DNA of 64,000 bases from Porphyrobacter sp. (lineage in GTDB: Bacteria > Pseudomonadota > Alphaproteobacteria > Sphingomonadales > Sphingomonadaceae), in contig JAPZUC010000002.1 of NCBI GenBank assembly GCA_027533455.1, positions 558,001 through 622,000 on the forward strand, written 5' to 3'. A model generated the notes under the pieces. The model was not told the DNA's origin. It was given only the letters and a program-made list of their open reading frames with translations, and made no database searches. The translations under genes and the position numbers were made by a program. Positions 1 through 64,000 of the stretch are shown here, one piece after another. Every line of letters starts with the position of its first letter. Positions within the stretch are counted from its first letter, which is position 1.

Positions 1-664
1 ACTCATCGAGGCCCTCGTCACCCGAGACGATCAGCGACTTGCCCGTGCCAAGCCGCGCCATCGCGCCCGCATAAATCGGCACATAGGCGGGCCGCGCGAT
101 GCCGATCAGCTGGCTTTTCACTTTTGCCGGATTCGAAAGAGGACCCATCAGGTTGAAGATCGTGCGCTGGCCGATCCGCACCCGGATGGGTTGGATGCGC
201 GCCATCGCGGGGTGGTGGTTCTTGGCAAAGAGGAAGCAGATGCCGATTTCGGCGAGCGTCTTTTCCGCTGTGCGACCGGCGGCGTCCATGTCGAGGCCGA
301 GGGCTTCCAGCGTGTCCGCCGCGCCCGCCTTGGAACTTGCCGCGCGGTTGCCGTGCTTCGCGACCGGCACGCCGCAGGCCGCGACCACGAGGCTTACGGC
401 GGTGGAGACGTTGAGGGTGTGGTGCCCGTCGCCGCCTGTGCCGCAGACGTCGATCGCGCCGTCAGGGGCCTCGATCGGGATCAGCCGTGAGCGCAGCGCC
501 CGCGCAGCGCCGGCGATTTCATCCGCAGTCTCCCCGCGCGCCGACAGGGCGACGAGAAAGTCGGCGATCTCCTGCTCCGACGGCGCACCGTCGAGGAGCA
601 CGCCGAATGCCGCCTCCGCCTCTGCTTCCGAGAGCGGCGTGGTCACATCAGGGAGCATGCTCAT
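1..664 (-). CDS. trpD: Anthranilate phosphoribosyltransferase, 3' end cut by window
   Basis: TrpD transfers the phosphoribosyl group of PRPP to anthranilate, the second committed step of tryptophan synthesis, in the cytoplasm. The translation, read by hand on the minus strand, has an N-terminal helical region, then the PRPP-binding GTGGDGHHTLNVST loop, a KHGNRAASSKAG segment and a FNLMGPLSNPA segment, all typical of the family. The first ATG overlaps the trpG stop as ATGA; a second in-frame ATG lies at 658-656. About 221 codons are visible of a usual ~330, so the C-terminus lies outside the window. It is the last visible gene of the ppiD-trpE-lipoprotein-trpG-trpD run. Confidence 0.95.
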   Translation of the reverse strand, partial: MSMLPDVTTPLSEAEAEAAFGVLLDGAPSEQEIADFLVALSARGETADEIAGAARALRSRLIPIEAPDGAIDVCGTGGDGHHTLNVSTAVSLVVAACGVPVAKHGNRAASSKAGAADTLEALGLDMDAAGRTAEKTLAEIGICFLFAKNHHPAMARIQPIRVRIGQRTIFNLMGPLSNPAKVKSQLIGIARPAYVPIYAGAMARLGTGKSLIVSGDEGLDE

Positions 665-1272
665 GCGGTCGGCCTTGCGGGGAGCACAGGCTCCAACCCG
701 CACAGCCGCACGAAATTGGCGAGCAAAGCATGGCCATGCTCGGTAGCGATGCTCTCGGGGTGGAACTGCACCGAGTGGATCGGGAGGGTCGCGTGACGGA
801 AGCCCATGACGCTGAGGTGATCCGCGCCAGGTGTTTCCGCGTGGGCATTCGCGATCAGCTCTGCGGGCACATTCACCACTTCGAGGCTGTGATAGCGCGT
901 CGCGATGAACGGCGAGGGCAGGCCAACGAACACCCCCGTCCCGTCATGCGTCACCGGCGAGGTCTTGCCATGCATCAGCCCGCCGCGCTGAACTGTCCCG
1001 CCGAAATGCTGACCGATTGCCTGATGGCCAAGGCAGACGCCCATCAAGGGCTTTCCTGCGTCGGCACAGGCCGCGACCAGATCGAGGCTGATGCCAGCCT
1101 CATTCGGCGTGCAGGGGCCGGGCGAGATCAGGAATCCGGCAGCATTCGTGCGCAAGGCCTCGGCGGCAGTCAGCGCGTCGTTGCGCTCGACGCGTACCTC
1201 GGCCCCCAGCTCCATCAGGTAATGGACGAGGTTGAAGGTGAAGCTGTCGTAATTGTCGATGACGAGGATCAT
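661..1272 (-). CDS. trpG: Anthranilate synthase component II (glutamine amidotransferase)
   Basis: TrpG releases ammonia from glutamine for TrpE to make anthranilate from chorismate. The 203-residue protein begins MILVIDNYDSFTFN, the family's usual N-terminus. It has the class I amidotransferase nucleophile in GVCLGHQAIG and the His/Glu pair in VQFHPES. An in-frame upstream extension exists, but the ATG at 1272 is chosen because of this N-terminus and because it overlaps the stop of the preceding gene as ATGA. Unusually, trpE does not directly precede it: a lipoprotein gene lies between them. Confidence 0.96.
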   Translation of the reverse strand: MILVIDNYDSFTFNLVHYLMELGAEVRVERNDALTAAEALRTNAAGFLISPGPCTPNEAGISLDLVAACADAGKPLMGVCLGHQAIGQHFGGTVQRGGLMHGKTSPVTHDGTGVFVGLPSPFIATRYHSLEVVNVPAELIANAHAETPGADHLSVMGFRHATLPIHSVQFHPESIATEHGHALLANFVRLCGLEPVLPARPTA

Positions 1273-2126
1273 TCTGCCGTTGCCTCTGCCTCTGGCTGTG
1301 TCTTCTCGCGCTTTGTCACCACGATGACCGGGCCGATCCTGCCCTTGTCTAGCCGTCCGGTCGCCGGATCCCACAGCGAGGACACCGCGCCGTCGAGGTA
1401 AAGCGCATTGCTCACCTTCAGCACGTCACGGAAATAGCGGGCGAGCTGGCCGAAGCTGACCGGCGCTTCGGAGATAACGAAATGCGCCTTGCCCGACCCG
1501 TCGACGCCGACCGCGTTGCGGATCGCTTTCGAGGGGCCGTCGTCCTGGATTTCAGGGTGCAGTTTGCCATCCACCAGCAGCATCGGCCCGGACTGGGTGC
1601 CGAACTGCGGACGATCGCCCACGGTGTTGAAGAAGGTGTTGCTCCCCAGCACGTGCCACCCGGCACCGCTGCCGAAGAAAACGCCATTGGGCTTCATGTA
1701 GAAATTGCCTTCTCCGTCCCCACGGTTCAGCTCCTTCAGGCGCTCGCCGTTCTGGACGTAGTAGCCAATCGGCTTGAGGTCATCGCCATACATCCCGCCG
1801 TTCATGGCAAAGGCGATGGTGGAAGGATCGACGCTCGCCGCGAAGGCGGAAAGCGAAGCGAAGGGTTGCTTGTCCGCGCCTAGGTTGGCCATTTCGATGC
1901 GGTGCTGCGCGGGATCGGCCACGCAGTGGGTGAGGGCGACGCTTTCGAAGGTCACGCTCTCGCATGCCGACGGCCCGGCTGTTTCTGCGGGCGCAGTTGC
2001 AGCGGCGAGGGGTTCTTCGGCCTGCGAGCCATCGAACCTGATCTTGGTCACCGCGTCGCCCGCCTGTGGTTCGGAACAGGCGGCAAGGGTCAGCAGCAGA
2101 CCCAAGGTGAAGGCAGCGCGCTTCAT
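1269..2126 (-). CDS. Phosphodiester glycosidase-like lipoprotein (NAGPA/DUF2233 type)
   Basis: A 285-residue secreted lipoprotein. The first ~17 residues form a signal peptide ending in a lipobox (LTLAACSEP), so Cys would be lipidated. The body carries the phosphodiester glycosidase fold marks AFAMNGGMYGDD, FYMKPNGVFF, SGPMLLVDG, RNAVGVDGSG and ALYLDGAVSSL. Family members hydrolyse phosphodiester-linked sugars; the substrate here is unknown. The ATG at 2126 overlaps the trpE stop, and its own stop overlaps the trpG start, so it is translationally embedded between trpE and trpG. A link to tryptophan synthesis is not evident. It may simply use the operon's expression. Confidence 0.85.
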   Translation of the reverse strand: MKRAAFTLGLLLTLAACSEPQAGDAVTKIRFDGSQAEEPLAAATAPAETAGPSACESVTFESVALTHCVADPAQHRIEMANLGADKQPFASLSAFAASVDPSTIAFAMNGGMYGDDLKPIGYYVQNGERLKELNRGDGEGNFYMKPNGVFFGSGAGWHVLGSNTFFNTVGDRPQFGTQSGPMLLVDGKLHPEIQDDGPSKAIRNAVGVDGSGKAHFVISEAPVSFGQLARYFRDVLKVSNALYLDGAVSSLWDPATGRLDKGRIGPVIVVTKREKTQPEAEATAE

Positions 2127-3643
2127 TGTCCGTATCCCGGTTCGCCAGCGACCCGCACCGCCTCGCGCGCGGCGGCGATCAGGGCGCCCGACTTGGCGCG
2201 GCATTCGGCCAGTTCGTAATCGGGGTTACTATCGGCGACGATGCCAGCGCCCGCCTGCACGTGCATCACGCCGTCCTTCACCACTGCGGTTCTGAGTACG
2301 ATGCAGCTATCAAGGCTGCCATCGGGCGCAAAATAGCCGACGCCGCCTGCATAGGCACCGCGCGTTTCGGGTTCGAGTTCGGCGATGATCTCGCAGGCGC
2401 GGATCTTGGGCGCGCCCGATACGGTCCCGGCCGGGAAGCCTGCGAACAGCGCGTCGAGCGCATCCTTCGAGGGATCGAGCTGGCCCACCACATTGCTGAC
2501 GATGTGCATCACGTGGCTGTAACGCTCGATGGTGAAGCTGTCGGTGACTTCCACCGTGCCTGCTGCGGCCACGCGGCCCACGTCGTTACGGCCCAGATCG
2601 AGCAGCATCAGGTGCTCGGCGCGCTCCTTGGGATCGGCGAGCAGGCTGGCTTCGTTGGCGTCATCCTCCTCGCGCGTTCCTCCGCGCGGGCGTGTTCCGG
2701 CGATCGGGCGGATGGTGACTTCGCCTTCTCTCACCCGCACCAGAATTTCCGGCGACGAGCCAACCAGTGCAAAGCCGGGCAGGTCGAGGAAATAGAGGAA
2801 GGGCGAAGGGTTCACCCGCCGCAATGCGCGGTAGAGCGCCAGCGGGGGCAGGGTGAAGGGGCAGGTGAAGCGCTGGGCGAGCACGACCTGGAAGATATCG
2901 CCGGCGACGATGTAGTCCTTCGCGCGCAGGGCCATCGCCTTGTAGTCGTCGGGCGCGATTACCGGCGCGAGGTCGGGCAGGGTATCGGGCACCGTGTCCA
3001 TGAGCGGGGCGGGGGCGGCCTGACCGAGCTGGCTCAGCGCTGCATCGATGCGTTCGCCCGCGCGCTCCACCGCGGCTTCAGGATTGGCCGCCTCCCAGAT
3101 CGGCGCGATGGCGAACAGCGCATCGGTCAGACGGTCGAAGACGAAGATCACCGTCGGCCGCACGAATAGCATGTCGGGCAGATCGAGGTCGCTCTGCGCG
3201 GCGCGTGGCAAAGTTTCGACAAGGCCGATGGTCTCGTAGCCGAAATAACCGACGAGGCAGGCGAGCGCAGGGGGGAGCCCCTCGGGCATCGGGTCGATGC
3301 GGCAGGTTGCGGCAAGTGCGCGCAGTTCCTTGAGGGCATTGCCTGCCAGCGGGCTGAATGCCTCGCGGTTGGTGCGCCAGTCGCGGTTGATCGCGGCAAC
3401 CTCGCCCTTGGCGCGGAACACCAGATCTGGGTCGATCCCGAGCAGGCTGTAGCGCCCGCGCACCTCGCCGCCTTCGACGCTTTCCAGCAGGAAGTCGCCT
3501 CGCCCGGGCACGATCAGCCGCCGCGCGGCGCCAACCGGCGTATCGCTGTCGGCGATGATCCGCCGCCATACCAGCGCCGGCTTGCCTGCGGCGAGCGTGG
3601 CGGTGGCGGCAGCGGCGTTTTCGGGCAATCCTGCTGTGGTCAC
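2123..3643 (-). CDS. trpE: Anthranilate synthase component I
   Basis: TrpE converts chorismate and ammonia to anthranilate. The 506-residue protein has the N-terminal domain with the LLES motif, part of the tryptophan feedback site in this family, so feedback inhibition is likely. The C-terminal chorismate-binding domain shows FQVVLAQRF, SPEILVR, IAGTRPRG, DLGRNDVGRV, FPAGTVSGAPK and GGVGYF. Its stop overlaps the start of the lipoprotein gene as ATGA. Only 12 bp separate it from the stop of the ppiD-like gene upstream, so the whole block is probably one transcript. There is no room for a classical trp leader peptide immediately upstream. Confidence 0.97.
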   Translation of the reverse strand: MTTAGLPENAAAATATLAAGKPALVWRRIIADSDTPVGAARRLIVPGRGDFLLESVEGGEVRGRYSLLGIDPDLVFRAKGEVAAINRDWRTNREAFSPLAGNALKELRALAATCRIDPMPEGLPPALACLVGYFGYETIGLVETLPRAAQSDLDLPDMLFVRPTVIFVFDRLTDALFAIAPIWEAANPEAAVERAGERIDAALSQLGQAAPAPLMDTVPDTLPDLAPVIAPDDYKAMALRAKDYIVAGDIFQVVLAQRFTCPFTLPPLALYRALRRVNPSPFLYFLDLPGFALVGSSPEILVRVREGEVTIRPIAGTRPRGGTREEDDANEASLLADPKERAEHLMLLDLGRNDVGRVAAAGTVEVTDSFTIERYSHVMHIVSNVVGQLDPSKDALDALFAGFPAGTVSGAPKIRACEIIAELEPETRGAYAGGVGYFAPDGSLDSCIVLRTAVVKDGVMHVQAGAGIVADSNPDYELAECRAKSGALIAAAREAVRVAGEPGYGQ

Positions 3644-3655
3644 GTGATCAAGCGC

Positions 3656-5590
3656 TTACTGCTCGCCGGTGAGCTGCTTGCGCACCGCAGCGATGCCGGC
3701 GTCATTGCGGGTCACGCCCAGTTCCTTGCGCATCGCGGCGGTGGCCTGCGCGCGATACTCCTGCGACAGGGCCTGACCCAGCTGCTGGCGGGTCTGCGCC
3801 ACCAGCTGCGGCTCCTTGTCGAGCGGAAGGGTGCTGATGTCTTCGAGATCGACGACATACCAGCCGGCATTGCGCGGCCCCTCGAGCGTCTTGGCCGTGC
3901 CTTCGGCCATGCTGAACATCAGCACCAGCGGCGGCGGGATACGGCCCTGAGACTGAGCAAGCAGCTGGCGGCGTTCAAGGTCGATCACCTCGCGTTCGAA
4001 GCCGGGCTTGTTCTCGGCCACCAATGCTGCGGCCAGCGGCATGCCGCTGCGGACCTTGGCAAGGATGCGTTCGGCGGCCTGCTTGGCGAGGGTCGCGCCC
4101 TGCGCACGCTTCCAGCCGGCGATCGCGCCATCGCGCACCTGCGCCAGCGGCGGGGCCGAAGCTTCCTCGATGCGCGCGACCTCGAACACCACGAATTGCT
4201 TGCCCGCCACCACTTCGGCGAGCTGCGGCGCGCTTTCCTCCATCTGGAACGCGGTCTGGAGCACCGGGGCGAGCTGGGGCACGATCTGGACACCGGGCTG
4301 GCCAAATGCCTGCCCATTGGCGAGCAAGGCGGGCGTGGTCTCGATCTTGAGGCCATAGGCCTTGGCGACATCGGCCAGAGCGGTGCCGCCGTCGATCTCG
4401 CCCTCGATCTCCGCGATCAGGTCTGAGACGCCTGCGGTGCGCTTTTCGGTGGTGAGTGCTTCAGTGATCTCGGGGGTCGCCTGAGCGAGGCTGCGCGCGG
4501 GCAGCCGCTCGATTGTGTCGGCGCGTGCCACATACCAGCCCAGCGTGCCCTGCACAGGCTCGATCACCCCACCTTGCGCGGTCTGGAAGGCGTTCTGCGC
4601 AAAGGCGGCGCCATTGGCAGCAGCCATCGCCGCGCGGTCACGCGCTTCGCTTTTGGAAGAGGTGAAGCCCGCCTCGCGCGCCACGTTTTCGAGGCTCGCC
4701 CCGCCGCGGATCCGGGCGGCGAGCGCCTTGGCGGCGTCCTGCGTGGGGACAACAAAGCTCGTCACCGCACGCTTTTCGCTGGCGGCATATTTGGCGGCAT
4801 CGCGCTTGTAACGTTCGGCCACTTCGGCCGCAGTCGGGATGGCGTTGACCTCGAGCGTGTCCGAACCGAATACCGCGAAGCGCAATGTGCGCCGCTCGGG
4901 CCGGATAAACTGGGTGCGATTGTCGGCATACCAGGCGGCAAGCTGCGAATCGGTGGGATTGGCGGTGGGCGCGTAAGCAGTGCTCGGGATAAGCGCGATC
5001 TCGCCCTTGCGCTTTTCCAGCACCAGCGCGGCATATTGGCGCGCGATCTTTTCGGGAAGCTGCGGCGCTGCGACGGCCGAACGCAGCAATTGCTGTTCCA
5101 GCAGCCCGTCTTCCAGATCGCGGCGGAAGGTCGCATCGGTCAGCCCGCGCGATTGAAGCGCGGCAACATAGGTCTTTTCGTCGAATGCGCCGGTGAGACC
5201 CTGAAAGGCCGGGATCTTCAGAATCTCGCTATTCACAAGATTATCACCTGCGCGCAGGCCATAGGTGCGCGCATATTCGCCCACGGTGTAGCGGTCGATC
5301 AGCTGTTTCACGACCTCGTCGAGCCCGCCTTCGGTAACGAATTTAGCCATCGACAGGGTCGGGTTTTGCGCCCGCACCTGATCGAGCGCGGTATTAGCCG
5401 CGACCGACAGCTCGGTCAGCGGGATCTTCTCGCTGCCCACCACCGCGAGGTTGTCCGTCCCCGAAACCCCGGTGAACTGCGTGTTCGACAGGTCTCCCGC
5501 AGCAAAGGCGAGCGCGATCAGGGCCAGGAAGGCCAGGACCAGCGGCAGGCCGATCTTCGAGGCAAAAAAGCGGCGGAAGAAGGAAATCAT
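3656..5590 (-). CDS. ppiD: PpiD/SurA-like membrane-anchored peptidyl-prolyl isomerase
   Basis: A 644-residue periplasmic folding factor. The start at 5590 gives MISFFRRFFASKIG, followed by one hydrophobic anchor (about residues 15-32, PLVLAFLALIALAFAAG), as in PpiD. It then has a SurA_N-like helical region and a PpiC-type region around the middle (ADNRTQFIRPERRTLRF and KRDAAKYAAS), with a second weaker repeat towards the C-terminus. PpiD-type chaperones sit at the Sec translocon exit and help outer-membrane proteins fold. It is the first gene of the trp run. A ppiD-trpE neighbourhood occurs in other sphingomonads as I recall; the symbol is by similarity only. Confidence 0.88.
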   Translation of the reverse strand: MISFFRRFFASKIGLPLVLAFLALIALAFAAGDLSNTQFTGVSGTDNLAVVGSEKIPLTELSVAANTALDQVRAQNPTLSMAKFVTEGGLDEVVKQLIDRYTVGEYARTYGLRAGDNLVNSEILKIPAFQGLTGAFDEKTYVAALQSRGLTDATFRRDLEDGLLEQQLLRSAVAAPQLPEKIARQYAALVLEKRKGEIALIPSTAYAPTANPTDSQLAAWYADNRTQFIRPERRTLRFAVFGSDTLEVNAIPTAAEVAERYKRDAAKYAASEKRAVTSFVVPTQDAAKALAARIRGGASLENVAREAGFTSSKSEARDRAAMAAANGAAFAQNAFQTAQGGVIEPVQGTLGWYVARADTIERLPARSLAQATPEITEALTTEKRTAGVSDLIAEIEGEIDGGTALADVAKAYGLKIETTPALLANGQAFGQPGVQIVPQLAPVLQTAFQMEESAPQLAEVVAGKQFVVFEVARIEEASAPPLAQVRDGAIAGWKRAQGATLAKQAAERILAKVRSGMPLAAALVAENKPGFEREVIDLERRQLLAQSQGRIPPPLVLMFSMAEGTAKTLEGPRNAGWYVVDLEDISTLPLDKEPQLVAQTRQQLGQALSQEYRAQATAAMRKELGVTRNDAGIAAVRKQLTGEQ

Positions 5591-5836
5591 GACGTAACGG
5601 ATCCCATCCGGGTGTGGCTGGCGCAATGCCGGCAATTCTCGGGCAAGCACCGCGGTTGCCCCGCGGCGCGGTTCGCGCTTTAGAGGCCCTGCGACCGCGC
5701 GGCAACAGGTTCGCATGCGTTTTGACTAGCGTGTCGTCCTCGGCTAGCGGACGCGGCCCCGGACCACTACAGCAAAACACAGAATCAAAGCGCTCCGGGC
5801 CTATCCCTCTCAATTTGCAGGAAGTGCAGACACGTC

Positions 5837-6610
5837 ATGACCCGCCGACCCTATATCGTCGGAAACTGGAAGATGCATGGCACCCGCGCGATGCTTTCCG
5901 AAGCACGCGCGATCGATCGTGCCGCGCAGCGCCACATGAAGGTCGAGGTCGCGATCGCGCCGCCCTTCACGCTGATCCACGCGATTCACCGCGAGGCAGA
6001 GCAGATCGCTGTCGGCGCGCAGGATTGCCACGAAGCCGATGGCGGCGCACACACCGGTGACGTCTCGGCCGCGATGATTGCCGATGCGGGCGCGAAGTTT
6101 GTCATTCTCGGCCATTCGGAACGCCGCCAGAACCACGGCGAAAGCAACGCGCTGGTGCGAGCCAAGGCCGAAAGCGCGCTGGCTGCGGGTCTGCGCATCA
6201 TCATGTGCTGCGGCGAGAGCGCGGAAACGCGCGAATCGGGCAATGCGGTTGCGTTCGTCACCGGGCAGCTCATGGCCTCTTTGCCCCCCGCCGATTCCAT
6301 GCCGGCGGAGGTCGCCGAGCGTCTGACGGTCGCATACGAACCGATCTGGGCGATCGGCACCGGCAATGTCGCAACCACCGAGGATATCGCCGAGATGCAC
6401 GGCGCGATCCGCGCGCTGCTGGTCGATCTGTTCGGCGAGGAGCAGGGCGCCGAGGTGCGCATTCTCTACGGCGGCTCGGTCAAGCCGGATAACGCGGCGG
6501 CGATCTTTGCAGTGCCCGAAGTGGGCGGGGCGCTGGTGGGCGGGGCGAGCCTTACCGCCGACAGCTTCATGGGCATTGCGCTTGCCGCAAGCGAGCCGTT
6601 CGAGAGCTGA
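5837..6610 (+). CDS. tpiA: Triosephosphate isomerase
   Basis: Interconverts dihydroxyacetone phosphate and glyceraldehyde-3-phosphate in glycolysis and gluconeogenesis. The 257-residue length is typical. The N-terminal GNWKMHGT motif carries the catalytic Asn/Lys, GHSERR carries the electrophilic His, AYEPIWAIGTG carries the catalytic Glu and flexible loop 6, and YGGSVKP is the phosphate-binding segment. It is transcribed divergently from the ppiD-trp block across a 246-bp gap that must hold both promoters. An AGGAAG at 5819-5824 is a possible, rather distant, ribosome site. secG follows on the same strand. Confidence 0.98.
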   Translation: MTRRPYIVGNWKMHGTRAMLSEARAIDRAAQRHMKVEVAIAPPFTLIHAIHREAEQIAVGAQDCHEADGGAHTGDVSAAMIADAGAKFVILGHSERRQNHGESNALVRAKAESALAAGLRIIMCCGESAETRESGNAVAFVTGQLMASLPPADSMPAEVAERLTVAYEPIWAIGTGNVATTEDIAEMHGAIRALLVDLFGEEQGAEVRILYGGSVKPDNAAAIFAVPEVGGALVGGASLTADSFMGIALAASEPFES

Positions 6611-6728
6611 CGCAGGCTCCCGTGCCCGTCGCAGGCCCACAGGCTTGCCGCGCGGGCGTCTCGCGCCTACATGGCGCCGATAAATTGCAATCCGGGCGAG
6701 TGCTTCGCCCCCGGCCACGAGATTTTTC

Positions 6729-7094
6729 ATGTCCCTGTTTATCTTCTTTACCGTGATCCAGGCCCTGGTGGCCGCCGCGCTCGTCGCCGTTGTGCTGATG
6801 CAGCGATCGGAAGGCGGCGGGCTCGGCATCGGCTCCAGCCCCGGCGGCGCATTCGGCGCGCGCGGTGCGGCGGATTTCCTGACGCGGACAACGAAGTGGC
6901 TGGCGGTGGCCTTTGTCACCCTTTCGATCCTGCTCGCCGCAATGGCAGCGCGTCAGGGGCAGGTCGGCAATGTCTCGACCACGCTTGAACGCGGCGCGCC
7001 GGCGCCGGCCAAGCCGGATCTGCTGGCCGATCCGGTGCCTGTTCCGGCCCAGCCGGCCCCGGTCGAACAAGCTCCGGCGCAGCCCGCGCAATAA
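6729..7094 (+). CDS. secG: Preprotein translocase subunit SecG
   Basis: SecG is the small membrane subunit of the SecYEG protein-export channel. The 121-residue protein has an N-terminal transmembrane helix (about residues 2-22), then the conserved VLMQRSEGGGLG loop and GGAFGARG, then a second transmembrane helix (about residues 55-75). An Ala/Pro-rich tail follows (from about residue 90, with repeated PAP/QPA), as is common in alphaproteobacteria. No clear Shine-Dalgarno sequence is visible before the ATG. It sits between tpiA and pyrG, a common alphaproteobacterial order. Confidence 0.95.
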   Translation: MSLFIFFTVIQALVAAALVAVVLMQRSEGGGLGIGSSPGGAFGARGAADFLTRTTKWLAVAFVTLSILLAAMAARQGQVGNVSTTLERGAPAPAKPDLLADPVPVPAQPAPVEQAPAQPAQ

Positions 7095-7169
7095 CAATCC
7101 GGCCCGAATGGGAGCGCAAGCCCCTTTCCGACGCCTTAAATCGACGTCGCTGTGGATGGCGCACGTTAC

Positions 7170-7190
7170 GGGCAAGCAATTCGCTTGCCC
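7170..7190 (+). terminator. Hairpin between secG and pyrG
   Basis: A perfect inverted repeat, GGGCAAGC / GCTTGCCC with a 5-nt AATTC loop, lies in the 129-bp gap ahead of pyrG. No T-run follows it, so it may be a weak or factor-dependent terminator, or a structure in the pyrG leader. Confidence 0.4.
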
Positions 7191-7211
7191 CGAATCCCTC
7201 CTGTTGCTTAA

Positions 7212-8858
<1,647 letters not shown>

Positions 8859-9031
8859 GCCGGGGTAGGGTCTGCTCGCGATTGATCGCCCCGAACTTAG
8901 GCTGCGGCACCGCAGCTTGCATCAGGCAAGCATGCAAACCTTTGTATTATGATGCGATCCTGCCTGTCGCATCCTTACAAGTCTTGCAGATTACCCTTGC
9001 GTAACCTTGCCATTCCGCATTAGGGGCGAAG

Positions 9032-9245
9032 CAGAGTTTCAAGGTTTTCTAGGGATTCCGGGGCCAAGGCCTGTCTGACTGCCGCAATCGAAATGCGACA
9101 AATATGACAGTGCCGCCAGCGCAAGGATTCCGCGATAAGAGCTTGTCTGATTTTGTTCGTCTTCTGCGACCCGGACGGATAGGACCAGACAGGGCGACGC
9201 AAGTCGCGGGGGCGGATCGCAAGATCCGCCCCTTTTTCTTTTCCA
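9032..9245 (+). ncRNA. Candidate structured small RNA with tandem internal repeat
   Basis: The ~400-bp gap after pyrG has no credible gene but ends in a textbook terminator (9209-9242). Two imperfect copies of a 72-bp unit sit head to tail. Each has ggattccg (9053-9060; 9125-9132), tgtctga (9072-9078; 9144-9150) and tgcgac (9094-9099; 9165-9170). CCTGTCTG at 9070-9077 can pair with CAGACAGG at 9186-9193, closing a long-range helix, which is followed at once by a GCGAC-GCAA-GTCGC hairpin (9194-9207) and then the terminator stem. A weak promoter may be TTGCGT (8997-9002), 17 bp, TTAGGG (9020-9025). I do not recognise it as RNase P RNA, tmRNA or SRP RNA; 6S RNA cannot be excluded. The 5' end is inferred. 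Confidence 0.55.
9209..9242 (+). terminator. Strong intrinsic terminator
   Basis: A 10-bp perfect stem GGGGCGGATC / GATCCGCCCC with a GCAA tetraloop is followed by TTTTTCTTTT. The T-run is on the plus strand, so it ends a plus-strand transcript (the candidate small RNA). The stem also lies just downstream of the convergent hsp20 stop at 9267 and could help end that transcript. Confidence 0.9.
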
Positions 9246-9266
9246 TTGATCCTTGTGGCAGGCGGC

Positions 9267-9749
9267 TCAGGCCGCGCTTGCGGAGTCCTCACCATCGCCA
9301 GAAGTGGGCACTGCGGTGAGCGTTGCTGTGCCACCAATCGCAATCTTGCGCGGCTTCATCGCATCGGGCACCTCACGCACAAGGTCGATGATCAGAAGGC
9401 CATCGGCCAGGTCGGCACGCTCGACCCGCACGAAATCGGCGAGTTCGAACCGGCGCTCGAAGCCCCGATTGGCGATGCCGACATGGATTAGTTCCTGCCC
9501 TTCCTCGGCCTCATCGCGCTTGCGACCCTGCACCACGAGCAGGTTCTGCTGCGCCGTGATGTCGATATCACCCGGACGGAAGCCCGCCACGGCCAGCGTA
9601 ATACGGTAATTGTCGTCGCCGCGGCGAGAGATGTTGAAAGGGGGGTAATTGTCGCCTGCATTGAGGCGCGCCTGGTTTTCGAGCAGGTCGAACAGGCGGT
9701 CGAAGCCCACAGTGGAGCGGCGATAGGGAGTAAAATCAAAACGCGACAT
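9267..9749 (-). CDS. Small heat-shock protein, Hsp20/IbpA type
   Basis: A 160-residue alpha-crystallin-type holdase that keeps unfolding proteins soluble for DnaK/ClpB. The N-terminus FDFTPYRRSTVGFDRLFDLL is the IbpA-like signature. The alpha-crystallin domain (about residues 36-130) includes YPPFNISRRGDDNYRITLAVAGF and NRGFERRFELADFV, and the C-terminal KPRKIAI holds the I-x-I-like anchor. Upstream is a ROSE-like RNA thermometer that would block translation at low temperature. It is convergent with the small RNA terminator on its 3' side. Confidence 0.95.
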   Translation of the reverse strand: MSRFDFTPYRRSTVGFDRLFDLLENQARLNAGDNYPPFNISRRGDDNYRITLAVAGFRPGDIDITAQQNLLVVQGRKRDEAEEGQELIHVGIANRGFERRFELADFVRVERADLADGLLIIDLVREVPDAMKPRKIAIGGTATLTAVPTSGDGEDSASAA

Positions 9750-9812
9750 GGCAAATCCTCTTCATAGAGCGATCTGGTTCTGACGCGAGCCTGCCGGATG
9801 CAGCGCCCGCCT
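9750..9812 (-). promoter_or_regulatory. ROSE-like RNA thermometer in the hsp20 leader
   Basis: On the minus strand, the 19 nt covering 9773-9755 fold as AUC-G-CUCU / AGAG-GAU with an AUGA loop. The pairing hides the Shine-Dalgarno AGAGGA, which lies 7-8 nt before the hsp20 ATG. The anti-SD strand contains UCGCU with a single unpaired G, matching the U(U/C)GCU signature of ROSE elements, which open on heating. A second, stronger stem upstream (9810-9785: GCGGGC-G-CUGC / GCAG-GCUCGC) fits the multi-hairpin ROSE layout. Structures were folded by eye. Confidence 0.75.
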
Positions 9813-9910
9813 TGCCGCCGTGGTGTTTCCCGAGACTGGCGAAACGCGGCGACTGTGCTTATCTGGTTTGGCGAATGAAGCTTTCAAGACCTTTGGCAAG
9901 AGGGACACCA

Positions 9911-10174
9911 ATGGCCGCCCCCCGGATCGACATCTACACCAAGTTCGCCTGCCCATTCTGCGTCCGCGCCAAGCGCCTTCTGAGCGAGAAGGGCGCGCAG
10001 TTCATCGAGCATGACATCACCATGGGCGGCCCCAAGCGCGCAGAAATGCTCGCCCGCGCACCCGACGCGATGACGGTGCCACAGATATTCATTGGCGAGA
10101 CCCATGTGGGTGGAAGCGACGATCTTGCCGCGCTTGAACGCGAGGGCAAGCTTGACGCCTTGCTGGCGGGCTGA
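9911..10174 (+). CDS. grxC: Glutaredoxin 3
   Basis: An 87-residue GrxC-type glutaredoxin that reduces disulfides and deglutathionylates proteins using glutathione. It shows the dithiol active site CPFC (in YTKFACPFCVRAKRLL), the cis-Pro in TVPQIFIG and the GSH-binding GGSDDLAALE. The start at 9911 (MAAPRIDIYTKF) is chosen over an upstream in-frame extension because it gives the family's usual N-terminus and length. Its TGA overlaps the ATG of the following amidase gene, so the two are translationally coupled. Confidence 0.96.
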   Translation: MAAPRIDIYTKFACPFCVRAKRLLSEKGAQFIEHDITMGGPKRAEMLARAPDAMTVPQIFIGETHVGGSDDLAALEREGKLDALLAG

Positions 10175-10995
10175 TGACTACGATCGGCGTCTTGCAAATG
10201 ACTTCGGGCGTTAATCCCGAGGCCAATCTTGCGGTCATCGAAAATGCCGCGAAGCAGTGCGCTGAGCGGGGCGCGCTGATGCTTTTCACGCCCGAGATGT
10301 CGCTGTTGCTCGACCGTGACCGCGCTCGGGCGCGCGAATGGATCGAAAGCGACGCGCCTGCCGATATGATCGAGCGCATCTCCACGATTGCAGCCAAGCA
10401 GCATCTCGACATTGTGGTGGGATCGATGCCGGTTCCGGCAGGCGGCGGCAGATGGGCCAATCGCAGCTATTATTTCCACCCTGACCTCGCCCCTCCCGTC
10501 ATATACGACAAGATGCATATGTTCGATGTCGCACTGGCGAGCGGAGAGGCCTGGCGCGAGAGCGCGGCTTATGCACCGGGCGAGGAGGTCGTCACTGTCG
10601 AGGAAACCCCCATCGGCAGGCTCGGCCTGACAATCTGCTACGATCTGCGGTTCCCCGCGCTGTTCGGCGCGCTGGGCGACCGCCGCTGTGACGCCATCGC
10701 GGTGCCCGCCGCCTTCACACGGCCCACGGGTGCTGCCCACTGGCACGTCATGCTGCGCGCCCGCGCGATCGAGGCGAGCGCCTTCATCATCGCGGCAGCG
10801 CAAGTGGGTAAGCATGAAGACGGGCGCGAGACCTATGGTCACAGCCTTGTCGTCGATCCGTGGGGCGAAGTGTTGCTCGATATGGGTGGTGATGAGCCGG
10901 GGCTGGCTTTCTGCGAGATCGACCATCGCCGTATCGCGGAAGTGCGCGCGCAGGTGCCGTCTCTTGCCAACCGCCGCGAAATCGCCAGATCCTGA
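10174..10995 (+). CDS. Nitrilase-superfamily carbon-nitrogen hydrolase (Nit/NitFhit branch)
   Basis: A 273-residue cytoplasmic amidase. It has the three catalytic positions of the superfamily: Glu in LFTPEMS (about residue 41), Lys in YDKMHMFD (about 113) and Cys in ICYDLRFP (about 150). Near relatives of this branch act as omega-amidases or remove deaminated glutathione; the neighbouring glutaredoxin gene makes the glutathione-repair role attractive but unproven. It is coupled to grxC upstream by a 1-base stop/start overlap, and DUF1178 follows 4 bp downstream. Confidence 0.93.
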   Translation: MTTIGVLQMTSGVNPEANLAVIENAAKQCAERGALMLFTPEMSLLLDRDRARAREWIESDAPADMIERISTIAAKQHLDIVVGSMPVPAGGGRWANRSYYFHPDLAPPVIYDKMHMFDVALASGEAWRESAAYAPGEEVVTVEETPIGRLGLTICYDLRFPALFGALGDRRCDAIAVPAAFTRPTGAAHWHVMLRARAIEASAFIIAAAQVGKHEDGRETYGHSLVVDPWGEVLLDMGGDEPGLAFCEIDHRRIAEVRAQVPSLANRREIARS

Positions 10996-10999
10996 TGGC

Positions 11000-11467
11000 A
11001 TGATCGTTTTCGACCTGTCCTGTTCAAATGGCCACCGGTTCGAGGGTTGGTTCGGCTCCTCGGCCGATTTCGAGGACCAGCGCGAACGCGGACTGCTGTG
11101 CTGTCCGACCTGCGGCTCGGGCGCCGTCACCAAGGCCCCGATGGCCCCCGCCGTGCCTGCCAAGGGCAATGTGCGGAAGGAGGCGTTGCCGCCGCAGACG
11201 CCGCAGCCCATGGTCAACACACCTATGCCGGACGAAATGCGCAAGGCGCTTCGCCAGCTTGCCGAGGTACAGGCCCAAGCGCTCAAGAACTCGACATGGG
11301 TCGGTGACAAGTTCGCCGAGGAAACCCGCAAGATGCACTATGGCGAGCGCGACGAGGCTCCGATCCACGGGCAGGCTAGCCTAGCCGAGGCCAAGGCGTT
11401 GATCGAGGAAGGCGTGCCGGTCGCCCCGTTGCCGTTCCCGGTCGCACCGCCGGAAAAGTTGAATTGA
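11000..11467 (+). CDS. DUF1178 family protein
   Basis: A 155-residue protein of unknown function. The N-terminus MIVFDLSCSNGHRFEGWF and the nearby CCPTCGSG give two CxnC half-sites suggestive of a small zinc ribbon. An Ala/Pro linker follows, then a helical C-terminal half (about residues 75-150) with KNSTWVGDKFAEETRKMHYGE. This is the typical DUF1178 architecture, usual in alphaproteobacteria. The ATG at 11000 follows the amidase stop by 4 bp, so it belongs to the grxC operon. tRNA-Arg lies 33 bp downstream. Confidence 0.92.
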   Translation: MIVFDLSCSNGHRFEGWFGSSADFEDQRERGLLCCPTCGSGAVTKAPMAPAVPAKGNVRKEALPPQTPQPMVNTPMPDEMRKALRQLAEVQAQALKNSTWVGDKFAEETRKMHYGERDEAPIHGQASLAEAKALIEEGVPVAPLPFPVAPPEKLN

Positions 11468-11500
11468 TCGGAAAGGCCGTCCTGCTATTGAACGCGGCGG

Positions 11501-11577
11501 GACCCCGTAGCTCAGCCGGATAGAGCACCAGATTCCTAATCTGGGGGCCGCGCGTTCGAATCGCGCCGGGGTCACCA
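11501..11577 (+). tRNA. tRNA-Arg (anticodon CCT)
   Basis: A complete cloverleaf: acceptor GACCCCG/CGGGGTC, D-arm with CTCAGCCGGATAGAG, anticodon stem CCAGA/TCTGG with loop TTCCTAA (CCT), T-arm GCGTTCGAATCGC, discriminator A and an encoded CCA at 11575-11577. It reads AGG codons. The next base (11578) is the last base of the convergent MFS gene's stop codon, so there is no spacer. Confidence 0.97.
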
Positions 11578-12798
11578 TCACCCCTCGCTCTGAAGCCGCC
11601 AGCGGCGCTCCGCGTGGAGTGCGAGGGCAAGGACGCAGCAGCTCATTGCCAGCAGCAGCGCGCAGGTGCTGCCCCAGCCGCCCCAGTCGAACACCGCGGT
11701 CCCAGCCGCGCTTCCCACTGCGCCCCCGACGAACATCGTGACGATATAGCTGGTGGTCAGTCGCGTGCGGATTTCGGGGGCGAGCGTGAAGAGCGTCATG
11801 CGTCCGGTCACATCGACCGTCGGCCCGACGAGATTGACGAGGAACAGCGGCACGAGCACACCCCAGATCGAGAAACCCAGCGGGTAGAACAGCGCAATCC
11901 CTACAAACTGCACCACCGCCGCTGCCACCCGCGCGCGGCGAGGGCCTACCTTGTCGGCCCAGCGTCCGAGCCGCGGCGTGGTGAACACGCTCACCGCCGC
12001 GATTCCAGCAAGGTAGCCAACGTCGTCGGTGCCGTATCCCATAACCGGCCCGGTCAGATGCAGCGCCAGTGCCAGCCAGCTGGCGGTGAAGATAGCAAAA
12101 TTCAGGCCCTGGATCGCAGCGGAAATCCGCATATCCGGGTGCCGCGCGGCGAGCGTGAAGACCGAGACGATCAGAGCGCCATAGCCCGCTTGGGACTGCT
12201 TGGGGCTGACCCCCTCGCTCTTCATCGCGAAAGGCAGGAACGCGGTCACCGCCGCCATCAGCACCAGAGCTCCGATATAGACCGTGTGCCAATCGGTGTG
12301 GGCAGCAATGACACCCGCGCCCACGCGTGCGACGAGAATTCCGAAGATCACCGCTGCGGTCAGCTGCGCCGTGACCTGTCCCAGCCGCTCGGGCGCGACG
12401 CGCTTCGAGGCGAAGGCGGGGATCAGATAGGGCGCGATGGTGAAGAAGCCGAGTGCGGTCGAAGCGGCGGTGAACAGAGCAAAGCTCGGGGCAAGCACCA
12501 TCCCGCCCAGCGATAATGTCTGCCCCGCCACAAAGATCAGACACAACCTCCGGTTGGGGTAAAAATCCCCGAGCGGCAGCAGCAGCAGGATGCCCAATGC
12601 CAGTGCCAGCTGGTTCAGTGCCGGCACCAGCCCGATCTCCGCCTCGCCTACCCCGAAGCCGCGCGCAACCTCGCCGATGATCGGGTGGATGTAATAGGCA
12701 TTGGCCGTCACCACGGCGATGGTGAGCGCCAGCGCCCGCTCCTGCGTGCGGGTGAGATAGGCGAGGGCGGGCCTTGGCTGGGTTAGTGTTTCGGGCAT
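11578..12798 (-). CDS. MFS transporter
   Basis: A 406-residue major facilitator superfamily protein with about twelve hydrophobic segments in two halves. The A-like loop between TM2 and TM3 (LPLGDFYPNRRL) and the equivalent in the second half (RLGRWADKVGPRRARV) mark the two MFS repeats. Its resemblance is to putative drug/metabolite exporters of the YnfM/arabinose-efflux type; the substrate is unknown. It is transcribed towards tRNA-Arg and ends exactly against the tRNA's CCA. It is divergent from the acyl-CoA dehydrogenase gene. Confidence 0.9.
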   Translation of the reverse strand: MPETLTQPRPALAYLTRTQERALALTIAVVTANAYYIHPIIGEVARGFGVGEAEIGLVPALNQLALALGILLLLPLGDFYPNRRLCLIFVAGQTLSLGGMVLAPSFALFTAASTALGFFTIAPYLIPAFASKRVAPERLGQVTAQLTAAVIFGILVARVGAGVIAAHTDWHTVYIGALVLMAAVTAFLPFAMKSEGVSPKQSQAGYGALIVSVFTLAARHPDMRISAAIQGLNFAIFTASWLALALHLTGPVMGYGTDDVGYLAGIAAVSVFTTPRLGRWADKVGPRRARVAAAVVQFVGIALFYPLGFSIWGVLVPLFLVNLVGPTVDVTGRMTLFTLAPEIRTRLTTSYIVTMFVGGAVGSAAGTAVFDWGGWGSTCALLLAMSCCVLALALHAERRWRLQSEG

Positions 12799-12927
12799 GC
12801 GAGTTGTTGGGTAGCAGATCGAAACGGGATTGCCATTCCCCGCGACTTGCCGAAAAGCACGCTAATTGATCAGGTGGACTTGGGCGCGCCAAGCAGGCAA
12901 TTCCTCACCGCAAACAGGAGGAATTGC

Positions 12928-14097
12928 GTGTCCAAGCCCGCCCATGAACCCGAGGAACTCGCTGAAATCCGCCGCGCGGTGCGCAGCTTGTGCGACGGCT
13001 TTCCGGGCGAATACTGGCGTGCGAAGGATGCTGTCCGGGAATATCCGGCGGAGTTCGTGGACGCGCTGACCAAGGCGGGTTTCCTTGCCGCGCTGATCCC
13101 CACCGAGCACGGCGGCAGCGGCCTCAGCCTTGAGGCGGCCTGTGTCATCATGGAGGAGATCCAGGCCTCCGGATGCAACGGCTCAAGCGCCCATGCGCAG
13201 ATGTACATCATGAACACGCTGCTGCGGTATGGCTCGGACGAGCAGAAGGCCGCCTATCTCCCGCGCATCGCCAGCGGAGAATTGCGCTTGCAGGCCTTCG
13301 GGGTTTCCGAGCCGACCAGCGGCACGGATACACTCAGCCTGAAGACCCGCGCCGTTCGCGATGGCGACCATTATGTGATCAACGGCCAGAAGATCTGGAC
13401 CAGCCGGGCCGAATATTCCGACCTCATGCTCCTGCTTGCCCGCACCACCCCGCGCGAGGAAGCGGCGAGCAAGACTGAAGGGCTTTCGATCTTCCTCGTT
13501 GACATGCGGGAAGCGCAGCGCAGCGGCATGACGATCAAGCCGATCCGCACGATGATGAACCACTCGTCCTGCGAGGTGTTCTTCGATGATCTGCGCATCC
13601 CGGCCAGCGCGCTGGTGGGCGAGGAGGGGAAAGGCTTCCGCTACATCCTGTCCGGCATGAACGCCGAGCGCATCCTGATCGCGGCCGAGTGCATCGGCGA
13701 TGCCAAGTGGTTCATCGAGAAAGCGACCGGCTACGCGAAAGATCGCAGCGTCTTTGCCCGGCCCATCGGCCAGAACCAGGGCGTGCAGTTCCCGATCGCG
13801 CGCTGCTACGCCCAGATGCGCGCGGCCGAGCTGATGGTGCATCACGCCGCGCGGGTTTACGATGAAGGTGGCAATCCGGGCGAGGAAGCCAACATGGCCA
13901 AGCTGCTGGCTTCCGAAGCTAGCTGGGCCGCCGCTGACATGTGCGTGCAGACCTTTGGCGGCTTTGGCTTTGCCGAGGAATACGACGTCGAACGCAAGTT
14001 CCGGGAGGCGCGCCTCTACACTGTCGCGCCGATCTCCACCAACCTGATCCTCTCTTATCTTGCCGAACATGTGCTCGGCCTGCCCCGGTCCTACTAA
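12928..14097 (+). CDS. Acyl-CoA dehydrogenase
   Basis: A 389-residue FAD-dependent dehydrogenase that introduces a double bond into an acyl-CoA. It has the N-terminal helical domain (LIPTEHGGSGLS), the FAD-binding segment FGVSEPTSGTDT and IWTSRAEYSD, and the C-terminal helical domain with QTFGGFGFAEEYDVER. Acyl-chain specificity cannot be read; the sequence resembles CaiA-type family members. I place the start at the GTG at 12928, which follows AGGAGG (12916-12921) by 6 nt; an ATG at 12847 gives a 27-residue extension without family character. It stands alone. Confidence 0.93.
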   Translation: MSKPAHEPEELAEIRRAVRSLCDGFPGEYWRAKDAVREYPAEFVDALTKAGFLAALIPTEHGGSGLSLEAACVIMEEIQASGCNGSSAHAQMYIMNTLLRYGSDEQKAAYLPRIASGELRLQAFGVSEPTSGTDTLSLKTRAVRDGDHYVINGQKIWTSRAEYSDLMLLLARTTPREEAASKTEGLSIFLVDMREAQRSGMTIKPIRTMMNHSSCEVFFDDLRIPASALVGEEGKGFRYILSGMNAERILIAAECIGDAKWFIEKATGYAKDRSVFARPIGQNQGVQFPIARCYAQMRAAELMVHHAARVYDEGGNPGEEANMAKLLASEASWAAADMCVQTFGGFGFAEEYDVERKFREARLYTVAPISTNLILSYLAEHVLGLPRSY

Positions 14098-14202
14098 AAA
14101 TCGGCCGAACGGCGCGGTTTTGTGCGGATTGCGGCGCATTGCGCTTGCAGCGGCGGGCCAAGTGTGATTCTGTTGCGTCAGGCGACAAGGGAATTTCGCG
14201 CA

Positions 14203-14505
14203 ATGCGCAAATCGGTAACCGAAGGCAGGCTGAAGCGTGCTGTGGCGCTCGCGGCGCTGCTGCTCCTGACCGGCCTCGCCGTCGCCGGACCGACGGGTCT
14301 GCTCGCGTGGAGCGAGAACGCATCGGCGCTTGAAGCTCGCGAAGCCGAGATTGCCAAGCTCACCGCGAAGCGCGATGCGCTGCGCAATCGGGTCAGCCTG
14401 CTTGATCCCGATGCTGCCGACCCCGATCTTGCCAGCCAGCTTGTGCGCGATCAGCTCGGCGTCATGCGCGAGGACGAGGTGGTCATCACGCTCGAAGACG
14501 AGTGA
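14203..14505 (+). CDS. ftsB: FtsB/DivIC-like septum formation initiator
   Basis: A 100-residue bitopic division protein. One transmembrane helix (about residues 13-32, AVALAALLLLTGLAVAGPTG) is followed by a short leucine-rich coiled coil (SALEAREAEIAKLTAKRDALRNRVSLL) and a small C-terminal region (ASQLVRDQLGVMREDEVV), the normal FtsB layout. It would link FtsL and FtsQ in the periplasm. It lies upstream of pdhA, a frequent alphaproteobacterial arrangement. The ATG at 14203 is preferred to an upstream in-frame ATG because the extension has no domain character. Confidence 0.87.
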   Translation: MRKSVTEGRLKRAVALAALLLLTGLAVAGPTGLLAWSENASALEAREAEIAKLTAKRDALRNRVSLLDPDAADPDLASQLVRDQLGVMREDEVVITLEDE

Positions 14506-14661
14506 CCTGACCGAAGGCCTTAAATCGTTCTGATTTCGTATGCGTGTTCGGTTTTCTGCAAGGCCTTGCCGTTGCGTCATCCCCGATAGCCCGCCTATAG
14601 AGTGAGCCATTGGACGGCGCTTCTCCTCCCCATGAGTGCGCCAGATAGAGGGATACTTGTC

Positions 14662-15729
14662 TTGGCCAAAAAGCCCGCAAAACCATCCGCGAGCCACGCG
14701 GATGACAGCGATTTTCTGCTCCATTCGCTTCAGGACGCGTTCGAAGCCAAGAAGCGTTACGCCGCGAGCGACGCGGAGATGCTCGAATTCTACCGCCAGA
14801 TGCTGCTGATCCGTCGCTTCGAGGAAAAGGCGGGCCAGCTTTACGGCCTGGGCCTGATCGGCGGCTTCTGCCACCTCTATATCGGTCAGGAAGCGGTCGC
14901 GATCGGACTGCAGTCGGCGCTGGATAACGAGCGTGACAGCGTGATCACCGGCTACCGCGATCACGGCCATATGCTCGCTTACGGGATCGATCCCAAGGTG
15001 ATTATGGCAGAGCTTACCGGCCGCGAGGCGGGCATCTCGAAGGGCAAGGGCGGGTCGATGCACATGTTCTCGACCGAGCATAAGTTCTACGGCGGCCACG
15101 GCATCGTCGGGGCGCAGGTGGCGCTGGGCGGCGGCCTCGCGCTCGCGCACCAATACAACAACGACGGCGGGCTGTGCCTTGCCTATTTCGGTGACGGCGC
15201 GGCCAACCAGGGTCAGGTTTACGAGACCTTCAACATGGCTGCCTTGTGGAACCTGCCGATCGTCTTTGTGGTCGAAGACAACCAGTACGCGATGGGCACC
15301 GCTTCCAAGCGCTCGTCGGCTGAAACCCGCTTCTATCGTCGCGGAACTGCCTTCCGCATTCCGGGCATGGAAGTGAACGGCATGGATGTGCTCGAGGTGC
15401 GCGCTGCTGCCGAAGTGGCCTTTGCCCATGTGCGTGCAGGCAAGGGCCCGGTGCTCATGGAGTGTAACACCTATCGCTACCGCGGGCATTCCATGTCCGA
15501 TCCGGCCAAGTATCGCACCCGCGAGGAAGTGCAGGAGCAGCGTGATCACCACGACCCGATTGAGGGGCTGAAGAAGACCCTGATCGAGGCCGGCAAGACC
15601 GAGGACGAATTGAAGGCCATCGACAAGGCGATCCGGGCCGAAGTGGCCGAAGCGGCTGACTTTGCTGAAACCTCGCCCGAGCCCACCCCCGGTGAACTCT
15701 ACACCGATGTTCTGGTGGGGGAGTATTGA
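14662..15729 (+). CDS. pdhA: Pyruvate dehydrogenase E1 component, alpha subunit
   Basis: E1-alpha binds thiamine diphosphate and with PdhB decarboxylates pyruvate, passing the acetyl group to lipoyl E2. The visible marks are IGGFCHLYIGQEAV, RDHGHMLAYG, KGKGGSMHMF and the TPP-binding stretch GDGAANQGQ...VEDNQYAMGT, then the phosphorylation-loop-like YRYRGHSMSDP. The start is probably TTG at 14662 (giving MAKKPAKPS), 8 nt after AGAGGGA. An in-frame ATG at 14632 would add 10 residues, and a GTG at 14602 is also open. Length from 14662 is 355 residues. pdhB follows after 3 bp. Confidence 0.96.
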   Translation: MAKKPAKPSASHADDSDFLLHSLQDAFEAKKRYAASDAEMLEFYRQMLLIRRFEEKAGQLYGLGLIGGFCHLYIGQEAVAIGLQSALDNERDSVITGYRDHGHMLAYGIDPKVIMAELTGREAGISKGKGGSMHMFSTEHKFYGGHGIVGAQVALGGGLALAHQYNNDGGLCLAYFGDGAANQGQVYETFNMAALWNLPIVFVVEDNQYAMGTASKRSSAETRFYRRGTAFRIPGMEVNGMDVLEVRAAAEVAFAHVRAGKGPVLMECNTYRYRGHSMSDPAKYRTREEVQEQRDHHDPIEGLKKTLIEAGKTEDELKAIDKAIRAEVAEAADFAETSPEPTPGELYTDVLVGEY

Positions 15730-15732
15730 GCC

Positions 15733-17082
15733 ATGGCTATTGAACTGAAGATGCCGGCACTCTCCCCGACGATGGAGCAAGGCACGCTCGCCAAGTGGCT
15801 CAAGCAGGAAGGCGACCGGATCGAACCGGGCGACATCATCGCCGAGATCGAGACCGACAAGGCGACGATGGAATTCGAGGCGATCGACGAAGGCGTGCTC
15901 GAGAAGATCCTCGTGCCCGCCGGGACCGAGGACGTTGCTGTCGGCGCGGTGATTGCGCTGATTGCGGGGGAAGGGGAGGCGCCCGCTGAAGCGGCACCCG
16001 CGCCTGCCCCGGCTCCAGTTCCCGCACCGGCCCCCAAGGCTGAAAAGCCGACCGCCGCCGCCGCGTCTGTCGCCGATCCCGCGATTCCTGCGGGCACGAA
16101 GCTGGTCAGCACCACCGTGCGCGAGGCGCTGCGCGATGCGATGGCCGAGGAAATGCGCGCCGACCCGCGCGTGTTTGTGATGGGTGAGGAAGTCGCCGAG
16201 TACCAAGGCGCTTACAAGGTCACGCAGGGCCTGCTGGCCGAGTTCGGCCCCAAGCGCGTGATCGATACGCCGATCACCGAATATGGCTTTGCAGGCATCG
16301 GCACCGGCGCGGCGATGGGGGGCTTGCGCCCGATCGTCGAGTTCATGACCTTCAACTTCGCGATGCAGGCGATCGATCACATCATCAACTCGGCCGCCAA
16401 GACCAACTACATGTCGGGCGGCCAGATGCGCTGCCCGATCGTGTTCCGCGGCCCCAACGGCGCGGCCTCGCGCGTGGGCGCGCAACACTCGCAGAACTAC
16501 GGCCCGTGGTATGCGAGCGTCCCGGGCCTGATCGTGATCGCGCCATATGACGCGGCGGACGCGAAAGGGCTGATGAAAGCGGCGATCCGCTGCGAGGATC
16601 CGGTGGTCTTCCTCGAGAACGAGCTGGTCTATGGCCGCAGCTTCGATGTTCCCGATGTCGATGATTATGTCCTGCCGATCGGCAAGGCGCGGATCGTGCG
16701 CGAGGGCAAGGATGTGACCATTGTCACCTATTCGATCGGCGTCGGCCTCGCGCTCGAAGCGGCGGCGAAGCTGGCGGACGAGGGCATTGATGCCGAAGTG
16801 ATCGACCTTCGCACCCTCCGCCCGCTCGACAAGCAGACCGTGCTCGAAAGTCTCGCCAAGACCAACCGCCTGATCGTGGCGGAAGAGGGCTGGCCGACCT
16901 GTTCGATCGCGTCGGAAATCATCAGCATCTGCATGGAGGAAGGCTTCGACCACCTCGATGCGCCGGTGCTGCGGGTGTGCAACGAGGATGTGCCGCTGCC
17001 CTATGCGGCCAACCTCGAAAAGCTCGCGCTGATCGATGCTGCGCGCATTGCCGAGGCGGCGCGCAAGGTCTGCTACAAGTAG
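15733..17082 (+). CDS. pdhB: Pyruvate dehydrogenase E1 beta subunit with N-terminal lipoyl domain
   Basis: A 449-residue E1-beta. Residues 1-79 form a biotinyl/lipoyl domain with the lipoylated lysine in the ETDKATMEF turn (Lys43). An Ala/Pro linker (about 82-112) leads to the transketolase-type catalytic part ([55 protein letters not shown]). An extra lipoyl domain on E1-beta is a known feature of many alphaproteobacteria and replaces the single-domain form seen elsewhere. The E2 and E3 genes lie near 60-64 kb, not next to this gene. Confidence 0.97.
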
Positions 17083-17088
17083 GTCGCG

Positions 17089-17138
17089 TCAGCGCGTGCT
17101 GCCTGTCCGGATCCTGTCGGATGGGCAGCACGCGCTGA
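17089..17138. terminator. Long hairpin after pdhB
   Basis: A 15-bp perfect inverted repeat (TCAGCGCGTGCTGCC at 17089-17103 and its complement at 17124-17138) lies 7 bp after the pdhB stop. No T-run follows, so it is a candidate Rho-assisted terminator or mRNA 3'-end stabiliser, separating pdhB from the next gene. Confidence 0.55.
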
Positions 17139-17160
17139 GCGGCTCGGTCTCGACGTAGCC

Positions 17161-17823
17161 ATGACATCCGATCCGCCCGATCCGCGGCCGCCCGAGGCCG
17201 AACTGGCTCTGGCCTGGAGCGGGCCGAGGGTGCGCGCGCCGCTCAGTGTGGCGCTACAGCTTGACCGAAGGCTGGCGCGGATCGTTGCCCGCACGCAGGA
17301 GCCGATTCTCGGGCAGATGCGGCTCGCCTGGTGGCGCGAGGCCCTGGGCAAGCCGGTGACGGAGCGGCCGAAAGGCGATGCGGTGCTCGACGGGATCACC
17401 CTGCACTGGCACGGACGGGAAGCCGCTCTGGTTGCCATGGTCGATGCGTGGGAGGTTCTGGTAACTGCCGAGGGCATTGGTCCAGACGAGGCGGAGCGGT
17501 TCGGGACTGGGCGGGGCGCTTTCTTTGCGGCGCTGGGTTCTGACGACGCCGCACCGGAACGCGCGGCGCGACTTGCGGCAGCCGGGCGCCGCTGGGCTCT
17601 CGCCGATGCTGCGGCGGGGGTTTCGGACCCTGCCGAGCGTGCCGTTTTGGTCGACACCGGGTTAGGCGTAAGCCTTGCGTCTGGGCGCATTCGGGGCGAA
17701 TTGCGCGGCCTTGCCGTACTTGAAGCGCTCGCATTGCGCGCGTTGCGCCGTGGTGGCCGCCCTCTGATGGAGGGACGCGGCGCACCGCTTGCTGCGCTCA
17801 GGGCTTCTATCTTTCCTGTGTAA
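17161..17823 (+). CDS. Squalene/phytoene synthase-like protein (NDUFAF6-like)
   Basis: A 220-residue member of the trans-isoprenyl diphosphate synthase head-to-head fold. The segment QEPILGQMRLAWWREAL matches the helix found in the squalene/phytoene synthase superfamily. However, the usual pair of DxxxD substrate-binding motifs is not visible and the protein is ~70 residues shorter than true phytoene synthases. That pattern fits the NDUFAF6-like branch, linked to complex I assembly in mitochondria, better than a carotenoid enzyme. Function is unproven. It lies alone between the pdhB hairpin and the EF-hand gene. Confidence 0.75.
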   Translation: MTSDPPDPRPPEAELALAWSGPRVRAPLSVALQLDRRLARIVARTQEPILGQMRLAWWREALGKPVTERPKGDAVLDGITLHWHGREAALVAMVDAWEVLVTAEGIGPDEAERFGTGRGAFFAALGSDDAAPERAARLAAAGRRWALADAAAGVSDPAERAVLVDTGLGVSLASGRIRGELRGLAVLEALALRALRRGGRPLMEGRGAPLAALRASIFPV

Positions 17824-17872
17824 TTACGTGTAGTTACGCGGATGGGTGTAGCAGCAAGAGGGGGGCAGACCC

Positions 17873-18262
17873 TTGCGTCACGCATTAATGGGAGTGCTGG
17901 GCGGGCTTGTGCTCGCCGGAGTGGGTGTGTTCTGGTTGCAGGGCCGCGCCGCGATCGAGACTGGCGCACCGCCGCCGCCTGCTGCCACGCCGGCGCCCGA
18001 TCCGATGAAACTGCCGCTTGCCGATCCGGGCAGCATGACAGGGCCTTCGCCGCCCGAAATGAGCGATCTCAGCCGCGAGGAGCAGCGCTTCTTCCGCTAT
18101 GATCGCAACCGCGACCGGATGATCACGCGCGATGAGATGCTCTCGACCCGCACCGACGGTTTCCGCGCGCTCGACAAGGACGGCGATGGTCGCCTCACTC
18201 CGCGCGAATTTGCCGCCACTGCGCCCAAGCCGGTAACCAAGAAACCCGCTTGCAAGTGTTGA
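17873..18262 (+). CDS. EF-hand domain protein
   Basis: A 129-residue exported or membrane-anchored protein. An N-terminal hydrophobic segment (about residues 6-22) is followed by a Pro/Ala-rich linker. Two EF-hand loops follow: DRNRDRMITRDEM (about 77-89) and DKDGDGRLTPREF (about 101-113), both with acidic residues at calcium positions 1, 3, 5 and 12. It ends KKPACKC with two cysteines. The TTG at 17873 has a G-rich Shine-Dalgarno sequence (aagaggggggcag) just upstream; an ATG at 17888 is the alternative. It is convergent with trmFO, with only 4 bp between. Confidence 0.82.
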   Translation: MRHALMGVLGGLVLAGVGVFWLQGRAAIETGAPPPPAATPAPDPMKLPLADPGSMTGPSPPEMSDLSREEQRFFRYDRNRDRMITRDEMLSTRTDGFRALDKDGDGRLTPREFAATAPKPVTKKPACKC

Positions 18263-18266
18263 TCGC

Positions 18267-19652
18267 CTAGGCGGCAACCGCCTCGCGGCTTTCGGCGATC
18301 CAGCGCGCCAGATCTTCCTTCGCGCGCGAGGTATAGGCCTCCTTGCGCACCTTCTTGCCAACCTCGTGGAGCGGCGGGAACAGGCCGAAATTGACGTTCA
18401 TGGGCTGGAAGGTCTCGGCTTCGGCATCACCGGTGATGTGGCTTAGCAGCGCTCCTAAAGCGGTGGTCGCTGGTAGCGGCGTCCAGGCCCGCCCCGCGAA
18501 TTCGGCTGCGACCATCATCCCTGCGACAAGACCGATCGCGGCGCTCTCGACATAGCCCTCGCAACCCGTGACCTGCCCCGCAAAGCGGATATGGGGCGCG
18601 GCCTTGAGGCGCAGTTGGCGATCAAGCACTTCGGGCGAATTAAGGAAGGTGTTGCGGTGCAGCCCGCCCAGTCGCGCGAACTCGGCATTCTCCAGGCCGG
18701 GGATGGTGCGGAAAAGCTCGATCTGCGCGGCATATTTGAGCTTGGTCTGGAAGCCGACCATATTCCACAGCGTGCCAAGCTTGTTGTCCTGCCGCAGCTG
18801 CACCACCGCATAGGGCCAGCGCCCCTGCGGGAACTCGAGCGAGGTATCGAACGGGTTGTCGAGCCCCACGCCCTTCATCGGACCATAGCGCAGCGTCTCC
18901 ACCCCGCGTTCGGCCATCACCTCGATCGGCATGCAGCCGTCGAAATAGGGCGTGTCCTTTTCCCACTGCTTGAACTCGGTCTTCTCGCCTTCCATCAACC
19001 CCTTGTGGAACGCGAGGTATTGCTCCTGCGTCATCGGGCAGTTGATGTAATCGCCGCCTTCGTTCGAAGCCTCGGTCCGCTTGTTCCAGCGCGACTGGAT
19101 CCAGCACTTCGACATGTCGATCGAATCGTGATGGATGATCGGAGCGATGGCATCAAAAAAGGCGAGCCGCTCTGCCCCGGTGGCGCGCACGATGCTGCCC
19201 GCCAGCGCCTCGACCGTCAGTGGTCCGGTGGCGACGATGGTGAGGCCTGCCTCGGGCAGTGTGTCCACCCGCTCGCGCACGATGGTGACGTTGGGGTGCT
19301 GGCTCAATGCCTTCTCCACCTCTGCCGAGAATACATCGCGGTCGACTGCCATTGCGCTTCCCGCAGGCACCCGCGCCGCGTGTCCGGCGCGCATCACGAG
19401 GCTGTCCAATGCGCGCATCTCGTGATGCAGCAGGCCGACGGCGTTCTTGGTGTCATCGTCCGAGCGGAACGAGTTGGAGCAGACCAGCTCGGCAAGGCCA
19501 TCGGTCTGGTGCGCCGGGGTCGTCTCCCCGGAACCGCGCATTTCCGACAGGCGCACGCGCACCCCGCGCCGCGCTAGCTGCCATGCCGCCTCACTCCCTG
19601 CGAGGCCGCCGCCGATTATGTGCACATCGTGGGTAGTCTCGTGTCCGGTCAT
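18267..19652 (-). CDS. trmFO: Methylenetetrahydrofolate-tRNA-(uracil-5-)-methyltransferase
   Basis: TrmFO makes 5-methyluridine at position 54 of the tRNA T-loop using methylene-THF and FAD. The 461-residue protein has the FAD-binding dinucleotide fold at the N-terminus ([21 protein letters not shown]) and the family blocks [42 protein letters not shown], and [13 protein letters not shown]. The two redox cysteines (CSNS and GCEGY regions) are present. It is divergent from yhhN. Confidence 0.97.
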
Positions 19653-19720
19653 GGCGGAGCAGGTAATTGCGTGTTAGCCCCGCGGCAAGCCCCAAGGGGT
19701 TTCGGGCGGGACAAGGACCG

Positions 19721-20386
19721 ATGGCGAAGAGCGCATTAATCGAACAGAGACCGTGGCTGCTGGCGAGCATCGCTGCCGCAACCGCGTTCTATTTCATTAG
19801 CGACAATCCGGTGTTCGAAGGCACTTGGGGCCTGCTGGCGAAGGGTGCGAGCGTGGGCCTGCTGGCGCTCTTTGCGGCCTTGCGCATTCCGCAGGGCAAG
19901 CACCGCGCTGACGGTTTCTTGTTGGTGGGCGCGCTCGTGTTTGCGGCCTGCGGCGATGTGGCGATCGAGCTTGATTTCCTCACTGGCGGTACGTTCTTTG
20001 CCGCGGCGCACGTGGTTGCGGTGGTGTTGTACCTGAGGAACAGGCATCAGCGCCCTTCGCCGATACAGAAGCTGACGGGCGCCGCATTGCTTCTGGTTAC
20101 ACCGCTAGTGAGTTATCTGCTGAGCGGGCAGGGGCAGATCGCGGTCTATTCCGCTTCCCTGGGCGCCATGGCCGCGGCTGCATGGATGAGCCACTATCCG
20201 CGCTACCGCGTCGGCACCGGCGCGGTGCTGTTCGTGCTGAGCGACTGGCTGATCTTCGCGCGCATGGGACCTATTGATCTGGAACCGGCGAACACGATCC
20301 TGATCTGGCCGCTGTATTATGCGGCGCAGATCATGATCGCGACCGGCATCACGCAATGCCTGCGCGGCGAACAGCCCGTCAGGTAA
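19721..20386 (+). CDS. YhhN/TMEM86-family lysoplasmalogenase-like membrane protein
   Basis: A 221-residue integral membrane protein with about eight hydrophobic segments. The family's conserved acidic residues are visible in FAACGDVAIELD and VLFVLSDWLIF. Eukaryotic TMEM86 relatives hydrolyse the vinyl-ether bond of lysoplasmalogens; the bacterial role is unclear. The ATG at 19721 is preferred to an upstream in-frame start. Its stop lies inside a perfect 13-bp inverted repeat and overlaps the convergent gyrA gene by 8 bp. Confidence 0.85.
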   Translation: MAKSALIEQRPWLLASIAAATAFYFISDNPVFEGTWGLLAKGASVGLLALFAALRIPQGKHRADGFLLVGALVFAACGDVAIELDFLTGGTFFAAAHVVAVVLYLRNRHQRPSPIQKLTGAALLLVTPLVSYLLSGQGQIAVYSASLGAMAAAAWMSHYPRYRVGTGAVLFVLSDWLIFARMGPIDLEPANTILIWPLYYAAQIMIATGITQCLRGEQPVR

Positions 20387-20398
20387 CGGGCTGTTCGC
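20367..20398. terminator. Bidirectional hairpin over the yhhN and gyrA stop codons
   Basis: A perfect 13-bp inverted repeat, GCGAACAGCCCGT (20367-20379) and its complement (20386-20398), with a 6-nt loop. Both convergent genes end within it: the yhhN stop is 20384-20386 and the gyrA stop is 20381-20379 on the other strand. There is no T-run. It probably ends or stabilises both transcripts. Confidence 0.65.
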
Positions 20399-23234
20399 TG
20401 TCGCCGCCGATTTCCGCGGCGATCGCTTCCTCGGCTGCATTTTCCGGATCAGTCGTATCGTCGATCAGCGCCGCGCCGACGATGTGTTCGCCCTTGGCAA
20501 CGTCGAAGATGCGGATGCCCGAAGAGCCGCGACCCGAGATCGAGAAGCCCTTGAGGTTCTCGAATCCGCCTTCGACCAGATGGCGCAGATCGATGCCGAC
20601 GCGGATCAGTTTGGCCTGATCGGTCACCAGCATCAGTTGCGAACCGTGCTTCACAGGGAAGCTTGCCACCACCGGACCGTTTCGTTCCGGATTGCTGTCG
20701 GGCGTGCCGATATTGGTGATCCCCTGACCACCGCGCGCGGTGGTCCGGTATTCATAGGCCGACGAAATCTTGCCGTAGCCATTGGCGGTGATGGTAAGGA
20801 TGAACTCCTCGCTCTCGGCCATCGCCTCGACCTGTTCGGCAGGTAGAGTGGAGACAGCGTCGTTGTTCTTCCATGCCGCCGCGCGCAGATACGCCTCGCG
20901 CGTTTCCATGTCGGCGGTGAGCGGATCGAGCACCGCCATGCTGACGACTTTGCCGCCCTTCTTGAGGCTCATGCCGCGCACCCCGATGCCGGTGCGGCTC
21001 TTGGTCTCACGTGCATCGGTGGCGGCAAAGCGGATCGCCTTGCCCGAATCGCTGGCGAGGAAGATTTGCTGTTCCTCGGTGAGCAGCTGCACGCCGATCA
21101 ACCGGTCGCCAGAACCCTCGACGAAGCCCATCGCATATTTCCCCGCAGTCGGGATGTTGGCGAAGGCGTCCATCGAGTTGCGCCGCACCATGCCCTGTTC
21201 GGTGGCGAAGACGATGTTGAGGCTGGCCCAGCTCGCTTCGTCCTCGGGAAGCGGTAGCACGTTGGTGACGCGCTCCTCGTCGCCGAGAGGCAGCAGGTTG
21301 ACCATCGGACGGCCCTTGGTCTGCGGGCCGCCTTCGGGGAGCTTCCACACCTTCATGCGGTAGACGCGCCCGGTGTTGGTAAAGAACAGCACCGGGTTGT
21401 GGGTCGAGGTCACGAACAGCTCGACGACCGCATCCTCGTCCTTTGTAGCCATGCCGCTGCGACCCTTGCCGCCGCGGGCCTGAGCCCGAAACGTCGCCAG
21501 TGGTGTGCGCTTGATGTAGCCGCCGTGGGTGACGGTCACGACCATCTCTTCGCGTTCGATCAGGTCTTCATCTTCCAGACCGTCCCACGCGGGCGCGATT
21601 TCGGAGAGGCGAGGGGTGGCGTAGGTGGCGCGGATTTCCTCGAGCTCGCCGCGCATCACGGCATAGAGCTTTACGCGGTCTGCCAGGATTGAGAGATATT
21701 CCTCGATCGAAAGCGACAGTTCCTTCAGTTCTTCCCCGATTTCGTCGCGGCCCAGTGCGGTCAGGCGATGGAGGCGAAGTTCGAGGATCGCCTTTACCTG
21801 CCGCTCGGAAAGGCGGTACGTTCCCCCGCTCTCGTCCGCGCTCGGTTCGATCGCTTCGACGATGCGGATATATTGCGCGATGTCGCCAATCGGCCATTCC
21901 TTGACCAGCAGCCGGGCGCGCGCCTCGGCCGGATTGGGGGCGGTGCGGATCATCGCCACGACCTCGTCGAGGTTCGACACCGCGACCACCAAACCGAGCA
22001 AGATGTGCGCCCGCTCGCGCGCCTTGGCGAGTTCGAACTTGGTGCGGCGGGTGATCACCTCCTCGCGGAAGGTGATGAAGGCCTGAATGAAGTCGCGCAG
22101 GCGCAGGGTTTCCGGGCGGCCGCCGCGGATTGCCAGCATGTTCGCCGGGAACGATGATTGCGCCGGCGTGTGCCGCCAGATCTGGTTGAGCACCACTTCA
22201 GGCGTGGCATCGCGCTTGAGATCGATCACCACCCTCACGCCTTCGCGCGAGGATTCGTCGCGGATGTCGGAAATCCCCTCGATCCGCTTTTCCTTGGCAG
22301 CCTCGGCGATCTTTTCCACGAGGTTGGATTTGCCGACCTGATAGGGAATCGAGGTGAAGACGATGCTCTCGCGGCCTTCGCTCTTGGCGCCGCGGGTGCT
22401 CTCGATCTCGTGACGGCAGCGCATCAGGATCGAGCCGCGTCCGGTGGTATAGGCCTGCCGCGCACCGTGGGTGCCGAGGATCAGCGGTGCGGTCGGGAAA
22501 TCGGGGCCGGGGATGTACTGGATCAGCTCTTCCGAGGTGATCGCAGGGTTGTCCATATAGGCAAAGCAGGCGTCGATCACTTCGCCAAGATTGTGCGGCG
22601 GCACGTTGGTCGCCATGCCGACCGCGATCCCGCCCGCACCGTTGACGAGAAGGTTGGGGAAACGCGCCGGCAGCACCGTCGGCTCCTTACGGCTGCCGTC
22701 ATAGTTTTCGGTGAAGTCGACCGTGTCCTTGTCGAGATCGTCGAGCAGCGAGTTCGCCACGCGCGCCAGACGCGCTTCGGTGTACCGCATCGAGGCCGGC
22801 GGATCGGGGTCCATCGAGCCGAAGTTGCCCTGACCATCGATCAGCGGCACGCGCATCGACCAAGGCTGAGTCATGCGCGCCAAGGCGTCATAGATCGCGC
22901 TATCGCCGTGCGGGTGGTAGTTACCCATCACGTCGCCAACGATCTTGGCGCTCTTGCGATAGGGCCGTCCGGCGACAAAGCCGCCTTCCTGGCTGGCGAA
23001 CAGGATGCGGCGGTGCACCGGCTTCAACCCGTCGCGTACGTCCGGCAGCGCGCGGCTGACGATGACGCTCATCGCGTAGTCGAGATAGCTCGACTTCATC
23101 TCGTCGACGATGTCGATCCGTTCGAAGCCGCCCATCGGGCTTGCGGCGGGAGGATCGATGATGTCGCTGTCGTCGCTCAAGGTTTGGGCCGTTTCTGTTT
23201 GTGTTTGTGTGCCGAGTGCGGCGGGCCGGGCCAT
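20379..23234 (-). CDS. gyrA: DNA gyrase subunit A
   Basis: GyrA cuts and rejoins DNA for ATP-driven negative supercoiling. The 951-residue protein has the breakage-reunion domain ([21 protein letters not shown], catalytic Tyr in MRYTEARL) and a six-bladed C-terminal wrapping domain with the GyrA-box-like QARGGKG. The quinolone-determining region reads [15 protein letters not shown], retaining the Ser and Asp equivalent to E. coli 83 and 87, so no common resistance change is seen. The tail ends [17 protein letters not shown]. It overlaps the convergent yhhN gene by 8 bp. Confidence 0.98.
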
Positions 23235-23504
23235 ATCAGAGCCGGCATGTCCCTTCCATCTAGGCGCATGACGGGGCTTTCGCCACCTTGAAGGGCGAAC
23301 ACAGCGCGAACGTCACGCTTTTTTCCACACTTGGAAGCCACGCGGCTGCGTGAACGGATGAAAGGCATTCAAAGCCCGTTCAGCACGACACGCCTAGCGG
23401 GCAATTGCAAATCCCGCGCGAGCCGTTCAAAGGCGGGTGCGGATTTTGGGCAGCGGGTGTGCCGGCTATGGCGCACGCAGGCTGTGCTACTTGTGGAGGA
23501 TGCA

Positions 23505-24863
23505 GTGACCAATATTTCTTCGCCCCGCCGTCAAACCGGCCTTGCTCGCCAGCTTGCGCTCGCTGTGGCGCTCGCCGCAGGCACCGCGGTTCTTGCGGTA
23601 CCCGGTTTCACAGGTGCGGCCTACGCGCAGAAGAAAAAGAAGGGCGATGACAAGGGCGAGGCAAAGCCCGCCTACACCGAAGCCTTCGTGAAGGCCTATC
23701 AGCCCGCCGACGCTGCCCTTAAGGCGCCCGGCGCAGATGTTGCCGCGCTCAAGCCGCAGCTTCTCGCGCTTGTGCCGCTCGCCTTGACGCCTGACGACAA
23801 GCAGGCGCTGGGCGGTCTGCTGTTCAACGCCGGCATCACCGGCAAGGACTATCCGCTCCAGCTACAGGGCGCCGAGATGATGCTTGGCAGCGGCAAGGCA
23901 AAGCCCGAAGACACGGCCCGCTTCAGCGTGGTCGCCTTCCAGCTCGCAAACGAATTGCGCGATTACGAAAAGGCTCGGACCTATCTCCAGAAGGCGATCG
24001 ACCTGAACTACAGCACGCCCACCACCACGGTGGCTGACCTGCAGCTCAATCTTGCCGAGATCTACTTTACCGAAGGTCGCTATCCCGAGGGCCTGAAGTA
24101 CCTCGACGACCTTATCGCGGCGCGCAAGGCGCAGGGCCAGCAGGTCGATGCGAAGTGGTACCGCCGCGGCATCTCGGTCGCATACACCAACGAGGTTGTG
24201 CCGCAGGTCTATGATTTCGTGAAGAACTGGGTCGCCGATTATCCAACGACCGACAACTGGCGCGATGCAATCAACCTGACCCGCAACCTCAACGATTACG
24301 ACGGCGCCGTACTGCTCGACCTGATGCGCCTCGGCAAGAAGGTCGGGACGCTGAAGGACAAGAACGACTACGTCTTCTACATTGAAGCCGCTGACCCGCG
24401 TCGTCTCCCTTCGGAAGTGAAGGCCGTGATCGACGAAGCCAACGCCAAGGGCACGATCCCCAAGGGCAGCGACAGCTGGGTGGACGAGCAGTCCAAGGTG
24501 GTCAACGCGTTTGTGACGCAGGATAGGGCGGCGCTGCCGACGCTTGAGCGTGACGCCAATGCCCCGGCAGCCAAGCTGCGTACGATCATCGCGGCGGGAG
24601 ACACCTTCCTCAGCTACGGCGAATACGCCAAGGCTGCCGCCTTCTACGAGCGCAGCCTTGCGCTCCCGGATGTTGACCGCAACCTGTCGCTGACCCGTCT
24701 CGGCATCGCCCAGATCGGTGCCGGCAATACGGATGCGGCGCGCGCGACGCTGGCCAAGGTCGAGGGCGTGCGCGCTCCGGTCGCAATGCTGTGGAGCGCA
24801 TATGCCGAACAGCAGGCAGCAGCAGCACCGGCTGCTCCGGTAGCGGCTGCCACCGGAAGCTGA
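23505..24863 (+). CDS. Secreted tetratricopeptide-repeat protein
   Basis: A 452-residue exported protein. From a GTG at 23505 (preceded by TGGAGGA) it has a signal peptide of about 42 residues with a likely AYA|Q cleavage, then a lysine-rich patch (KKKKGDDKGE) and a helical-repeat body. TPR-like pairs are visible around RFSVVAFQLANELRDYEKARTYLQKAI, LNLAEIYFTEGRYPEGLKYLDDLI and AGDTFLSYGEYAKAAAFYERSL. It would act as a periplasmic scaffold; the partner is unknown. An in-frame 58-residue upstream extension lacks signal character. It is followed by a strong terminator. Confidence 0.85.
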   Translation: MTNISSPRRQTGLARQLALAVALAAGTAVLAVPGFTGAAYAQKKKKGDDKGEAKPAYTEAFVKAYQPADAALKAPGADVAALKPQLLALVPLALTPDDKQALGGLLFNAGITGKDYPLQLQGAEMMLGSGKAKPEDTARFSVVAFQLANELRDYEKARTYLQKAIDLNYSTPTTTVADLQLNLAEIYFTEGRYPEGLKYLDDLIAARKAQGQQVDAKWYRRGISVAYTNEVVPQVYDFVKNWVADYPTTDNWRDAINLTRNLNDYDGAVLLDLMRLGKKVGTLKDKNDYVFYIEAADPRRLPSEVKAVIDEANAKGTIPKGSDSWVDEQSKVVNAFVTQDRAALPTLERDANAPAAKLRTIIAAGDTFLSYGEYAKAAAFYERSLALPDVDRNLSLTRLGIAQIGAGNTDAARATLAKVEGVRAPVAMLWSAYAEQQAAAAPAAPVAAATGS

Positions 24864-24887
24864 TCGCTTCAACAGCGCAAAACCCAA

Positions 24888-24926
24888 AGGGCGCCGGGCG
24901 GGCTGACCGCACCGGCGCTCTTTTTT
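24888..24926 (+). terminator. Intrinsic terminator after the TPR gene
   Basis: GGGCGCCGG and CCGGCGCTC form a 9-bp stem (one G-T pair) around a 14-nt loop, followed by TTTTTT at 24921-24926. It lies 25 bp after the TPR gene stop and ends that transcript before lipA. Confidence 0.85.
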
Positions 24927-24989
24927 GTCAGGGACGCGGCGCAAATTGCAAGCGGACCCGCGCTTGCGGCAGCGGCGATGCGCGCCTAA

Positions 24990-25964
24990 ATGGCCCCCAT
25001 GAACGATCTCGCCAGCACGCCGCAGTCGCCGGTCCCCGAAGACCGTCCCGCACGCCAGCGCAAGCCCGACTGGATCCGCGTCCGCGCGCCGGTGAGCGAA
25101 GGCTACAACGAAACGCGCCGGCTGATGCGCGAGCTCAATCTCCACACCGTGTGCGAGGAAGCCGCCTGCCCGAATATCGGCGAGTGCTGGACCAAGAAGC
25201 ACGCCACGGTGATGATCCTCGGGGATGTCTGCACGCGGGCCTGCGCCTTCTGCAACGTCAAGACCGGGATGCCCAAGGCGGTCGACCCGTTCGAGCCCGA
25301 GAACACCGCGATTGCCGCGGCCAAGATGGGGCTTGAGCATATCGTCATCACCAGCGTCGACCGCGATGATCTGTCCGACGGCGGTGCCTCGCAGTTCGTC
25401 AAAGTGATAGAGGCGCTTCGCCGCAACACGCCGAACACCACGATCGAGATCCTCACCCCTGACTTCCGTGGCAAGATGCGCCGCGCAGTCGAGATGATCT
25501 GCGAAGCGGGGCCGGACGTTTACAACCACAACCTCGAAACCGTGCCGCGGCTGTATCCCACGATCCGTCCGGGCGCGCGCTACTACGCCTCGCTCAGGCT
25601 GCTGGAGGAGGTGAAGGCGCATAATCCGCTGATCTTCACCAAGTCGGGCATCATGCTCGGCCTTGGCGAACAGCGTCTGGAAGTCCACCAGGTGATGGAC
25701 GACATGCGCTCGGCCGAAGTCGATTTTATTACGATGGGGCAGTACCTCCAGCCAACGCCCAGGCACGCTACGGTCGAAGAGTTCGTGATGCCCAAGGCCT
25801 TTGCCGCTTATGGCGCTATCGCGCGGGCCAAAGGCTTCCTGCAGGTTGCTTCGACTCCGCTGACCCGTTCGAGCTATCACGCCGGCGATGACTTCGCGAA
25901 GATGCGCGCAGCCCGCGAAGAGAAGCTCGCCAGAGAAATCGGGCGCGCCGGAGCCAAGGTTTAG
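24990..25964 (+). CDS. lipA: Lipoyl synthase
   Basis: Radical-SAM enzyme that inserts two sulfurs into octanoylated lipoyl domains, here those of PdhB, PdhC and other 2-oxoacid dehydrogenases. The 324-residue protein has the auxiliary cluster motif [13 protein letters not shown], the radical-[16 protein letters not shown], and the family blocks [34 protein letters not shown] and [11 protein letters not shown]. Two ATGs three codons apart (24990, 24999) could start it. The ratA-like gene follows 5 bp downstream. Confidence 0.98.
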
Positions 25965-25969
25965 CCCTA

Positions 25970-26431
25970 GTGCCCGGCATTCGTGAAACCCGCCGCCTGC
26001 CCTACAGCGCCGAGCAGATGTTCGATCTGGTCGCGGACGTGGCCCGCTACGGCGAGTTCTTGCCGTGGGTGATCGCCACTCGCGTGCGTTCGAACAGCGA
26101 GACCGAGATGGTCGCAGACATCGTCGTGGGCTTCAAGGCGATCCGTGAGAGCTTCACCTCGCGCGTCGCCAAGGACCGCCCGCGCGAGATCGCGGTGCAT
26201 TATGTCGACGGGCCATTGTCCGACCTCGACAATGTCTGGACTTTCCGCGCGGTGAACGATCACACTTGCGAGATCGACTTCCTCGTCGATTTCACCTTCA
26301 AGAACCGCCTGTTCGAAAAAATTGCGGGGCAGTATTTCGACAAGGCCTTCCGCAAGATGGTCGAAGCCTTCGAGAACCGCGCGGCGCAGCTTTACGGCAG
26401 CAGCAATTCGAGTGCACAGAGCGTCGCCTGA
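25970..26431 (+). CDS. RatA/Coq10-type START-domain protein
   Basis: A 153-residue lipid-binding fold of the polyketide-cyclase/dehydrase family. The N-terminal RETRRLPYSAEQMFDLVADVARYGEFLPW and the FKNRLFEKIAGQYFDKAFRKMVEAFENRA C-terminal helix match the Coq10/RatA branch. Coq10 chaperones ubiquinone for respiration, whereas E. coli RatA was described as a ribosome-binding toxin; the Coq10 role is more likely here. It starts with GTG at 25970, 5 bp after lipA. Its last 40 bp overlap the 3' end of the convergent cinA gene. Confidence 0.92.
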   Translation: MPGIRETRRLPYSAEQMFDLVADVARYGEFLPWVIATRVRSNSETEMVADIVVGFKAIRESFTSRVAKDRPREIAVHYVDGPLSDLDNVWTFRAVNDHTCEIDFLVDFTFKNRLFEKIAGQYFDKAFRKMVEAFENRAAQLYGSSNSSAQSVA

Positions 26432-26901
26432 CGCCGAATTTCAGCGCGCCCGCCCGGGCCTTCTCCGCCTTCGAAGAACTTGAGTTCACCCTCGGGGTCA
26501 CCCACCGCATTGCGGACCAGCCGCGCGAATACGACTGTGCCGACGGGCTTGTTGATGGTCCCGCCGCCCGGCCCGGCAACTCCGCTGATCGCCACGGCCA
26601 CATCTGCGTGACTCCGCTCGAGCGCGCCCTTGGCCATCGACCACGCACAGGCAATCGAAACCGCACCGAAGGCCTCGATGATCTCGAGGGGGACCCCCAG
26701 CATTTCCATCTTCGCCTCGTTTGAATAGGTCACATAGCCGCGCTCCAGCACAGCCGAAGATCCTGCGATTTCGGTGATCGCGGCGGCCACGAGCCCGCCG
26801 GTGCAGCTTTCGGCGGTCGCAACCTTGCGGCCCAGAGCGGCGTTCTCGGCAACGACGCGGGCGGCAAGCGCGGCAATATCGTCGGGCAGTAACGAGTGCA
26901 T
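26392..26901 (-). CDS. pncC: CinA C-terminal domain / nicotinamide-nucleotide amidase
   Basis: A 169-residue stand-alone CinA C-terminal domain. Family members deamidate NMN to recycle NAD, or are annotated as competence-damage-inducible. Diagnostic stretches are ATAESCTGGLVAAAIT (nucleophilic Ser region), GYVTYSNEAKMEMLGV and VAISGVAGPGGGTINKPVGTV. It lacks the N-terminal molybdopterin-like CinA domain. The ATG at 26901 is 2 bp from the stop of the upstream hypothetical gene, so both belong to the ispDF operon. A 14-residue upstream extension is possible. Confidence 0.93.
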   Translation of the reverse strand: MHSLLPDDIAALAARVVAENAALGRKVATAESCTGGLVAAAITEIAGSSAVLERGYVTYSNEAKMEMLGVPLEIIEAFGAVSIACAWSMAKGALERSHADVAVAISGVAGPGGGTINKPVGTVVFARLVRNAVGDPEGELKFFEGGEGPGGRAEIRRQATLCALELLLP

Positions 26902-26903
26902 GA

Positions 26904-27470
26904 TTACTGCCCTGATCGCCTGCCGGTCGCAGGCGTGCGGCACAGTTTGGGGTTTTTCATGTCGGACAACTCGATGATGAATGCGATTAATCCGTCGACA
27001 TTCTCGGTGGGCAGCGGGCTCATCAATTCCAGACCGCGCTCGATCTTGGTGCAGCTGTCACCCTTGATCTCGTCCGCGATCATTTGACCGACGAAAGCAT
27101 CCACGAAAGGCCGCAGCGCTTCTTCGGGCATGGACGAAAGCATCGCCTGCATGTCCACATTATCGCCCGAAGCGGCGCTCTCCTGGTTCATGTAGGTCTT
27201 GAGGAAGCGGAAAGCGCCCGGCCATGCCTTGTCCTGACCCGTGCGGAACGTGGCAATATAGGCGTCGCCTTGCCGCTTGATGAAGCCGTCGCGCGCGAGG
27301 CGGTTGGCGCAAGCGGTGCGGGTTGCATCGAATGCGATCGGCATGGCGTAGACAACCGCGTCCGACAGGTCTGCGGCGCTGACGCATGCGGCCTGCTGCG
27401 CCTGCGCGGCCTGAGCCGAGGCGAGCGCGGCGAGCGCGATGGCAGGGGCGGTCATGCGGCGAATGGTCAT
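26904..27470 (-). CDS. Secreted hypothetical protein
   Basis: A 188-residue exported protein of unknown function. It has a clear signal peptide (about residues 1-25, AQAAQA|QQ). The mature part is helical with four cysteines in pairs near each end (AACVSAADL, RTACANRL, GDSCTKIER, PKLCRTPA) that could form disulfides. I do not recognise a domain. It sits 12 bp after ispDF and 2 bp before cinA on the minus strand, so it is probably cotranscribed with both. Confidence 0.8.
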   Translation of the reverse strand: MTIRRMTAPAIALAALASAQAAQAQQAACVSAADLSDAVVYAMPIAFDATRTACANRLARDGFIKRQGDAYIATFRTGQDKAWPGAFRFLKTYMNQESAASGDNVDMQAMLSSMPEEALRPFVDAFVGQMIADEIKGDSCTKIERGLELMSPLPTENVDGLIAFIIELSDMKNPKLCRTPATGRRSGQ

Positions 27471-27482
27471 GTCGGGGGCTTC

Positions 27483-28640
27483 TTAAGCGGTGCGGGTGAC
27501 GAGGACGACGGCCTGCGCAGCGATGCCTTCGCCGCGGCCGGTGAAGCCGAGCTTCTCGGTGGTGGTGGCCTTGATGCTCACCGCTCCTTCATCGAGCGCC
27601 ATCAGCCGCGCCACTTCGGCCCGCATGGCGGGTCTGTGCGGGCCGATCTTCGGAGCCTCGCAAATCAGGGTGAGGTCGACATTGGCGATGGCGTAGCCGG
27701 CCGCGCGGGCGAGGCCGACGGCGTGTTCAAGAAATTGTCCCGAGCGCGCGCCGCGCCATTGCGGATCGCTTGGCGGGAAGTGCGTCCCGATATCGCCTTC
27801 GCCGACCGCGCCCAGCACCGCATCGGTGATCGCGTGGAGAGCAACGTCGGCATCGGAATGCCCGACAAGGCCCATGTTATGCGGGATCAGCACGCCGCCG
27901 AGCCACAGTTCTTCACCCGCTTCAAGCCGGTGGACATCGTAACCCTGTCCGATGCGGAACTCGGGGAGGGTGCTGCTGTCCATGAAATCCTCGGCAAAGG
28001 TGATCTTTTTCAAACGTTCGTCGCCATCTACCAGTGCGACTGAACGATTGCTGTCCATCAATACCTGCGCATCGTCGCCAGCGTTGGTCGCGCCGGTCCA
28101 GGCGCGATGGGCGGCGAGGATATCGATAAAGCGGAAGGCTTGCGGGGTCTGGACACGGCGCAGGACTTCGCGCTCCGCCTTGCCGGCCATCACACCGTCG
28201 CAGGCGAACGCGAGGCTGTCGACCACGGGGAGGACAGGTATGGCGCCGGGATGGTGCTCAAGTGCCGCCAGCAGCCCGTCAAGCACCGCGCGGGGAAGGT
28301 CGGGGCGTGCAGCATCATGGATCAGGACATGCGCGGGCGCAGACTCGTCGAGCGCTTCCAAACCAGCGCGGACGGAATTCTGTCGGGTCGCTCCGCCTAC
28401 CACGAACTGTAGCTCTGCAAGTCCCCTAAGCGCCGCCTGTGCATGGTCTCGCGCATCCGGTGCGACCACTACCACCAGCGGACTGGCTCCGGCTTCCAGC
28501 AGGGCTTCGACAGAGTGCCGGATCAACGGCTTCCCGCGCCAATCACGGAACTGCTTGGGGGTATCGCCGCCCACCCGCAGGCCTTTGCCTGCTGCGACCA
28601 CGATTGCCGCGAAAGGTGGTAGGGGTGAGGGGGTTGCCAT
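27483..28640 (-). CDS. ispDF: Bifunctional IspD/IspF of the MEP isoprenoid pathway
   Basis: A 385-residue fusion that performs two non-consecutive MEP pathway steps. Residues 1 to ~228 are IspD (CTP:MEP cytidylyltransferase), with [30 protein letters not shown] and [10 protein letters not shown]. Residues ~230-385 are IspF (MEcPP synthase), with the metal-binding [26 protein letters not shown], and STTEK-like [15 protein letters not shown]. The fused form is usual in alphaproteobacteria. It heads a minus-strand operon with the secreted hypothetical and cinA genes and is divergent from dusB. Confidence 0.98.
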
Positions 28641-28720
28641 CGGGCCGTTCGCTTAAGGTCTGGACGCGCTTTGGGCAATCCACTAAGCGCATGCCCAAAT
28701 TTTAGGCAAACCCTCCCGCT

Positions 28721-29737
28721 ATGTCACAGCTTCCCCCTCCGCCGCCTTTGAAGCCGATAGCTGTCGGCCCGGTCACCGTTGCCGAGCCGGTGGTGCTTGC
28801 GCCCATGACGGGTGTGACCGACATGCCGTTTCGCACGCTGGTGCGGCGTTATGGCTCCGGCCTCAACGTCACCGAGATGGTCGCGAGCGAGGCCGCGATC
28901 CGCGAGACGCGGGTCAGCACGCAGAAGACAGCCTGGGACCGGATCGAGGAACCTGTCTCGATGCAGCTGGTCGGCTGCGATCCCGCCAGCATGGCCGAAG
29001 CGGCGAAGATCCAGGAAGGCAATGGTGCGGCGATCATCGACATCAATTTCGGCTGTCCGGTCAGGAAGGTCGTGGGCCAGCTCGCAGGCTCTGCACTGAT
29101 GCGCGAGGTTCCGCTCGCGGTTCGCCTGATGGAGGCGACGGTCAAGGCGGTGAAGGTGCCGGTCACGGTCAAGATGCGGATGGGCTGGGACCACAGCAGT
29201 CTTAACGCCCCCGAACTTGCGCGAATGGCCCAAGATATCGGCGTGCAGATGATCACCGTCCACGGTCGCACCCGCAACCAGATGTACAAGGGCAGCGCCG
29301 ATTGGGCTTTCATCCGCACGGTGAAGGAAGCGGTCAGCATTCCGGTGATTGTCAATGGCGACATCTGCACGATTGACGATGCCGCCAAGGCGCTGGAGCA
29401 ATCGGGCGCGGATGGGCTGATGATAGGTCGCGGCGCCTATGGCAAACCGTGGCTGCTCGGACAGGTGATGCACTGGTGGCGCACGGGCGAAGCGCGCGCT
29501 ACGCCCAGCATTGACGAGCAATATGCGCTGGTTGTGGAACACTATAACCGGATGCTTGATCATTACGGGCGTGACACGGGCGTGAAGATGGCCCGCAAGC
29601 ATCTCGGTTGGTACACCAAGGGGCTCCATGGCTCGGCCGAGTTTCGCAACCAGGTGAATTTCATCGACGACGCCGATCAGGTGCTCGGCGAAATCGAGCG
29701 GTTCTACACGCCCTTCCTCATGCAGCGGGCCGCCTGA
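28721..29737 (+). CDS. dusB: tRNA-dihydrouridine synthase (NifR3/DusB)
   Basis: An FMN enzyme that reduces specific uridines in the tRNA D-loop. The 338-residue protein shows [12 protein letters not shown], the catalytic Cys in [41 protein letters not shown] and [11 protein letters not shown]. It immediately precedes ntrB (2 bp gap) as in the classic nifR3-ntrBC operon of alphaproteobacteria, which explains the old nifR3 name. Confidence 0.97.
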
Positions 29738-29739
29738 GG

Positions 29740-30846
29740 GTGGCGAGCATTCCGATCCAGCCACAGCCAGGCGGGCGTCCCGATGCCCGCTCGCAGCTGG
29801 CCGGGCTGATTTTTGCGGTAGTGCTGATCGATGGCGATGGCCTGATCGCCGAGGTCAACCATGCCGCCGAGGACCTTCTTGGCACCAGCGCGGTCCGGCT
29901 GATCGGCACGCGCCTGTCCGAAAGGATCGGCCCGCTTGACCCGCGTGTCGAGGCGCGGCTTGTTGGCGAGGAGGCCCTCGTGGCACGCGATCTGGCGATC
30001 CGCGTCGGGGTGCAAGAAACCCGGGCCAATCTCACCGCCTCACCGCTCGGCGGTTATCCGGGCTGGCGGGTCGTGACCCTGTCGCAGATCGGTCATGACG
30101 ATAACGCCAATCCTGCAGGCGGCGAGGCGATGTTGGGCGCGCCTGCAGTGCTGGCGCACGAGATCAAGAACCCGCTCGCCGCGATCCGGGGTGCAGGGCA
30201 GCTGGCGGCGCGCAAACTTCCCGCTGCTGACAAGAAACTCGCCCGGATGATTATCGACGAGGTCGATCGCATCGCCCGCCTGATCGACCGGATGCAGCAA
30301 TTGGGCAGCACCCGCACGGCCTCGGTCGATCCATGCAATCCGCATGAGGCGATCCGCGCGGCCGTTGCCACCATGCGTGCGGCCGGCAGCACGCTAGGCG
30401 AGGTGGAAATCCGCGAGGAGTTTGATCCTTCGCTCCCCCCGGTTCTCGCCAATCGCGATGCGTTGGAGCAGGTGCTGATAAACCTGATCTCCAACGCACG
30501 CGATGCTGCGCTGGGGCGGGGAGGTCCGGGGAGCAAGGACGGTGTCGTGATCGTGCAGACGCGCTTCGTCAGTGGCCTCGCTTTCAGCGCGATTCGCAAC
30601 GGCCGCGCGGTTCCGCTGCCGATCGAGATCACCATTTCTGACAACGGCCCTGGCATCGAGCCCACTTTGCGGGACCACGTTTTCGAGCCATTTGTCTCCT
30701 CCAAGCCTTCGGGACAGGGGCTCGGCCTCTCGCTGGTGCGCAAGCTGGTGCGCGACATGAACGGCAATATCAGCCACGACCGCGATACCCGTGCGGGCCT
30801 GACCCATTTTCGCCTGCATTTGCCACAGGCTGCGGACGCGATCTGA
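29740..30846 (+). CDS. ntrB: Nitrogen-regulation sensor histidine kinase NtrB
   Basis: A 368-residue cytoplasmic kinase that phosphorylates NtrC when nitrogen is scarce. An N-terminal PAS-like domain (AVVLIDGDGLIAEVNHAAEDLLGTS) precedes the H-box VLAHEIKNPLAAIRGAGQL and the ATPase boxes (VLINLISNARDAA, ISDNGPGI, FVSSKPSGQGLGLSL). The GTG at 29740 is chosen because it follows the dusB stop by 2 bp; a longer reading overlaps dusB. ntrC follows after 3 bp. Confidence 0.95.
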   Translation: MASIPIQPQPGGRPDARSQLAGLIFAVVLIDGDGLIAEVNHAAEDLLGTSAVRLIGTRLSERIGPLDPRVEARLVGEEALVARDLAIRVGVQETRANLTASPLGGYPGWRVVTLSQIGHDDNANPAGGEAMLGAPAVLAHEIKNPLAAIRGAGQLAARKLPAADKKLARMIIDEVDRIARLIDRMQQLGSTRTASVDPCNPHEAIRAAVATMRAAGSTLGEVEIREEFDPSLPPVLANRDALEQVLINLISNARDAALGRGGPGSKDGVVIVQTRFVSGLAFSAIRNGRAVPLPIEITISDNGPGIEPTLRDHVFEPFVSSKPSGQGLGLSLVRKLVRDMNGNISHDRDTRAGLTHFRLHLPQAADAI

Positions 30847-30849
30847 TCC

Positions 30850-32289
30850 ATGGCCCATTCCAATGATCCTGTCCTGCTCGTCGAGGATGACATCGCGATT
30901 GCCACGGTGATCATCGCCGCCCTCGAGGACGAGGGCTTCGCCATCGCCCATTGCACAAGCATCGCAGCGCGCGACACGCAGCTTGCCTCGCGGCGCTTCT
31001 CGGTGATGCTGACCGACGTGATCCTTGAAGACGGGGATGGCCTTGCGAGCCTTTCGGCCGTGCGCGACCGCGCGCCCGACATGCCGGTCATCGTGCTTTC
31101 GGCTCAGAACACGCTCGACACCGCCGTGCGTGCAAGCGAGAGTGAGGCCTTCGAGTATTTCCCCAAGCCCTTCGATCTCGACGAACTGGTGCACGCAGTG
31201 CGGCAGGCTGCAGGTGCGCGGTCGCCCGCAGCCGAGGAGGCGGGGACCGCGATCCCGGGCGAGGGGGAGCGGATGCCGCTGGTTGGCCGCAGTCCGGCGA
31301 TGCAGGGCGTCTACCGGATGATCACGCGCGTGTTGCGCAACGATCTGACCGTGCTTGTCACCGGCGAGAGCGGAACGGGCAAGGAACTGGTTGCTGAGGC
31401 CATCCACGAGCTCGGCAACCGCCGCACCGGACCGTTCGTGGCGGTCAACACCGCGGCAATCCCGGCAGACCTTGTCGAGAGCGAGCTCTTCGGTCACGAG
31501 AAGGGCGCTTTCACCGGCGCCATCGCGCAGGCGATCGGCAAGTTCGAGCAGGCCAATGGCGGCACGCTGTTCCTCGATGAAATCGGCGACATGCCGGCAG
31601 AAGCGCAGACCCGGCTGCTGCGTGCGCTGCAATCCGGACGCATTCGGCGCGTAGGCGGTCGGCAGGAGATCGCGGTGAATGTCCGCATCATCGCTGCCAC
31701 CAACCGCGATCTGACGCCCATGATCGCCGCTGGCACCTTCCGTGAGGATCTGTTCTATCGCCTGAACGTCGTCCCCATCGTGCTGCCACCCTTGCGCGAG
31801 CGGCGCGAGGATATTCCCGCGCTCGCGCAGCACTTCCTTGTGCTCGCCGCCGAGGACGGCCTTCCGCGGCGCGTTCTCAGCCCCGAGGCTATGGAGCGGC
31901 TCGAGACACGCAACTGGCGCGGCAACGTGCGCGAGCTGCGCAATGTCGTCTACCGTCTTGCCTTGATGGCCCGCGAGGAGCGGATCGACGGAGAGAGCGT
32001 TACGGACATCATCGGCCCGGAACTTACCGCGCCGACCACGTCGCAGGGCAATGGGCAGGATGGGTTCGGCGCAGCGTTGGCCGGTTGGCTCGCGGCAGAA
32101 AACCCACCGCCCGGGGCGCTCTATCACCGCGCGCTTGCGGCTTTCGAACTGCCATTGATAGAATATGCTTTGGGCCGCACCGGCGGCAATCAGTTGCGCG
32201 CTGCGCAGTTGCTCGGAATCAATCGCAACACGCTGCGCAAAAGGATCGGCGAACTCGGCCTTGATCCTGACCGTTTTTCCTCCTCCTGA
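30850..32289 (+). CDS. ntrC: Nitrogen regulator NtrC (sigma-54 activator)
   Basis: A 479-residue response regulator. The receiver domain has VLLVEDD and the phospho-Asp in MLTDVILEDGDG. The AAA+ domain has Walker A GESGTGKE, a complete sigma-54 contact loop EKGAFTGA, Walker B GGTLFLDEIGDMP and the R-finger region FREDLFYRLNVV. The C-terminal Fis-type helix-turn-helix is RAAQLLGINRNTLRKRI. It should activate nitrogen-scavenging promoters. It is coupled to ntrB; ntrY follows after about 94 bp. Confidence 0.97.
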   Translation: MAHSNDPVLLVEDDIAIATVIIAALEDEGFAIAHCTSIAARDTQLASRRFSVMLTDVILEDGDGLASLSAVRDRAPDMPVIVLSAQNTLDTAVRASESEAFEYFPKPFDLDELVHAVRQAAGARSPAAEEAGTAIPGEGERMPLVGRSPAMQGVYRMITRVLRNDLTVLVTGESGTGKELVAEAIHELGNRRTGPFVAVNTAAIPADLVESELFGHEKGAFTGAIAQAIGKFEQANGGTLFLDEIGDMPAEAQTRLLRALQSGRIRRVGGRQEIAVNVRIIAATNRDLTPMIAAGTFREDLFYRLNVVPIVLPPLRERREDIPALAQHFLVLAAEDGLPRRVLSPEAMERLETRNWRGNVRELRNVVYRLALMAREERIDGESVTDIIGPELTAPTTSQGNGQDGFGAALAGWLAAENPPPGALYHRALAAFELPLIEYALGRTGGNQLRAAQLLGINRNTLRKRIGELGLDPDRFSSS

Positions 32290-32383
32290 TTGTCGCACTT
32301 GGGGCATGTGATGGCGCAGAGCCACAGCTTTCCGCCTGATCGGTCTTGCACTTTTGCCACACCATTGTTGTAAAGTGGCAACG

Positions 32384-34615
32384 ATGGAGGAATCACCGCC
32401 CCGAACGTCACGCATGGCCCTGCGGCAGCCGCCCAGATGGTGGCGACGGTTCATGCTCGCGGCGCGGCGCGCCAATATCTTCATGTGGCTGGAGATTGTA
32501 GCGGTCGTGGCGCTTGCCGGGGCCATTGCGGCAACATGGTCGACCTACCAGCGTGCCGGCCGGCCGGGCGATCTGCTACCCACAGGACAGGTATCGATCT
32601 TGCTGATGGCAACGCTGGTGCCCGCAATGGCGTTGCTGGTGCTGATCGGGCGCCGCCACGCATTGCGCCGTGCCTCGGGCAGCACCGCGCGGCTACATGT
32701 GCGGCTCGTGTTCTTCTTCTCGATGGTCGCCGCCTTGCCGACACTGCTGGTAGCAGGCTTCGCAGCTTTCCTCTTCCAGACGGGGGTCGACTTCTGGTTC
32801 TCCGATGAATCCCGCGGGCTGATGCAGAATGCGAACGTACTGGCGCAGAGTTATTACGACGCCAACCAACGCAACGTCGAACAGAACTCGATTATCATGG
32901 CGACGGATATGCGCAGCATCCTTGCACGCGTCCCGATCACAGATCCCGATTTTCCCGATTTCTACGCCTATCAGGCTCAGGGCCGCGAGATTTCCGAGAG
33001 CGCGGTGTTGCAGCGCATGGAAGACGGAACTTTTCGCACGGCAGCTGCACTCAATCTTACCAAGAACAACAGCCCGCTCGAGTTTAGCCGTGCCGCGCTC
33101 CCTCGGCTCGACCGCGGCGAGCTGGCAGTTGTGGTCGGTAGTCCTGAACGGATCGAGGCGCTGGTGCCGATCGACTCCCAGTCCGGCGTTTACCTCTATA
33201 ACGCCCGCACCACCGAGGAGACGATGTTCAACTCGTGGTCGCGCGCGCAATCGATCGTCACCGCCTATGACCGGCTGACGGGAAGCGCACGGACGCTTCA
33301 ACTACGTTTCAACATTGCGCTCGTCACGGTGAGCCTGCTGCTGGTGGGTGTCGCGATCTGGTTCGCGCTGCGCTTTGCCGATCGGCAAGTGGAACCGCTG
33401 ACCGATCTGGTCGGCGCGGCGCGCAAGGTGGGGCAGGGCAACTTCGCCCTGAGGCTGGAAGGCCGCACCGGCGCGGACGAAATCGGTCTGCTCAATCGTG
33501 CCTTCAACCGTATGACCGCCCAGCTCGAAAAGCAGACTCAAGCCCTCGTCAGCGCCAACCGCCAGATTGATGATCGCCGCGCGTTCACCGAAGCCGTGCT
33601 CGAATCCGTTACCGCCGGCGTTGTTTCTGTCGATGCTGAGGCGCGGGTCACGCTTATGAATTCCTCAGCGCAGTCGCTATTGGCGCACGACGGCCTCTCC
33701 GGCGATCTCATCGGCCAGTCGCTCGAGTCGCTCGCCCCTGAAGTCGCGCGGATCCTGGCTGAGGGCAAGGAACGCGCAATCGTCACTCATGCCAAGGGCA
33801 CAGAATTGCTGACGCTGGCGGTCAAGTTCGCGCCCGGATCCGGTGGCGGGCACGTGATCACCTTCGAGGACATCACCCGCCAGCTGCTCGACCAGCGTCA
33901 GGCGGCGTGGTCCGATGTCGCGCGCCGGATCGCGCACGAGATCAAGAACCCGCTGACCCCGATCCAGCTTGCGACCGAGCGGTTGAAGCGCCGGTACCGC
34001 ACGCAGGTGGGCGACGAGGACCGCGATCTGTTTGACGAACTCACCAGCACCATTGTCCGTCAGGTCGGCGATTTGCGGACGATGGTCGACGAATTCTCCT
34101 CATTCGCACGGCTTCCCAAACCGGTGTTCCGTGACGAGGATGCGCTGGATCTGGTGCGTCAGGCGGTGTTCCTTCAGGAGGTAGCCCATTCGGGTATCGC
34201 TTTCAGCGTCGCTTCCTCGGAGCTTATCGATCGCGAAGTGCGCTGCGATCGCCACCAGTTCGGCCAGGCCATGACCAACGTGCTCAAGAACGCGGTCGAA
34301 GCGGTCGAGGCGCGTGCCGCCGAGGCCAAGGGCGCCTATGCTGGCGAAATCGCCGTGACAATGCGCGATGCAGGCCAGGCGATCATTGTCACCATCGAGG
34401 ACAACGGCATCGGCCTGCCTGCAGACCGCGAACGAATCACCGAGCCTTACATGACCACCCGCGACAAGGGCACAGGGCTCGGCCTCGCGATCGTCAACAA
34501 GATCGTCGACGAACACGGCGGCGACATGAGCTTTGCTGCCGCAGCGAACGGGGGCACCCGCGTCACCTTGCGCTTCGCCCGCAACCCCAACCCGATTGAA
34601 GGTGGTGCCACATGA
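32384..34615 (+). CDS. ntrY: Membrane sensor histidine kinase NtrY
   Basis: A 743-residue membrane kinase partnering NtrX. It has two N-terminal transmembrane helices (about residues 34-55 and 68-92), a third near 100-125, a periplasmic sensory region and a fourth helix near residue 315 (ALVTVSLLLVGVAIWFALRF). HAMP (ADRQVEPLTDLV), PAS (VSVDAEARVTLMNSSAQ), the H-box RRIAHEIKNPLTPIQ and a Bergerat ATPase (VLKNAVEAV, DNGIGLP, GTGLGLAIV) follow. ATG 32384 is chosen; 32414 or an upstream TTG are alternatives. Confidence 0.96.
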   Translation: MEESPPRTSRMALRQPPRWWRRFMLAARRANIFMWLEIVAVVALAGAIAATWSTYQRAGRPGDLLPTGQVSILLMATLVPAMALLVLIGRRHALRRASGSTARLHVRLVFFFSMVAALPTLLVAGFAAFLFQTGVDFWFSDESRGLMQNANVLAQSYYDANQRNVEQNSIIMATDMRSILARVPITDPDFPDFYAYQAQGREISESAVLQRMEDGTFRTAAALNLTKNNSPLEFSRAALPRLDRGELAVVVGSPERIEALVPIDSQSGVYLYNARTTEETMFNSWSRAQSIVTAYDRLTGSARTLQLRFNIALVTVSLLLVGVAIWFALRFADRQVEPLTDLVGAARKVGQGNFALRLEGRTGADEIGLLNRAFNRMTAQLEKQTQALVSANRQIDDRRAFTEAVLESVTAGVVSVDAEARVTLMNSSAQSLLAHDGLSGDLIGQSLESLAPEVARILAEGKERAIVTHAKGTELLTLAVKFAPGSGGGHVITFEDITRQLLDQRQAAWSDVARRIAHEIKNPLTPIQLATERLKRRYRTQVGDEDRDLFDELTSTIVRQVGDLRTMVDEFSSFARLPKPVFRDEDALDLVRQAVFLQEVAHSGIAFSVASSELIDREVRCDRHQFGQAMTNVLKNAVEAVEARAAEAKGAYAGEIAVTMRDAGQAIIVTIEDNGIGLPADRERITEPYMTTRDKGTGLGLAIVNKIVDEHGGDMSFAAAANGGTRVTLRFARNPNPIEGGAT

Positions 34616-34661
34616 ACCCGCTTTCGATCGACATTGTTATCCTTTGTGAAGGACCCGCCTG

Positions 34662-36044
34662 ATGGCCCTCGAAATTCTCATCGTTGATGATGAACGCGAT
34701 ATCCGCGAATTGGTGGCCGGCGTCCTCGGCGATGAAGGATATGCCTGCCGCACCGCCGCCGACAGCACCGAGGCGCTTGCCGCGATTGACGAGCGCCGAC
34801 CTTCGCTGGTGCTGCTCGATGTGTGGCTGCATGGCAGCCAGATGGACGGGCTGGAACTGCTCGATGCGATCAAGACGCGCGAGCCGAACCTGCCTGTCAT
34901 TATCTTCTCGGGTCACGGTAACATCGACACGGCGGTGGCTGCGGTAGGGCGCGGGGCGATGGACTTCATCGAGAAGCCGTTCGAAGCCGAGCGCCTGCTG
35001 CTGCTCGTTGAGCGCGCGACCGAGACCGAACGCTTGCGCCGAGAGAATTCGCGCCTACGCGAGGGCAGCTGGGGCAATGCCGAATTCACCGGCAACTCTC
35101 CCGCCATCAATGCTGTGCGCGCCACGCTCAAGCGTGTTGCGAGCACCGGTAGTCGGGTGCTGATCTCGGGGCCGGCAGGGGCGGGCAAGGAAGTCGCGGC
35201 ACGCCTGCTGCACGCTTGGAGCGCACGGGCCAACGGCGCTTTTGTGCTGGTCAATTCGGCGCGCATCACGCCCGAACGTTTCGAACAGGAACTGTTCGGT
35301 GAGGAGGCCAACGGCAAGCAGGTGCGTCCCGGGCTACTCGAAATGGCGGACGGCGGCACGCTTTACCTCGACGAGATCGCGGATATGCCGCTCTCGACGC
35401 AGGCCCGCATCCTTCGGGTGCTGACCGACCAAAGCTTTGTGCGCGTTGGCGGGACACGGCAGATCGGGGTGGACGTGCGGGTCGTTTCCTCCACCACCCG
35501 CGATTTGACGGTCGAGATGGCCGAGAAGCGTTTCCGCGAGGACCTGTTCTACCGGCTGAACGTCGTTCCGGTGGTGCTGCCTGCCTTGTCGCAGCGCCGC
35601 GAGGACATCCCGGCGCTCGCCGAGCATTTCTTCACGCGCTATTCGAACGATCAGGGCCTTGCTCCTCCGGAAATCTCGGCCGAAGCAGTGGCGGCCTTGC
35701 AGGCCTATGACTGGCCCGGCAACGTACGCCAGCTGCGCAACGTGGTGGAACGCACGATCATCATGACCCCGCGCGAGAGACTCGGCATGGTCGAGCCAGA
35801 CATGCTCCCCCCCGAAATCATCGGCGGGCAGATCGGCCTTGCCAGCGATAGCCTTTCGGCGATCATGGGCGTGCCCCTGCGCGAGGCACGAGTGAGTTTC
35901 GAACGCGAATACCTCTCGATCCAGATCCGCCGTTTTTCGGGCAATATTTCCAAGACGGCGAGCTTTATTGGCATGGAACGCTCCGCGCTCCACCGCAAAC
36001 TCAAGCTGCTCGGCATGGCTGACCGCCGCGACGACGAAGAGTAA
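34662..36044 (+). CDS. ntrX: Response regulator NtrX lacking the GAFTGA loop
   Basis: A 460-residue NtrC-family regulator. The receiver has ILIVDDERDIREL and the phospho-Asp in LLDVWLHGSQMDG. The AAA+ domain keeps Walker A GPAGAGKE, Walker B GGTLYLDEIADMP and FREDLFYRLNVV, and a C-terminal Fis-type helix (KTASFIGMERSALHRKLKLLG). The sigma-54-contact loop is absent: where NtrC has EKGAFTGAI, this protein reads EEANGKQVRPG. NtrX is therefore unlikely to drive sigma-54 open-complex formation. NtrYX often governs respiration, redox and envelope genes. Confidence 0.96.
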   Translation: MALEILIVDDERDIRELVAGVLGDEGYACRTAADSTEALAAIDERRPSLVLLDVWLHGSQMDGLELLDAIKTREPNLPVIIFSGHGNIDTAVAAVGRGAMDFIEKPFEAERLLLLVERATETERLRRENSRLREGSWGNAEFTGNSPAINAVRATLKRVASTGSRVLISGPAGAGKEVAARLLHAWSARANGAFVLVNSARITPERFEQELFGEEANGKQVRPGLLEMADGGTLYLDEIADMPLSTQARILRVLTDQSFVRVGGTRQIGVDVRVVSSTTRDLTVEMAEKRFREDLFYRLNVVPVVLPALSQRREDIPALAEHFFTRYSNDQGLAPPEISAEAVAALQAYDWPGNVRQLRNVVERTIIMTPRERLGMVEPDMLPPEIIGGQIGLASDSLSAIMGVPLREARVSFEREYLSIQIRRFSGNISKTASFIGMERSALHRKLKLLGMADRRDDEE

Positions 36045-36204
36045 GCGGTAGCCTGCCTCTTGGCAGATTCTTGCAAAATCTGAACTTGTCGCTGGGCGGC
36101 TCTATCGCCATTATGGAGGAACTCAGCCGTCGCCTTCGTTTTTTTGCGACAGCCCGATCTCATGCGGACCGGCACACGGGCCGCCAAAAACAGGAGCCAC
36201 AACC

Positions 36205-36789
36205 ATGCCCAACGGACGAACGCTCACCCCGCGACCGGTTTCGCGGCCCGCGGTCCAGGCCGAAACCCAAGACACCAAGAGCGGCGGACAAATGCCCCGA
36301 CAGGGTGGCAATCTTCAGGATGCTTTCCTCAACCTGCTGCGCAAGAACAAGATTCCCGTCACCATGTTTCTGGTGAAGGGCGTCAAGCTGCAGGGCATCG
36401 TCACGTGGTTCGACAACTTCTCGATCCTGCTGCGCCGTGATGGCCAATCTCAGCTGGTCTACAAGCACGCGATCAGCACGATCATGCCGGGTCAATTGCT
36501 CGATCCGGGTCAGTTCGGCAGCCATTCGGGCGGACGCAAGCAGAAGCTGCTGCAGGACATCTTTCTGAGCCGCGTTGCTGAGGCCGAAGTTCAAGTCACG
36601 ATGTTCCTGGTGAACGGCGTGATGCTTCAAGGTCGGATTGCCGCCTACGATCTGTTCTGTATGCTGCTCGAGCGCGATGGCGCAGTGCAGCTTGCGTACA
36701 AGCACGCCGTCTCGACCATCCAGCCCGCTTCGCCGGTCGACCTCAGTGTCGATGACGATGACGGCGAAGACGACGGGATAGACGACTGA
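36205..36789 (+). CDS. hfq: Hfq with two tandem Sm domains in one chain
   Basis: A 194-residue RNA chaperone with two complete Hfq folds, where ordinary Hfq is ~70-100 residues with one. Domain 1 (about residues 36-96) has NLQDAFLN and YKHAIST; domain 2 (about 113-173) has LLQDIFLS and YKHAVST. Both keep the Gln-Asp and Tyr-Lys-His proximal-site residues. The basic rim (RKNK, 46-49) and distal Lys61 of domain 1 become VAEAE (124-128) and Met140 in domain 2. A proline-rich N-terminal arm and acidic tail ([12 protein letters not shown]) flank them. AGGAG precedes the ATG by 8 nt. Tandem Hfq is known in some sphingomonads as I recall. Confidence 0.95.
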
Positions 36790-36815
36790 GCTTTGACAGC
36801 GAATTTCAGGATGAA

Positions 36816-38108
36816 GTGACCCGCGGTGCGCGGGCAGTCGTCTTGTGCCCGGACATCCGCCGTTTACGCTATGACATCGACCCGGCAGAGCGCCTCGCCG
36901 AGGCTGAAGGGCTGGCGCTAGCAATCGGCGTTGTGATCGCCCATTCGGCTATCCTGCCGATCCGCCAGATGCAGCCCAACACGCTGTTTGGCTCCGGGCA
37001 AGTCGAGAATATCGCCATCTGGTGCGAACAGCACGAGGCCGAACTCGTGATCGTCGATGGCGCCTTGACCCCGATCCAGCAGCGCAACCTTGAAGATCGC
37101 CTCAAACGCAAAGTGATCGACCGTACCGGGCTTATTCTCGAGATTTTCGGCGAACGCGCGGCAACGGCGGAAGGCCGGCTTCAGGTCGAGCTGGCGCACC
37201 TCGATTACCAGCAGAGCCGTCTTGTGCGCAGCTGGACCCACCTCGAACGCCAGCGTGGCGGTTTCGGCTTCCTGGGTGGCCCGGGTGAGACCCAGATCGA
37301 GGCTGACCGCCGGATGATCCGGCAGCGTATGGGCCGCCTGCGCCGCGAGCTTGAACAGGTCAGGAAAACCCGTGCACTGCACCGCGACCGCCGCGGGCGT
37401 GCGCCCTGGCCGGTCATTGCGCTGGTCGGTTATACCAATGCCGGCAAGTCGACGTTGTTCAACCGCTTGACCGGCGCCGAGGTCATGGCCGAGGATCTAC
37501 TCTTCGCTACGCTCGACCCCACGATGCGCGCGATCAGCCTGCCCGGGGTCGAAAAGGCGATCCTGTCCGACACTGTGGGCTTCATCTCTGATCTGCCGAC
37601 ACAGCTGGTTGCAGCATTTCGTGCGACGCTTGAAGAAGTCACCGCCGCCGACGTGATCTGCCATGTCCGCGACATGGCCAATCCGTCGCACGCGGCACAG
37701 AAAAAGCAGGTGCTGGAAGTGCTTGCAGATCTCGATGTGGTGGATGGCGAGACGGGAACGAGCAGCATCCCGATCCTCGAAGTCTGGAACAAGTGCGACC
37801 TGCTTGACGCTGAAACTATTGAGGAATTGCGCGAGATGGCGGCAGGGCAGGGAGCCGTGGTCCTTTCGGCAGCAACGGGTGAGGGGGTCGATTTGCTTGA
37901 AGCCGAACTCGCCCGCATGCTCACCGGTGGCGCACGCGAGGTGAGCTTCTTGCTCCCTGTCAGCGACGGGCGGCGACTAGCATGGCTCTATGCCCATGGC
38001 GAAGTTCTTGCGGACGATGAGGCAGGCGAGGGCGATGAAGGCCCTATGCGGCGCGTAACTGTAAGATTGAACCCCAAGGAAATGGGGCAGTTCGCTAGCC
38101 TTTCCTGA
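36816..38108 (+). CDS. hflX: GTPase HflX
   Basis: A 430-residue ribosome-binding GTPase that splits stalled 70S ribosomes. The N-terminal HflX domain (NTLFGSGQVENI, VDGALTPIQQRNLE, QVELAHLDYQQSRLVRSW and the glycine loop GGFGFLGGPGETQIE) precedes the G domain (GYTNAGKS G1, DTVGFI G3, NKCD G4). The GTG at 36816 is the conventional call. The frame is open back to 36762 with no ATG, and the upstream residues FDSEFQDE look family-like, so a CTG at 36786 overlapping the hfq stop is a possible real start. It directly follows hfq, the classic hfq-hflX pair. Confidence 0.96.
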   Translation: MTRGARAVVLCPDIRRLRYDIDPAERLAEAEGLALAIGVVIAHSAILPIRQMQPNTLFGSGQVENIAIWCEQHEAELVIVDGALTPIQQRNLEDRLKRKVIDRTGLILEIFGERAATAEGRLQVELAHLDYQQSRLVRSWTHLERQRGGFGFLGGPGETQIEADRRMIRQRMGRLRRELEQVRKTRALHRDRRGRAPWPVIALVGYTNAGKSTLFNRLTGAEVMAEDLLFATLDPTMRAISLPGVEKAILSDTVGFISDLPTQLVAAFRATLEEVTAADVICHVRDMANPSHAAQKKQVLEVLADLDVVDGETGTSSIPILEVWNKCDLLDAETIEELREMAAGQGAVVLSAATGEGVDLLEAELARMLTGGAREVSFLLPVSDGRRLAWLYAHGEVLADDEAGEGDEGPMRRVTVRLNPKEMGQFASLS

Positions 38109-38111
38109 GCT

Positions 38112-38882
38112 TTATTCGCCGGTTTTGACGCGCTGCCAAAGCTCTTCCTGCTGTTCGAGCGAGAGCTTCGCAAAGGCCTCCGTTCCGGCAAGCGCCTCCA
38201 TTGCACGAAAACGCTTCTCGAACTTGGCGTTGGCTGATCGCAGCGCTTCTTCGGCGCTTATTTTGTAGGCGCGGACATAGTTTACGGCGGCAAACAGCAG
38301 ATCGCCGGCTTCCTCGATCCGTGTTTGCTCGGTGGTTGCGGTCTTGAGTTCTTCGACTTCCTCGAAAATCTTGGCTTCAGAGCCTGACGGATCGGGCCAA
38401 TCGAACCCGGTGCGGGCAGCGCGCTTCTGGAGCTTTTCGGCGCGCATCAGCGCCGGAAGCGCGAGTGCCACGCCATCAAGTGCCGAAGCGATGCCCTTGG
38501 CGCTGCGCTCTTCGGCCTTGAGATCCTCCCACCGGGTCTCGTCCATGGACCCGCCAGCGTCTGTAAAAATGTGCGGGTGTCGCGCTTCCATCTTCGAGAT
38601 GATCGAGGCTGCCACGTCGTCGAAGGCGAAATGTCCCGCTTCCTCGGCCATGCGGGCGTGGAAGACGACCTGGAAGAGCAGGTCGCCGAGTTCCTCGCGC
38701 AGTTCCGCAACATCTCCGCGCGTAATCGCGTCTGCAACTTCGTATGCTTCTTCGATTGTGTATGGCGCGATGGTCGCGAAAGTTTGGGCGAGGTCCCATT
38801 CACAGCCGCGCTCCGGATCGCGCAGCCGCGCCATGATCGAGATGATGCGGTCAATGGGGTACAGTGGCGGGGGGCTGTTCAT
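38112..38882 (-). CDS. mazG: Nucleoside triphosphate pyrophosphohydrolase MazG
   Basis: MazG hydrolyses (d)NTPs to monophosphates, clearing aberrant nucleotides. The 256-residue protein has two all-alpha MazG domains, each with EExxE-type metal motifs: YTIEEAYEVADAI with ELREELGDLLFQV in the first, and IFEEVEELK with RIEEAGDLLFAAVN in the second. ATG 38882 is preferred because TTGAGGAACGGG lies just upstream; a TTG at 38894 is in frame. It is convergent with hflX, with 3 bp between the stops, and lies 8 bp after the small membrane gene. Confidence 0.96.
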   Translation of the reverse strand: MNSPPPLYPIDRIISIMARLRDPERGCEWDLAQTFATIAPYTIEEAYEVADAITRGDVAELREELGDLLFQVVFHARMAEEAGHFAFDDVAASIISKMEARHPHIFTDAGGSMDETRWEDLKAEERSAKGIASALDGVALALPALMRAEKLQKRAARTGFDWPDPSGSEAKIFEEVEELKTATTEQTRIEEAGDLLFAAVNYVRAYKISAEEALRSANAKFEKRFRAMEALAGTEAFAKLSLEQQEELWQRVKTGE

Positions 38883-38890
38883 CCCGTTCC

Positions 38891-39118
38891 TCAAGATGGA
38901 TAATATATATTATGTAAAATCCACATCAACGATGATGCCGTGCCCTGCGCATAGAGGAACCATTCGACGATCACGAATATGCCTGCAAAGATCGTCACCC
39001 ATGCCAGTGCCATCTTGATCATCTGCCCCCAACCGAGGCGGTGCGACGCAAGCGCGCTCATCGCCAGAACGAGCCATCCGATGCTTGTGACCAACGGAAG
39101 AACCAGCTCGGGGTTCAT
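38891..39118 (-). CDS. Small two-helix membrane protein
   Basis: A 75-residue hydrophobic protein with two predicted transmembrane helices (about residues 6-25 and 35-57, ALAWVTIFAGIFVIVEWFLY). I know no function. Its start overlaps the stop of the MBL hydrolase gene as ATGA, which supports translation. It lies in the minus-strand run from mltB-like to mazG. Confidence 0.7.
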   Translation of the reverse strand: MNPELVLPLVTSIGWLVLAMSALASHRLGWGQMIKMALAWVTIFAGIFVIVEWFLYAQGTASSLMWILHNIYYPS

Positions 39119-39897
39119 GCGATCATCTCCAGCCCGTCATATCCGACGGTCACGAAGTCCGGCACCTCTTCGCACAAGGCGCGATAATCCATGCTTTTGT
39201 CGAGATGGCTGAGCACTACGCGTCCTGCGCGGGTACGCTCGCCAAATTCAATCGCCATACCGAGATGTGCATGAGTCGGATGTGGATCACGGCGTAGACA
39301 ATCGCTCACGAGAATATCGACCTTGAAGAAAAGGTCGATCATCTCGTCAGATAGCTCACTGAAATCGGTGGCATAGCCGATGCTCTTGCCATCAGCTTCG
39401 AAGCGAAAGGCAGTTGTCTCGCCAGGCCCGTGTGCCATCTGGCACCAATCCACGCCGAAGCCCGCGATCATTCTCAGTCGGTCGAGCGTGTCGATCGTGC
39501 AGATAGTCGGATAACCTTCCTGACCGGCGAAGACATAACCGAAGCGCTGGCGCAGGCGCCGTACGGTTTCGGTCGACGCGAAGCCGGGGATTGGTCCACC
39601 GCGCCCGTAGCGCAGAACGCGCAGGTCATCGATGCCGTGGCAATGATCGGCATGATCGTGGGTCCAGAACACCGCGTCGATATGCCCGACCCGGTTAGCT
39701 AGGAGCTGTGCACGGCAATCGGACGAGGTGTCGACGAGAAGGCGCTTGCCGTCATCGCTCTCCACCATAATCGAAACTCTGCTGCGGCGGTTCCGCGGTT
39801 CCTCCGGATCGCAGTCGCCCCAGTCGCCCGTCCCATCCGGACCTCCCAACCGCGGCACCCCGGTGGAGGTGCCAGAGCCGAGCATCACCAGTTTCAC
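39115..39897 (-). CDS. MBL-fold metal hydrolase (PhnP-like)
   Basis: A 260-residue metallo-beta-lactamase fold enzyme. The N-terminus MKLVMLGSGTSTGVPRLG is typical of the PhnP/RNase Z-like branch. The dinuclear metal motif is THDHADH (about residues 79-85), and further ligands sit in TDFSE, SDCLRRDPHPTHAHLG and LSHLDKSM. PhnP relatives are cyclic phosphodiesterases; the substrate here is unknown, as no phn genes are nearby. It overlaps tatD upstream and the small membrane gene downstream by 4 bp each. Confidence 0.92.
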   Translation of the reverse strand: MKLVMLGSGTSTGVPRLGGPDGTGDWGDCDPEEPRNRRSRVSIMVESDDGKRLLVDTSSDCRAQLLANRVGHIDAVFWTHDHADHCHGIDDLRVLRYGRGGPIPGFASTETVRRLRQRFGYVFAGQEGYPTICTIDTLDRLRMIAGFGVDWCQMAHGPGETTAFRFEADGKSIGYATDFSELSDEMIDLFFKVDILVSDCLRRDPHPTHAHLGMAIEFGERTRAGRVVLSHLDKSMDYRALCEEVPDFVTVGYDGLEMIA

Positions 39898-40673
39898 TGC
39901 GTCGCCTTACTGAAAAGATTGAAGAAGTTCGCCGTCGTGACCTGCTTGAGGTGTTCCGCGTCCGTTCCTCTGAGCTCTGCCACGAAAGCTGCCGTGTCTG
40001 AGACATAGGCCGGTTCGCATACCCTTCCCCGATGCGGCACCGGGGCAAGGAAGGGGCTGTCGGTTTCGACCAGCAGCTTATCTTCAGGTATGACCTTCGC
40101 TACCTCTTGTAACTCCTTGGCGTTCTTGAAGGTTACGATTCCGGAAAGCGAAATCGTGAGCCCCAGCGCCAAGACCTTGTCGCCAAAATCGGCCGAAGCG
40201 GTGAAGCAGTGGATGAGGGCCGGAAATGCCCCCTTCCCCATCTCATCGGCGAGAATGGCGTGCGTGTCCTCCTCAGCGTCGCGGGTATGGATAATGATCG
40301 GCAGCTGCGTTTCGCGAGCGACGTCGATATGCATACGGAACAAGCGCTTCTGCGCCTCTCTGTCCGACTTGTCGTAGTAGTAGTCCAGCCCGGTTTCGCC
40401 GATTGCGATCACCTTCGGGTGCCGGGTAGCCTCGAGCAACGCCGCGCGGCCTAGATCCTGGTGGGCATCAGCCTCGTGCGGATGGATGCCGACGCTGGCG
40501 AACACGTCAGGTTCGCGCGCGGCGGTTTCGACGACCTGATCCCACTCGCTCTGACGGGTCGAGATGTTGAGGAAGGCCCCCACCCCCGCTGCTCGCGCAC
40601 GCGCGAGCACACCCTCGCGGTCTTCGACGAGACCTTTGTATTCGAGGTGGCAGTGGCTATCGACCAGCATCAT
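39894..40673 (-). CDS. tatD: TatD-family metal-dependent deoxyribonuclease
   Basis: A 259-residue TIM-barrel hydrolase with DNA exonuclease activity in characterised relatives. The family signatures are the N-terminal VDSHCHL, GIHPHEAD, IGETGLDYYYD, IIHTRDAEEDT, LIHCFTAS and LLVETDSPFLAP. It starts ATGATG at 40673 or 40670, overlapping the metG stop, and ends over the start of the MBL gene. metG-tatD-MBL is a widely conserved order. Confidence 0.96.
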   Translation of the reverse strand: MMLVDSHCHLEYKGLVEDREGVLARARAAGVGAFLNISTRQSEWDQVVETAAREPDVFASVGIHPHEADAHQDLGRAALLEATRHPKVIAIGETGLDYYYDKSDREAQKRLFRMHIDVARETQLPIIIHTRDAEEDTHAILADEMGKGAFPALIHCFTASADFGDKVLALGLTISLSGIVTFKNAKELQEVAKVIPEDKLLVETDSPFLAPVPHRGRVCEPAYVSDTAAFVAELRGTDAEHLKQVTTANFFNLFSKATQ

Positions 40674-42223
40674 TCGGCCTCAGCAGGCAGTTCGAGCCGG
40701 GGGAACAGCGGGGTCGGCGGCGCGACGTTGAAGCCGCTGGCGACGAGGCGGTTGAACCAATCCCGATCATGCAATGCGGCGTAGTTGCGCTCGCTATCTG
40801 GGATGCCGAGTTGGTCGAGCAGCGCACCTGCTTTGGTGGGAACGACGGGCTGGATCGCAATGGTGAGGTCGCGCAGCGCCATGTAAAGCGTCTGAAGCAC
40901 GGCTTTCATCCGCTCGGGATCGGTCTTCTTCAGACCCCAAGGTGCCTGCTCGTCGACATATTGGTTGCAGGCATAAGCCGCCCTCATCCACGCTTCGATC
41001 CCGGTGGAAAAAGATAGCTCCTCGAACTCACGCGGGAGTTCCGCTGCGCACGCGTTCTTCACCGTCGACAGAAGATCTGCGTCCGCATCCGCCTGTGTGA
41101 ATTCTTCAAGCGCCCCGTCCATATTCTTCGCGATCATCGAAAGGGTGCGCTGCGCCAGATTGCCGAAGCTGTTCGCCAGTTCGGCATTGGCCCGCAAAAC
41201 AATGGCTTCAGGAGAATAGCTACCGTCTTGTCCGAAGGCGACTTCGCGCATGAGGAAATAACGCAGGGCGTCGACCCCGAAAGTTTCGGCCAATGCCAGA
41301 GGATTAGTGACATTGCCGAGCGACTTCGATTCCTTCTGGCCACGGTTCAAAAGGAAGCCGTGCCCGAAAACCTTCTGCGGAACCGGAAGATTGGCGCTCA
41401 TCAGGAAGGCCGGCCAGTAAATCGTATGGAAGCGCACGATGTCCTTGCCGATAAGGTGCAGGCTGGCGGGCCAGAAATCACCCATGTCATCGGGATAGCC
41501 GAGCCCTGTCAGGTAGTTCGTGAGCGCATCGACCCACACGTACATGACGTGGCTATCGGAACCGGGAACCTTGACCCCCCAGTCGAACGACGTGCGGCTG
41601 ACCGACAGGTCGCGCAGCCCCTGCTCGACAAAGGCGATCATCTCGTTGCGGCGGCTTGCCGGTTCAAGGAAGCCGGGCGTCTTCAGCAGTCCGAGCAGAT
41701 AGTCCTGATACTTCGAAAGGCGGAAGAACCAGCTTTCTTCCACGGTCCATTCGACCGGGGTGCCTTGAGGGGAAAGCTTTGCGCCACCCTCCCCTTCGAC
41801 CAGCTCACTCTCGTCGTAATAGGCCTCGTCGCGGACCGAGTACCAGCCTTCATAGCGATCGAGATAGAGGTCTCCGGCGGCCTCCATCGCCTGCCAGATC
41901 GCCTGGCTGGCGCGGTGGTGGTCAGCATCCGAAGTGCGGATGAAGCGGTCGTACGACACGTTCAGAGCATCGCACATATCACGGAAATACCCGGACATTT
42001 CGTCCGCGAGGTCCTTGGGCGTGCGCCCCTGTTCCTCGGCCTTGCGGGCCATCTTGAGACCGTGCTCGTCAGTGCCGGTCTGGAAGCGCACACGGCGGCC
42101 CTGAAGCCGCTGGAACCGCGCGATCACATCAGCCGCGATCGCCTCGTAGGCATGGCCGATATGCGGGCGGCCATTGGGGTAGCTGATTGCGGTGGTTATG
42201 TAGAAGGGGGTGGTGTCAGCCAT
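40670..42223 (-). CDS. metG: Methionyl-tRNA synthetase
   Basis: Charges tRNA-Met. The 517-residue class I synthetase has the HIGH motif (GRPHIGHAYEA), the connective-peptide domain, VWVDALTNYLTGLGYP, HLIGKDIVRFH and the anticodon-binding helical domain (LLSTVKNACA...). There is no C-terminal tRNA-binding EMAP domain. The ATP-site signature normally written KMSKS reads KESKS (GQKESKSLGNV). The ATG at 42223 gives the usual N-terminus and overlaps the holB stop by 8 bp. Confidence 0.96.
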   Translation of the reverse strand: MADTTPFYITTAISYPNGRPHIGHAYEAIAADVIARFQRLQGRRVRFQTGTDEHGLKMARKAEEQGRTPKDLADEMSGYFRDMCDALNVSYDRFIRTSDADHHRASQAIWQAMEAAGDLYLDRYEGWYSVRDEAYYDESELVEGEGGAKLSPQGTPVEWTVEESWFFRLSKYQDYLLGLLKTPGFLEPASRRNEMIAFVEQGLRDLSVSRTSFDWGVKVPGSDSHVMYVWVDALTNYLTGLGYPDDMGDFWPASLHLIGKDIVRFHTIYWPAFLMSANLPVPQKVFGHGFLLNRGQKESKSLGNVTNPLALAETFGVDALRYFLMREVAFGQDGSYSPEAIVLRANAELANSFGNLAQRTLSMIAKNMDGALEEFTQADADADLLSTVKNACAAELPREFEELSFSTGIEAWMRAAYACNQYVDEQAPWGLKKTDPERMKAVLQTLYMALRDLTIAIQPVVPTKAGALLDQLGIPDSERNYAALHDRDWFNRLVASGFNVAPPTPLFPRLELPAEAE

Positions 42224-43172
42224 GGGCCGGTTCGCTAGCGGGGGCGGCCGCGACAAGCAAGCTACCGATCTCGAAGGGGAGCATGGCTGGATCGAAATTG
42301 GCCGTGGGTGCCTCTCCGGCAAGGCTCACCAGCGCGGTGTGAGCGTCGATCAGGCGTGCGCGGCGGATAGGGTCCTCGGCATTGCGCGCGGCGCGGGCGG
42401 CGAGCGATTGAGCGAGGTCGAGCACCGCTTGAACGCGTTCGCGATCGGTTCGCGGACCGATTAGCCTGGCGAGTTCCCCGCGTCCGGTGATGCCGTTGTC
42501 GCCTTCTGCCAGAAGTCCCGATATGACCCTTGCGATGGGGGCAAGGTCCTGCTCGGCGAAGCGCACCGCGGCCCCAAACGAGCCTTCAGCAGCGGCAATC
42601 GCTTGATGGTCTGACGGCAGCCCCGCTTCATGCAACATAGTGCCAAGCTGGCTGTCGGAGAGCATCGGAAAGCGCAGCGTGCGACAACGTGAGCGGATCG
42701 TCGGCAGTAGCCGCGCCGGACGGTGGGTGACGAGCAGAAAGAACGTACCTGCAGGCGGTTCTTCCAGGCTTTTCAGAAGTGCGTTGGCGGCGGCTTTTTC
42801 CATGTCATCGGCCGGATCGATGATAATGGCGCGGCGGCTCCCAAGCGTCGGGCGGGTGATGAGGCGCTTCTGCATTGCGCGGATCTGCTTGATGCGGATC
42901 GAGCGAGCGAGTTCGAAGGGCTTGCCATCGGCAGCGGCGCGCTCTGCCTTGTCGTCCTTGGGACCATAGGTGAGCGTTATGATGTCGGGGTGCTCGCCCG
43001 ACGGTTGCGGCACGCCTTCCTCGGCGACCAGCGCGCGGGCGGCGGCCATTGCGAAGTCGCGCTTGCCGAGGCCAGCCTTGCCTGCCAGCAGCCAGCCATG
43101 ATGCATCCGCTCGCCACCCAGCGCATCTCGCCACTGGCGCCACGCTTCAGCGTGATTGGGCCAATCGGTCAC
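42216..43172 (-). CDS. holB: DNA polymerase III subunit delta'
   Basis: A 318-residue clamp-loader subunit. It has the N-terminal AAA+ fold with a P-loop-like GKAGLGKRDFAM, the sensor/linker segment IIIDPADDMEKAAANALLKSLEEPPAGTFFLLVTH and SRCRTLRF, all standard for delta'. The C-terminal collar domain is less conserved. It overlaps tmk upstream (4 bp) and metG downstream; tmk-holB-metG-tatD is a common conserved cluster. Confidence 0.94.
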   Translation of the reverse strand: MTDWPNHAEAWRQWRDALGGERMHHGWLLAGKAGLGKRDFAMAAARALVAEEGVPQPSGEHPDIITLTYGPKDDKAERAAADGKPFELARSIRIKQIRAMQKRLITRPTLGSRRAIIIDPADDMEKAAANALLKSLEEPPAGTFFLLVTHRPARLLPTIRSRCRTLRFPMLSDSQLGTMLHEAGLPSDHQAIAAAEGSFGAAVRFAEQDLAPIARVISGLLAEGDNGITGRGELARLIGPRTDRERVQAVLDLAQSLAARAARNAEDPIRRARLIDAHTALVSLAGEAPTANFDPAMLPFEIGSLLVAAAPASEPAHG

Positions 43173-43798
43173 GGCAGCAGGTCCACTATGGCCGCAAGGA
43201 TGCGGGCATGGACATCGGCCTGCGTGCCGATGGCGTCGATCCGGGCGAACCCTTCGGGGTCCGCTTCGGCAAACGCGCGGAAGGCGGCGGCGACAGCGCG
43301 ATGGTACTCCGCCGGGCGGCCCTCGATTGCGTCTGCAGCTCCCCCGCGTGCCTCAAGACGGGCCGAGAGCGCGATTTCATCGCCTTCGAGGAGAATGACC
43401 CGGTCAGGGCGCAACCCGTCACTGCCAAAGGCGTGGAGCGCAGTGATAGCAGGATCGCCGAGGCCTCCTGCCCCGCCCTGATAAGCGCGACTCGAATCAA
43501 CGAACCGGTCGCAGATCACCCAGTCACCCCGCGCCAGCGCCGGGCGGATCAGGTGCGCGACATGATCGGCGCGGGCCGCTGCAAACAGCAACGCCTCCGC
43601 TTGCGAGGGCCAGGCTTCACCGGGAGGATCAAGAAGCAAGGCTCGGATTGCCTCCGCGCCGGGGGTCCCTCCCGGTTCGCGGGTGACCACCACCGACAAC
43701 CCTCGCGCTCGCAGCGCTTCTGCCAGCAGGCGGCCTTGGGTCGACTTGCCTGCCCCCTCCCCGCCCTCGAATGCGATAAAGCGCCCCGGCGTGCTCAC
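43169..43798 (-). CDS. tmk: Thymidylate kinase
   Basis: Phosphorylates dTMP to dTDP. The 209-residue protein has the P-loop FEGGEGAGKSTQ, the DRF motif in VICDRFVDSSRAYQG, the dTMP-binding Arg in VVVTREPGGTPGAE, and the LID-like segment near residue 150. It overlaps the dacC-like gene upstream and holB downstream by 4 bp each. Confidence 0.97.
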   Translation of the reverse strand: MSTPGRFIAFEGGEGAGKSTQGRLLAEALRARGLSVVVTREPGGTPGAEAIRALLLDPPGEAWPSQAEALLFAAARADHVAHLIRPALARGDWVICDRFVDSSRAYQGGAGGLGDPAITALHAFGSDGLRPDRVILLEGDEIALSARLEARGGAADAIEGRPAEYHRAVAAAFRAFAEADPEGFARIDAIGTQADVHARILAAIVDLLP

Positions 43799-44976
43799 AG
43801 AAACACGCCTGCGATGGCGTTTACAATCCGGTCGATCGGTCCTGCCGTGCGCACCGCTTCGGCGGCGTAAAGCGGTATCCGGGCTGGTGCGACCCCTTCT
43901 GCGGTTACTTCCATTACGGCCACCTCTTGCCCGGCCATGATCGGCGCACGCAGAGGACCATCATAGCGGATCGTTGCGGTGAGCTTGCTGTTGCTTCCGC
44001 GCGGCAGGTTGATGGCGACCGGACCTGCAGCCTTGAGAGCAACACGGCCCGCATCGCCATCCTGCACCCGGGCCTCGCCGATGGCTACACCGTTGGCGAA
44101 CAGCATTTTGCGATCAAACGCGGAAAAGCCCCATTCGACATAGGCCTTCGCCAGCTTCGCACGCAGCCGCCCGTTCTCGACACCGGCGAGCACCATCACT
44201 AGCCGCTGCCCGTCTCGCCGCGCGGTGCCGAGATAGGAAAATCCTGCTTCGTTGGTGAATCCGGTCTTGATCCCGTCTGCCCCGGGCACTCTCCCGATCA
44301 TCGGATCGTGATTGACCTGTGCGATGCCTTTGTAAGCGAGGCCCGCGCGGCCGACATAATAGCCGAACTTGTCGGGATGGCGTGTGATCATGGCCCGCGC
44401 CAGAGCAACGAGATCGTTTGCAGTAGTAAAGGTGCGGCCTTCATCGGGCCAGCCATTGGGGCTTTCGAAATGGCTCCCCGTCATGCCCAGAGCGAGCGCG
44501 GCGGCGTTCATCTGCGCGGTCCACGCGGCGAGCGATCCGGCCTGCCCTTCGGCCAGAACCGCCGCGCCATCATTGGCCGAGACATTGGCGATGCCGAGCA
44601 GAAGGTCATCAACCCGCACCTGCTCGCCGGTGTCGAGGAACATGGTTGACCCCTTGCGCCGCCATTCACGCGCTACGGCGGGGCTCATCACGAAGATTTG
44701 CGCGGGATCGAGCCGGCGCTGCTCGATCAGTTCGAAGGCGAGGTAGAGCGTCATCACTTTGGTGACCGAAGCAGGCATAAAGCGCGCGTCGGGATGGCGG
44801 GCGTGGAGCACCTGATTGCTGCCAACATCGACAAGGAGCGCGACCGGTGCCTCAATGGCGGTCGGTACGGCAGGCGGCACGGGACCCGGATCGGGCACCG
44901 CGTCCGCAGGGCGGGCGATCACAAAGGAGAACAGTATAAGCAGGTGCGCGGCAAGGCGCGAATATCGGACGAGCAT
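43795..44976 (-). CDS. dacC: D-alanyl-D-alanine carboxypeptidase (PBP5/6 type)
   Basis: A 393-residue periplasmic penicillin-binding protein that trims pentapeptide side chains of peptidoglycan. It has a signal peptide (about residues 1-28), then the serine peptidase S11 motifs SxxK (PASVTKVM), SxN (NVSANDGA) and KTG (GIKTGFTNEAG). A C-terminal beta domain ends in an amphipathic tail (RTAGPIDRIVNAIAGVFL) that would hold it on the membrane. The ATG at 44976 precedes a proper signal peptide; a 51-residue extension is rejected. The dac symbol is by family. It follows the lytic transglycosylase gene. Confidence 0.93.
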   Translation of the reverse strand: MLVRYSRLAAHLLILFSFVIARPADAVPDPGPVPPAVPTAIEAPVALLVDVGSNQVLHARHPDARFMPASVTKVMTLYLAFELIEQRRLDPAQIFVMSPAVAREWRRKGSTMFLDTGEQVRVDDLLLGIANVSANDGAAVLAEGQAGSLAAWTAQMNAAALALGMTGSHFESPNGWPDEGRTFTTANDLVALARAMITRHPDKFGYYVGRAGLAYKGIAQVNHDPMIGRVPGADGIKTGFTNEAGFSYLGTARRDGQRLVMVLAGVENGRLRAKLAKAYVEWGFSAFDRKMLFANGVAIGEARVQDGDAGRVALKAAGPVAINLPRGSNSKLTATIRYDGPLRAPIMAGQEVAVMEVTAEGVAPARIPLYAAEAVRTAGPIDRIVNAIAGVFL

Positions 44977-45029
44977 CACGTCGGCGGCTATACCCGCACC
45001 CCATGCGCTTGGCGAGGCGGCGCGGCCTC

Positions 45030-46079
45030 TCAGTTCACGATTTCGTCGGCGAGTAGCCCTACGCTCAAGGCGTAATAGCTTGAGCAATTGTACTCGAGGA
45101 TCGCGCGGTAATTCCCGGTGAGAAGCCATGCCGGCGTCCCAGGGCCATCGGGTTGGAAGAATGCCGCCATCACGTCATCGGCGAGCGGGCGCTGCAGCAC
45201 GACGCCCGCAGCCCGCCACTCCGCCACGGTCATCCACCGGCTGAGGCGTTCGTGCACCCGCGGACACACCGGCGAGACGAGCCGCGTGCGGTAGGATGCA
45301 ACATCAAAGCTAGGGTCAACCGAGGCCCGAACGCCCCAAGGCTGGCCGGCGCGCCATCCGGCGTCGCGGAAGTAATTGGCGATCGAAGCGAATGTGTCCG
45401 CCCGGTTCGACATGATATCCGCGCGCCCATCGCCATCGCCGTCCGTTGCGATGCGCAGGTACACACTGGGGAGGAACTGGGGGTTGCCGAAAGCCCCGGC
45501 ATAGCTCCCCACCAACTGCGATCGATCATAGCCCTTCTCGGCGATCTTCATCAATGCGACGAACTCGCCCGCGAACAGCTCCCGGCGGCGTCCTTCCCAT
45601 GCCAGTGTCGCAAGGCTGCGTGCCAGGTCGAAGTCGCCCTTTACTCGACCATAGCTGGTCTCATGGCCGAAGATCGCCACGATGATCGAAGCGGGCACGC
45701 CATACTGCGCTTCGATCCGTGCCAGTTGATCGCGGTGCTGGGCATAGACCGCGCGCCCGCCGCCGATCCGTGCGGCATCGACATGCGTAGCGATATAGGA
45801 TGACATCGGCGGGAAACCGCGAGAAGTGGCGCTGCCGGGTTGGTTGTTGTCCAGCGCGATCACGCGGGAATTCGGGGTCAGCCCTGCCGTCATCCGGTCC
45901 AGGGTTTCCTCGCGCACGCCCGCAGCTCTGGCGCGGGCCTTCAGCAATTCAAGATAGGCGTCGAAGGGGATCCCGTCGGCACTCACCTGTGCGGTCGCCG
46001 GCACAGACGCAGGCGGCGAACCCAGAGTCGCCAAGGCCGCGATGGCAAGCGCGGCGGCAGGAAGCAGACGGGGAATCAT
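45030..46079 (-). CDS. Lytic murein transglycosylase, MltB/Slt35 family
   Basis: A 349-residue periplasmic enzyme that cleaves peptidoglycan glycan strands to 1,6-anhydro products. A signal peptide (about residues 1-32) precedes the SLT_2 domain. The catalytic Glu lies in IVAIFGHETSYG, with the family blocks SYAGAFGNPQFLPS, DGDGRADIM and YFRDAGW. The C-terminal YNCSSYYALSVGLLADEI is typical of the family's end. No lipobox is clear. It is paired with the carboxypeptidase gene 53 bp downstream, both cell-wall remodelling. Confidence 0.93.
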   Translation of the reverse strand: MIPRLLPAAALAIAALATLGSPPASVPATAQVSADGIPFDAYLELLKARARAAGVREETLDRMTAGLTPNSRVIALDNNQPGSATSRGFPPMSSYIATHVDAARIGGGRAVYAQHRDQLARIEAQYGVPASIIVAIFGHETSYGRVKGDFDLARSLATLAWEGRRRELFAGEFVALMKIAEKGYDRSQLVGSYAGAFGNPQFLPSVYLRIATDGDGDGRADIMSNRADTFASIANYFRDAGWRAGQPWGVRASVDPSFDVASYRTRLVSPVCPRVHERLSRWMTVAEWRAAGVVLQRPLADDVMAAFFQPDGPGTPAWLLTGNYRAILEYNCSSYYALSVGLLADEIVN

Positions 46080-46204
46080 GCGGATAGGGATGTCACACCT
46101 TGTCTGAATCCCCAACAACGGGAACGATGTTCTCCCCTTTAGCAGCGCTTAAGCCACAAGGCAGGTGACAAGTGCGCCCATCAACGCTAGCCGGTGGCCG
46201 CATA

Positions 46205-46294
46205 GGACAGGTGGCCGAGTGGTTTAAGGCAGCGGTCTTGAAAACCGCCGTAGGTGCAAGCCTACCGTGGGTTCGAATCCCACCCTGTCCGCCA
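46205..46294 (+). tRNA. tRNA-Ser (anticodon TGA), island attachment gene
   Basis: A 90-nt class II tRNA: acceptor GGACAGG/CCTGTCC, anticodon stem GCGGT/ACCGC with loop CTTGAAA (TGA), a long variable arm (GTAGGTGCAAGCCTAC), T-arm GGGTTCGAATCCC and encoded CCA. Its last 14 bases (46281-46294) are repeated at 60120-60133, so it is the integration target of the adjacent island and remains intact after insertion. Confidence 0.97.
46281..46294 (+). repeat. attL: 14-bp direct repeat within tRNA-Ser
   Basis: CACCCTGTCCGCCA forms the 3' end of tRNA-Ser including CCA and is identical to 60120-60133. Confidence 0.85.
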
Positions 46295-46717
46295 TGAGTA
46301 TCTGTAAAAATTATACTTTCTCTCTCAATGGCCGTACGTTACCATAATAGCTCCCCGATGGACAGCCGACTTGAATGGGTCGCCGCCTTCGCGGTTCCAT
46401 GGCTACGATATAGCTCAGAACCAGAGGCCAGACTTCGGCGGGGTCAATCACAGGTGGGCGGCCTACGCTGCGCTTGGCGATGGCTGTATTGAGGGAGGTT
46501 GGGCCGATTCCTGACCATTGGATATTCGGCGATCCAGTCGCGATAGCCGCTGTTGGGCAGACGACCTTGATTGCGGCCATTCGCAAATGAGCAAACATTA
46601 TGAATGGCTTTGACCAGCTTGCTTCTTTCTCCGCATGCAACGACGCGCAGTCTCGCATTCACCGATCAAAACTTAAGTTTCGTCCATGCGGGTCAGGCAT
46701 TGGGTCATTGACAACAA
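46295..46717. other. Gene-poor left end of the island
   Basis: This stretch of about 420 bp between tRNA-Ser and the HupE-like gene holds no gene I can support. A minus-strand frame of 115 codons (46311-46658) is open but has no recognisable motif, no signal and no coding-like pattern. It may be a decayed gene or the attachment-arm region of the element. Confidence 0.5.
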
Positions 46718-47674
46718 TCATGCCAGATTGAAGACCGCCGGAAGCCTCTGCAGCAACCAAAATGCTCCGACCGAGCCTGCTCCCCAACAGAGCCACGTTC
46801 TGACTGGGTCTGCCCAGCCTGAGCGGTACTTCCGCATCAGAATAGACATCATCAGACCTACGGCCACCAGCAGCAATTGTCCCCCTTCGATGCCAAGATT
46901 GAACGCTAGCAACGCCATCGGCAATTGCGTTTGCGGCAGCCCAATGTCGCGAAGCGCAGATGCAAAGCCAAACCCGTGCAGCAATCCGAACAGCATTGAG
47001 ACGAGGACCGGGAAGCGAAACATGAGTGTGTCCTGCCGGCCTCGTAACGCTTCGGCGGCAAGAAACATCACGCTTAGTGCTATTGCTGCCTCGACTGGGG
47101 CTGGCGGCAATCCCGCAAGGCCGAGCGCAGCAGCACTGATCGACAAGGCATGGCCAAGCGTGAAACCGGTAACCGCAAACAGTATCCGCCTCGTTGAACT
47201 GGCAATGAGCACGAGGCATGCCAGGAAGGCGAGATGGTCCCAACCTCCGAGAATGTGGTCCAGACCCAGCAGAAAATACGCCGCCGATACCCCGCTTGCC
47301 GTTTCCCTCGCAGGTATCAGTACAATGCTCTGGCCTTCTGTGCCTAACGCGGTTGCCTGCTGCCCGTCCCGCCAGGTAACACGGACCAGAATTGGGACTG
47401 CGGGAGCTCCGTTGGGCCAGTCGAGTTCCGCCGAGGCGCCACTGAAGTCGCGAGGGCAGACGAAGTAGGAACCTTTCGCAGCGACACACGGCGCGGTCAG
47501 CCGGGCCTGCGGTGACATTGATTGTGGCACCGCTGGAGGAATTACCAATGTAAGCGAAAAACGCCCCACATCGCTTTCCTCTACGTTGACGGTGACGGGG
47601 AGACCGTCATGCGCACGCACTGGGAAGGCGAGCAAAAGGGCCAACAATACCGCCGCGAAGGCAGAACGGATCAC
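46718..47674 (-). CDS. HupE/UreJ-like membrane protein
   Basis: A 318-residue protein: signal peptide (about 1-21), a periplasmic beta-rich domain (about 22-125) with Cys63 and Cys73 that could pair, then about six transmembrane helices (from about 131). Histidines typical of HupE/UreJ nickel/cobalt permeases lie in GLDHILGGWDHLAF (His140, His147), FTLGHALS (His175) and LLHGFGFA (His233). This matches the two-part HupE_UreJ_2 type rather than classical HupE. Metal transport is inferred, not shown. Its start overlaps the PpiC stop as ATGA, and it ends the cargo operon. Confidence 0.85.
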   Translation of the reverse strand: MIRSAFAAVLLALLLAFPVRAHDGLPVTVNVEESDVGRFSLTLVIPPAVPQSMSPQARLTAPCVAAKGSYFVCPRDFSGASAELDWPNGAPAVPILVRVTWRDGQQATALGTEGQSIVLIPARETASGVSAAYFLLGLDHILGGWDHLAFLACLVLIASSTRRILFAVTGFTLGHALSISAAALGLAGLPPAPVEAAIALSVMFLAAEALRGRQDTLMFRFPVLVSMLFGLLHGFGFASALRDIGLPQTQLPMALLAFNLGIEGGQLLLVAVGLMMSILMRKYRSGWADPVRTWLCWGAGSVGAFWLLQRLPAVFNLA

Positions 47675-48558
47675 CGCAGCGCTCCCAATTCCGGCGCCAG
47701 CACAACCCGGTATTTTCCTGTCAGTTCAGCGATCCTTTGCGCTGCTTCCTGCTTTCGCCAAGCTTCTTGCAGATCGCTCGCCACCTGCGCTCGTACGGCC
47801 TCGAATGGCAATTGGCCGCCGCGTTCTGCCTTCTCGACCCAAACCAGATGAAAACCGTGCGGTGAAGCGAGAGGGCCAATCCAGCCTTGCTTTGCCTGAC
47901 CGGTGAAAAGGGCATCGGCCATGGCCTGCCCGAAGTGCGCGGCCACACTTTCCGGCGTCTGTTCGACATATGTCATGCTGTATAGAAAGCGATCGCCCGT
48001 ATCAGTTGGGTCGGTGCGTCCCGAAACCAGGCCATCGAGGGCTGCCGCAGCACGTTGCTCGCCATCGCGCCCACGGAAAAAGACATGCCGGAACGTGATG
48101 GCGGGCGCTTTGGAGTAAAGCTGCCTGTTGCCGTTGTACCATTTCTCTAACGCCGCCAAGCTTGGCACTTCTGCCTGGCGCACATCCGTTGTCAGCGCAT
48201 ACTCGGCGCTCTGGACCAGCCGCCGCCTGACGACATAGTCCTGACTGTCGAGCCCAAGTTCGAGCGCTTCACGGTAGAGTACTTCTTCACGGACATAGTC
48301 GTCCATCAAAGTGAGGCGCTCGGCACGCGACATCCGCTTGAAGCGTTGCTGAGCCTCCTTCTCGTCGAACAACCTGCTACGCAGTTGCAAAAACCGGACG
48401 AGATCGGAGCTTTCGACGGAAATTCGTCGCGAGCTATCATCCCAGCCCAAGGCCGGTGCAAACAATGCATGCGCCCCGAACAGCGTGCTTCCGGCCAATA
48501 TGAACAGGACGAGCGGCTCTCGCTTTGCCCACCCCAAAGGGTCCCACCACCTCATCAT
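47671..48558 (-). CDS. Membrane-anchored PpiC-type peptidyl-prolyl isomerase
   Basis: A 295-residue foldase. A single N-terminal anchor (about residues 15-35, LVLFILAGSTLFGAHALFAP) is followed by a helical region with DDYVREEVLYREALELGLD, typical of SurA-like N-domains. A parvulin-like domain (about 145-260) includes ITFRHVFFRGRD and GWIGPLASPHGFHLVWVEKAE. It would act in the periplasm, most simply on its cotranscribed partners. It lies 9 bp after the DUF3604 gene and is coupled to the HupE-like gene. Start could be either of two adjacent ATGs. Confidence 0.88.
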   Translation of the reverse strand: MMRWWDPLGWAKREPLVLFILAGSTLFGAHALFAPALGWDDSSRRISVESSDLVRFLQLRSRLFDEKEAQQRFKRMSRAERLTLMDDYVREEVLYREALELGLDSQDYVVRRRLVQSAEYALTTDVRQAEVPSLAALEKWYNGNRQLYSKAPAITFRHVFFRGRDGEQRAAAALDGLVSGRTDPTDTGDRFLYSMTYVEQTPESVAAHFGQAMADALFTGQAKQGWIGPLASPHGFHLVWVEKAERGGQLPFEAVRAQVASDLQEAWRKQEAAQRIAELTGKYRVVLAPELGALR

Positions 48559-48567
48559 CTTTTCAGG

Positions 48568-50460
48568 CTATGGCTCATACCAGATGGGAGAGGAATAGGC
48601 GCGATCCTGGACGGTCATTGGTATGCCGGCCTTCATCGCTCGTTGGAAGAACACGGCATCATAAGCAGTCCATCGAGGCTTAGGGATCTCGATCACTCTG
48701 ACATAATAGAATGCGCGAATACTGGGATCGAAATTCGGATCGGTCCATTGCACCGCCAATTCGGGATCCCCTATGGAGTTGGTGTAGGTAGCAGTCTTGA
48801 GATCGACAGTATTGCCGACCGGTGGTGCCTTGCCCGTTCGTCGATTAACACGACGTCCATCAGACAGTGCCACATCGTAGACCTTTTCGCGCAACTGTCC
48901 TTTCCCATCTACCCAGCCCTTCACGATTTGAATCCGGTCAAGGTTCGCTTCATCCGGGTCTTTGGCCGCTACCACCATGAAGCTGGGTCTCCGCCCCTTC
49001 TTTAATCCGCCGATCAAGTCGCCTCCCATCGGCACACCCTTGCGATAGCCGATCTGTGCGTAGTTTGGTCGGTCGACATCGCCGGGCGCAAAATCGAACC
49101 CACCGAAAAAGCGAAGCATGATGCGCGAGCCTGTCGTTCCATAGACTTCACGGCGCTTGAACGCAGCGAATATTGCCTCACGCGAGTTTTCTGGTGCCCA
49201 CACTGCAGCAAGGCCTGACGCGCCAAGTTCCCAGCTTTCCTGCAACACGCCTGCCATTTTCGCCTCGACCCGATTGGCAGATGGCTCTGATTCAGGAAAT
49301 TTGCCCCAGAAGTCATGCTCGGCCACGGCAGAATATCCAGTATGACTGTCGCTGGAACCAATCATCCCGAACTTGAACGGGTTGATCCCTATCCGCTGCT
49401 CATGCGCGAGACCCTCCAGCAGACCTGATCGGGCATATTCGTAACGCAGCATCCAACCCTGTTTGGGGGCTGAGAGCGAGATGTTGCCTTTGTCCCAGAT
49501 CTCGAAATTCGCAAACTCGTCAGTTGGCGAGAGCGCAGGATGGGTCTCCCCCGTCCCTTTGACCTGTGTCATCTCGTAGACGGGCTCCCAGCGACTACGG
49601 CGGCGCGCGTAGTCGGATGATAGCGCTACGCCCGAAAGCGTTTCCGGCGCGAACATGCGCCCGTTTGAAACATTGCCATTATGCGCGATCGCCAGAACCT
49701 GTCCGCCGGTCATGTCCTCGTAGGTCTGCAACGCAGCCCAAAGATCCTCCGGATCAGTGCTGTCCTGAGCAGAGAACGGCAAAGTCTGACCAACCTTCTC
49801 GCCTCCGTCACGAAACATTACGATACGGTGAAGGTTGTCCCCCTTGAGCATTGAGGTCCACTCGTAGCCACTAAATGCAGAAAAGCGGCTTGGCGCGTTG
49901 AAGCGATCAGCCGCTTGCCAAACTTCGTCCCAGATCGATTGACGCACACTTTCTGGCGTTTTCTTGGCTGGATCAGTGGATTGAATCGCATCGGCGAATT
50001 CCTCGCCAAGACCTACCCGCTGTTCGGCCGAGCGCAGCATCTCAGCCCAGCGCTGGCCTAGCGGCCAGCGCATCAGCACCGGGTCTCGCCCCTCGTTGAG
50101 CCGAGCGAAGACCCCCAGATATTCCGCATGATCGGTCACTACCAGGAAATCGAGCGGCCGGCGAAGCTTAACCGCCATGCCATTGGAAGCGCGCACAGGC
50201 AGTCCCATAGCAAAGCGAAAGGCATCTTCGCGGGTAATCCCCTCGTTGTGGGCGGTAAAGGCGTCGGCAGAGCTGCGCGTGTGAAGGTGCGTATCACCCC
50301 AATAGAGGTTTGTGACAGTTTCGTCTCGGACAACGGGTGAATAGCTGGCCGGCTGAACCCCATCGGACTTGGGCACGGCTCCCACGGCAATCGAAGCACT
50401 GGCCGCCAAAACAAGTCCGGAAAGCCCGCGAATCTTCAAACGTAATTTGTTGTCTGCCAT
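48568..50460 (-). CDS. DUF3604 protein, exported PHP-fold putative metallohydrolase
   Basis: A 630-residue protein of unknown function. The N-terminal ~28 residues form a signal peptide. Metal-ligand motifs of the PHP superfamily are present in order: GDTHLHT (His58, His60), TDHAEYLG (Asp110, His111), GYEW (Glu200), His211, IAHNGN (His260) and SSDSHTG (Asp371, His373). That is a full set for a multi-metal hydrolase, so a periplasmic phosphoesterase or related activity is likely, with unknown substrate. The ATG at 50460 is preferred because it precedes the signal peptide. It lies between the TonB receptor and PpiC genes. Confidence 0.88.
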   Translation of the reverse strand: MADNKLRLKIRGLSGLVLAASASIAVGAVPKSDGVQPASYSPVVRDETVTNLYWGDTHLHTRSSADAFTAHNEGITREDAFRFAMGLPVRASNGMAVKLRRPLDFLVVTDHAEYLGVFARLNEGRDPVLMRWPLGQRWAEMLRSAEQRVGLGEEFADAIQSTDPAKKTPESVRQSIWDEVWQAADRFNAPSRFSAFSGYEWTSMLKGDNLHRIVMFRDGGEKVGQTLPFSAQDSTDPEDLWAALQTYEDMTGGQVLAIAHNGNVSNGRMFAPETLSGVALSSDYARRRSRWEPVYEMTQVKGTGETHPALSPTDEFANFEIWDKGNISLSAPKQGWMLRYEYARSGLLEGLAHEQRIGINPFKFGMIGSSDSHTGYSAVAEHDFWGKFPESEPSANRVEAKMAGVLQESWELGASGLAAVWAPENSREAIFAAFKRREVYGTTGSRIMLRFFGGFDFAPGDVDRPNYAQIGYRKGVPMGGDLIGGLKKGRRPSFMVVAAKDPDEANLDRIQIVKGWVDGKGQLREKVYDVALSDGRRVNRRTGKAPPVGNTVDLKTATYTNSIGDPELAVQWTDPNFDPSIRAFYYVRVIEIPKPRWTAYDAVFFQRAMKAGIPMTVQDRAYSSPIWYEP

Positions 50461-50539
50461 TTTAACGCATCCCCTATGCGGATGGAGAGTGGCGACCGCG
50501 CCAGTTGCGGCCGCCACCTCCACTGACATGAACACAATA

Positions 50540-53092
50540 TCAGTAGCGCACCGTCGCTTGGACTTGAATGGTTCTGGGTGGTGCAATGTAGCCGATCTGA
50601 TCAGCTAGCCGCCAAGGTCCTGCAAAGGACCCCGCCCCAGCACCCGTATTGGGCGCATCGACACCTCCGGTTGCATAGAATTCGTTGCTGAGGTTCTTGC
50701 CGATTAGCGCCAGCTCCCACCTCTTATCCGCCGCCTTCAGCCGGATCGAGGCGTCGAGTTGCACGTATGATTCTTGTTCAGTATAGAAGTTTCCGAAAGC
50801 CGACGTGATGTAGTCATCGCTGAAGCGGCCGTCGAACGAAACGCCGACTGCCATGCTTTGGGATACAGGGCGTTCAAAACTGAACCCCATCGTTGCGGTC
50901 CAAAGGGGTGCATTCGCGGTCGGCAGACCCCTGAGGTTCTGCCGATTTGCGTTTTCACCTGCGGGGACTGGACCAATCGTTACGCCGATTGGAACTGGAT
51001 TGCCCGGAGCAAAAACATTTGTCGCCCTCAAGTTACAGCCCTGCGATTGGGTCTGTCCCTGATAGCATGGCGCGCCAGGCGAGTCGCCATATCGCGCCTT
51101 ATTGTAATTGAGGCTACCGTGCAGTTCGAAACCTTCAAATGCGTCTGGCTGGAACTGGTATTCCAGTTCGAATCCCTTAGTCGTGGCGGAACCAGCATTG
51201 ATGGTGGTGAAGGCGAAGATGTCGGAACGAAAGAAATCGAGCTGCAGATTGCTGAACTTGTACCAATAGGCGCCAAGATTAACTTTGAGCTGCCGACCCG
51301 CAAGAAGGGTCTTGATACCGCCTTCAACACCCTCCGCCGTCTCTGGTTCGAAGGCGAAGTCGTCAATGCCTGCGGTGGGGCTGAGAATCCCCGAGTTCGA
51401 AAATCCGCCTGACTTGTAAGCGGTCTTGTACGCGGCATAGAGCGTCACATCGTCGCTAGGCTGATAGGTAATCGTGGCCTCGGGCGACCAATCGGTCCAG
51501 CTCTGGTCCGCTTCAAGCGTAACGCCCGGCAGGAAGATGCCTTGCGCCACCCGGATCGGATGTGAATATGGCTGGAGGAAGTAGCTGTCTTTGGTTTCAT
51601 CCGTATAACGGACGCCGGCGGTGATTTCGATCTGATCGATCGGCTTGAAGATCAATTGGCCGAACACGGCGATCGTTTCGCCATTGGTTTGCGAGTCCTT
51701 CGAGTTGGCAAGATAGCGCCTGAACGCGGGCGTCGCCGCGCTATTCTCCAATCCGCCGGATGCAGTCCACGCCTGGTAGTCGCGGAACGTATCTTGATAA
51801 TACGCGCCCACCATCGCGTTAAGCGGCCCGTCGAATTCGGTTAGCATGCGAACTTCGGATGAAAAGGCGCGATATTTCGACCACTCGGTAGCCCAGACTT
51901 GCGTAGGCGAGATGGCTGATTGCGCACCGTCGGCATCGAATACGAAGATGTTGCGGTTCTGGTTGTAATTATTGACCCAGGTGAGGGTCATATTTTCGAA
52001 TTCATGTTCGATCGTGCCTGTGATCGACCAAGAGTAATACTTGTTGGCAAGATCACCGCCTTCCTGACCATAGGGGATGGAGTCTGCAATCGCCTGCGGG
52101 AACCGGTTCTGATAGGTGACGAATTGCTCGCGGCAAGGGATTGCCGCGTTGAACTGGTGAGACCCTGTCGGACAACGATACATCACGGCATTGCCGCTAG
52201 GGCTATTCGAGAGATTGTCGGCGTAACTTGCCTTGAGCGAAACCGTGGTCCTGTCCGTCGGGGTCCAACGCAGTGTTACCCTGCCGAGAATGTCTCGGGT
52301 GATCGGCATGAATTCGTCTGCAGCAGGCGCAGGATGTGGTGTCACTACGCCGGGAACTGCCGTAGTGGTGCGATCGGTGGTGGTGTAGACGATAGGTACG
52401 CCACGGTTTCTGAAAAGACCTTGTGAGCTGTCAGCATAACGCAGAGCGACGCGAATTCCCAAGGTGTCCGACAATGGACCCGAGGCCACAGCCTCGCCGA
52501 AATAGCTCCGGCCTTCGAATTCGTAACCCGCCTTGGCGATGAATTCCCGTTTGTCACCCGGATCGGCGGTTACGATATTCACCACGCCTGCGGTCGCGTT
52601 CTTGCCGAAGAAGAGTGCTTGAGGACCCTTCAGCAATTCGATCCTGCCCAGATCGAACAGGCCTTCGTTGATGATACGTCCCTGTCCAAAATACACCCCA
52701 TCCGCGACCACCGCGACTGATTGCTCGAGGCCGATCGAGGTCGTGTTGGCCCCTATGCCCCGCAGCACAAGGGTGGCGCCGGAGCCTGATGGCGAGCGAC
52801 CGATCACGAACTGCGGGCTGATTGCCGCAACGCGCTCAAGGCTGGACAAATCCTGCGCCGCGATGGCCTCAGCGCTGAAGCTGGTGACGGATACAGGGAT
52901 GTCCTGAGTGGATTCCTGCCGCTTGCGGGCGGTGACCACGATCTCCTGGATGCCGCCCTGAACATCGTCGCTAGCGCCTTCGGCCCCCTGCGCCTGCGCC
53001 AAGGCAGGTGTCGCCGCACAAAGCGCAGTCGTTGCAAGGAGGGTCCAGTGCAATCCTCTCGGCCCCAATGCGGCATTTTTCTTCAAGATCAT
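50540..53092 (-). CDS. TonB-dependent outer-membrane receptor
   Basis: An 850-residue receptor: signal peptide, plug domain with the TonB-box-like EIVVTARKR, QDIPVSVTSFS, VLRGIGAN and ELLKGPQALFFGKNATAGVVNI, then a beta-barrel ending in aromatic VRY, the BAM signal. It resembles the broad receptor group expanded in sphingomonads for carbon compounds rather than a specific siderophore receptor; the ligand is unknown. ATG 53092 is preferred since GAGAGG lies 8 nt upstream; 53098 and 53116 are in frame. It heads the cargo operon (79 bp before DUF3604) and is divergent from tetR. Confidence 0.93.
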   Translation of the reverse strand: MILKKNAALGPRGLHWTLLATTALCAATPALAQAQGAEGASDDVQGGIQEIVVTARKRQESTQDIPVSVTSFSAEAIAAQDLSSLERVAAISPQFVIGRSPSGSGATLVLRGIGANTTSIGLEQSVAVVADGVYFGQGRIINEGLFDLGRIELLKGPQALFFGKNATAGVVNIVTADPGDKREFIAKAGYEFEGRSYFGEAVASGPLSDTLGIRVALRYADSSQGLFRNRGVPIVYTTTDRTTTAVPGVVTPHPAPAADEFMPITRDILGRVTLRWTPTDRTTVSLKASYADNLSNSPSGNAVMYRCPTGSHQFNAAIPCREQFVTYQNRFPQAIADSIPYGQEGGDLANKYYSWSITGTIEHEFENMTLTWVNNYNQNRNIFVFDADGAQSAISPTQVWATEWSKYRAFSSEVRMLTEFDGPLNAMVGAYYQDTFRDYQAWTASGGLENSAATPAFRRYLANSKDSQTNGETIAVFGQLIFKPIDQIEITAGVRYTDETKDSYFLQPYSHPIRVAQGIFLPGVTLEADQSWTDWSPEATITYQPSDDVTLYAAYKTAYKSGGFSNSGILSPTAGIDDFAFEPETAEGVEGGIKTLLAGRQLKVNLGAYWYKFSNLQLDFFRSDIFAFTTINAGSATTKGFELEYQFQPDAFEGFELHGSLNYNKARYGDSPGAPCYQGQTQSQGCNLRATNVFAPGNPVPIGVTIGPVPAGENANRQNLRGLPTANAPLWTATMGFSFERPVSQSMAVGVSFDGRFSDDYITSAFGNFYTEQESYVQLDASIRLKAADKRWELALIGKNLSNEFYATGGVDAPNTGAGAGSFAGPWRLADQIGYIAPPRTIQVQATVRY

Positions 53093-53166
53093 GAGCATTT
53101 CCTCTCCCCGTTGCATTTAAAGGCATTTGAGTGCTGCCATTGGATCAATAGATGCCAGAGCAGAAA

Positions 53167-53186
53167 ATTAACGCACCTGTTTTAAT
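53167..53186. promoter_or_regulatory. Possible operator between TonB receptor and TetR genes
   Basis: The divergent gap holds an inverted repeat ATTAA-10 bp-TTAAT, a plausible size for a TetR dimer site. It lies in the AT-rich part of the gap where both promoters must be. The arms are short, so this is tentative. Confidence 0.3.
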
Positions 53187-53240
53187 GGGGAGTGATAGCG
53201 TGACTTGACGACAGTCGGTTTGAGTCCGATTTCATGCAGG

Positions 53241-53942
53241 ATGCCAACGGCCCCAACTTCGTCCGAAATCACACTCAAGAAAACGGGAGGGATTGATCTC
53301 GAACGACTTAGCGCGTCGAAGATACGCATCCTTGAGGCGGCAGAATCGCTCTACACGACCAATGCGATTGAAGCTGTGTCGCTCCGTGAGATTGCGCTCG
53401 CCGCCGGCAACCAGAATACCAATGCGGTGCAGTACCATTTCGGCGGCAAGGACGAATTGCTTCAGGCAATATTTAGCTGGCGCGTTTGGCAGATGGAGAG
53501 TCCGCGCCAGGCGATGCTCGCGCACGCCGAGCGCGATAACAAGCTTTCGGATTTGCGGACGCTCGCAGAAGTACTGTGCCTGCCGCTACTCGATTTGACC
53601 GATGCGGAGGGCCGCCACAGCTATGCGGCATTCCTCATCCAATATCAGCTCAGGATGCGACCGCTTGGCATCTCTCACGCGGCTGATGAGCCGACTTTCT
53701 CCAACAGCAACATCGCCAGACTGTTGCATTTGATCTATGATTGCATGCAAGTCCCCGATCGCGACAAGGGAGACTATCGCGTAGCCTTGGGGCACTTGAT
53801 CTTTGCAAACATGCTGGTCCTTTCGGACGTCGAGCAGCTGCCTCGCCGAGATCCGCAGGCATTTGCGAAAAGGATCGAGGTGACGCTCGACATGGTCGCT
53901 GCCGCATTTTCCGCCGGCGCTAGCGGTGGTCATTCGCGTTGA
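53241..53942 (+). CDS. TetR-family transcriptional regulator
   Basis: A ~233-residue repressor-type regulator. The N-terminal DNA-binding domain shows RILEAAESLY, the helix-turn-helix EAVSLREIALAAGNQNTNAVQYHFGGKDELLQAIF, and a helical ligand-binding domain follows. The HTH variant with NTNAVQYHF resembles regulators of hydrocarbon/steroid or acyl-CoA pathways, but no ligand can be named. It is divergent from the TonB receptor, so it probably controls the cargo operon. The start is uncertain: TTG 53205 is in frame upstream of ATG 53241. Confidence 0.88.
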   Translation: MPTAPTSSEITLKKTGGIDLERLSASKIRILEAAESLYTTNAIEAVSLREIALAAGNQNTNAVQYHFGGKDELLQAIFSWRVWQMESPRQAMLAHAERDNKLSDLRTLAEVLCLPLLDLTDAEGRHSYAAFLIQYQLRMRPLGISHAADEPTFSNSNIARLLHLIYDCMQVPDRDKGDYRVALGHLIFANMLVLSDVEQLPRRDPQAFAKRIEVTLDMVAAAFSAGASGGHSR

Positions 53943-54310
53943 ATCGCAAGGGAGCTTTCGTATGAGGGCCCGCGCAGCGCAGGATGGTTTCGACCCGGAA
54001 CCGACGGATCGAACGGCCAGTTCGAGGTTTTTTAAAGGCTCACGTTGAAATCACTACAAGGCTTTCGAGGCATCCCGGAGAATGACTCTGTGCCATTCCT
54101 CTTCCCACCCACCTTCGGTCATAAGCAGGGCCGGTGCGCGATCCTGAAAACCGAATGGCCGCTTCTGGCTTAACCAGACGTTCAATACGGTAAACTTGAA
54201 TGACCGCCTCTGGGTCACTGCTGCCGGTCATGAGCGAGCTTCAATAAGTGACCTAGATTGCTGCCTTGGCCAGCTTCGTTTGCCCTACACCGCTCCTGCT
54301 CTTTTGAGTT
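53943..54310. other. Intergenic spacer between the cargo and the satellite-like module
   Basis: About 370 bp with no supported gene. It contains a degenerate repeat: GAATGGCCGCTTCTGG near 54154-54169 and GAATGACCGCCTCTGG near 54198-54213. The second copy is flanked by an inverted repeat, ATGACCG (54200-54206) and CGGTCAT (54225-54231). It resembles the small non-coding dispersed repeats of sphingomonads. Confidence 0.4.
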
Positions 54311-54532
54311 TTAGGCGCTGAACCGTGCTGCGGGAGAGACGATCACTTGCAGGTCGTGGCTGATCATCAGCGGTGAGAAGGCGGCAAGTACGCGCTCCGC
54401 ATCAGCCTCTGTAACGATGGTCACGAACAACTGCTTGGCTGTAGTGCCGGTGACTTCATCCCGGCGCCAGCGACAGCCACGCCATCCCATCAGGCCCGCT
54501 CGGCTATCGTGTGGGGTCAATCTCTCTCTCAC
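54311..54532 (-). CDS. Small hypothetical protein
   Basis: A 73-residue ORF starting with GTG that overlaps the stop of the HGGxSTG gene (GTGA), which supports coupling. The C-terminal half (KQLFVTIVTEADAERVLAAF) predicts a beta-alpha-beta ferredoxin-like element, vaguely reminiscent of PII-like or DUF3240 proteins, but too short and diverged to assign. It is the last ORF of the satellite-like module. Confidence 0.45.
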   Translation of the reverse strand: MRERLTPHDSRAGLMGWRGCRWRRDEVTGTTAKQLFVTIVTEADAERVLAAFSPLMISHDLQVIVSPAARFSA

Positions 54533-54792
54533 GCATCGCGCCGCAACCCCTTTAGCAATTGACGCACTTCCGCACTCAAGGCCCGCGCCTCTTTCGTCTC
54601 GCCACCGTGCTTATAGCTACCGTTGCGCTCACCACGCGGTGCGCCCGAGCCTTTAGCGCCGCCGTGGAGCCTGCACCGCTTCTTGCCCGTCATCGCGGGG
54701 CAGCGGCACGGGTTCCCCGCCCGGTTGCGGGCTTGGCAAAGAGGGGCGTTCGTCAGCAGGGGACGCGCCCCGTTCATGGGGTTGTCCGTCAC
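54529..54792 (-). CDS. HGGxSTG-type small protein
   Basis: An 87-residue protein with CQARNRAGNPCRCPAMTGKKRC, a four-cysteine pattern suggesting a small zinc-binding fold, followed by LHGGAKGSGAPRGERNGSYKHG. This cysteine plus HGG/KHG signature is common in prophages and integrative elements; its role is unknown. A GTG start at 54792 fits best because GGAGGGGG lies just upstream. It overlaps the preceding gene by 140 bp in another frame. Confidence 0.7.
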   Translation of the reverse strand: MTDNPMNGARPLLTNAPLCQARNRAGNPCRCPAMTGKKRCRLHGGAKGSGAPRGERNGSYKHGGETKEARALSAEVRQLLKGLRRDA

Positions 54793-55486
54793 TTTCCCCC
54801 TCCCCCCTGTGATAGTGAATGTGCTGGTGTAGTTCCTTGCGGACATTGATCGACTGCTTTGCAGTGCGCCCACGCTGACGGAGCCGTTTCAGCGCCTCCA
54901 GTTGCTCAGTGAAGGCTCTAGCCAATTTGGCCGCAGTCGCCGCCGTCCGGGTGTCGCATTCGTATCGGAGCGCCATTGCCGATGCCTTCATGGTTAGGAG
55001 GTGAATGGCGACCATTTGCGCCGCGAGCGCTGCCTCCATCTCGTTCCTCGGCTTAACGCTGTTGACGATGCCAATGGCAGCACTGAACAGCTTCTCGTCG
55101 AGCCTCCATTGCTTTGCCTCTTCGTCCCAATGGTCAGGACCGCACAAGGCTTCTAGCTGCCGCATGAATGTCGCGATGACAGCTTGCGACCGTGTGCCGA
55201 AGGCATCGGCAAGCTGGAGCGTCCACAACCTAGGATCGTTGTGAGGCGCGGTCCAATGTTCTTCGTCCATGCCCGCCGCCTCCAGCATTACGCCGGGAGG
55301 ATAGGGCCGTGCATAGGCTCTGCGCTCTGCCGCTTCTTCCCAGTCACGCAGCTCGTCGGCTGGATCGGGGCGATTGCGGGTGCGACGCTTCCGGCGCGGC
55401 GTCGCAGCAGCGTCTAGCGACGCTGGATCAATAAGCCCGTCCTGCAGGGGTGGCGTTCCCGGACTTTGGCTTTTCTCACTTGGCAT
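54653..55486 (-). CDS. Phage/satellite-type hypothetical protein
   Basis: A 277-residue protein with a basic N-terminus (RRKRRTRNRP), a conserved-looking centre (MDEEHWTAPHNDPRLWTLQLADAF) and a helical C-terminal part rich in Arg/Lys (FTEQLEALKRLRQRGRTAK), ending in a low-complexity Pro/Arg tail. No domain is recognised. The pairing with an HGGxSTG gene downstream suggests a mobile-element function, possibly DNA packaging (inference). The start at 55486 is uncertain; the frame is open to 55579. Confidence 0.65.
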   Translation of the reverse strand: MPSEKSQSPGTPPLQDGLIDPASLDAAATPRRKRRTRNRPDPADELRDWEEAAERRAYARPYPPGVMLEAAGMDEEHWTAPHNDPRLWTLQLADAFGTRSQAVIATFMRQLEALCGPDHWDEEAKQWRLDEKLFSAAIGIVNSVKPRNEMEAALAAQMVAIHLLTMKASAMALRYECDTRTAATAAKLARAFTEQLEALKRLRQRGRTAKQSINVRKELHQHIHYHRGEGESDGQPHERGASPADERPSLPSPQPGGEPVPLPRDDGQEAVQAPRRR

Positions 55487-55642
55487 CAGTACGCCCTTTC
55501 TCGCGCGAGGCGACGATGCGAGGTCTGCAGATTCACGCGAGGGACGCATAGGGACGGTTGTTCCGTATGATTGCCACACGCGCGCGCACGTGGAGCCGAT
55601 AATGGGAAAAATGCGTCCAATGCGGCCCCATCCGTCCCTGCC

Positions 55643-57064
55643 TTAGTTCCAGCCATCGCTGCCTCCCTTTGGCTTTAGGGCAAGCCCGCGATAGACTCGG
55701 TGGCCCATTGTCTTTGCGGCCTGAAACCCAGCGCGCTCCAACTTGCTTTTCATGGATTTCATTGCGCCCGGATCGTCACCAGCCGCACGGGCGTAGTCCG
55801 TCCAATCGTTGTAGAGTTTCGCGGGCAGCTCCCACTTTGAGCGATCGCGTTCGCAGCGATCTTCGATCCATTGCCCGAACAGGTCTTGATCCTCGAAGTA
55901 ATCTGCGGTTGCGGCGGTCACGATTTCCGGCCTGACAAGCCCATTGGCCTGCCAGTCGAGACAACCAGCGATCGCCCAAGCGAGGATGCTACCAGCTTCA
56001 CCCTTCAGTTTGTCCTCTAATTCACGGTCGGGATTGCGGGGCTTCTGCGTGAACGGGATGATGTTGAACCTGCGGCGCGCCGCCTCATCCACGTTGCCCA
56101 GCACCGGCGCGTGATTGCCAACAATGACCAGCTTGAATTGCGGCACAAACTCGAAAAAGTCCTGCCGCATGAAACGGGCGCTGATCTTGTCGCCGCCTGT
56201 CACCTGCTTGATGCGGCTCTCCGCCCATGCGCGGCCTTCCTCGGTCTCGCTGGCGCTCACCAGCCGCGCCCCATTCAACATCGCAAGGTCCGTGGGGTGG
56301 CGGTCGTTCTTGCTAGCGGTGAAGGTCTCCATGCCTGCGGTCGTGGCGTAGTCCCCCAAGACGTAGTTCAGCAGGTTGAGGAAAACGGATTTCCCGTTGC
56401 CTCCCGGGCCATAGATGAAAAACAACGCGTGCTCGTTCGTCTGGCCGGTGAGGCAGTATCCCGCCACCTGTTGAAGGAAGCGCATGAGGTCGCGGTCGCC
56501 TGCGGTAGCCTGGGCGAGGAATTGCAGCCATAGACGCGGTTCGCCCGGCGTGGGCGCGGTTCCGGCCTGTTTGGTTATTAGGTCAGCGTGAAGCGCGGCC
56601 CGCAGCTGCCCGGTGCGAAGATCCACGGTTCCGCCGGGCGTCCCAAGGAGCCAAGGGTCGCGGTCCCAAACGTCGGCAGTAACTGCAAGCGCGGGATCGG
56701 CGCGGGCGAAGGCTTCAACCCCGCTCGCTGCGCTGGCCTTACAAAAGCCCTTTGCGCCCTCGCTCGCCTCGCGCGCAAGTTCGCGGGCGAAGTGGAACGC
56801 TAATTTGGTCTCATTGCGCTGCCACCGTCCCCCGGCCCACTCATACCAGCGCCCCGCGCTATGGTCGAAGCGCAGGCGGTTGCCGTGACGGCGCGCGAAG
56901 GCGAGCGCGATGGCATCCTCGCTAACTTCGCCATTGCGGCCCATGCTTGGCGCATAGTTTCCATGCGGGTCATCGTCCGGCTCTGCTTCCGGGCCGTGGG
57001 GATTAAATGCTCGGCCTTCGTGCTGCCGCGCAAGGCCATCAATGCGCTTCTCAAAGTCAGTCAT
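55643..57064 (-). CDS. P4/D5-type SF3 replicative helicase
   Basis: A 473-residue DNA helicase of the phage/plasmid primase P4 C-terminal family. Walker A is GPGGNGKS (residues 219-226), followed by MLNGARLVSASETEEG (Walker B region), TGGDKISARFM and KLVIVGNHAPVL (SF3 motif C). The D5_N domain precedes it. The N-terminal primase domain of P4 alpha is absent, so another priming source is needed. It would replicate the excised island. It overlaps the next upstream small ORF by 8 bp. Confidence 0.92.
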   Translation of the reverse strand: MTDFEKRIDGLARQHEGRAFNPHGPEAEPDDDPHGNYAPSMGRNGEVSEDAIALAFARRHGNRLRFDHSAGRWYEWAGGRWQRNETKLAFHFARELAREASEGAKGFCKASAASGVEAFARADPALAVTADVWDRDPWLLGTPGGTVDLRTGQLRAALHADLITKQAGTAPTPGEPRLWLQFLAQATAGDRDLMRFLQQVAGYCLTGQTNEHALFFIYGPGGNGKSVFLNLLNYVLGDYATTAGMETFTASKNDRHPTDLAMLNGARLVSASETEEGRAWAESRIKQVTGGDKISARFMRQDFFEFVPQFKLVIVGNHAPVLGNVDEAARRRFNIIPFTQKPRNPDRELEDKLKGEAGSILAWAIAGCLDWQANGLVRPEIVTAATADYFEDQDLFGQWIEDRCERDRSKWELPAKLYNDWTDYARAAGDDPGAMKSMKSKLERAGFQAAKTMGHRVYRGLALKPKGGSDGWN

Positions 57065-57374
57065 CGCACGCGCCCCTATTCAGCATATCGTGCATTTGCT
57101 CGGCCTGAAGCGCGGTTTTGAGCAGTCGCGAGGCGAGTTGGTTAAGCTGGTCGAGCCAAGCGAGCGGCGCGGGGGCGTAGAGGTTCGGGGTGGCCCACTC
57201 AATGACCTCCCATGCCAAATAGCGGGCCGTATCGCAGTCAGTGCGTGCAACTAGGGCGCTGGCAGCGTTTCGGTAGCTTTCCAGCTTGCGGCGGCGCTCA
57301 TACTCCTCGGCTGGGATACCATGCCCCAGGAACGTGCGGATCGAGTCGAGCGGGATAGTAGTGGGCGCGTTCAT
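57057..57374 (-). CDS. Small hypothetical protein in the replication module
   Basis: A 105-residue helical, slightly acidic protein with no recognised domain (visible segments ESYRNAASALVARTDC and LAWLDQLNQLASRLLKTAL). It overlaps the helicase gene by 8 bp and the next ORF by 4 bp (ATGA), so it is translationally coupled. Confidence 0.65.
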   Translation of the reverse strand: MNAPTTIPLDSIRTFLGHGIPAEEYERRRKLESYRNAASALVARTDCDTARYLAWEVIEWATPNLYAPAPLAWLDQLNQLASRLLKTALQAEQMHDMLNRGACDD

Positions 57375-57574
57375 TCGCTCGGCCCCCCCATGAATTCGCA
57401 GCTGTTGAGGCTGGCAAACGTCACGGCGAACCGCAGTGCGTTCGACCAGTTCGGGAAGGTGATTACGGTTGCGTCGCCGGGGCTATCGATCGGCATTACA
57501 TACGCAACCGGGGTGCGGGCCTGCGTATAGCTCCAGCCGGTCTGCGTATCGCCAAGTGTGCGGGTCTCAGCCAT
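57371..57574 (-). CDS. Small hypothetical protein in the replication module
   Basis: A 67-residue protein of unknown function. The centre (YVMPIDSPGDATVITFPNWS) suggests beta strands and is not similar to anything I recognise. It overlaps both neighbours by 4-8 bp, consistent with a coupled operon of tiny genes. Confidence 0.6.
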   Translation of the reverse strand: MAETRTLGDTQTGWSYTQARTPVAYVMPIDSPGDATVITFPNWSNALRFAVTFASLNSCEFMGGPSE

Positions 57575-57770
57575 GGCCTTGCCCTCCGAATGCGAGGCTC
57601 GCCATCATCGCGGCGAGGTCCGGGCGAATGCCGTGCTCGACGATAAGGTGTTGAGCGCGGTATGCGGACAGGGTAAGGGTGTCTTGCAAGCAGCCGCTCA
57701 GTTGATTGCACGAAGCCCCGCCGGTTGCAGCCAGCGGGGTTTCATTTTTTGGGGTCTGATAATGGCCCAT
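57567..57770 (-). CDS. Small hypothetical protein in the replication module
   Basis: A 67-residue protein with a helical C-terminal part (LSAYRAQHLIVEHGIRPDLAAMMASLAFG) and no known domain. Its stop overlaps the next ORF start by 8 bp, and it begins 3 bp after the alpA-like stop. Confidence 0.6.
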   Translation of the reverse strand: MGHYQTPKNETPLAATGGASCNQLSGCLQDTLTLSAYRAQHLIVEHGIRPDLAAMMASLAFGGQGHG

Positions 57771-57773
57771 GCC

Positions 57774-57962
57774 TCAGCTCTCCCCATGGATAAGGGCGTG
57801 GAGCGATTCCGCCGGGATCACGGTCCGCCCGCCAACGCGGACAGCGCGCAACTCATTTGCGGCAATCTTGGCATAGAGGGTGGTCTTGCTAAGGCTGGTA
57901 GCTGTCACCGCCTCGCGGATCGAATAGGCGAGTTTCGGAAGTTCAGGTCTAATGGTCTGCAT
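57774..57962 (-). CDS. AlpA/excisionase-type DNA-binding protein
   Basis: A 62-residue MerR-like/excisionase fold: LAYSIREAVTATSLSKTTLYAKIAANELRAVRVGGRTVIPAESL is the winged-helix pattern used by AlpA and Xis proteins. Such proteins activate integrase transcription or direct excision. The ATG at 57962 is preferred because a GAGG lies about 8 nt before it; an upstream start adds 11 residues. It heads the coupled small-ORF and helicase run. Confidence 0.82.
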   Translation of the reverse strand: MQTIRPELPKLAYSIREAVTATSLSKTTLYAKIAANELRAVRVGGRTVIPAESLHALIHGES

Positions 57963-58028
57963 AGAGATACCTCGTTCGGAATTGAACGAGGACAATTTCA
58001 GACGGAAACTCTCCCGGTTAAATCTGAC

Positions 58029-58709
58029 TTAACCGTATTTCGAGGATAGCAGGGGGTGCTTTGCCATTCTCTCGATCCATCCCAATGTATTGTCGAGAGC
58101 GACGGGCCAGTTGGGATCGGTGCGACATTTTTCGATAAACGCTTCGACTTCTCGTCCAACCTTTGCATCGTCCAAGTTTAGCGAATCCGCTTTTGCCTTG
58201 TTGCACCAGTCTTGAACGGTGGAGGCGCTTAGGGGATTGCCTTTTCGTCCAGTCGCCCCGGCTGCTGCAAATCTACCAGCGACAGCCTTAACCGCCATAG
58301 TTTCCCGCCAGTCGTGCGCCTCAACAAGCAAGCGGACAGATCGAACGACGAAGACCTTGAGGTAATTTCGAGCAATTCCATCGCCTCCCGGTTTCCCTTT
58401 GGTGGACATTGCGAAAAGCCGGGGACTCCCTCCCATGACAACATCATGCAATGCCCCGGCAACATCGTGGAGGACTGCCGCCCCTTTCGAGTTCTCAAAA
58501 AGCGGAAGTTCTCGAAGGGCACGGTGCACAGCAATCAAAATCTCAGTTGCACGGGCCTGCTTCAGATTTAGGCCAGCAAAGTGTCGAGAGTCGTCAGCGA
58601 CTTGCCACGGGGTGGCAAAATATTCCTCGCCCAGCACTTCTAGCTGAGAGTGGAGACGCTGCGCCCAGTCAGTGGGGTCCGGCCAATCGGGGTTTGTCTG
58701 CTTGCTCAT
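58029..58709 (-). CDS. Hypothetical protein downstream of the integrase
   Basis: A 226-residue protein of unknown function, mostly helical, with a possible HTH-like segment near residue 150 (GNPLSASTVQDWCNKAKADS). The start at 58709 overlaps the integrase stop as ATGA, so the two are coupled. A role in regulation or excision is plausible but unproven. GC content looks lower than the flanking chromosome by eye. Confidence 0.7.
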   Translation of the reverse strand: MSKQTNPDWPDPTDWAQRLHSQLEVLGEEYFATPWQVADDSRHFAGLNLKQARATEILIAVHRALRELPLFENSKGAAVLHDVAGALHDVVMGGSPRLFAMSTKGKPGGDGIARNYLKVFVVRSVRLLVEAHDWRETMAVKAVAGRFAAAGATGRKGNPLSASTVQDWCNKAKADSLNLDDAKVGREVEAFIEKCRTDPNWPVALDNTLGWIERMAKHPLLSSKYG

Positions 58710-59953
58710 GCCGCCACCTCTCCCCTTATAGGTGTGACTTTGCCACCAGCCGGAGCGCCGCTTGCGCAGTAGGTTGCCCAATCCGCCATAAGCCGCCGCC
58801 GCTTGTCGAATAGATCGCCGCGCCGATAGGCCCGCTCCACCGCGTTGCCGATTGTATGCGCCAACGCCATCTCGGCTACCTCATGCGAATAGCCGGTGCA
58901 TTCCGCCGCCCAATCGCGGAACGCGGACCGGAAGCCGTGAACCGTTACGTCCAGCTTCATGCGGCGAAGCAGCATCGCCATGGCCATGCTGGACAGCTTG
59001 GAGCGTTGCGCGCCGGGGAACAGGTATTTGCCGCCCAGCTGCTTCGTTTCCTCCAGTATCGCAATAGCGCGAGGGGACAGCGGAACGCGGTGTTCCTTGC
59101 CCGCCTTCATGCGCTCGGCTGGCACCGTCCACAGTGCCTTGGCCAGATCAATCTCGCTCCATTGGGCGGCGATAACCTCGCCCGTCCGTGCTGCAGTGAG
59201 AATAACAAACTCCAGCGCTAGCGCCGCAACCGCTTCGCGCCCTTGCAGCTGCTCCACAAAGGCGGGGATCGCATCATACGGCATGGCCTTGTGATGGCCC
59301 CGCGATAGCTTTGTGCGGGCGGGGAGGATTTGCGCCAAGTGTCCGCGCCAACGGGCGGGGTTTTCGCCTTGTCGATAGCCGCGCGCCTTGGCGCTATCGA
59401 GCACGGTTTCAATCCGCCCCCGCAACCGGCTCGCAGTCTCGGGAACCTCGCGCCAGATCGGCTCCAGCACCTTGAGCACGTGCGGGGTATCGACCGCGGC
59501 AACCGGCAGATCGCCAATCATCGGATAGGCATAGGTCTGGAGCGTGTTCTCCCATTGCTGCTTATGTTTGGCATTGCGCCAGCTATCCTTGTTCGCCGCG
59601 ATATGGGTTTCCGCCATCGCCTTGAACGTAATTCCGGCGACCTTCGCCACCTGTTCCGCTGCCTTCGCCTCAGCCTCGGAGCGTTGCCGTTCCTCCAGCG
59701 GATCAATGCCCGCCTTGACCTTTAGGCGAAGCGCGGTCGCCAGATCGCGGGCATCGGCGAGCGAGATACCGCCGGGACCAGCCGGACCTAGGCCAACATC
59801 CCGCGACTTGCCCTTGAGCATGAACCGATAAACCCAAGAGCGCGCCCCAGTCTCTTTCACCAGCAAGTGCAGCCCCCCGCCATCGGCATGGCGACCGGGC
59901 TTCGCAGTCTTGACCTCCACGGCGGTAAGCGCGTTGTGCAGTTTGCGCGGCAT
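58706..59953 (-). CDS. Tyrosine-type integrase (DUF4102/P4-like)
   Basis: A 415-residue site-specific recombinase. The N-terminal DUF4102 arm-binding domain (LTAVEVKTAKPGRHADGGGLHLLVK) precedes the core-binding and catalytic domains. The catalytic residues are Arg256 (TAARTGEV), Lys near 286, His339 and Arg342 (VHGFRSAFRDW), His366 (LAHTIGN) and Tyr376 (ERAYRRGD). All are present, so it looks active. It lies 167 bp inside attR and reads into the island. This family typically integrates into tRNA 3' ends, consistent with the tRNA-Ser repeat. Confidence 0.95.
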   Translation of the reverse strand: MPRKLHNALTAVEVKTAKPGRHADGGGLHLLVKETGARSWVYRFMLKGKSRDVGLGPAGPGGISLADARDLATALRLKVKAGIDPLEERQRSEAEAKAAEQVAKVAGITFKAMAETHIAANKDSWRNAKHKQQWENTLQTYAYPMIGDLPVAAVDTPHVLKVLEPIWREVPETASRLRGRIETVLDSAKARGYRQGENPARWRGHLAQILPARTKLSRGHHKAMPYDAIPAFVEQLQGREAVAALALEFVILTAARTGEVIAAQWSEIDLAKALWTVPAERMKAGKEHRVPLSPRAIAILEETKQLGGKYLFPGAQRSKLSSMAMAMLLRRMKLDVTVHGFRSAFRDWAAECTGYSHEVAEMALAHTIGNAVERAYRRGDLFDKRRRLMADWATYCASGAPAGGKVTPIRGEVAA

Positions 59954-60119
59954 GGATCATCGCCCCTGTTCCCACAACCGTTCCCCGATGGAACGCTTGC
60001 TTTATGGGAACCGTATTGGCGAGCATCGGAAAGATTGCAAGGCGTTCGCCTTAGAAAGTTCACATTTGCAAGGGCTTTGATTGACCTCCTAGGTCGTCAT
60101 TTGCCGGTAGTATGGGGGA

Positions 60120-60133
60120 CACCCTGTCCGCCA
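60120..60133 (+). repeat. attR: 14-bp direct repeat of the tRNA-Ser 3' end
   Basis: CACCCTGTCCGCCA is identical to 46281-46294. It lies 12 bp beyond the lpdA stop, so the uninterrupted chromosome would have tRNA-Ser followed directly by the lpdA 3' end. The upstream tRNA body is missing here, so this is not a second tRNA gene. Confidence 0.85.
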
Positions 60134-60145
60134 CGTTACCCACCC

Positions 60146-61555
60146 TTAGAAGTGCAGCGCCCTCCCGTAGGCGTTGAGCACGCTTTCGTGCATCATTTCC
60201 GACAGGGTCGGGTGGGGGAAGACGGTCTGCATCAGTTCGGCCTCTGTGGTCTCGAGCGTCTTTCCGACAGTGTAGCCCTGGATCAGTTCGGTGACTTCCG
60301 CGCCGACCATATGCGCGCCCAGTAATTCGCCGGTCTTGACGTCGAACACGGTCTTGATGAAGCCCTCCGCCTCGCCGAGCGCGATCGCCTTGCCGTTGCC
60401 GATGAAGGGGAAGTTTCCGACGCGCACCTCGTAACCCGCCTCCTTTGCCTTGGCTTCGGTCATGCCGACTGAGGCTACTTGCGGGTGGCAATAGGTGCAG
60501 CCCGGAATGTTGTTGCGGTTCAACGGGTGCGGGTGGACTTCGGTGTTTCCCAGTTCCTGTGCGATCGCTTCTGCGGCGGTGACGCCCTCGTGGCTGGCCT
60601 TGTGCGCAAGCCATGGCCCGGGCGTGCAGTCACCGATCGCCCAGAGCCCAGCGGACTTGGTGCGGCCATAGGGATCGATCTGGATGAAGCCGCGGTCCAA
60701 ATCGGCAAGGCTGTCGAGCCCGATATTCTCGGTATTGGGCACGATGCCGATGGCGACGACCACGTGGGAGTAATCACCGGTTGTGATGTTCCCGGCCCTG
60801 TCTTTGATCGTCGCCGTCACTCCATTCGGCGTCACCTTCAGACCCTCCAGTCCGACGCCGGTGTTGATGGTGATACCCTGCTTTTTCAGCGACTTTTCAA
60901 GGAAGGCCGACACTTCGTCGTCTTCCACCGGCACGATCCGGTCGAGCAGTTCGATCACCGTCACTTCGCTGCCAAGATCATTGTAGAAGCTCGCGAACTC
61001 AATCCCGATCGCGCCCGATCCGATCACCAACAGCTTGGCCGGCAGCTCGGTCGGGGTCATGGCGTGGCGATAGGTCCACACGCGCTTGCCGTCGGCAGGG
61101 GCGAACGGCAGATCGCGCGCCCGCGCACCGGTCGCCACGATGATGTGTTTGGCAGAGAGCTGCTCCTCGCCGTTATCACTCTTCACCGTCAGGCTGGTCG
61201 GACCTGTCAGGGTGCCCTGCCCCATGTGCACCGTGATCTTGTTCTTCTTCATCAGGTGCGTGACGCCCTGATTGAGCTGCTTGGCCACGCCGCGGCTGCG
61301 CTTGACGATAGCGGCAAGATCCGCTTCGATTCCCTGCGCGACGAGGCCGTAATCGCCGGCATGCTGCATGTAGTGGAAGATTTCGGCTGAACGCAGCATC
61401 GCCTTGGTCGGTATGCAGCCCCAGTTGAGGCAGATGCCGCCCAAGTTCTCGCGCTCGACGATTGCGGTCTTGAGCCCGAGCTGCGCGCAGCGGATCGCCG
61501 CGACATAGCCGCCGGGTCCGGAACCCAGCACGATCACGTCATAGTTAGTGGCCAT
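60146..61555 (-). CDS. lpdA: Dihydrolipoyl dehydrogenase (E3)
   Basis: Re-oxidises dihydrolipoamide on E2 with NAD+. The 469-residue flavoprotein has the FAD-binding VIVLGSGPGGYVAAIR, the redox disulfide GGICLNWGCIPTKAML, a second dinucleotide fold LLVIGSGAIGIEFASFY and the C-terminal dimer interface with HPHPTLSE-like HPTLSEMMHE. The ATG at 61555 is favoured since AAGGA lies ~8 nt upstream; ATG 61561 is possible. It overlaps the thioesterase gene by 11 bp. The island begins 12 bp past its stop. Confidence 0.97.
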   Translation of the reverse strand: MATNYDVIVLGSGPGGYVAAIRCAQLGLKTAIVERENLGGICLNWGCIPTKAMLRSAEIFHYMQHAGDYGLVAQGIEADLAAIVKRSRGVAKQLNQGVTHLMKKNKITVHMGQGTLTGPTSLTVKSDNGEEQLSAKHIIVATGARARDLPFAPADGKRVWTYRHAMTPTELPAKLLVIGSGAIGIEFASFYNDLGSEVTVIELLDRIVPVEDDEVSAFLEKSLKKQGITINTGVGLEGLKVTPNGVTATIKDRAGNITTGDYSHVVVAIGIVPNTENIGLDSLADLDRGFIQIDPYGRTKSAGLWAIGDCTPGPWLAHKASHEGVTAAEAIAQELGNTEVHPHPLNRNNIPGCTYCHPQVASVGMTEAKAKEAGYEVRVGNFPFIGNGKAIALGEAEGFIKTVFDVKTGELLGAHMVGAEVTELIQGYTVGKTLETTEAELMQTVFPHPTLSEMMHESVLNAYGRALHF

Positions 61556-61955
61556 TGTCATTGTCCTTGGGGAGGAGAAGCGGTTCCTGCGCCGCGATGG
61601 CGCGCGGGCGGTTGTCATCGCCGATCAGCACGAACTTGAATGTGCCTTGGGCGACCTTGACGGTGGTTTCGCCGTTTCGCTCGCGGGCGATGGCTTCTGC
61701 GGCGATGGTCATGGAGGTGGTGCCGGTGGCGAGGACCTCGCAATAGACGGAGAGTTCGTCGCCAACGGCCATCGCACCCGGAAAGGCGAAGTCGGTTGCC
61801 GAGACGACCACCGCCTTGCCCTGCCCGACGCGGCTCGCGAGCGACCCTGCACCGAGTGCCATCTGTGCCATCAACCACCCGCCGAACACCCCGCCATAGG
61901 GGTTGGTGTCGGCCGGCATGGCGGTGACGCGGATCTGGGGGGAGCGGTCAGTCAT
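61545..61955 (-). CDS. Acyl-CoA thioesterase, hot-dog fold
   Basis: A 136-residue YciA/BFIT-type thioesterase. The segments ADTNPYGGVFGGWLMAQMALGAGSLASRV (helix plus catalytic Asp/Asn region), ATDFAFPGAMAVGDELSVYCEV and VAQGTFKFV fit the family. It would hydrolyse acyl-CoAs; the chain length is unknown. It is coupled to lpdA downstream (11-bp overlap) and overlaps the membrane gene upstream by 8 bp. Confidence 0.92.
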   Translation of the reverse strand: MTDRSPQIRVTAMPADTNPYGGVFGGWLMAQMALGAGSLASRVGQGKAVVVSATDFAFPGAMAVGDELSVYCEVLATGTTSMTIAAEAIARERNGETTVKVAQGTFKFVLIGDDNRPRAIAAQEPLLLPKDNDNGH

Positions 61956-62349
61956 GGTGTGCCGGAACCGATTGTTGGGGCAGCAAATAGACCAGCGCGA
62001 AGATCGCTGACGACAATCCTGCCGTAAGAAAGGCTAACTGCTCGAAACTGCCGGTCATGAATGCTCCAATCGAACAGCACGTAGCAAAGGCGCCAAGTCC
62101 TGCGCCGACCATCGCTCCATCACCGCCTTTTTCAAGCATGGTGGCGAGCGGAATGCCAATAACAAGCAAGCCGCAGAAGGTGAGAAGATAGCTCATGATA
62201 AGCATGGCAGCGGTCGCGGTTACGTCAGCCTCGGTGTTGAAGATCGCGAACATATCGTTCTCTCGAATCGCAAAGAAGGCGGCCAAAGCTGCTGGCGGGG
62301 CCACCAGAAATGACGCTGAAAAGGCCAGTCCTTTGGATTTGCGCGCCAC
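61948..62349 (-). CDS. Small polytopic membrane protein
   Basis: A 133-residue membrane protein with about four hydrophobic helices (about residues 8-27, 47-68, 79-98, 103-122). I do not recognise a family. It lies between pdhC (6 bp away) and the thioesterase gene (8-bp overlap), so it is cotranscribed with PDH genes. Confidence 0.75.
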   Translation of the reverse strand: MARKSKGLAFSASFLVAPPAALAAFFAIRENDMFAIFNTEADVTATAAMLIMSYLLTFCGLLVIGIPLATMLEKGGDGAMVGAGLGAFATCCSIGAFMTGSFEQLAFLTAGLSSAIFALVYLLPQQSVPAHHD

Positions 62350-62355
62350 CTTAAC

Positions 62356-63768
62356 TCACACCACCAGCCCCATCGGGTTCTCCACGAGCTGCTTGAGCGC
62401 CTCCATCAGCTGCGCACCGTCTGCGCCGTCGACCGCCCGGTGGTCAAAGCTGCCGCTGGCGTGGAGCACAGTCGCCACCTCAATCGCGCCGTTCACCACA
62501 TAGGGCGCGTGCTGGCCCGCGCCGACCGCGAGGATCATGCCCTGCGGAGGGTTGATCACCGCGTCGAACTGCTTGATTCCGAACATGCCGAGGTTGCTAA
62601 GGCTCGCCGTGCCGCCCTGGTATTCGTGCGGCATCAGCTTGCCGTCGCGGGCCTTACCCGCAAGCGCCTTCATCTCGGTCGAGATCGCGGCGAGGCCCTT
62701 GGTGTCGGCGCTGGTGATCACCGGCGTGATCAGGCCCGAGGGAGCGGCGACCGCCACCGAGATGTCGGCGCGGCTGTACCGTCGCAGTGTGTCGCCGTGG
62801 AAGCTTACATTGCACTGCGGCACGCGGATCAGCGCGCGGGCGAGCGCCTTGATCAGCAGGTCGTTGACCGACAGCTTCACGCCATCGGGCTCAAGCGACT
62901 TGTTGAGCTGCGCGCGCAGTTCCAGCAGCGGATCGAGCCGGATGTCGATGGTGAGGTAGAAGTGCGGGACCGTCTGCTTGCTCTCGGTGAGGCGGCGGGC
63001 GATGACCTTGCGCACGCCCGAGAGTTTTTCCTCCGCGAACGGCGCGCCGCCTTCGATGGCGGGAGCAGGTGCAGGTGCGGCCGCCGGGGCCGGAGCGCTC
63101 GCGGCAGGGCCTGCGGCAGGCGCAGCCGCGCCGGGAATGAAGTTCTCGACATCCTCGCGCACAATACGGCCATTGGGGCCAGTGCCCTTCACCTGCGCAA
63201 GGTCGATGCTCTTGTCGGCTGCGATCCGCTTGGCGAGCGGCGAGGCTATGATGCGCTCGCCCGAAACCGCCGCAGCAGGAGCCGGAGTCGGAGCAGCAAA
63301 GGAAGCTGCCACAGGTGCGGGTGCAGGAGTGCCGCCGCCAGCCGTGATCGCCGCTTCGACGTCTTCCTTTGTGATCTTGCTCTTGGGGCCGGTGCCAGCG
63401 ATCCCGGCGAGGTCTATGCCGTTCACCTCGGCCAGTTTGCGCGCTGTCGGGGTCGCGGCGGGGCCATCTGCCGCCGGAGCCGCAGCGGCCGGGGCGGGAG
63501 CGGCAGGCGCAGGCGTCGCTTCCTCGCCCTCGACCGTCAGACGCGCGATCACCGCTCCGACCTTCACGCCTTCGCTGCCTGCCTCGATCAGGATTTCGGC
63601 AATCACGCCTTCATCGACCGCCTCGAACTCCATCGTCGCCTTGTCGGTCTCGATCTCGGCCATTACGTCGCCCGATCGCACGGTATCGCCGACTTTCACC
63701 AGCCACTTGGCCAGCGTACCTTCTTCCATGGTGGGCGACAAAGCCGGCATCCTGATGTCGAGGGCCAT
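62356..63768 (-). CDS. pdhC: PDH E2, dihydrolipoyl acetyltransferase with two subunit-binding domains
   Basis: Core of the pyruvate dehydrogenase complex: transfers acetyl from the lipoyl arm to CoA. The 470-residue protein has one lipoyl domain (1-79, lipoyl Lys43 in ETDKATMEF), an Ala/Pro linker, and then two peripheral-subunit-binding-like domains. These are residues about 106-142 ([20 protein letters not shown]) and about 174-211 ([21 protein letters not shown]). The C-terminal catalytic domain has [13 protein letters not shown] [15 protein letters not shown] and the active-site [12 protein letters not shown]. Most single-lipoyl E2s have only one binding domain. Confidence 0.96.
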
Positions 63769-63917
63769 GATCCGCTGTAACTCCCGTAATCGATCCTTGG
63801 CCCGTCTCTGGCCAATTCCCTAGCGGCGGGCAAGGCCCCGAATCGTCAGGAACTGCTCCGCACTTGCCAATCCATACGAATGCATTGATACCCCCGCCCT
63901 GTAACGGGGCTGAGACG

Positions 63918-64000
63918 ATGCGCACATTTCTGGTCATCATCGACGAGAGCGAGGAGGCAACCGCGGCCTTGCGCTATGCCGCGCGGCGGGCGGCTTCGGT
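63918..64000 (+). CDS. Universal stress protein, 5' end only
   Basis: The first 27 codons read MRTFLVIIDESEEATAALRYAARRAAS, matching the opening beta-alpha of a UspA-type universal stress protein, which binds ATP/AMP and is induced under stress. The rest lies beyond the window. It is divergent from pdhC across a 149-bp gap. Confidence 0.75.
   Translation, partial: MRTFLVIIDESEEATAALRYAARRAAS

Follow-up and report, generated by a model that had tools for sequence, protein, structure and literature searches.

What holds together the five genes that a mobile element of Porphyrobacter sp. carries beside a tRNA gene, and what do a foldase and a HupE-type permease do next to an enzyme of the DUF3604 family? 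The locus lies within a stretch of 64,000 nucleotides (the window), in which the following features bear on the question:

46205-46294, forward: tRNA-Ser(tga), the integration target (ARAGORN; Rfam tRNA, 62.7 bits)
46281-46294, forward: att copy 1, tRNA-Ser 3' end (exact 14-bp repeat)
46718-47674, reverse: HupE/UreJ_2 protein with signal peptide, beta-sandwich head and transmembrane permease (PF13795, 141 bits, cut-off 24.5)
47671-48558, reverse: PpiC/Rotamase_2 foldase with N-terminal membrane anchor (PF13145, 47.4 bits, cut-off 27)
48568-50460, reverse: DUF3604, predicted exported PHP-fold metallohydrolase with C-terminal Ig-like domain (PF12228, 774 bits)
50540-53116, reverse: TonB-dependent receptor, plug and barrel (PF00593, 126 bits; PF07715, 49 bits)
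53205-53942, forward: divergent TetR-family regulator (PF00440, TetR_N, 32 bits)
54653-55579, reverse: element ORF of unassigned function, without Pfam, NCBIfam or PHROG match
55643-57064, reverse: P4-type primase/helicase C-terminal protein (TIGR01613, 289 bits; phrog_6088, 412 bits)
57774-57995, reverse: small putative HTH ORF, without PHROG match
58706-59953, reverse: tyrosine integrase (Arm-DNA-bind_3, Phage_int_M, Phage_integrase; phrog_1, 164 bits)
60120-60133, forward: att copy 2, right end of the island, adjoining lpd (exact 14-bp repeat)
60146-61618, reverse: lpd gene, beyond the right att copy

The element is 13.84 kb long and is bounded by the two 14-bp copies of the tRNA-Ser 3' end, an exact repeat for which 100 shuffles gave 0 expected by chance. 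With its integrase, tRNA att duplication and primase, it qualifies as a P4-like integrative element; a PHROGs scan covering 10 ORFs matched two, the primase and the integrase, and the ORF at 57774-57995 is, judged by eye, perhaps AlpA/excisionase-like. In two of six relatives, both of the same genus (L253 and L254), the site is empty: tRNA-Ser(tga) stands beside lpd with no island between, the gap being about 45 bp and about 300 bp, respectively, and the 14-bp core is exact in the tRNA of L254 and not in that of L253. No tRNA was found within 1.5 kb of lpd in the remaining four. Taken in 2-kb windows, GC content is 0.57-0.59 across the cargo, compared with 0.59-0.68 for those parts of the window that do not belong to the element. 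The HupE/UreJ_2, PpiC, DUF3604, TonB receptor and TetR genes are island cargo, and the mobile-element location proposed in the initial annotation is borne out by the att repeat, the integrase, the primase and the empty site. A reading of DUF3604 as a phage cargo gene was rejected, since tblastn against 50,697 phage records found nothing at 1e-5; one IMG/VR contig (L250) possesses DUF3604, and the 17 kb examined there contain neither PpiC nor HupE.

The earlier description of the cargo, four genes on one strand, two of them overlapping, and a divergent TetR gene, holds for the positions and the families alike. The PpiC and HupE genes share 4 bp, DUF3604 and PpiC are separated by 9 bp, and the TonB-DUF3604 gap is 79 bp if DUF3604 begins at the ATG at 50460, which on reading the sequence looks likelier than the mechanical TTG start at 50586 from which the ORF is open. 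Likewise, the ATG at 53241 looks a likelier TetR start than the listed, mechanical TTG at 53205. The genes may be cotranscribed; predicted promoters (4 vs 3.6 in shuffles) and terminators (5 vs 7.9) are not above shuffled counts. The 10-nt palindrome found where the divergent region meets the receptor gene (53112-53125) is a candidate operator only. The receptor has the pesticin receptor as its sole solved-structure match at 1e-10 (54 bits), and the six such matches of TetR all fall on its DNA-binding part, so that neither the receptor's nor the regulator's ligand can be named from them.

DUF3604 matches its profile from position 4 to 591 of 591 (774 bits, cut-off 20.4), and the predicted structure contains a PHP fold, which agrees with the exported PHP-fold enzyme postulated at the outset. 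Nine putative metal ligands (H58, H60, D66, H111, E200, H211, H260, D371 and H373), paired with PolX residues (PMC6616362) by order rather than by superposition, are invariant in 80/80 DUF3604 rows. We model the protein as an exported PHP metallohydrolase, whose substrate would be of phosphoester or ester type. Metallohydrolases of the CehA/McbA type also have a PHP-type core; membership in that family (NF038032) was rejected (12.3 bits vs a curated cut-off of 80), and weak profile similarity to it was seen in 27 of 50 DUF3604 members (best 5e-7). Searches of solved structures by sequence gave nothing meaningful with DUF3604. A parallel in habit is Sb-PDE of Sphingobium TCM1, which, according to the consulted part of its account (PMC5460133), is a PHP-domain hydrolase that a sphingomonad exports by a Sec-type route, as predicted for DUF3604, and whose metal content is more than 97% zinc. 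Yet Sb-PDE is a 441-aa member of PF02811 and not of PF12228, and that part of the account mentions no PpiC or HupE partner (PMC5460133), whereas DUF3604 has both.

PpiC was predicted to be a membrane-anchored foldase, and both the Rotamase match and the hydrophobic N-terminal segment, present in 36/36 rows, agree. Its family profile matches CBF2, SurA, HP_0175 and PrsA. Parvulin foldases employ two catalytic histidines: the second is found in 36/36 rows, while the first position holds His in 17, Gln in 18 and Leu in one, the window protein having His.

Which of the five genes belong together was assessed at other loci. DUF3604 matches occur in 86 of 249 family genomes, a single genome having as many as 5 match rows, and named DUF3604 loci include members of Acidobacteriota, Planctomycetota and Myxococcota, as well as Pseudomonadota. 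We found a same-strand PpiC-HupE pair within 3 kb of DUF3604 at 45/60 family, 11/20 phylum (three of these 20, in G122, G130 and G243, being weak or partial DUF3604 matches) and 24/80 named loci, or 18 of the 43 named loci flanked on either side by 4 kb or more. The order DUF3604-PpiC-HupE prevails (59/82 tabulated loci), and the Porphyrobacter genome of the island encodes another triad, a chromosomal one on contig C8 (L003), neighbored by CoA-transferase- and MaoC-like genes (both named by eye). The three genes thus do stay together elsewhere; that they never would was named beforehand as refuting the proposal, and it is not what we observed. The HupE of these loci seems to be of a particular type: of 30 HupE_UreJ_2 loci that the Pfam model retrieved and that were taken with about 1.5 kb of flank, the five with an adjacent PpiC score at least 392 with the triad HupE model, and the other 25, without adjacent PpiC, 97-223.

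The TonB receptor and TetR behave differently. A homolog of the receptor is labelled at 12/45 family, 0/11 phylum and 1/24 named triad loci (phmmer, E ≤1e-6, by which more distant receptors would be missed), and a TetR relative at 2/161 loci, L142 and L159 (BLASTP, 1e-10), with a weak third, L152, by phmmer. A TonB-TetR part of the conserved unit was accordingly rejected (13/80 and 2/161 loci), and the initial view of four or five genes as one unit is not borne out. On gene neighborhoods, DUF3604-PpiC-HupE appears to be the conserved unit, and TonB and TetR local additions. It could still be that on this island all four or five genes form one nutrient-scavenging system in which the receptor ligand is the enzyme substrate, a reading compatible with the maturation role proposed below and to which we give somewhat less than an even chance. 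The shared strand and short gaps fit it, as does the partial match at L159, whose triad is flanked by TonB (49% identical) and TetR (35% identical), along with the TetR beside the L142 triad; the scarcity of TetR relatives and of close TonB homologs speaks against it, and so does the second triad of the genome, which has no TonB or TetR gene adjacent. Two-gene flanks were sampled by random picks, 127 out of 293 proteins on the triad side and 141 out of 217 on the DUF3604-only side, and list among their 25 commonest families the TonB barrel (6/127 vs 3/141) and, on the triad side, HlyD (6/127), OEP (5/127) and MaoC (4/127). Naming a substrate from the neighbors was given up, the flanks being diverse with no pathway prominent.

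The island copy stands apart from the chromosomal one. The two DUF3604 proteins are 44% identical, while the island protein is 62-64% identical to those of L142, L144 and L159; its best database match (97%) lies on a 4.8-kb contig, the next being at 80% and less. Island PpiC falls into an 11-row clade (100/99) with L144, L142 and L159, whereas the chromosomal copy groups elsewhere, in the clade of the genus. Because of this position in the PpiC tree, together with the DUF3604 identities, an origin beyond the genus is probable for the island triad.

The association was also followed over whole genomes. In the phylum draw, full-length DUF3604 is encoded by 16 of 299 genomes (26 copies) covering ten families (f1, f5, f7, f9, f12, f13, f21, f28, f30 and f45), a count that leaves out G031, G122, G130, G162 and G243. 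Scores for the partners are bimodal: PpiC (alignment A3) reaches 267-348 bits in 17 genomes, the next best being 80 (G001, G084, G090, G241 and G254, at 75-80 bits, are left out as not triad-type), and HupE (alignment A2) reaches 339-436 bits in the same 17, the next best being 220. These are all 16 genomes with full-length DUF3604 plus G162, where a DUF3604 remnant stands beside the pair (L265). HupE adjoins PpiC at 21/21 loci, and 20 of the 21 pairs lie beside DUF3604 or a remnant, that of G262 being about 41 kb from one. In this draw, then, every genome with full-length DUF3604 has the pair, and no pair occurs without some DUF3604. In the family draw (249 genomes), for which DUF3604 and PpiC were counted, 78 genomes have both, three DUF3604 only, two PpiC only (G416 and G473) and 166 neither, when DUF3604 fragments or weak matches (G315, G319, G335, G392 and G442) and PpiC below 200 bits (G241, G319, G327, G351, G385, G390 and G444) are left out. 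Of the DUF3604-only genomes, G374 is 66% complete, G462 has its one copy at a contig edge and G383 is complete. Fisher's test gives 1e-25 for the phylum and 3e-58 for the family draw, phylogeny being ignored.

We slightly favor, on balance, a role of PpiC and HupE as dedicated folding and metal-handling, i.e., maturation, partners of exported metallohydrolases. Were they instead general envelope helpers, with PpiC serving, for example, the TonB receptor, the link with DUF3604 would reflect ancestral linkage or shared mobile transfer. The genes are indeed mobile, as is attested by the island and by plasmids, where 79 out of 72,556 records, many of them rhizobial, contain a DUF3604 relative, their neighbors vary widely, and one part occurs without the other in G383, G416 and G473. 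But the pair is missing from 282 of the 283 phylum-draw genomes without full-length DUF3604, and the labelled receptor homolog is present at so few triad loci. Moreover, where a named DUF3604 locus is without the pair, PpiC is found elsewhere in the genome at 190 bits or more in 31/45 and at 125-176 bits in 7/45, none being detected at E 1e-20 in the other 7/45; the 31 likewise speak against mere helpers. We regard the general-helper explanation as unlikely.

What HupE might contribute to maturation is suggested by its model (pLDDT 89.0), in which a beta-sandwich head spans about residues 25-121 and follows a putative mature N-terminal His22 (cleavage site read by eye). Nickel permeases of the HupE type carry the motifs HX5DH and FHGX[AV]HGXE. 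The first is invariant as H140-x5-D146-H147, the region of the second reads LHGFGFA in the window protein, and H140, D146, H147, H175, H233 and E263 are invariant in 34/34 rows. In our model, the protein joins a permease to a periplasmic head that resembles the zinc protein ZrgA, most rows ranked above ZrgA in the fold listing matching the helical part only, in unrelated membrane proteins. A Foldseek search with HupE yielded nothing at E ≤0.001 (the best, the ZIP transporter BbZIP at E 0.027, was not used as evidence), and the sequence search of solved structures yielded nothing meaningful. HupE proteins are thought to import. Import into the cytoplasm would not on its own load metal into an enzyme whose folding takes place in the periplasm; export, or a periplasmic head that captures metal, would be needed. 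Metal could be handed to the enzyme by the head or exported by the permease, or the part of HupE may be confined to recovering metal that has leaked. The proposal of HupE as metal supplier stands as to its link with a metalloenzyme, while import as the route of metallation is doubtful.

A precedent for this architecture was published in 2025 (PMC12537917). The anglerases Ang-1 and Ang-2, PF13795 proteins with a periplasmic metal-binding head, share with the window HupE the succession of signal peptide, periplasmic beta-sandwich head and HupE/UreJ-2 permease; ZrgA is the nearest fold for both the Ang-1 head and that of HupE, and a putative mature N-terminal His is common to both (PMC12537917). 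Differences are evident, too: the head here is shorter (about 95 residues, vs a linker at residues 176-184 in RbAng-1a), the mature N-terminal His is fully conserved in Ang-1, whereas triad-type rows have His in 21/34 and Asp in 13/34 (His in the window protein), and HupE is paired here with PpiC, while the anglerase paper never mentions peptidylprolyl or DUF3604 (PMC12537917). The Ang-1 structure 9GCE is absent among the best 50 matches listed in the HupE fold comparison.

The best indication that the pair works for exported metallohydrolases in general, and not for DUF3604 chemistry, is an arginase-type enzyme in the place of DUF3604. Four family genomes of four genera (G327, G351, G385 and G390) have no DUF3604 match and encode a diverged PpiC-HupE pair (169-191 and 224-240 bits), their PpiC proteins forming one clade (100/99). 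In G385, an arginase-family gene (PF00491, 249 bits) whose product has a signal-peptide-like N-terminus lies directly upstream of PpiC. Used as a query against the 249 family genomes (E ≤1e-60), it matches those four only and always on the pair's contig, a coincidence with a chance of about 6e-9 (hand arithmetic, uncorrected for kinship); it is adjacent to the pair only in G385, the nearest in the other three being about 4, 9 and 17 kb off. An UrtA-like binding protein gene (Peripla_BP_5) neighbors the pair in G327 and G351, a branched-chain-type permease gene is near it in G390, and a TonB receptor in G327 and G385. An arginase homolog (502 bits) was also noted about 5 kb from the DUF3604 tandem of L005.

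The expected product of an arginase-type enzyme is urea, and the swap would therefore also suit a hydrolyse-and-import pathway in which HupE moves the hydrolase product, not metal, over the inner membrane and PpiC assembles HupE or the enzyme. The tight genome-level link between enzyme and membrane protein fits this as well. Against it, the six invariant HupE residues look like metal ligands, the head resembles that of a zinc protein, and UrtA-like binding proteins already stand beside two of the arginase-linked pairs; we think product transport quite improbable. The metformin hydrolase system is cytoplasmic, with HypA/HypB nickel chaperones. Its operon (hypA, hypB, two ureohydrolases and hupE), as far as the consulted part of the account goes, likewise has a hupE homolog adjoining the gene of a metallohydrolase that requires metal delivery, and urea-transport genes like those near the arginase-linked pairs, yet that part describes no PpiC, and the enzyme fold is unrelated to DUF3604 (PMC11399263).

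The initial annotation knew of no characterised system of this composition. The literature searched, with most subscription journals outside its scope, agrees in that no description of the DUF3604-PpiC-HupE triad was found there, although the head-permease architecture of HupE was described in 2025 (PMC12537917). Nor did that literature yield a described function for DUF3604 or any mention of 'PF12228', and no relevant title among the matches listed joined HupE/UreJ with a prolyl-isomerase. The name 'DUF3604' occurs in one paper of that literature, which deals with Chlamydia transposon mutants, as judged by its title.

In the maturation model, the island would be a substrate-uptake and hydrolysis unit built around the three-gene module. 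The TonB receptor would bring the substrate across the outer membrane, and DUF3604, exported to the periplasm or outer membrane, would act on it as a PHP-fold metallohydrolase. PpiC, held by its anchor in the inner membrane and exposing its domain to the periplasm, would assist the folding of exported DUF3604, while the head and permease of HupE would capture a transition metal and hold it for, or insert it into, the enzyme; a single pair could act in trans on several copies of DUF3604, and the operon would be turned on by TetR. A bolder version, which we put forward tentatively and hold to be rather less probable than not, is that PpiC-HupE is a portable two-gene envelope cassette that folds and metallates, in trans, exported metallohydrolases of unrelated folds (DUF3604 and arginase-type), a periplasmic counterpart of cytoplasmic nickel delivery. 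If true, the island here carries the cassette together with the enzyme it serves and a receptor. The arginase-linked variant predicts the job of the pair whatever the enzyme fold.

Metabolic-type cargo is in any case added to the known contents of integrase/primase islands. To our knowledge, the folding and metallation of bacterial enzymes outside the cytoplasm are poorly understood. That the helper genes rarely occur without DUF3604 in the genomes examined suggests an undescribed route of envelope enzyme folding and metal supply, and the near-strict tie of an uncharacterised exported enzyme to a foldase-permease pair provides a testable handle on extracytoplasmic folding and metallation.

At one locus (L265, G162:C12), the PpiC-HupE foldase-permease gene pair adjoins a DUF3604 remnant whose reading frame contains a stop codon, and it seems that in this genome the pair has outlasted its own DUF3604 enzyme. 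Triad-type PpiC genes were also detected in G416 and G473, belonging to a single genus, with neither HupE nor DUF3604 found in the 18 kb read (L257, L258). In G327, G351, G385 and G390, family genomes without a DUF3604 match, a diverged PpiC-HupE pair is linked to exported arginase-family enzymes, including:

L259:7471-8931, exported arginase-family enzyme of G385
L260:14416-15975, exported arginase-family enzyme of G390

TonB receptor and UrtA-like genes lie close to some of them; the arginase-linked loci possibly represent periplasmic ureohydrolase clusters. A further diverged pair (L264, G469:C1:498525) is situated close to a molybdopterin oxidoreductase gene and ~10 kb away from a DUF3604 tandem.

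An IMG/VR contig classed as viral (L250) encodes a DUF3604 gene (48% identical), possibly another case of mobile carriage. DUF3604 relatives occur in 79 of the 72,556 plasmid records (H1-H20), predominantly of Rhizobium and Sinorhizobium, with identity below 60% throughout. On the island, element ORFs between cargo and integrase (window:54529-58781) gave no PHROG match, except for the primase.

One triad of the island subclade is accompanied by a further gene set:

L144:11109-19258, genes adjoining the triad in G369

The adjoining genes encode an alcohol dehydrogenase, an SDR, two luciferase-like monooxygenases, a TonB receptor and a LuxC-type acyl-CoA reductase. These neighbors may form a catabolic cluster and could hint at the substrate class.
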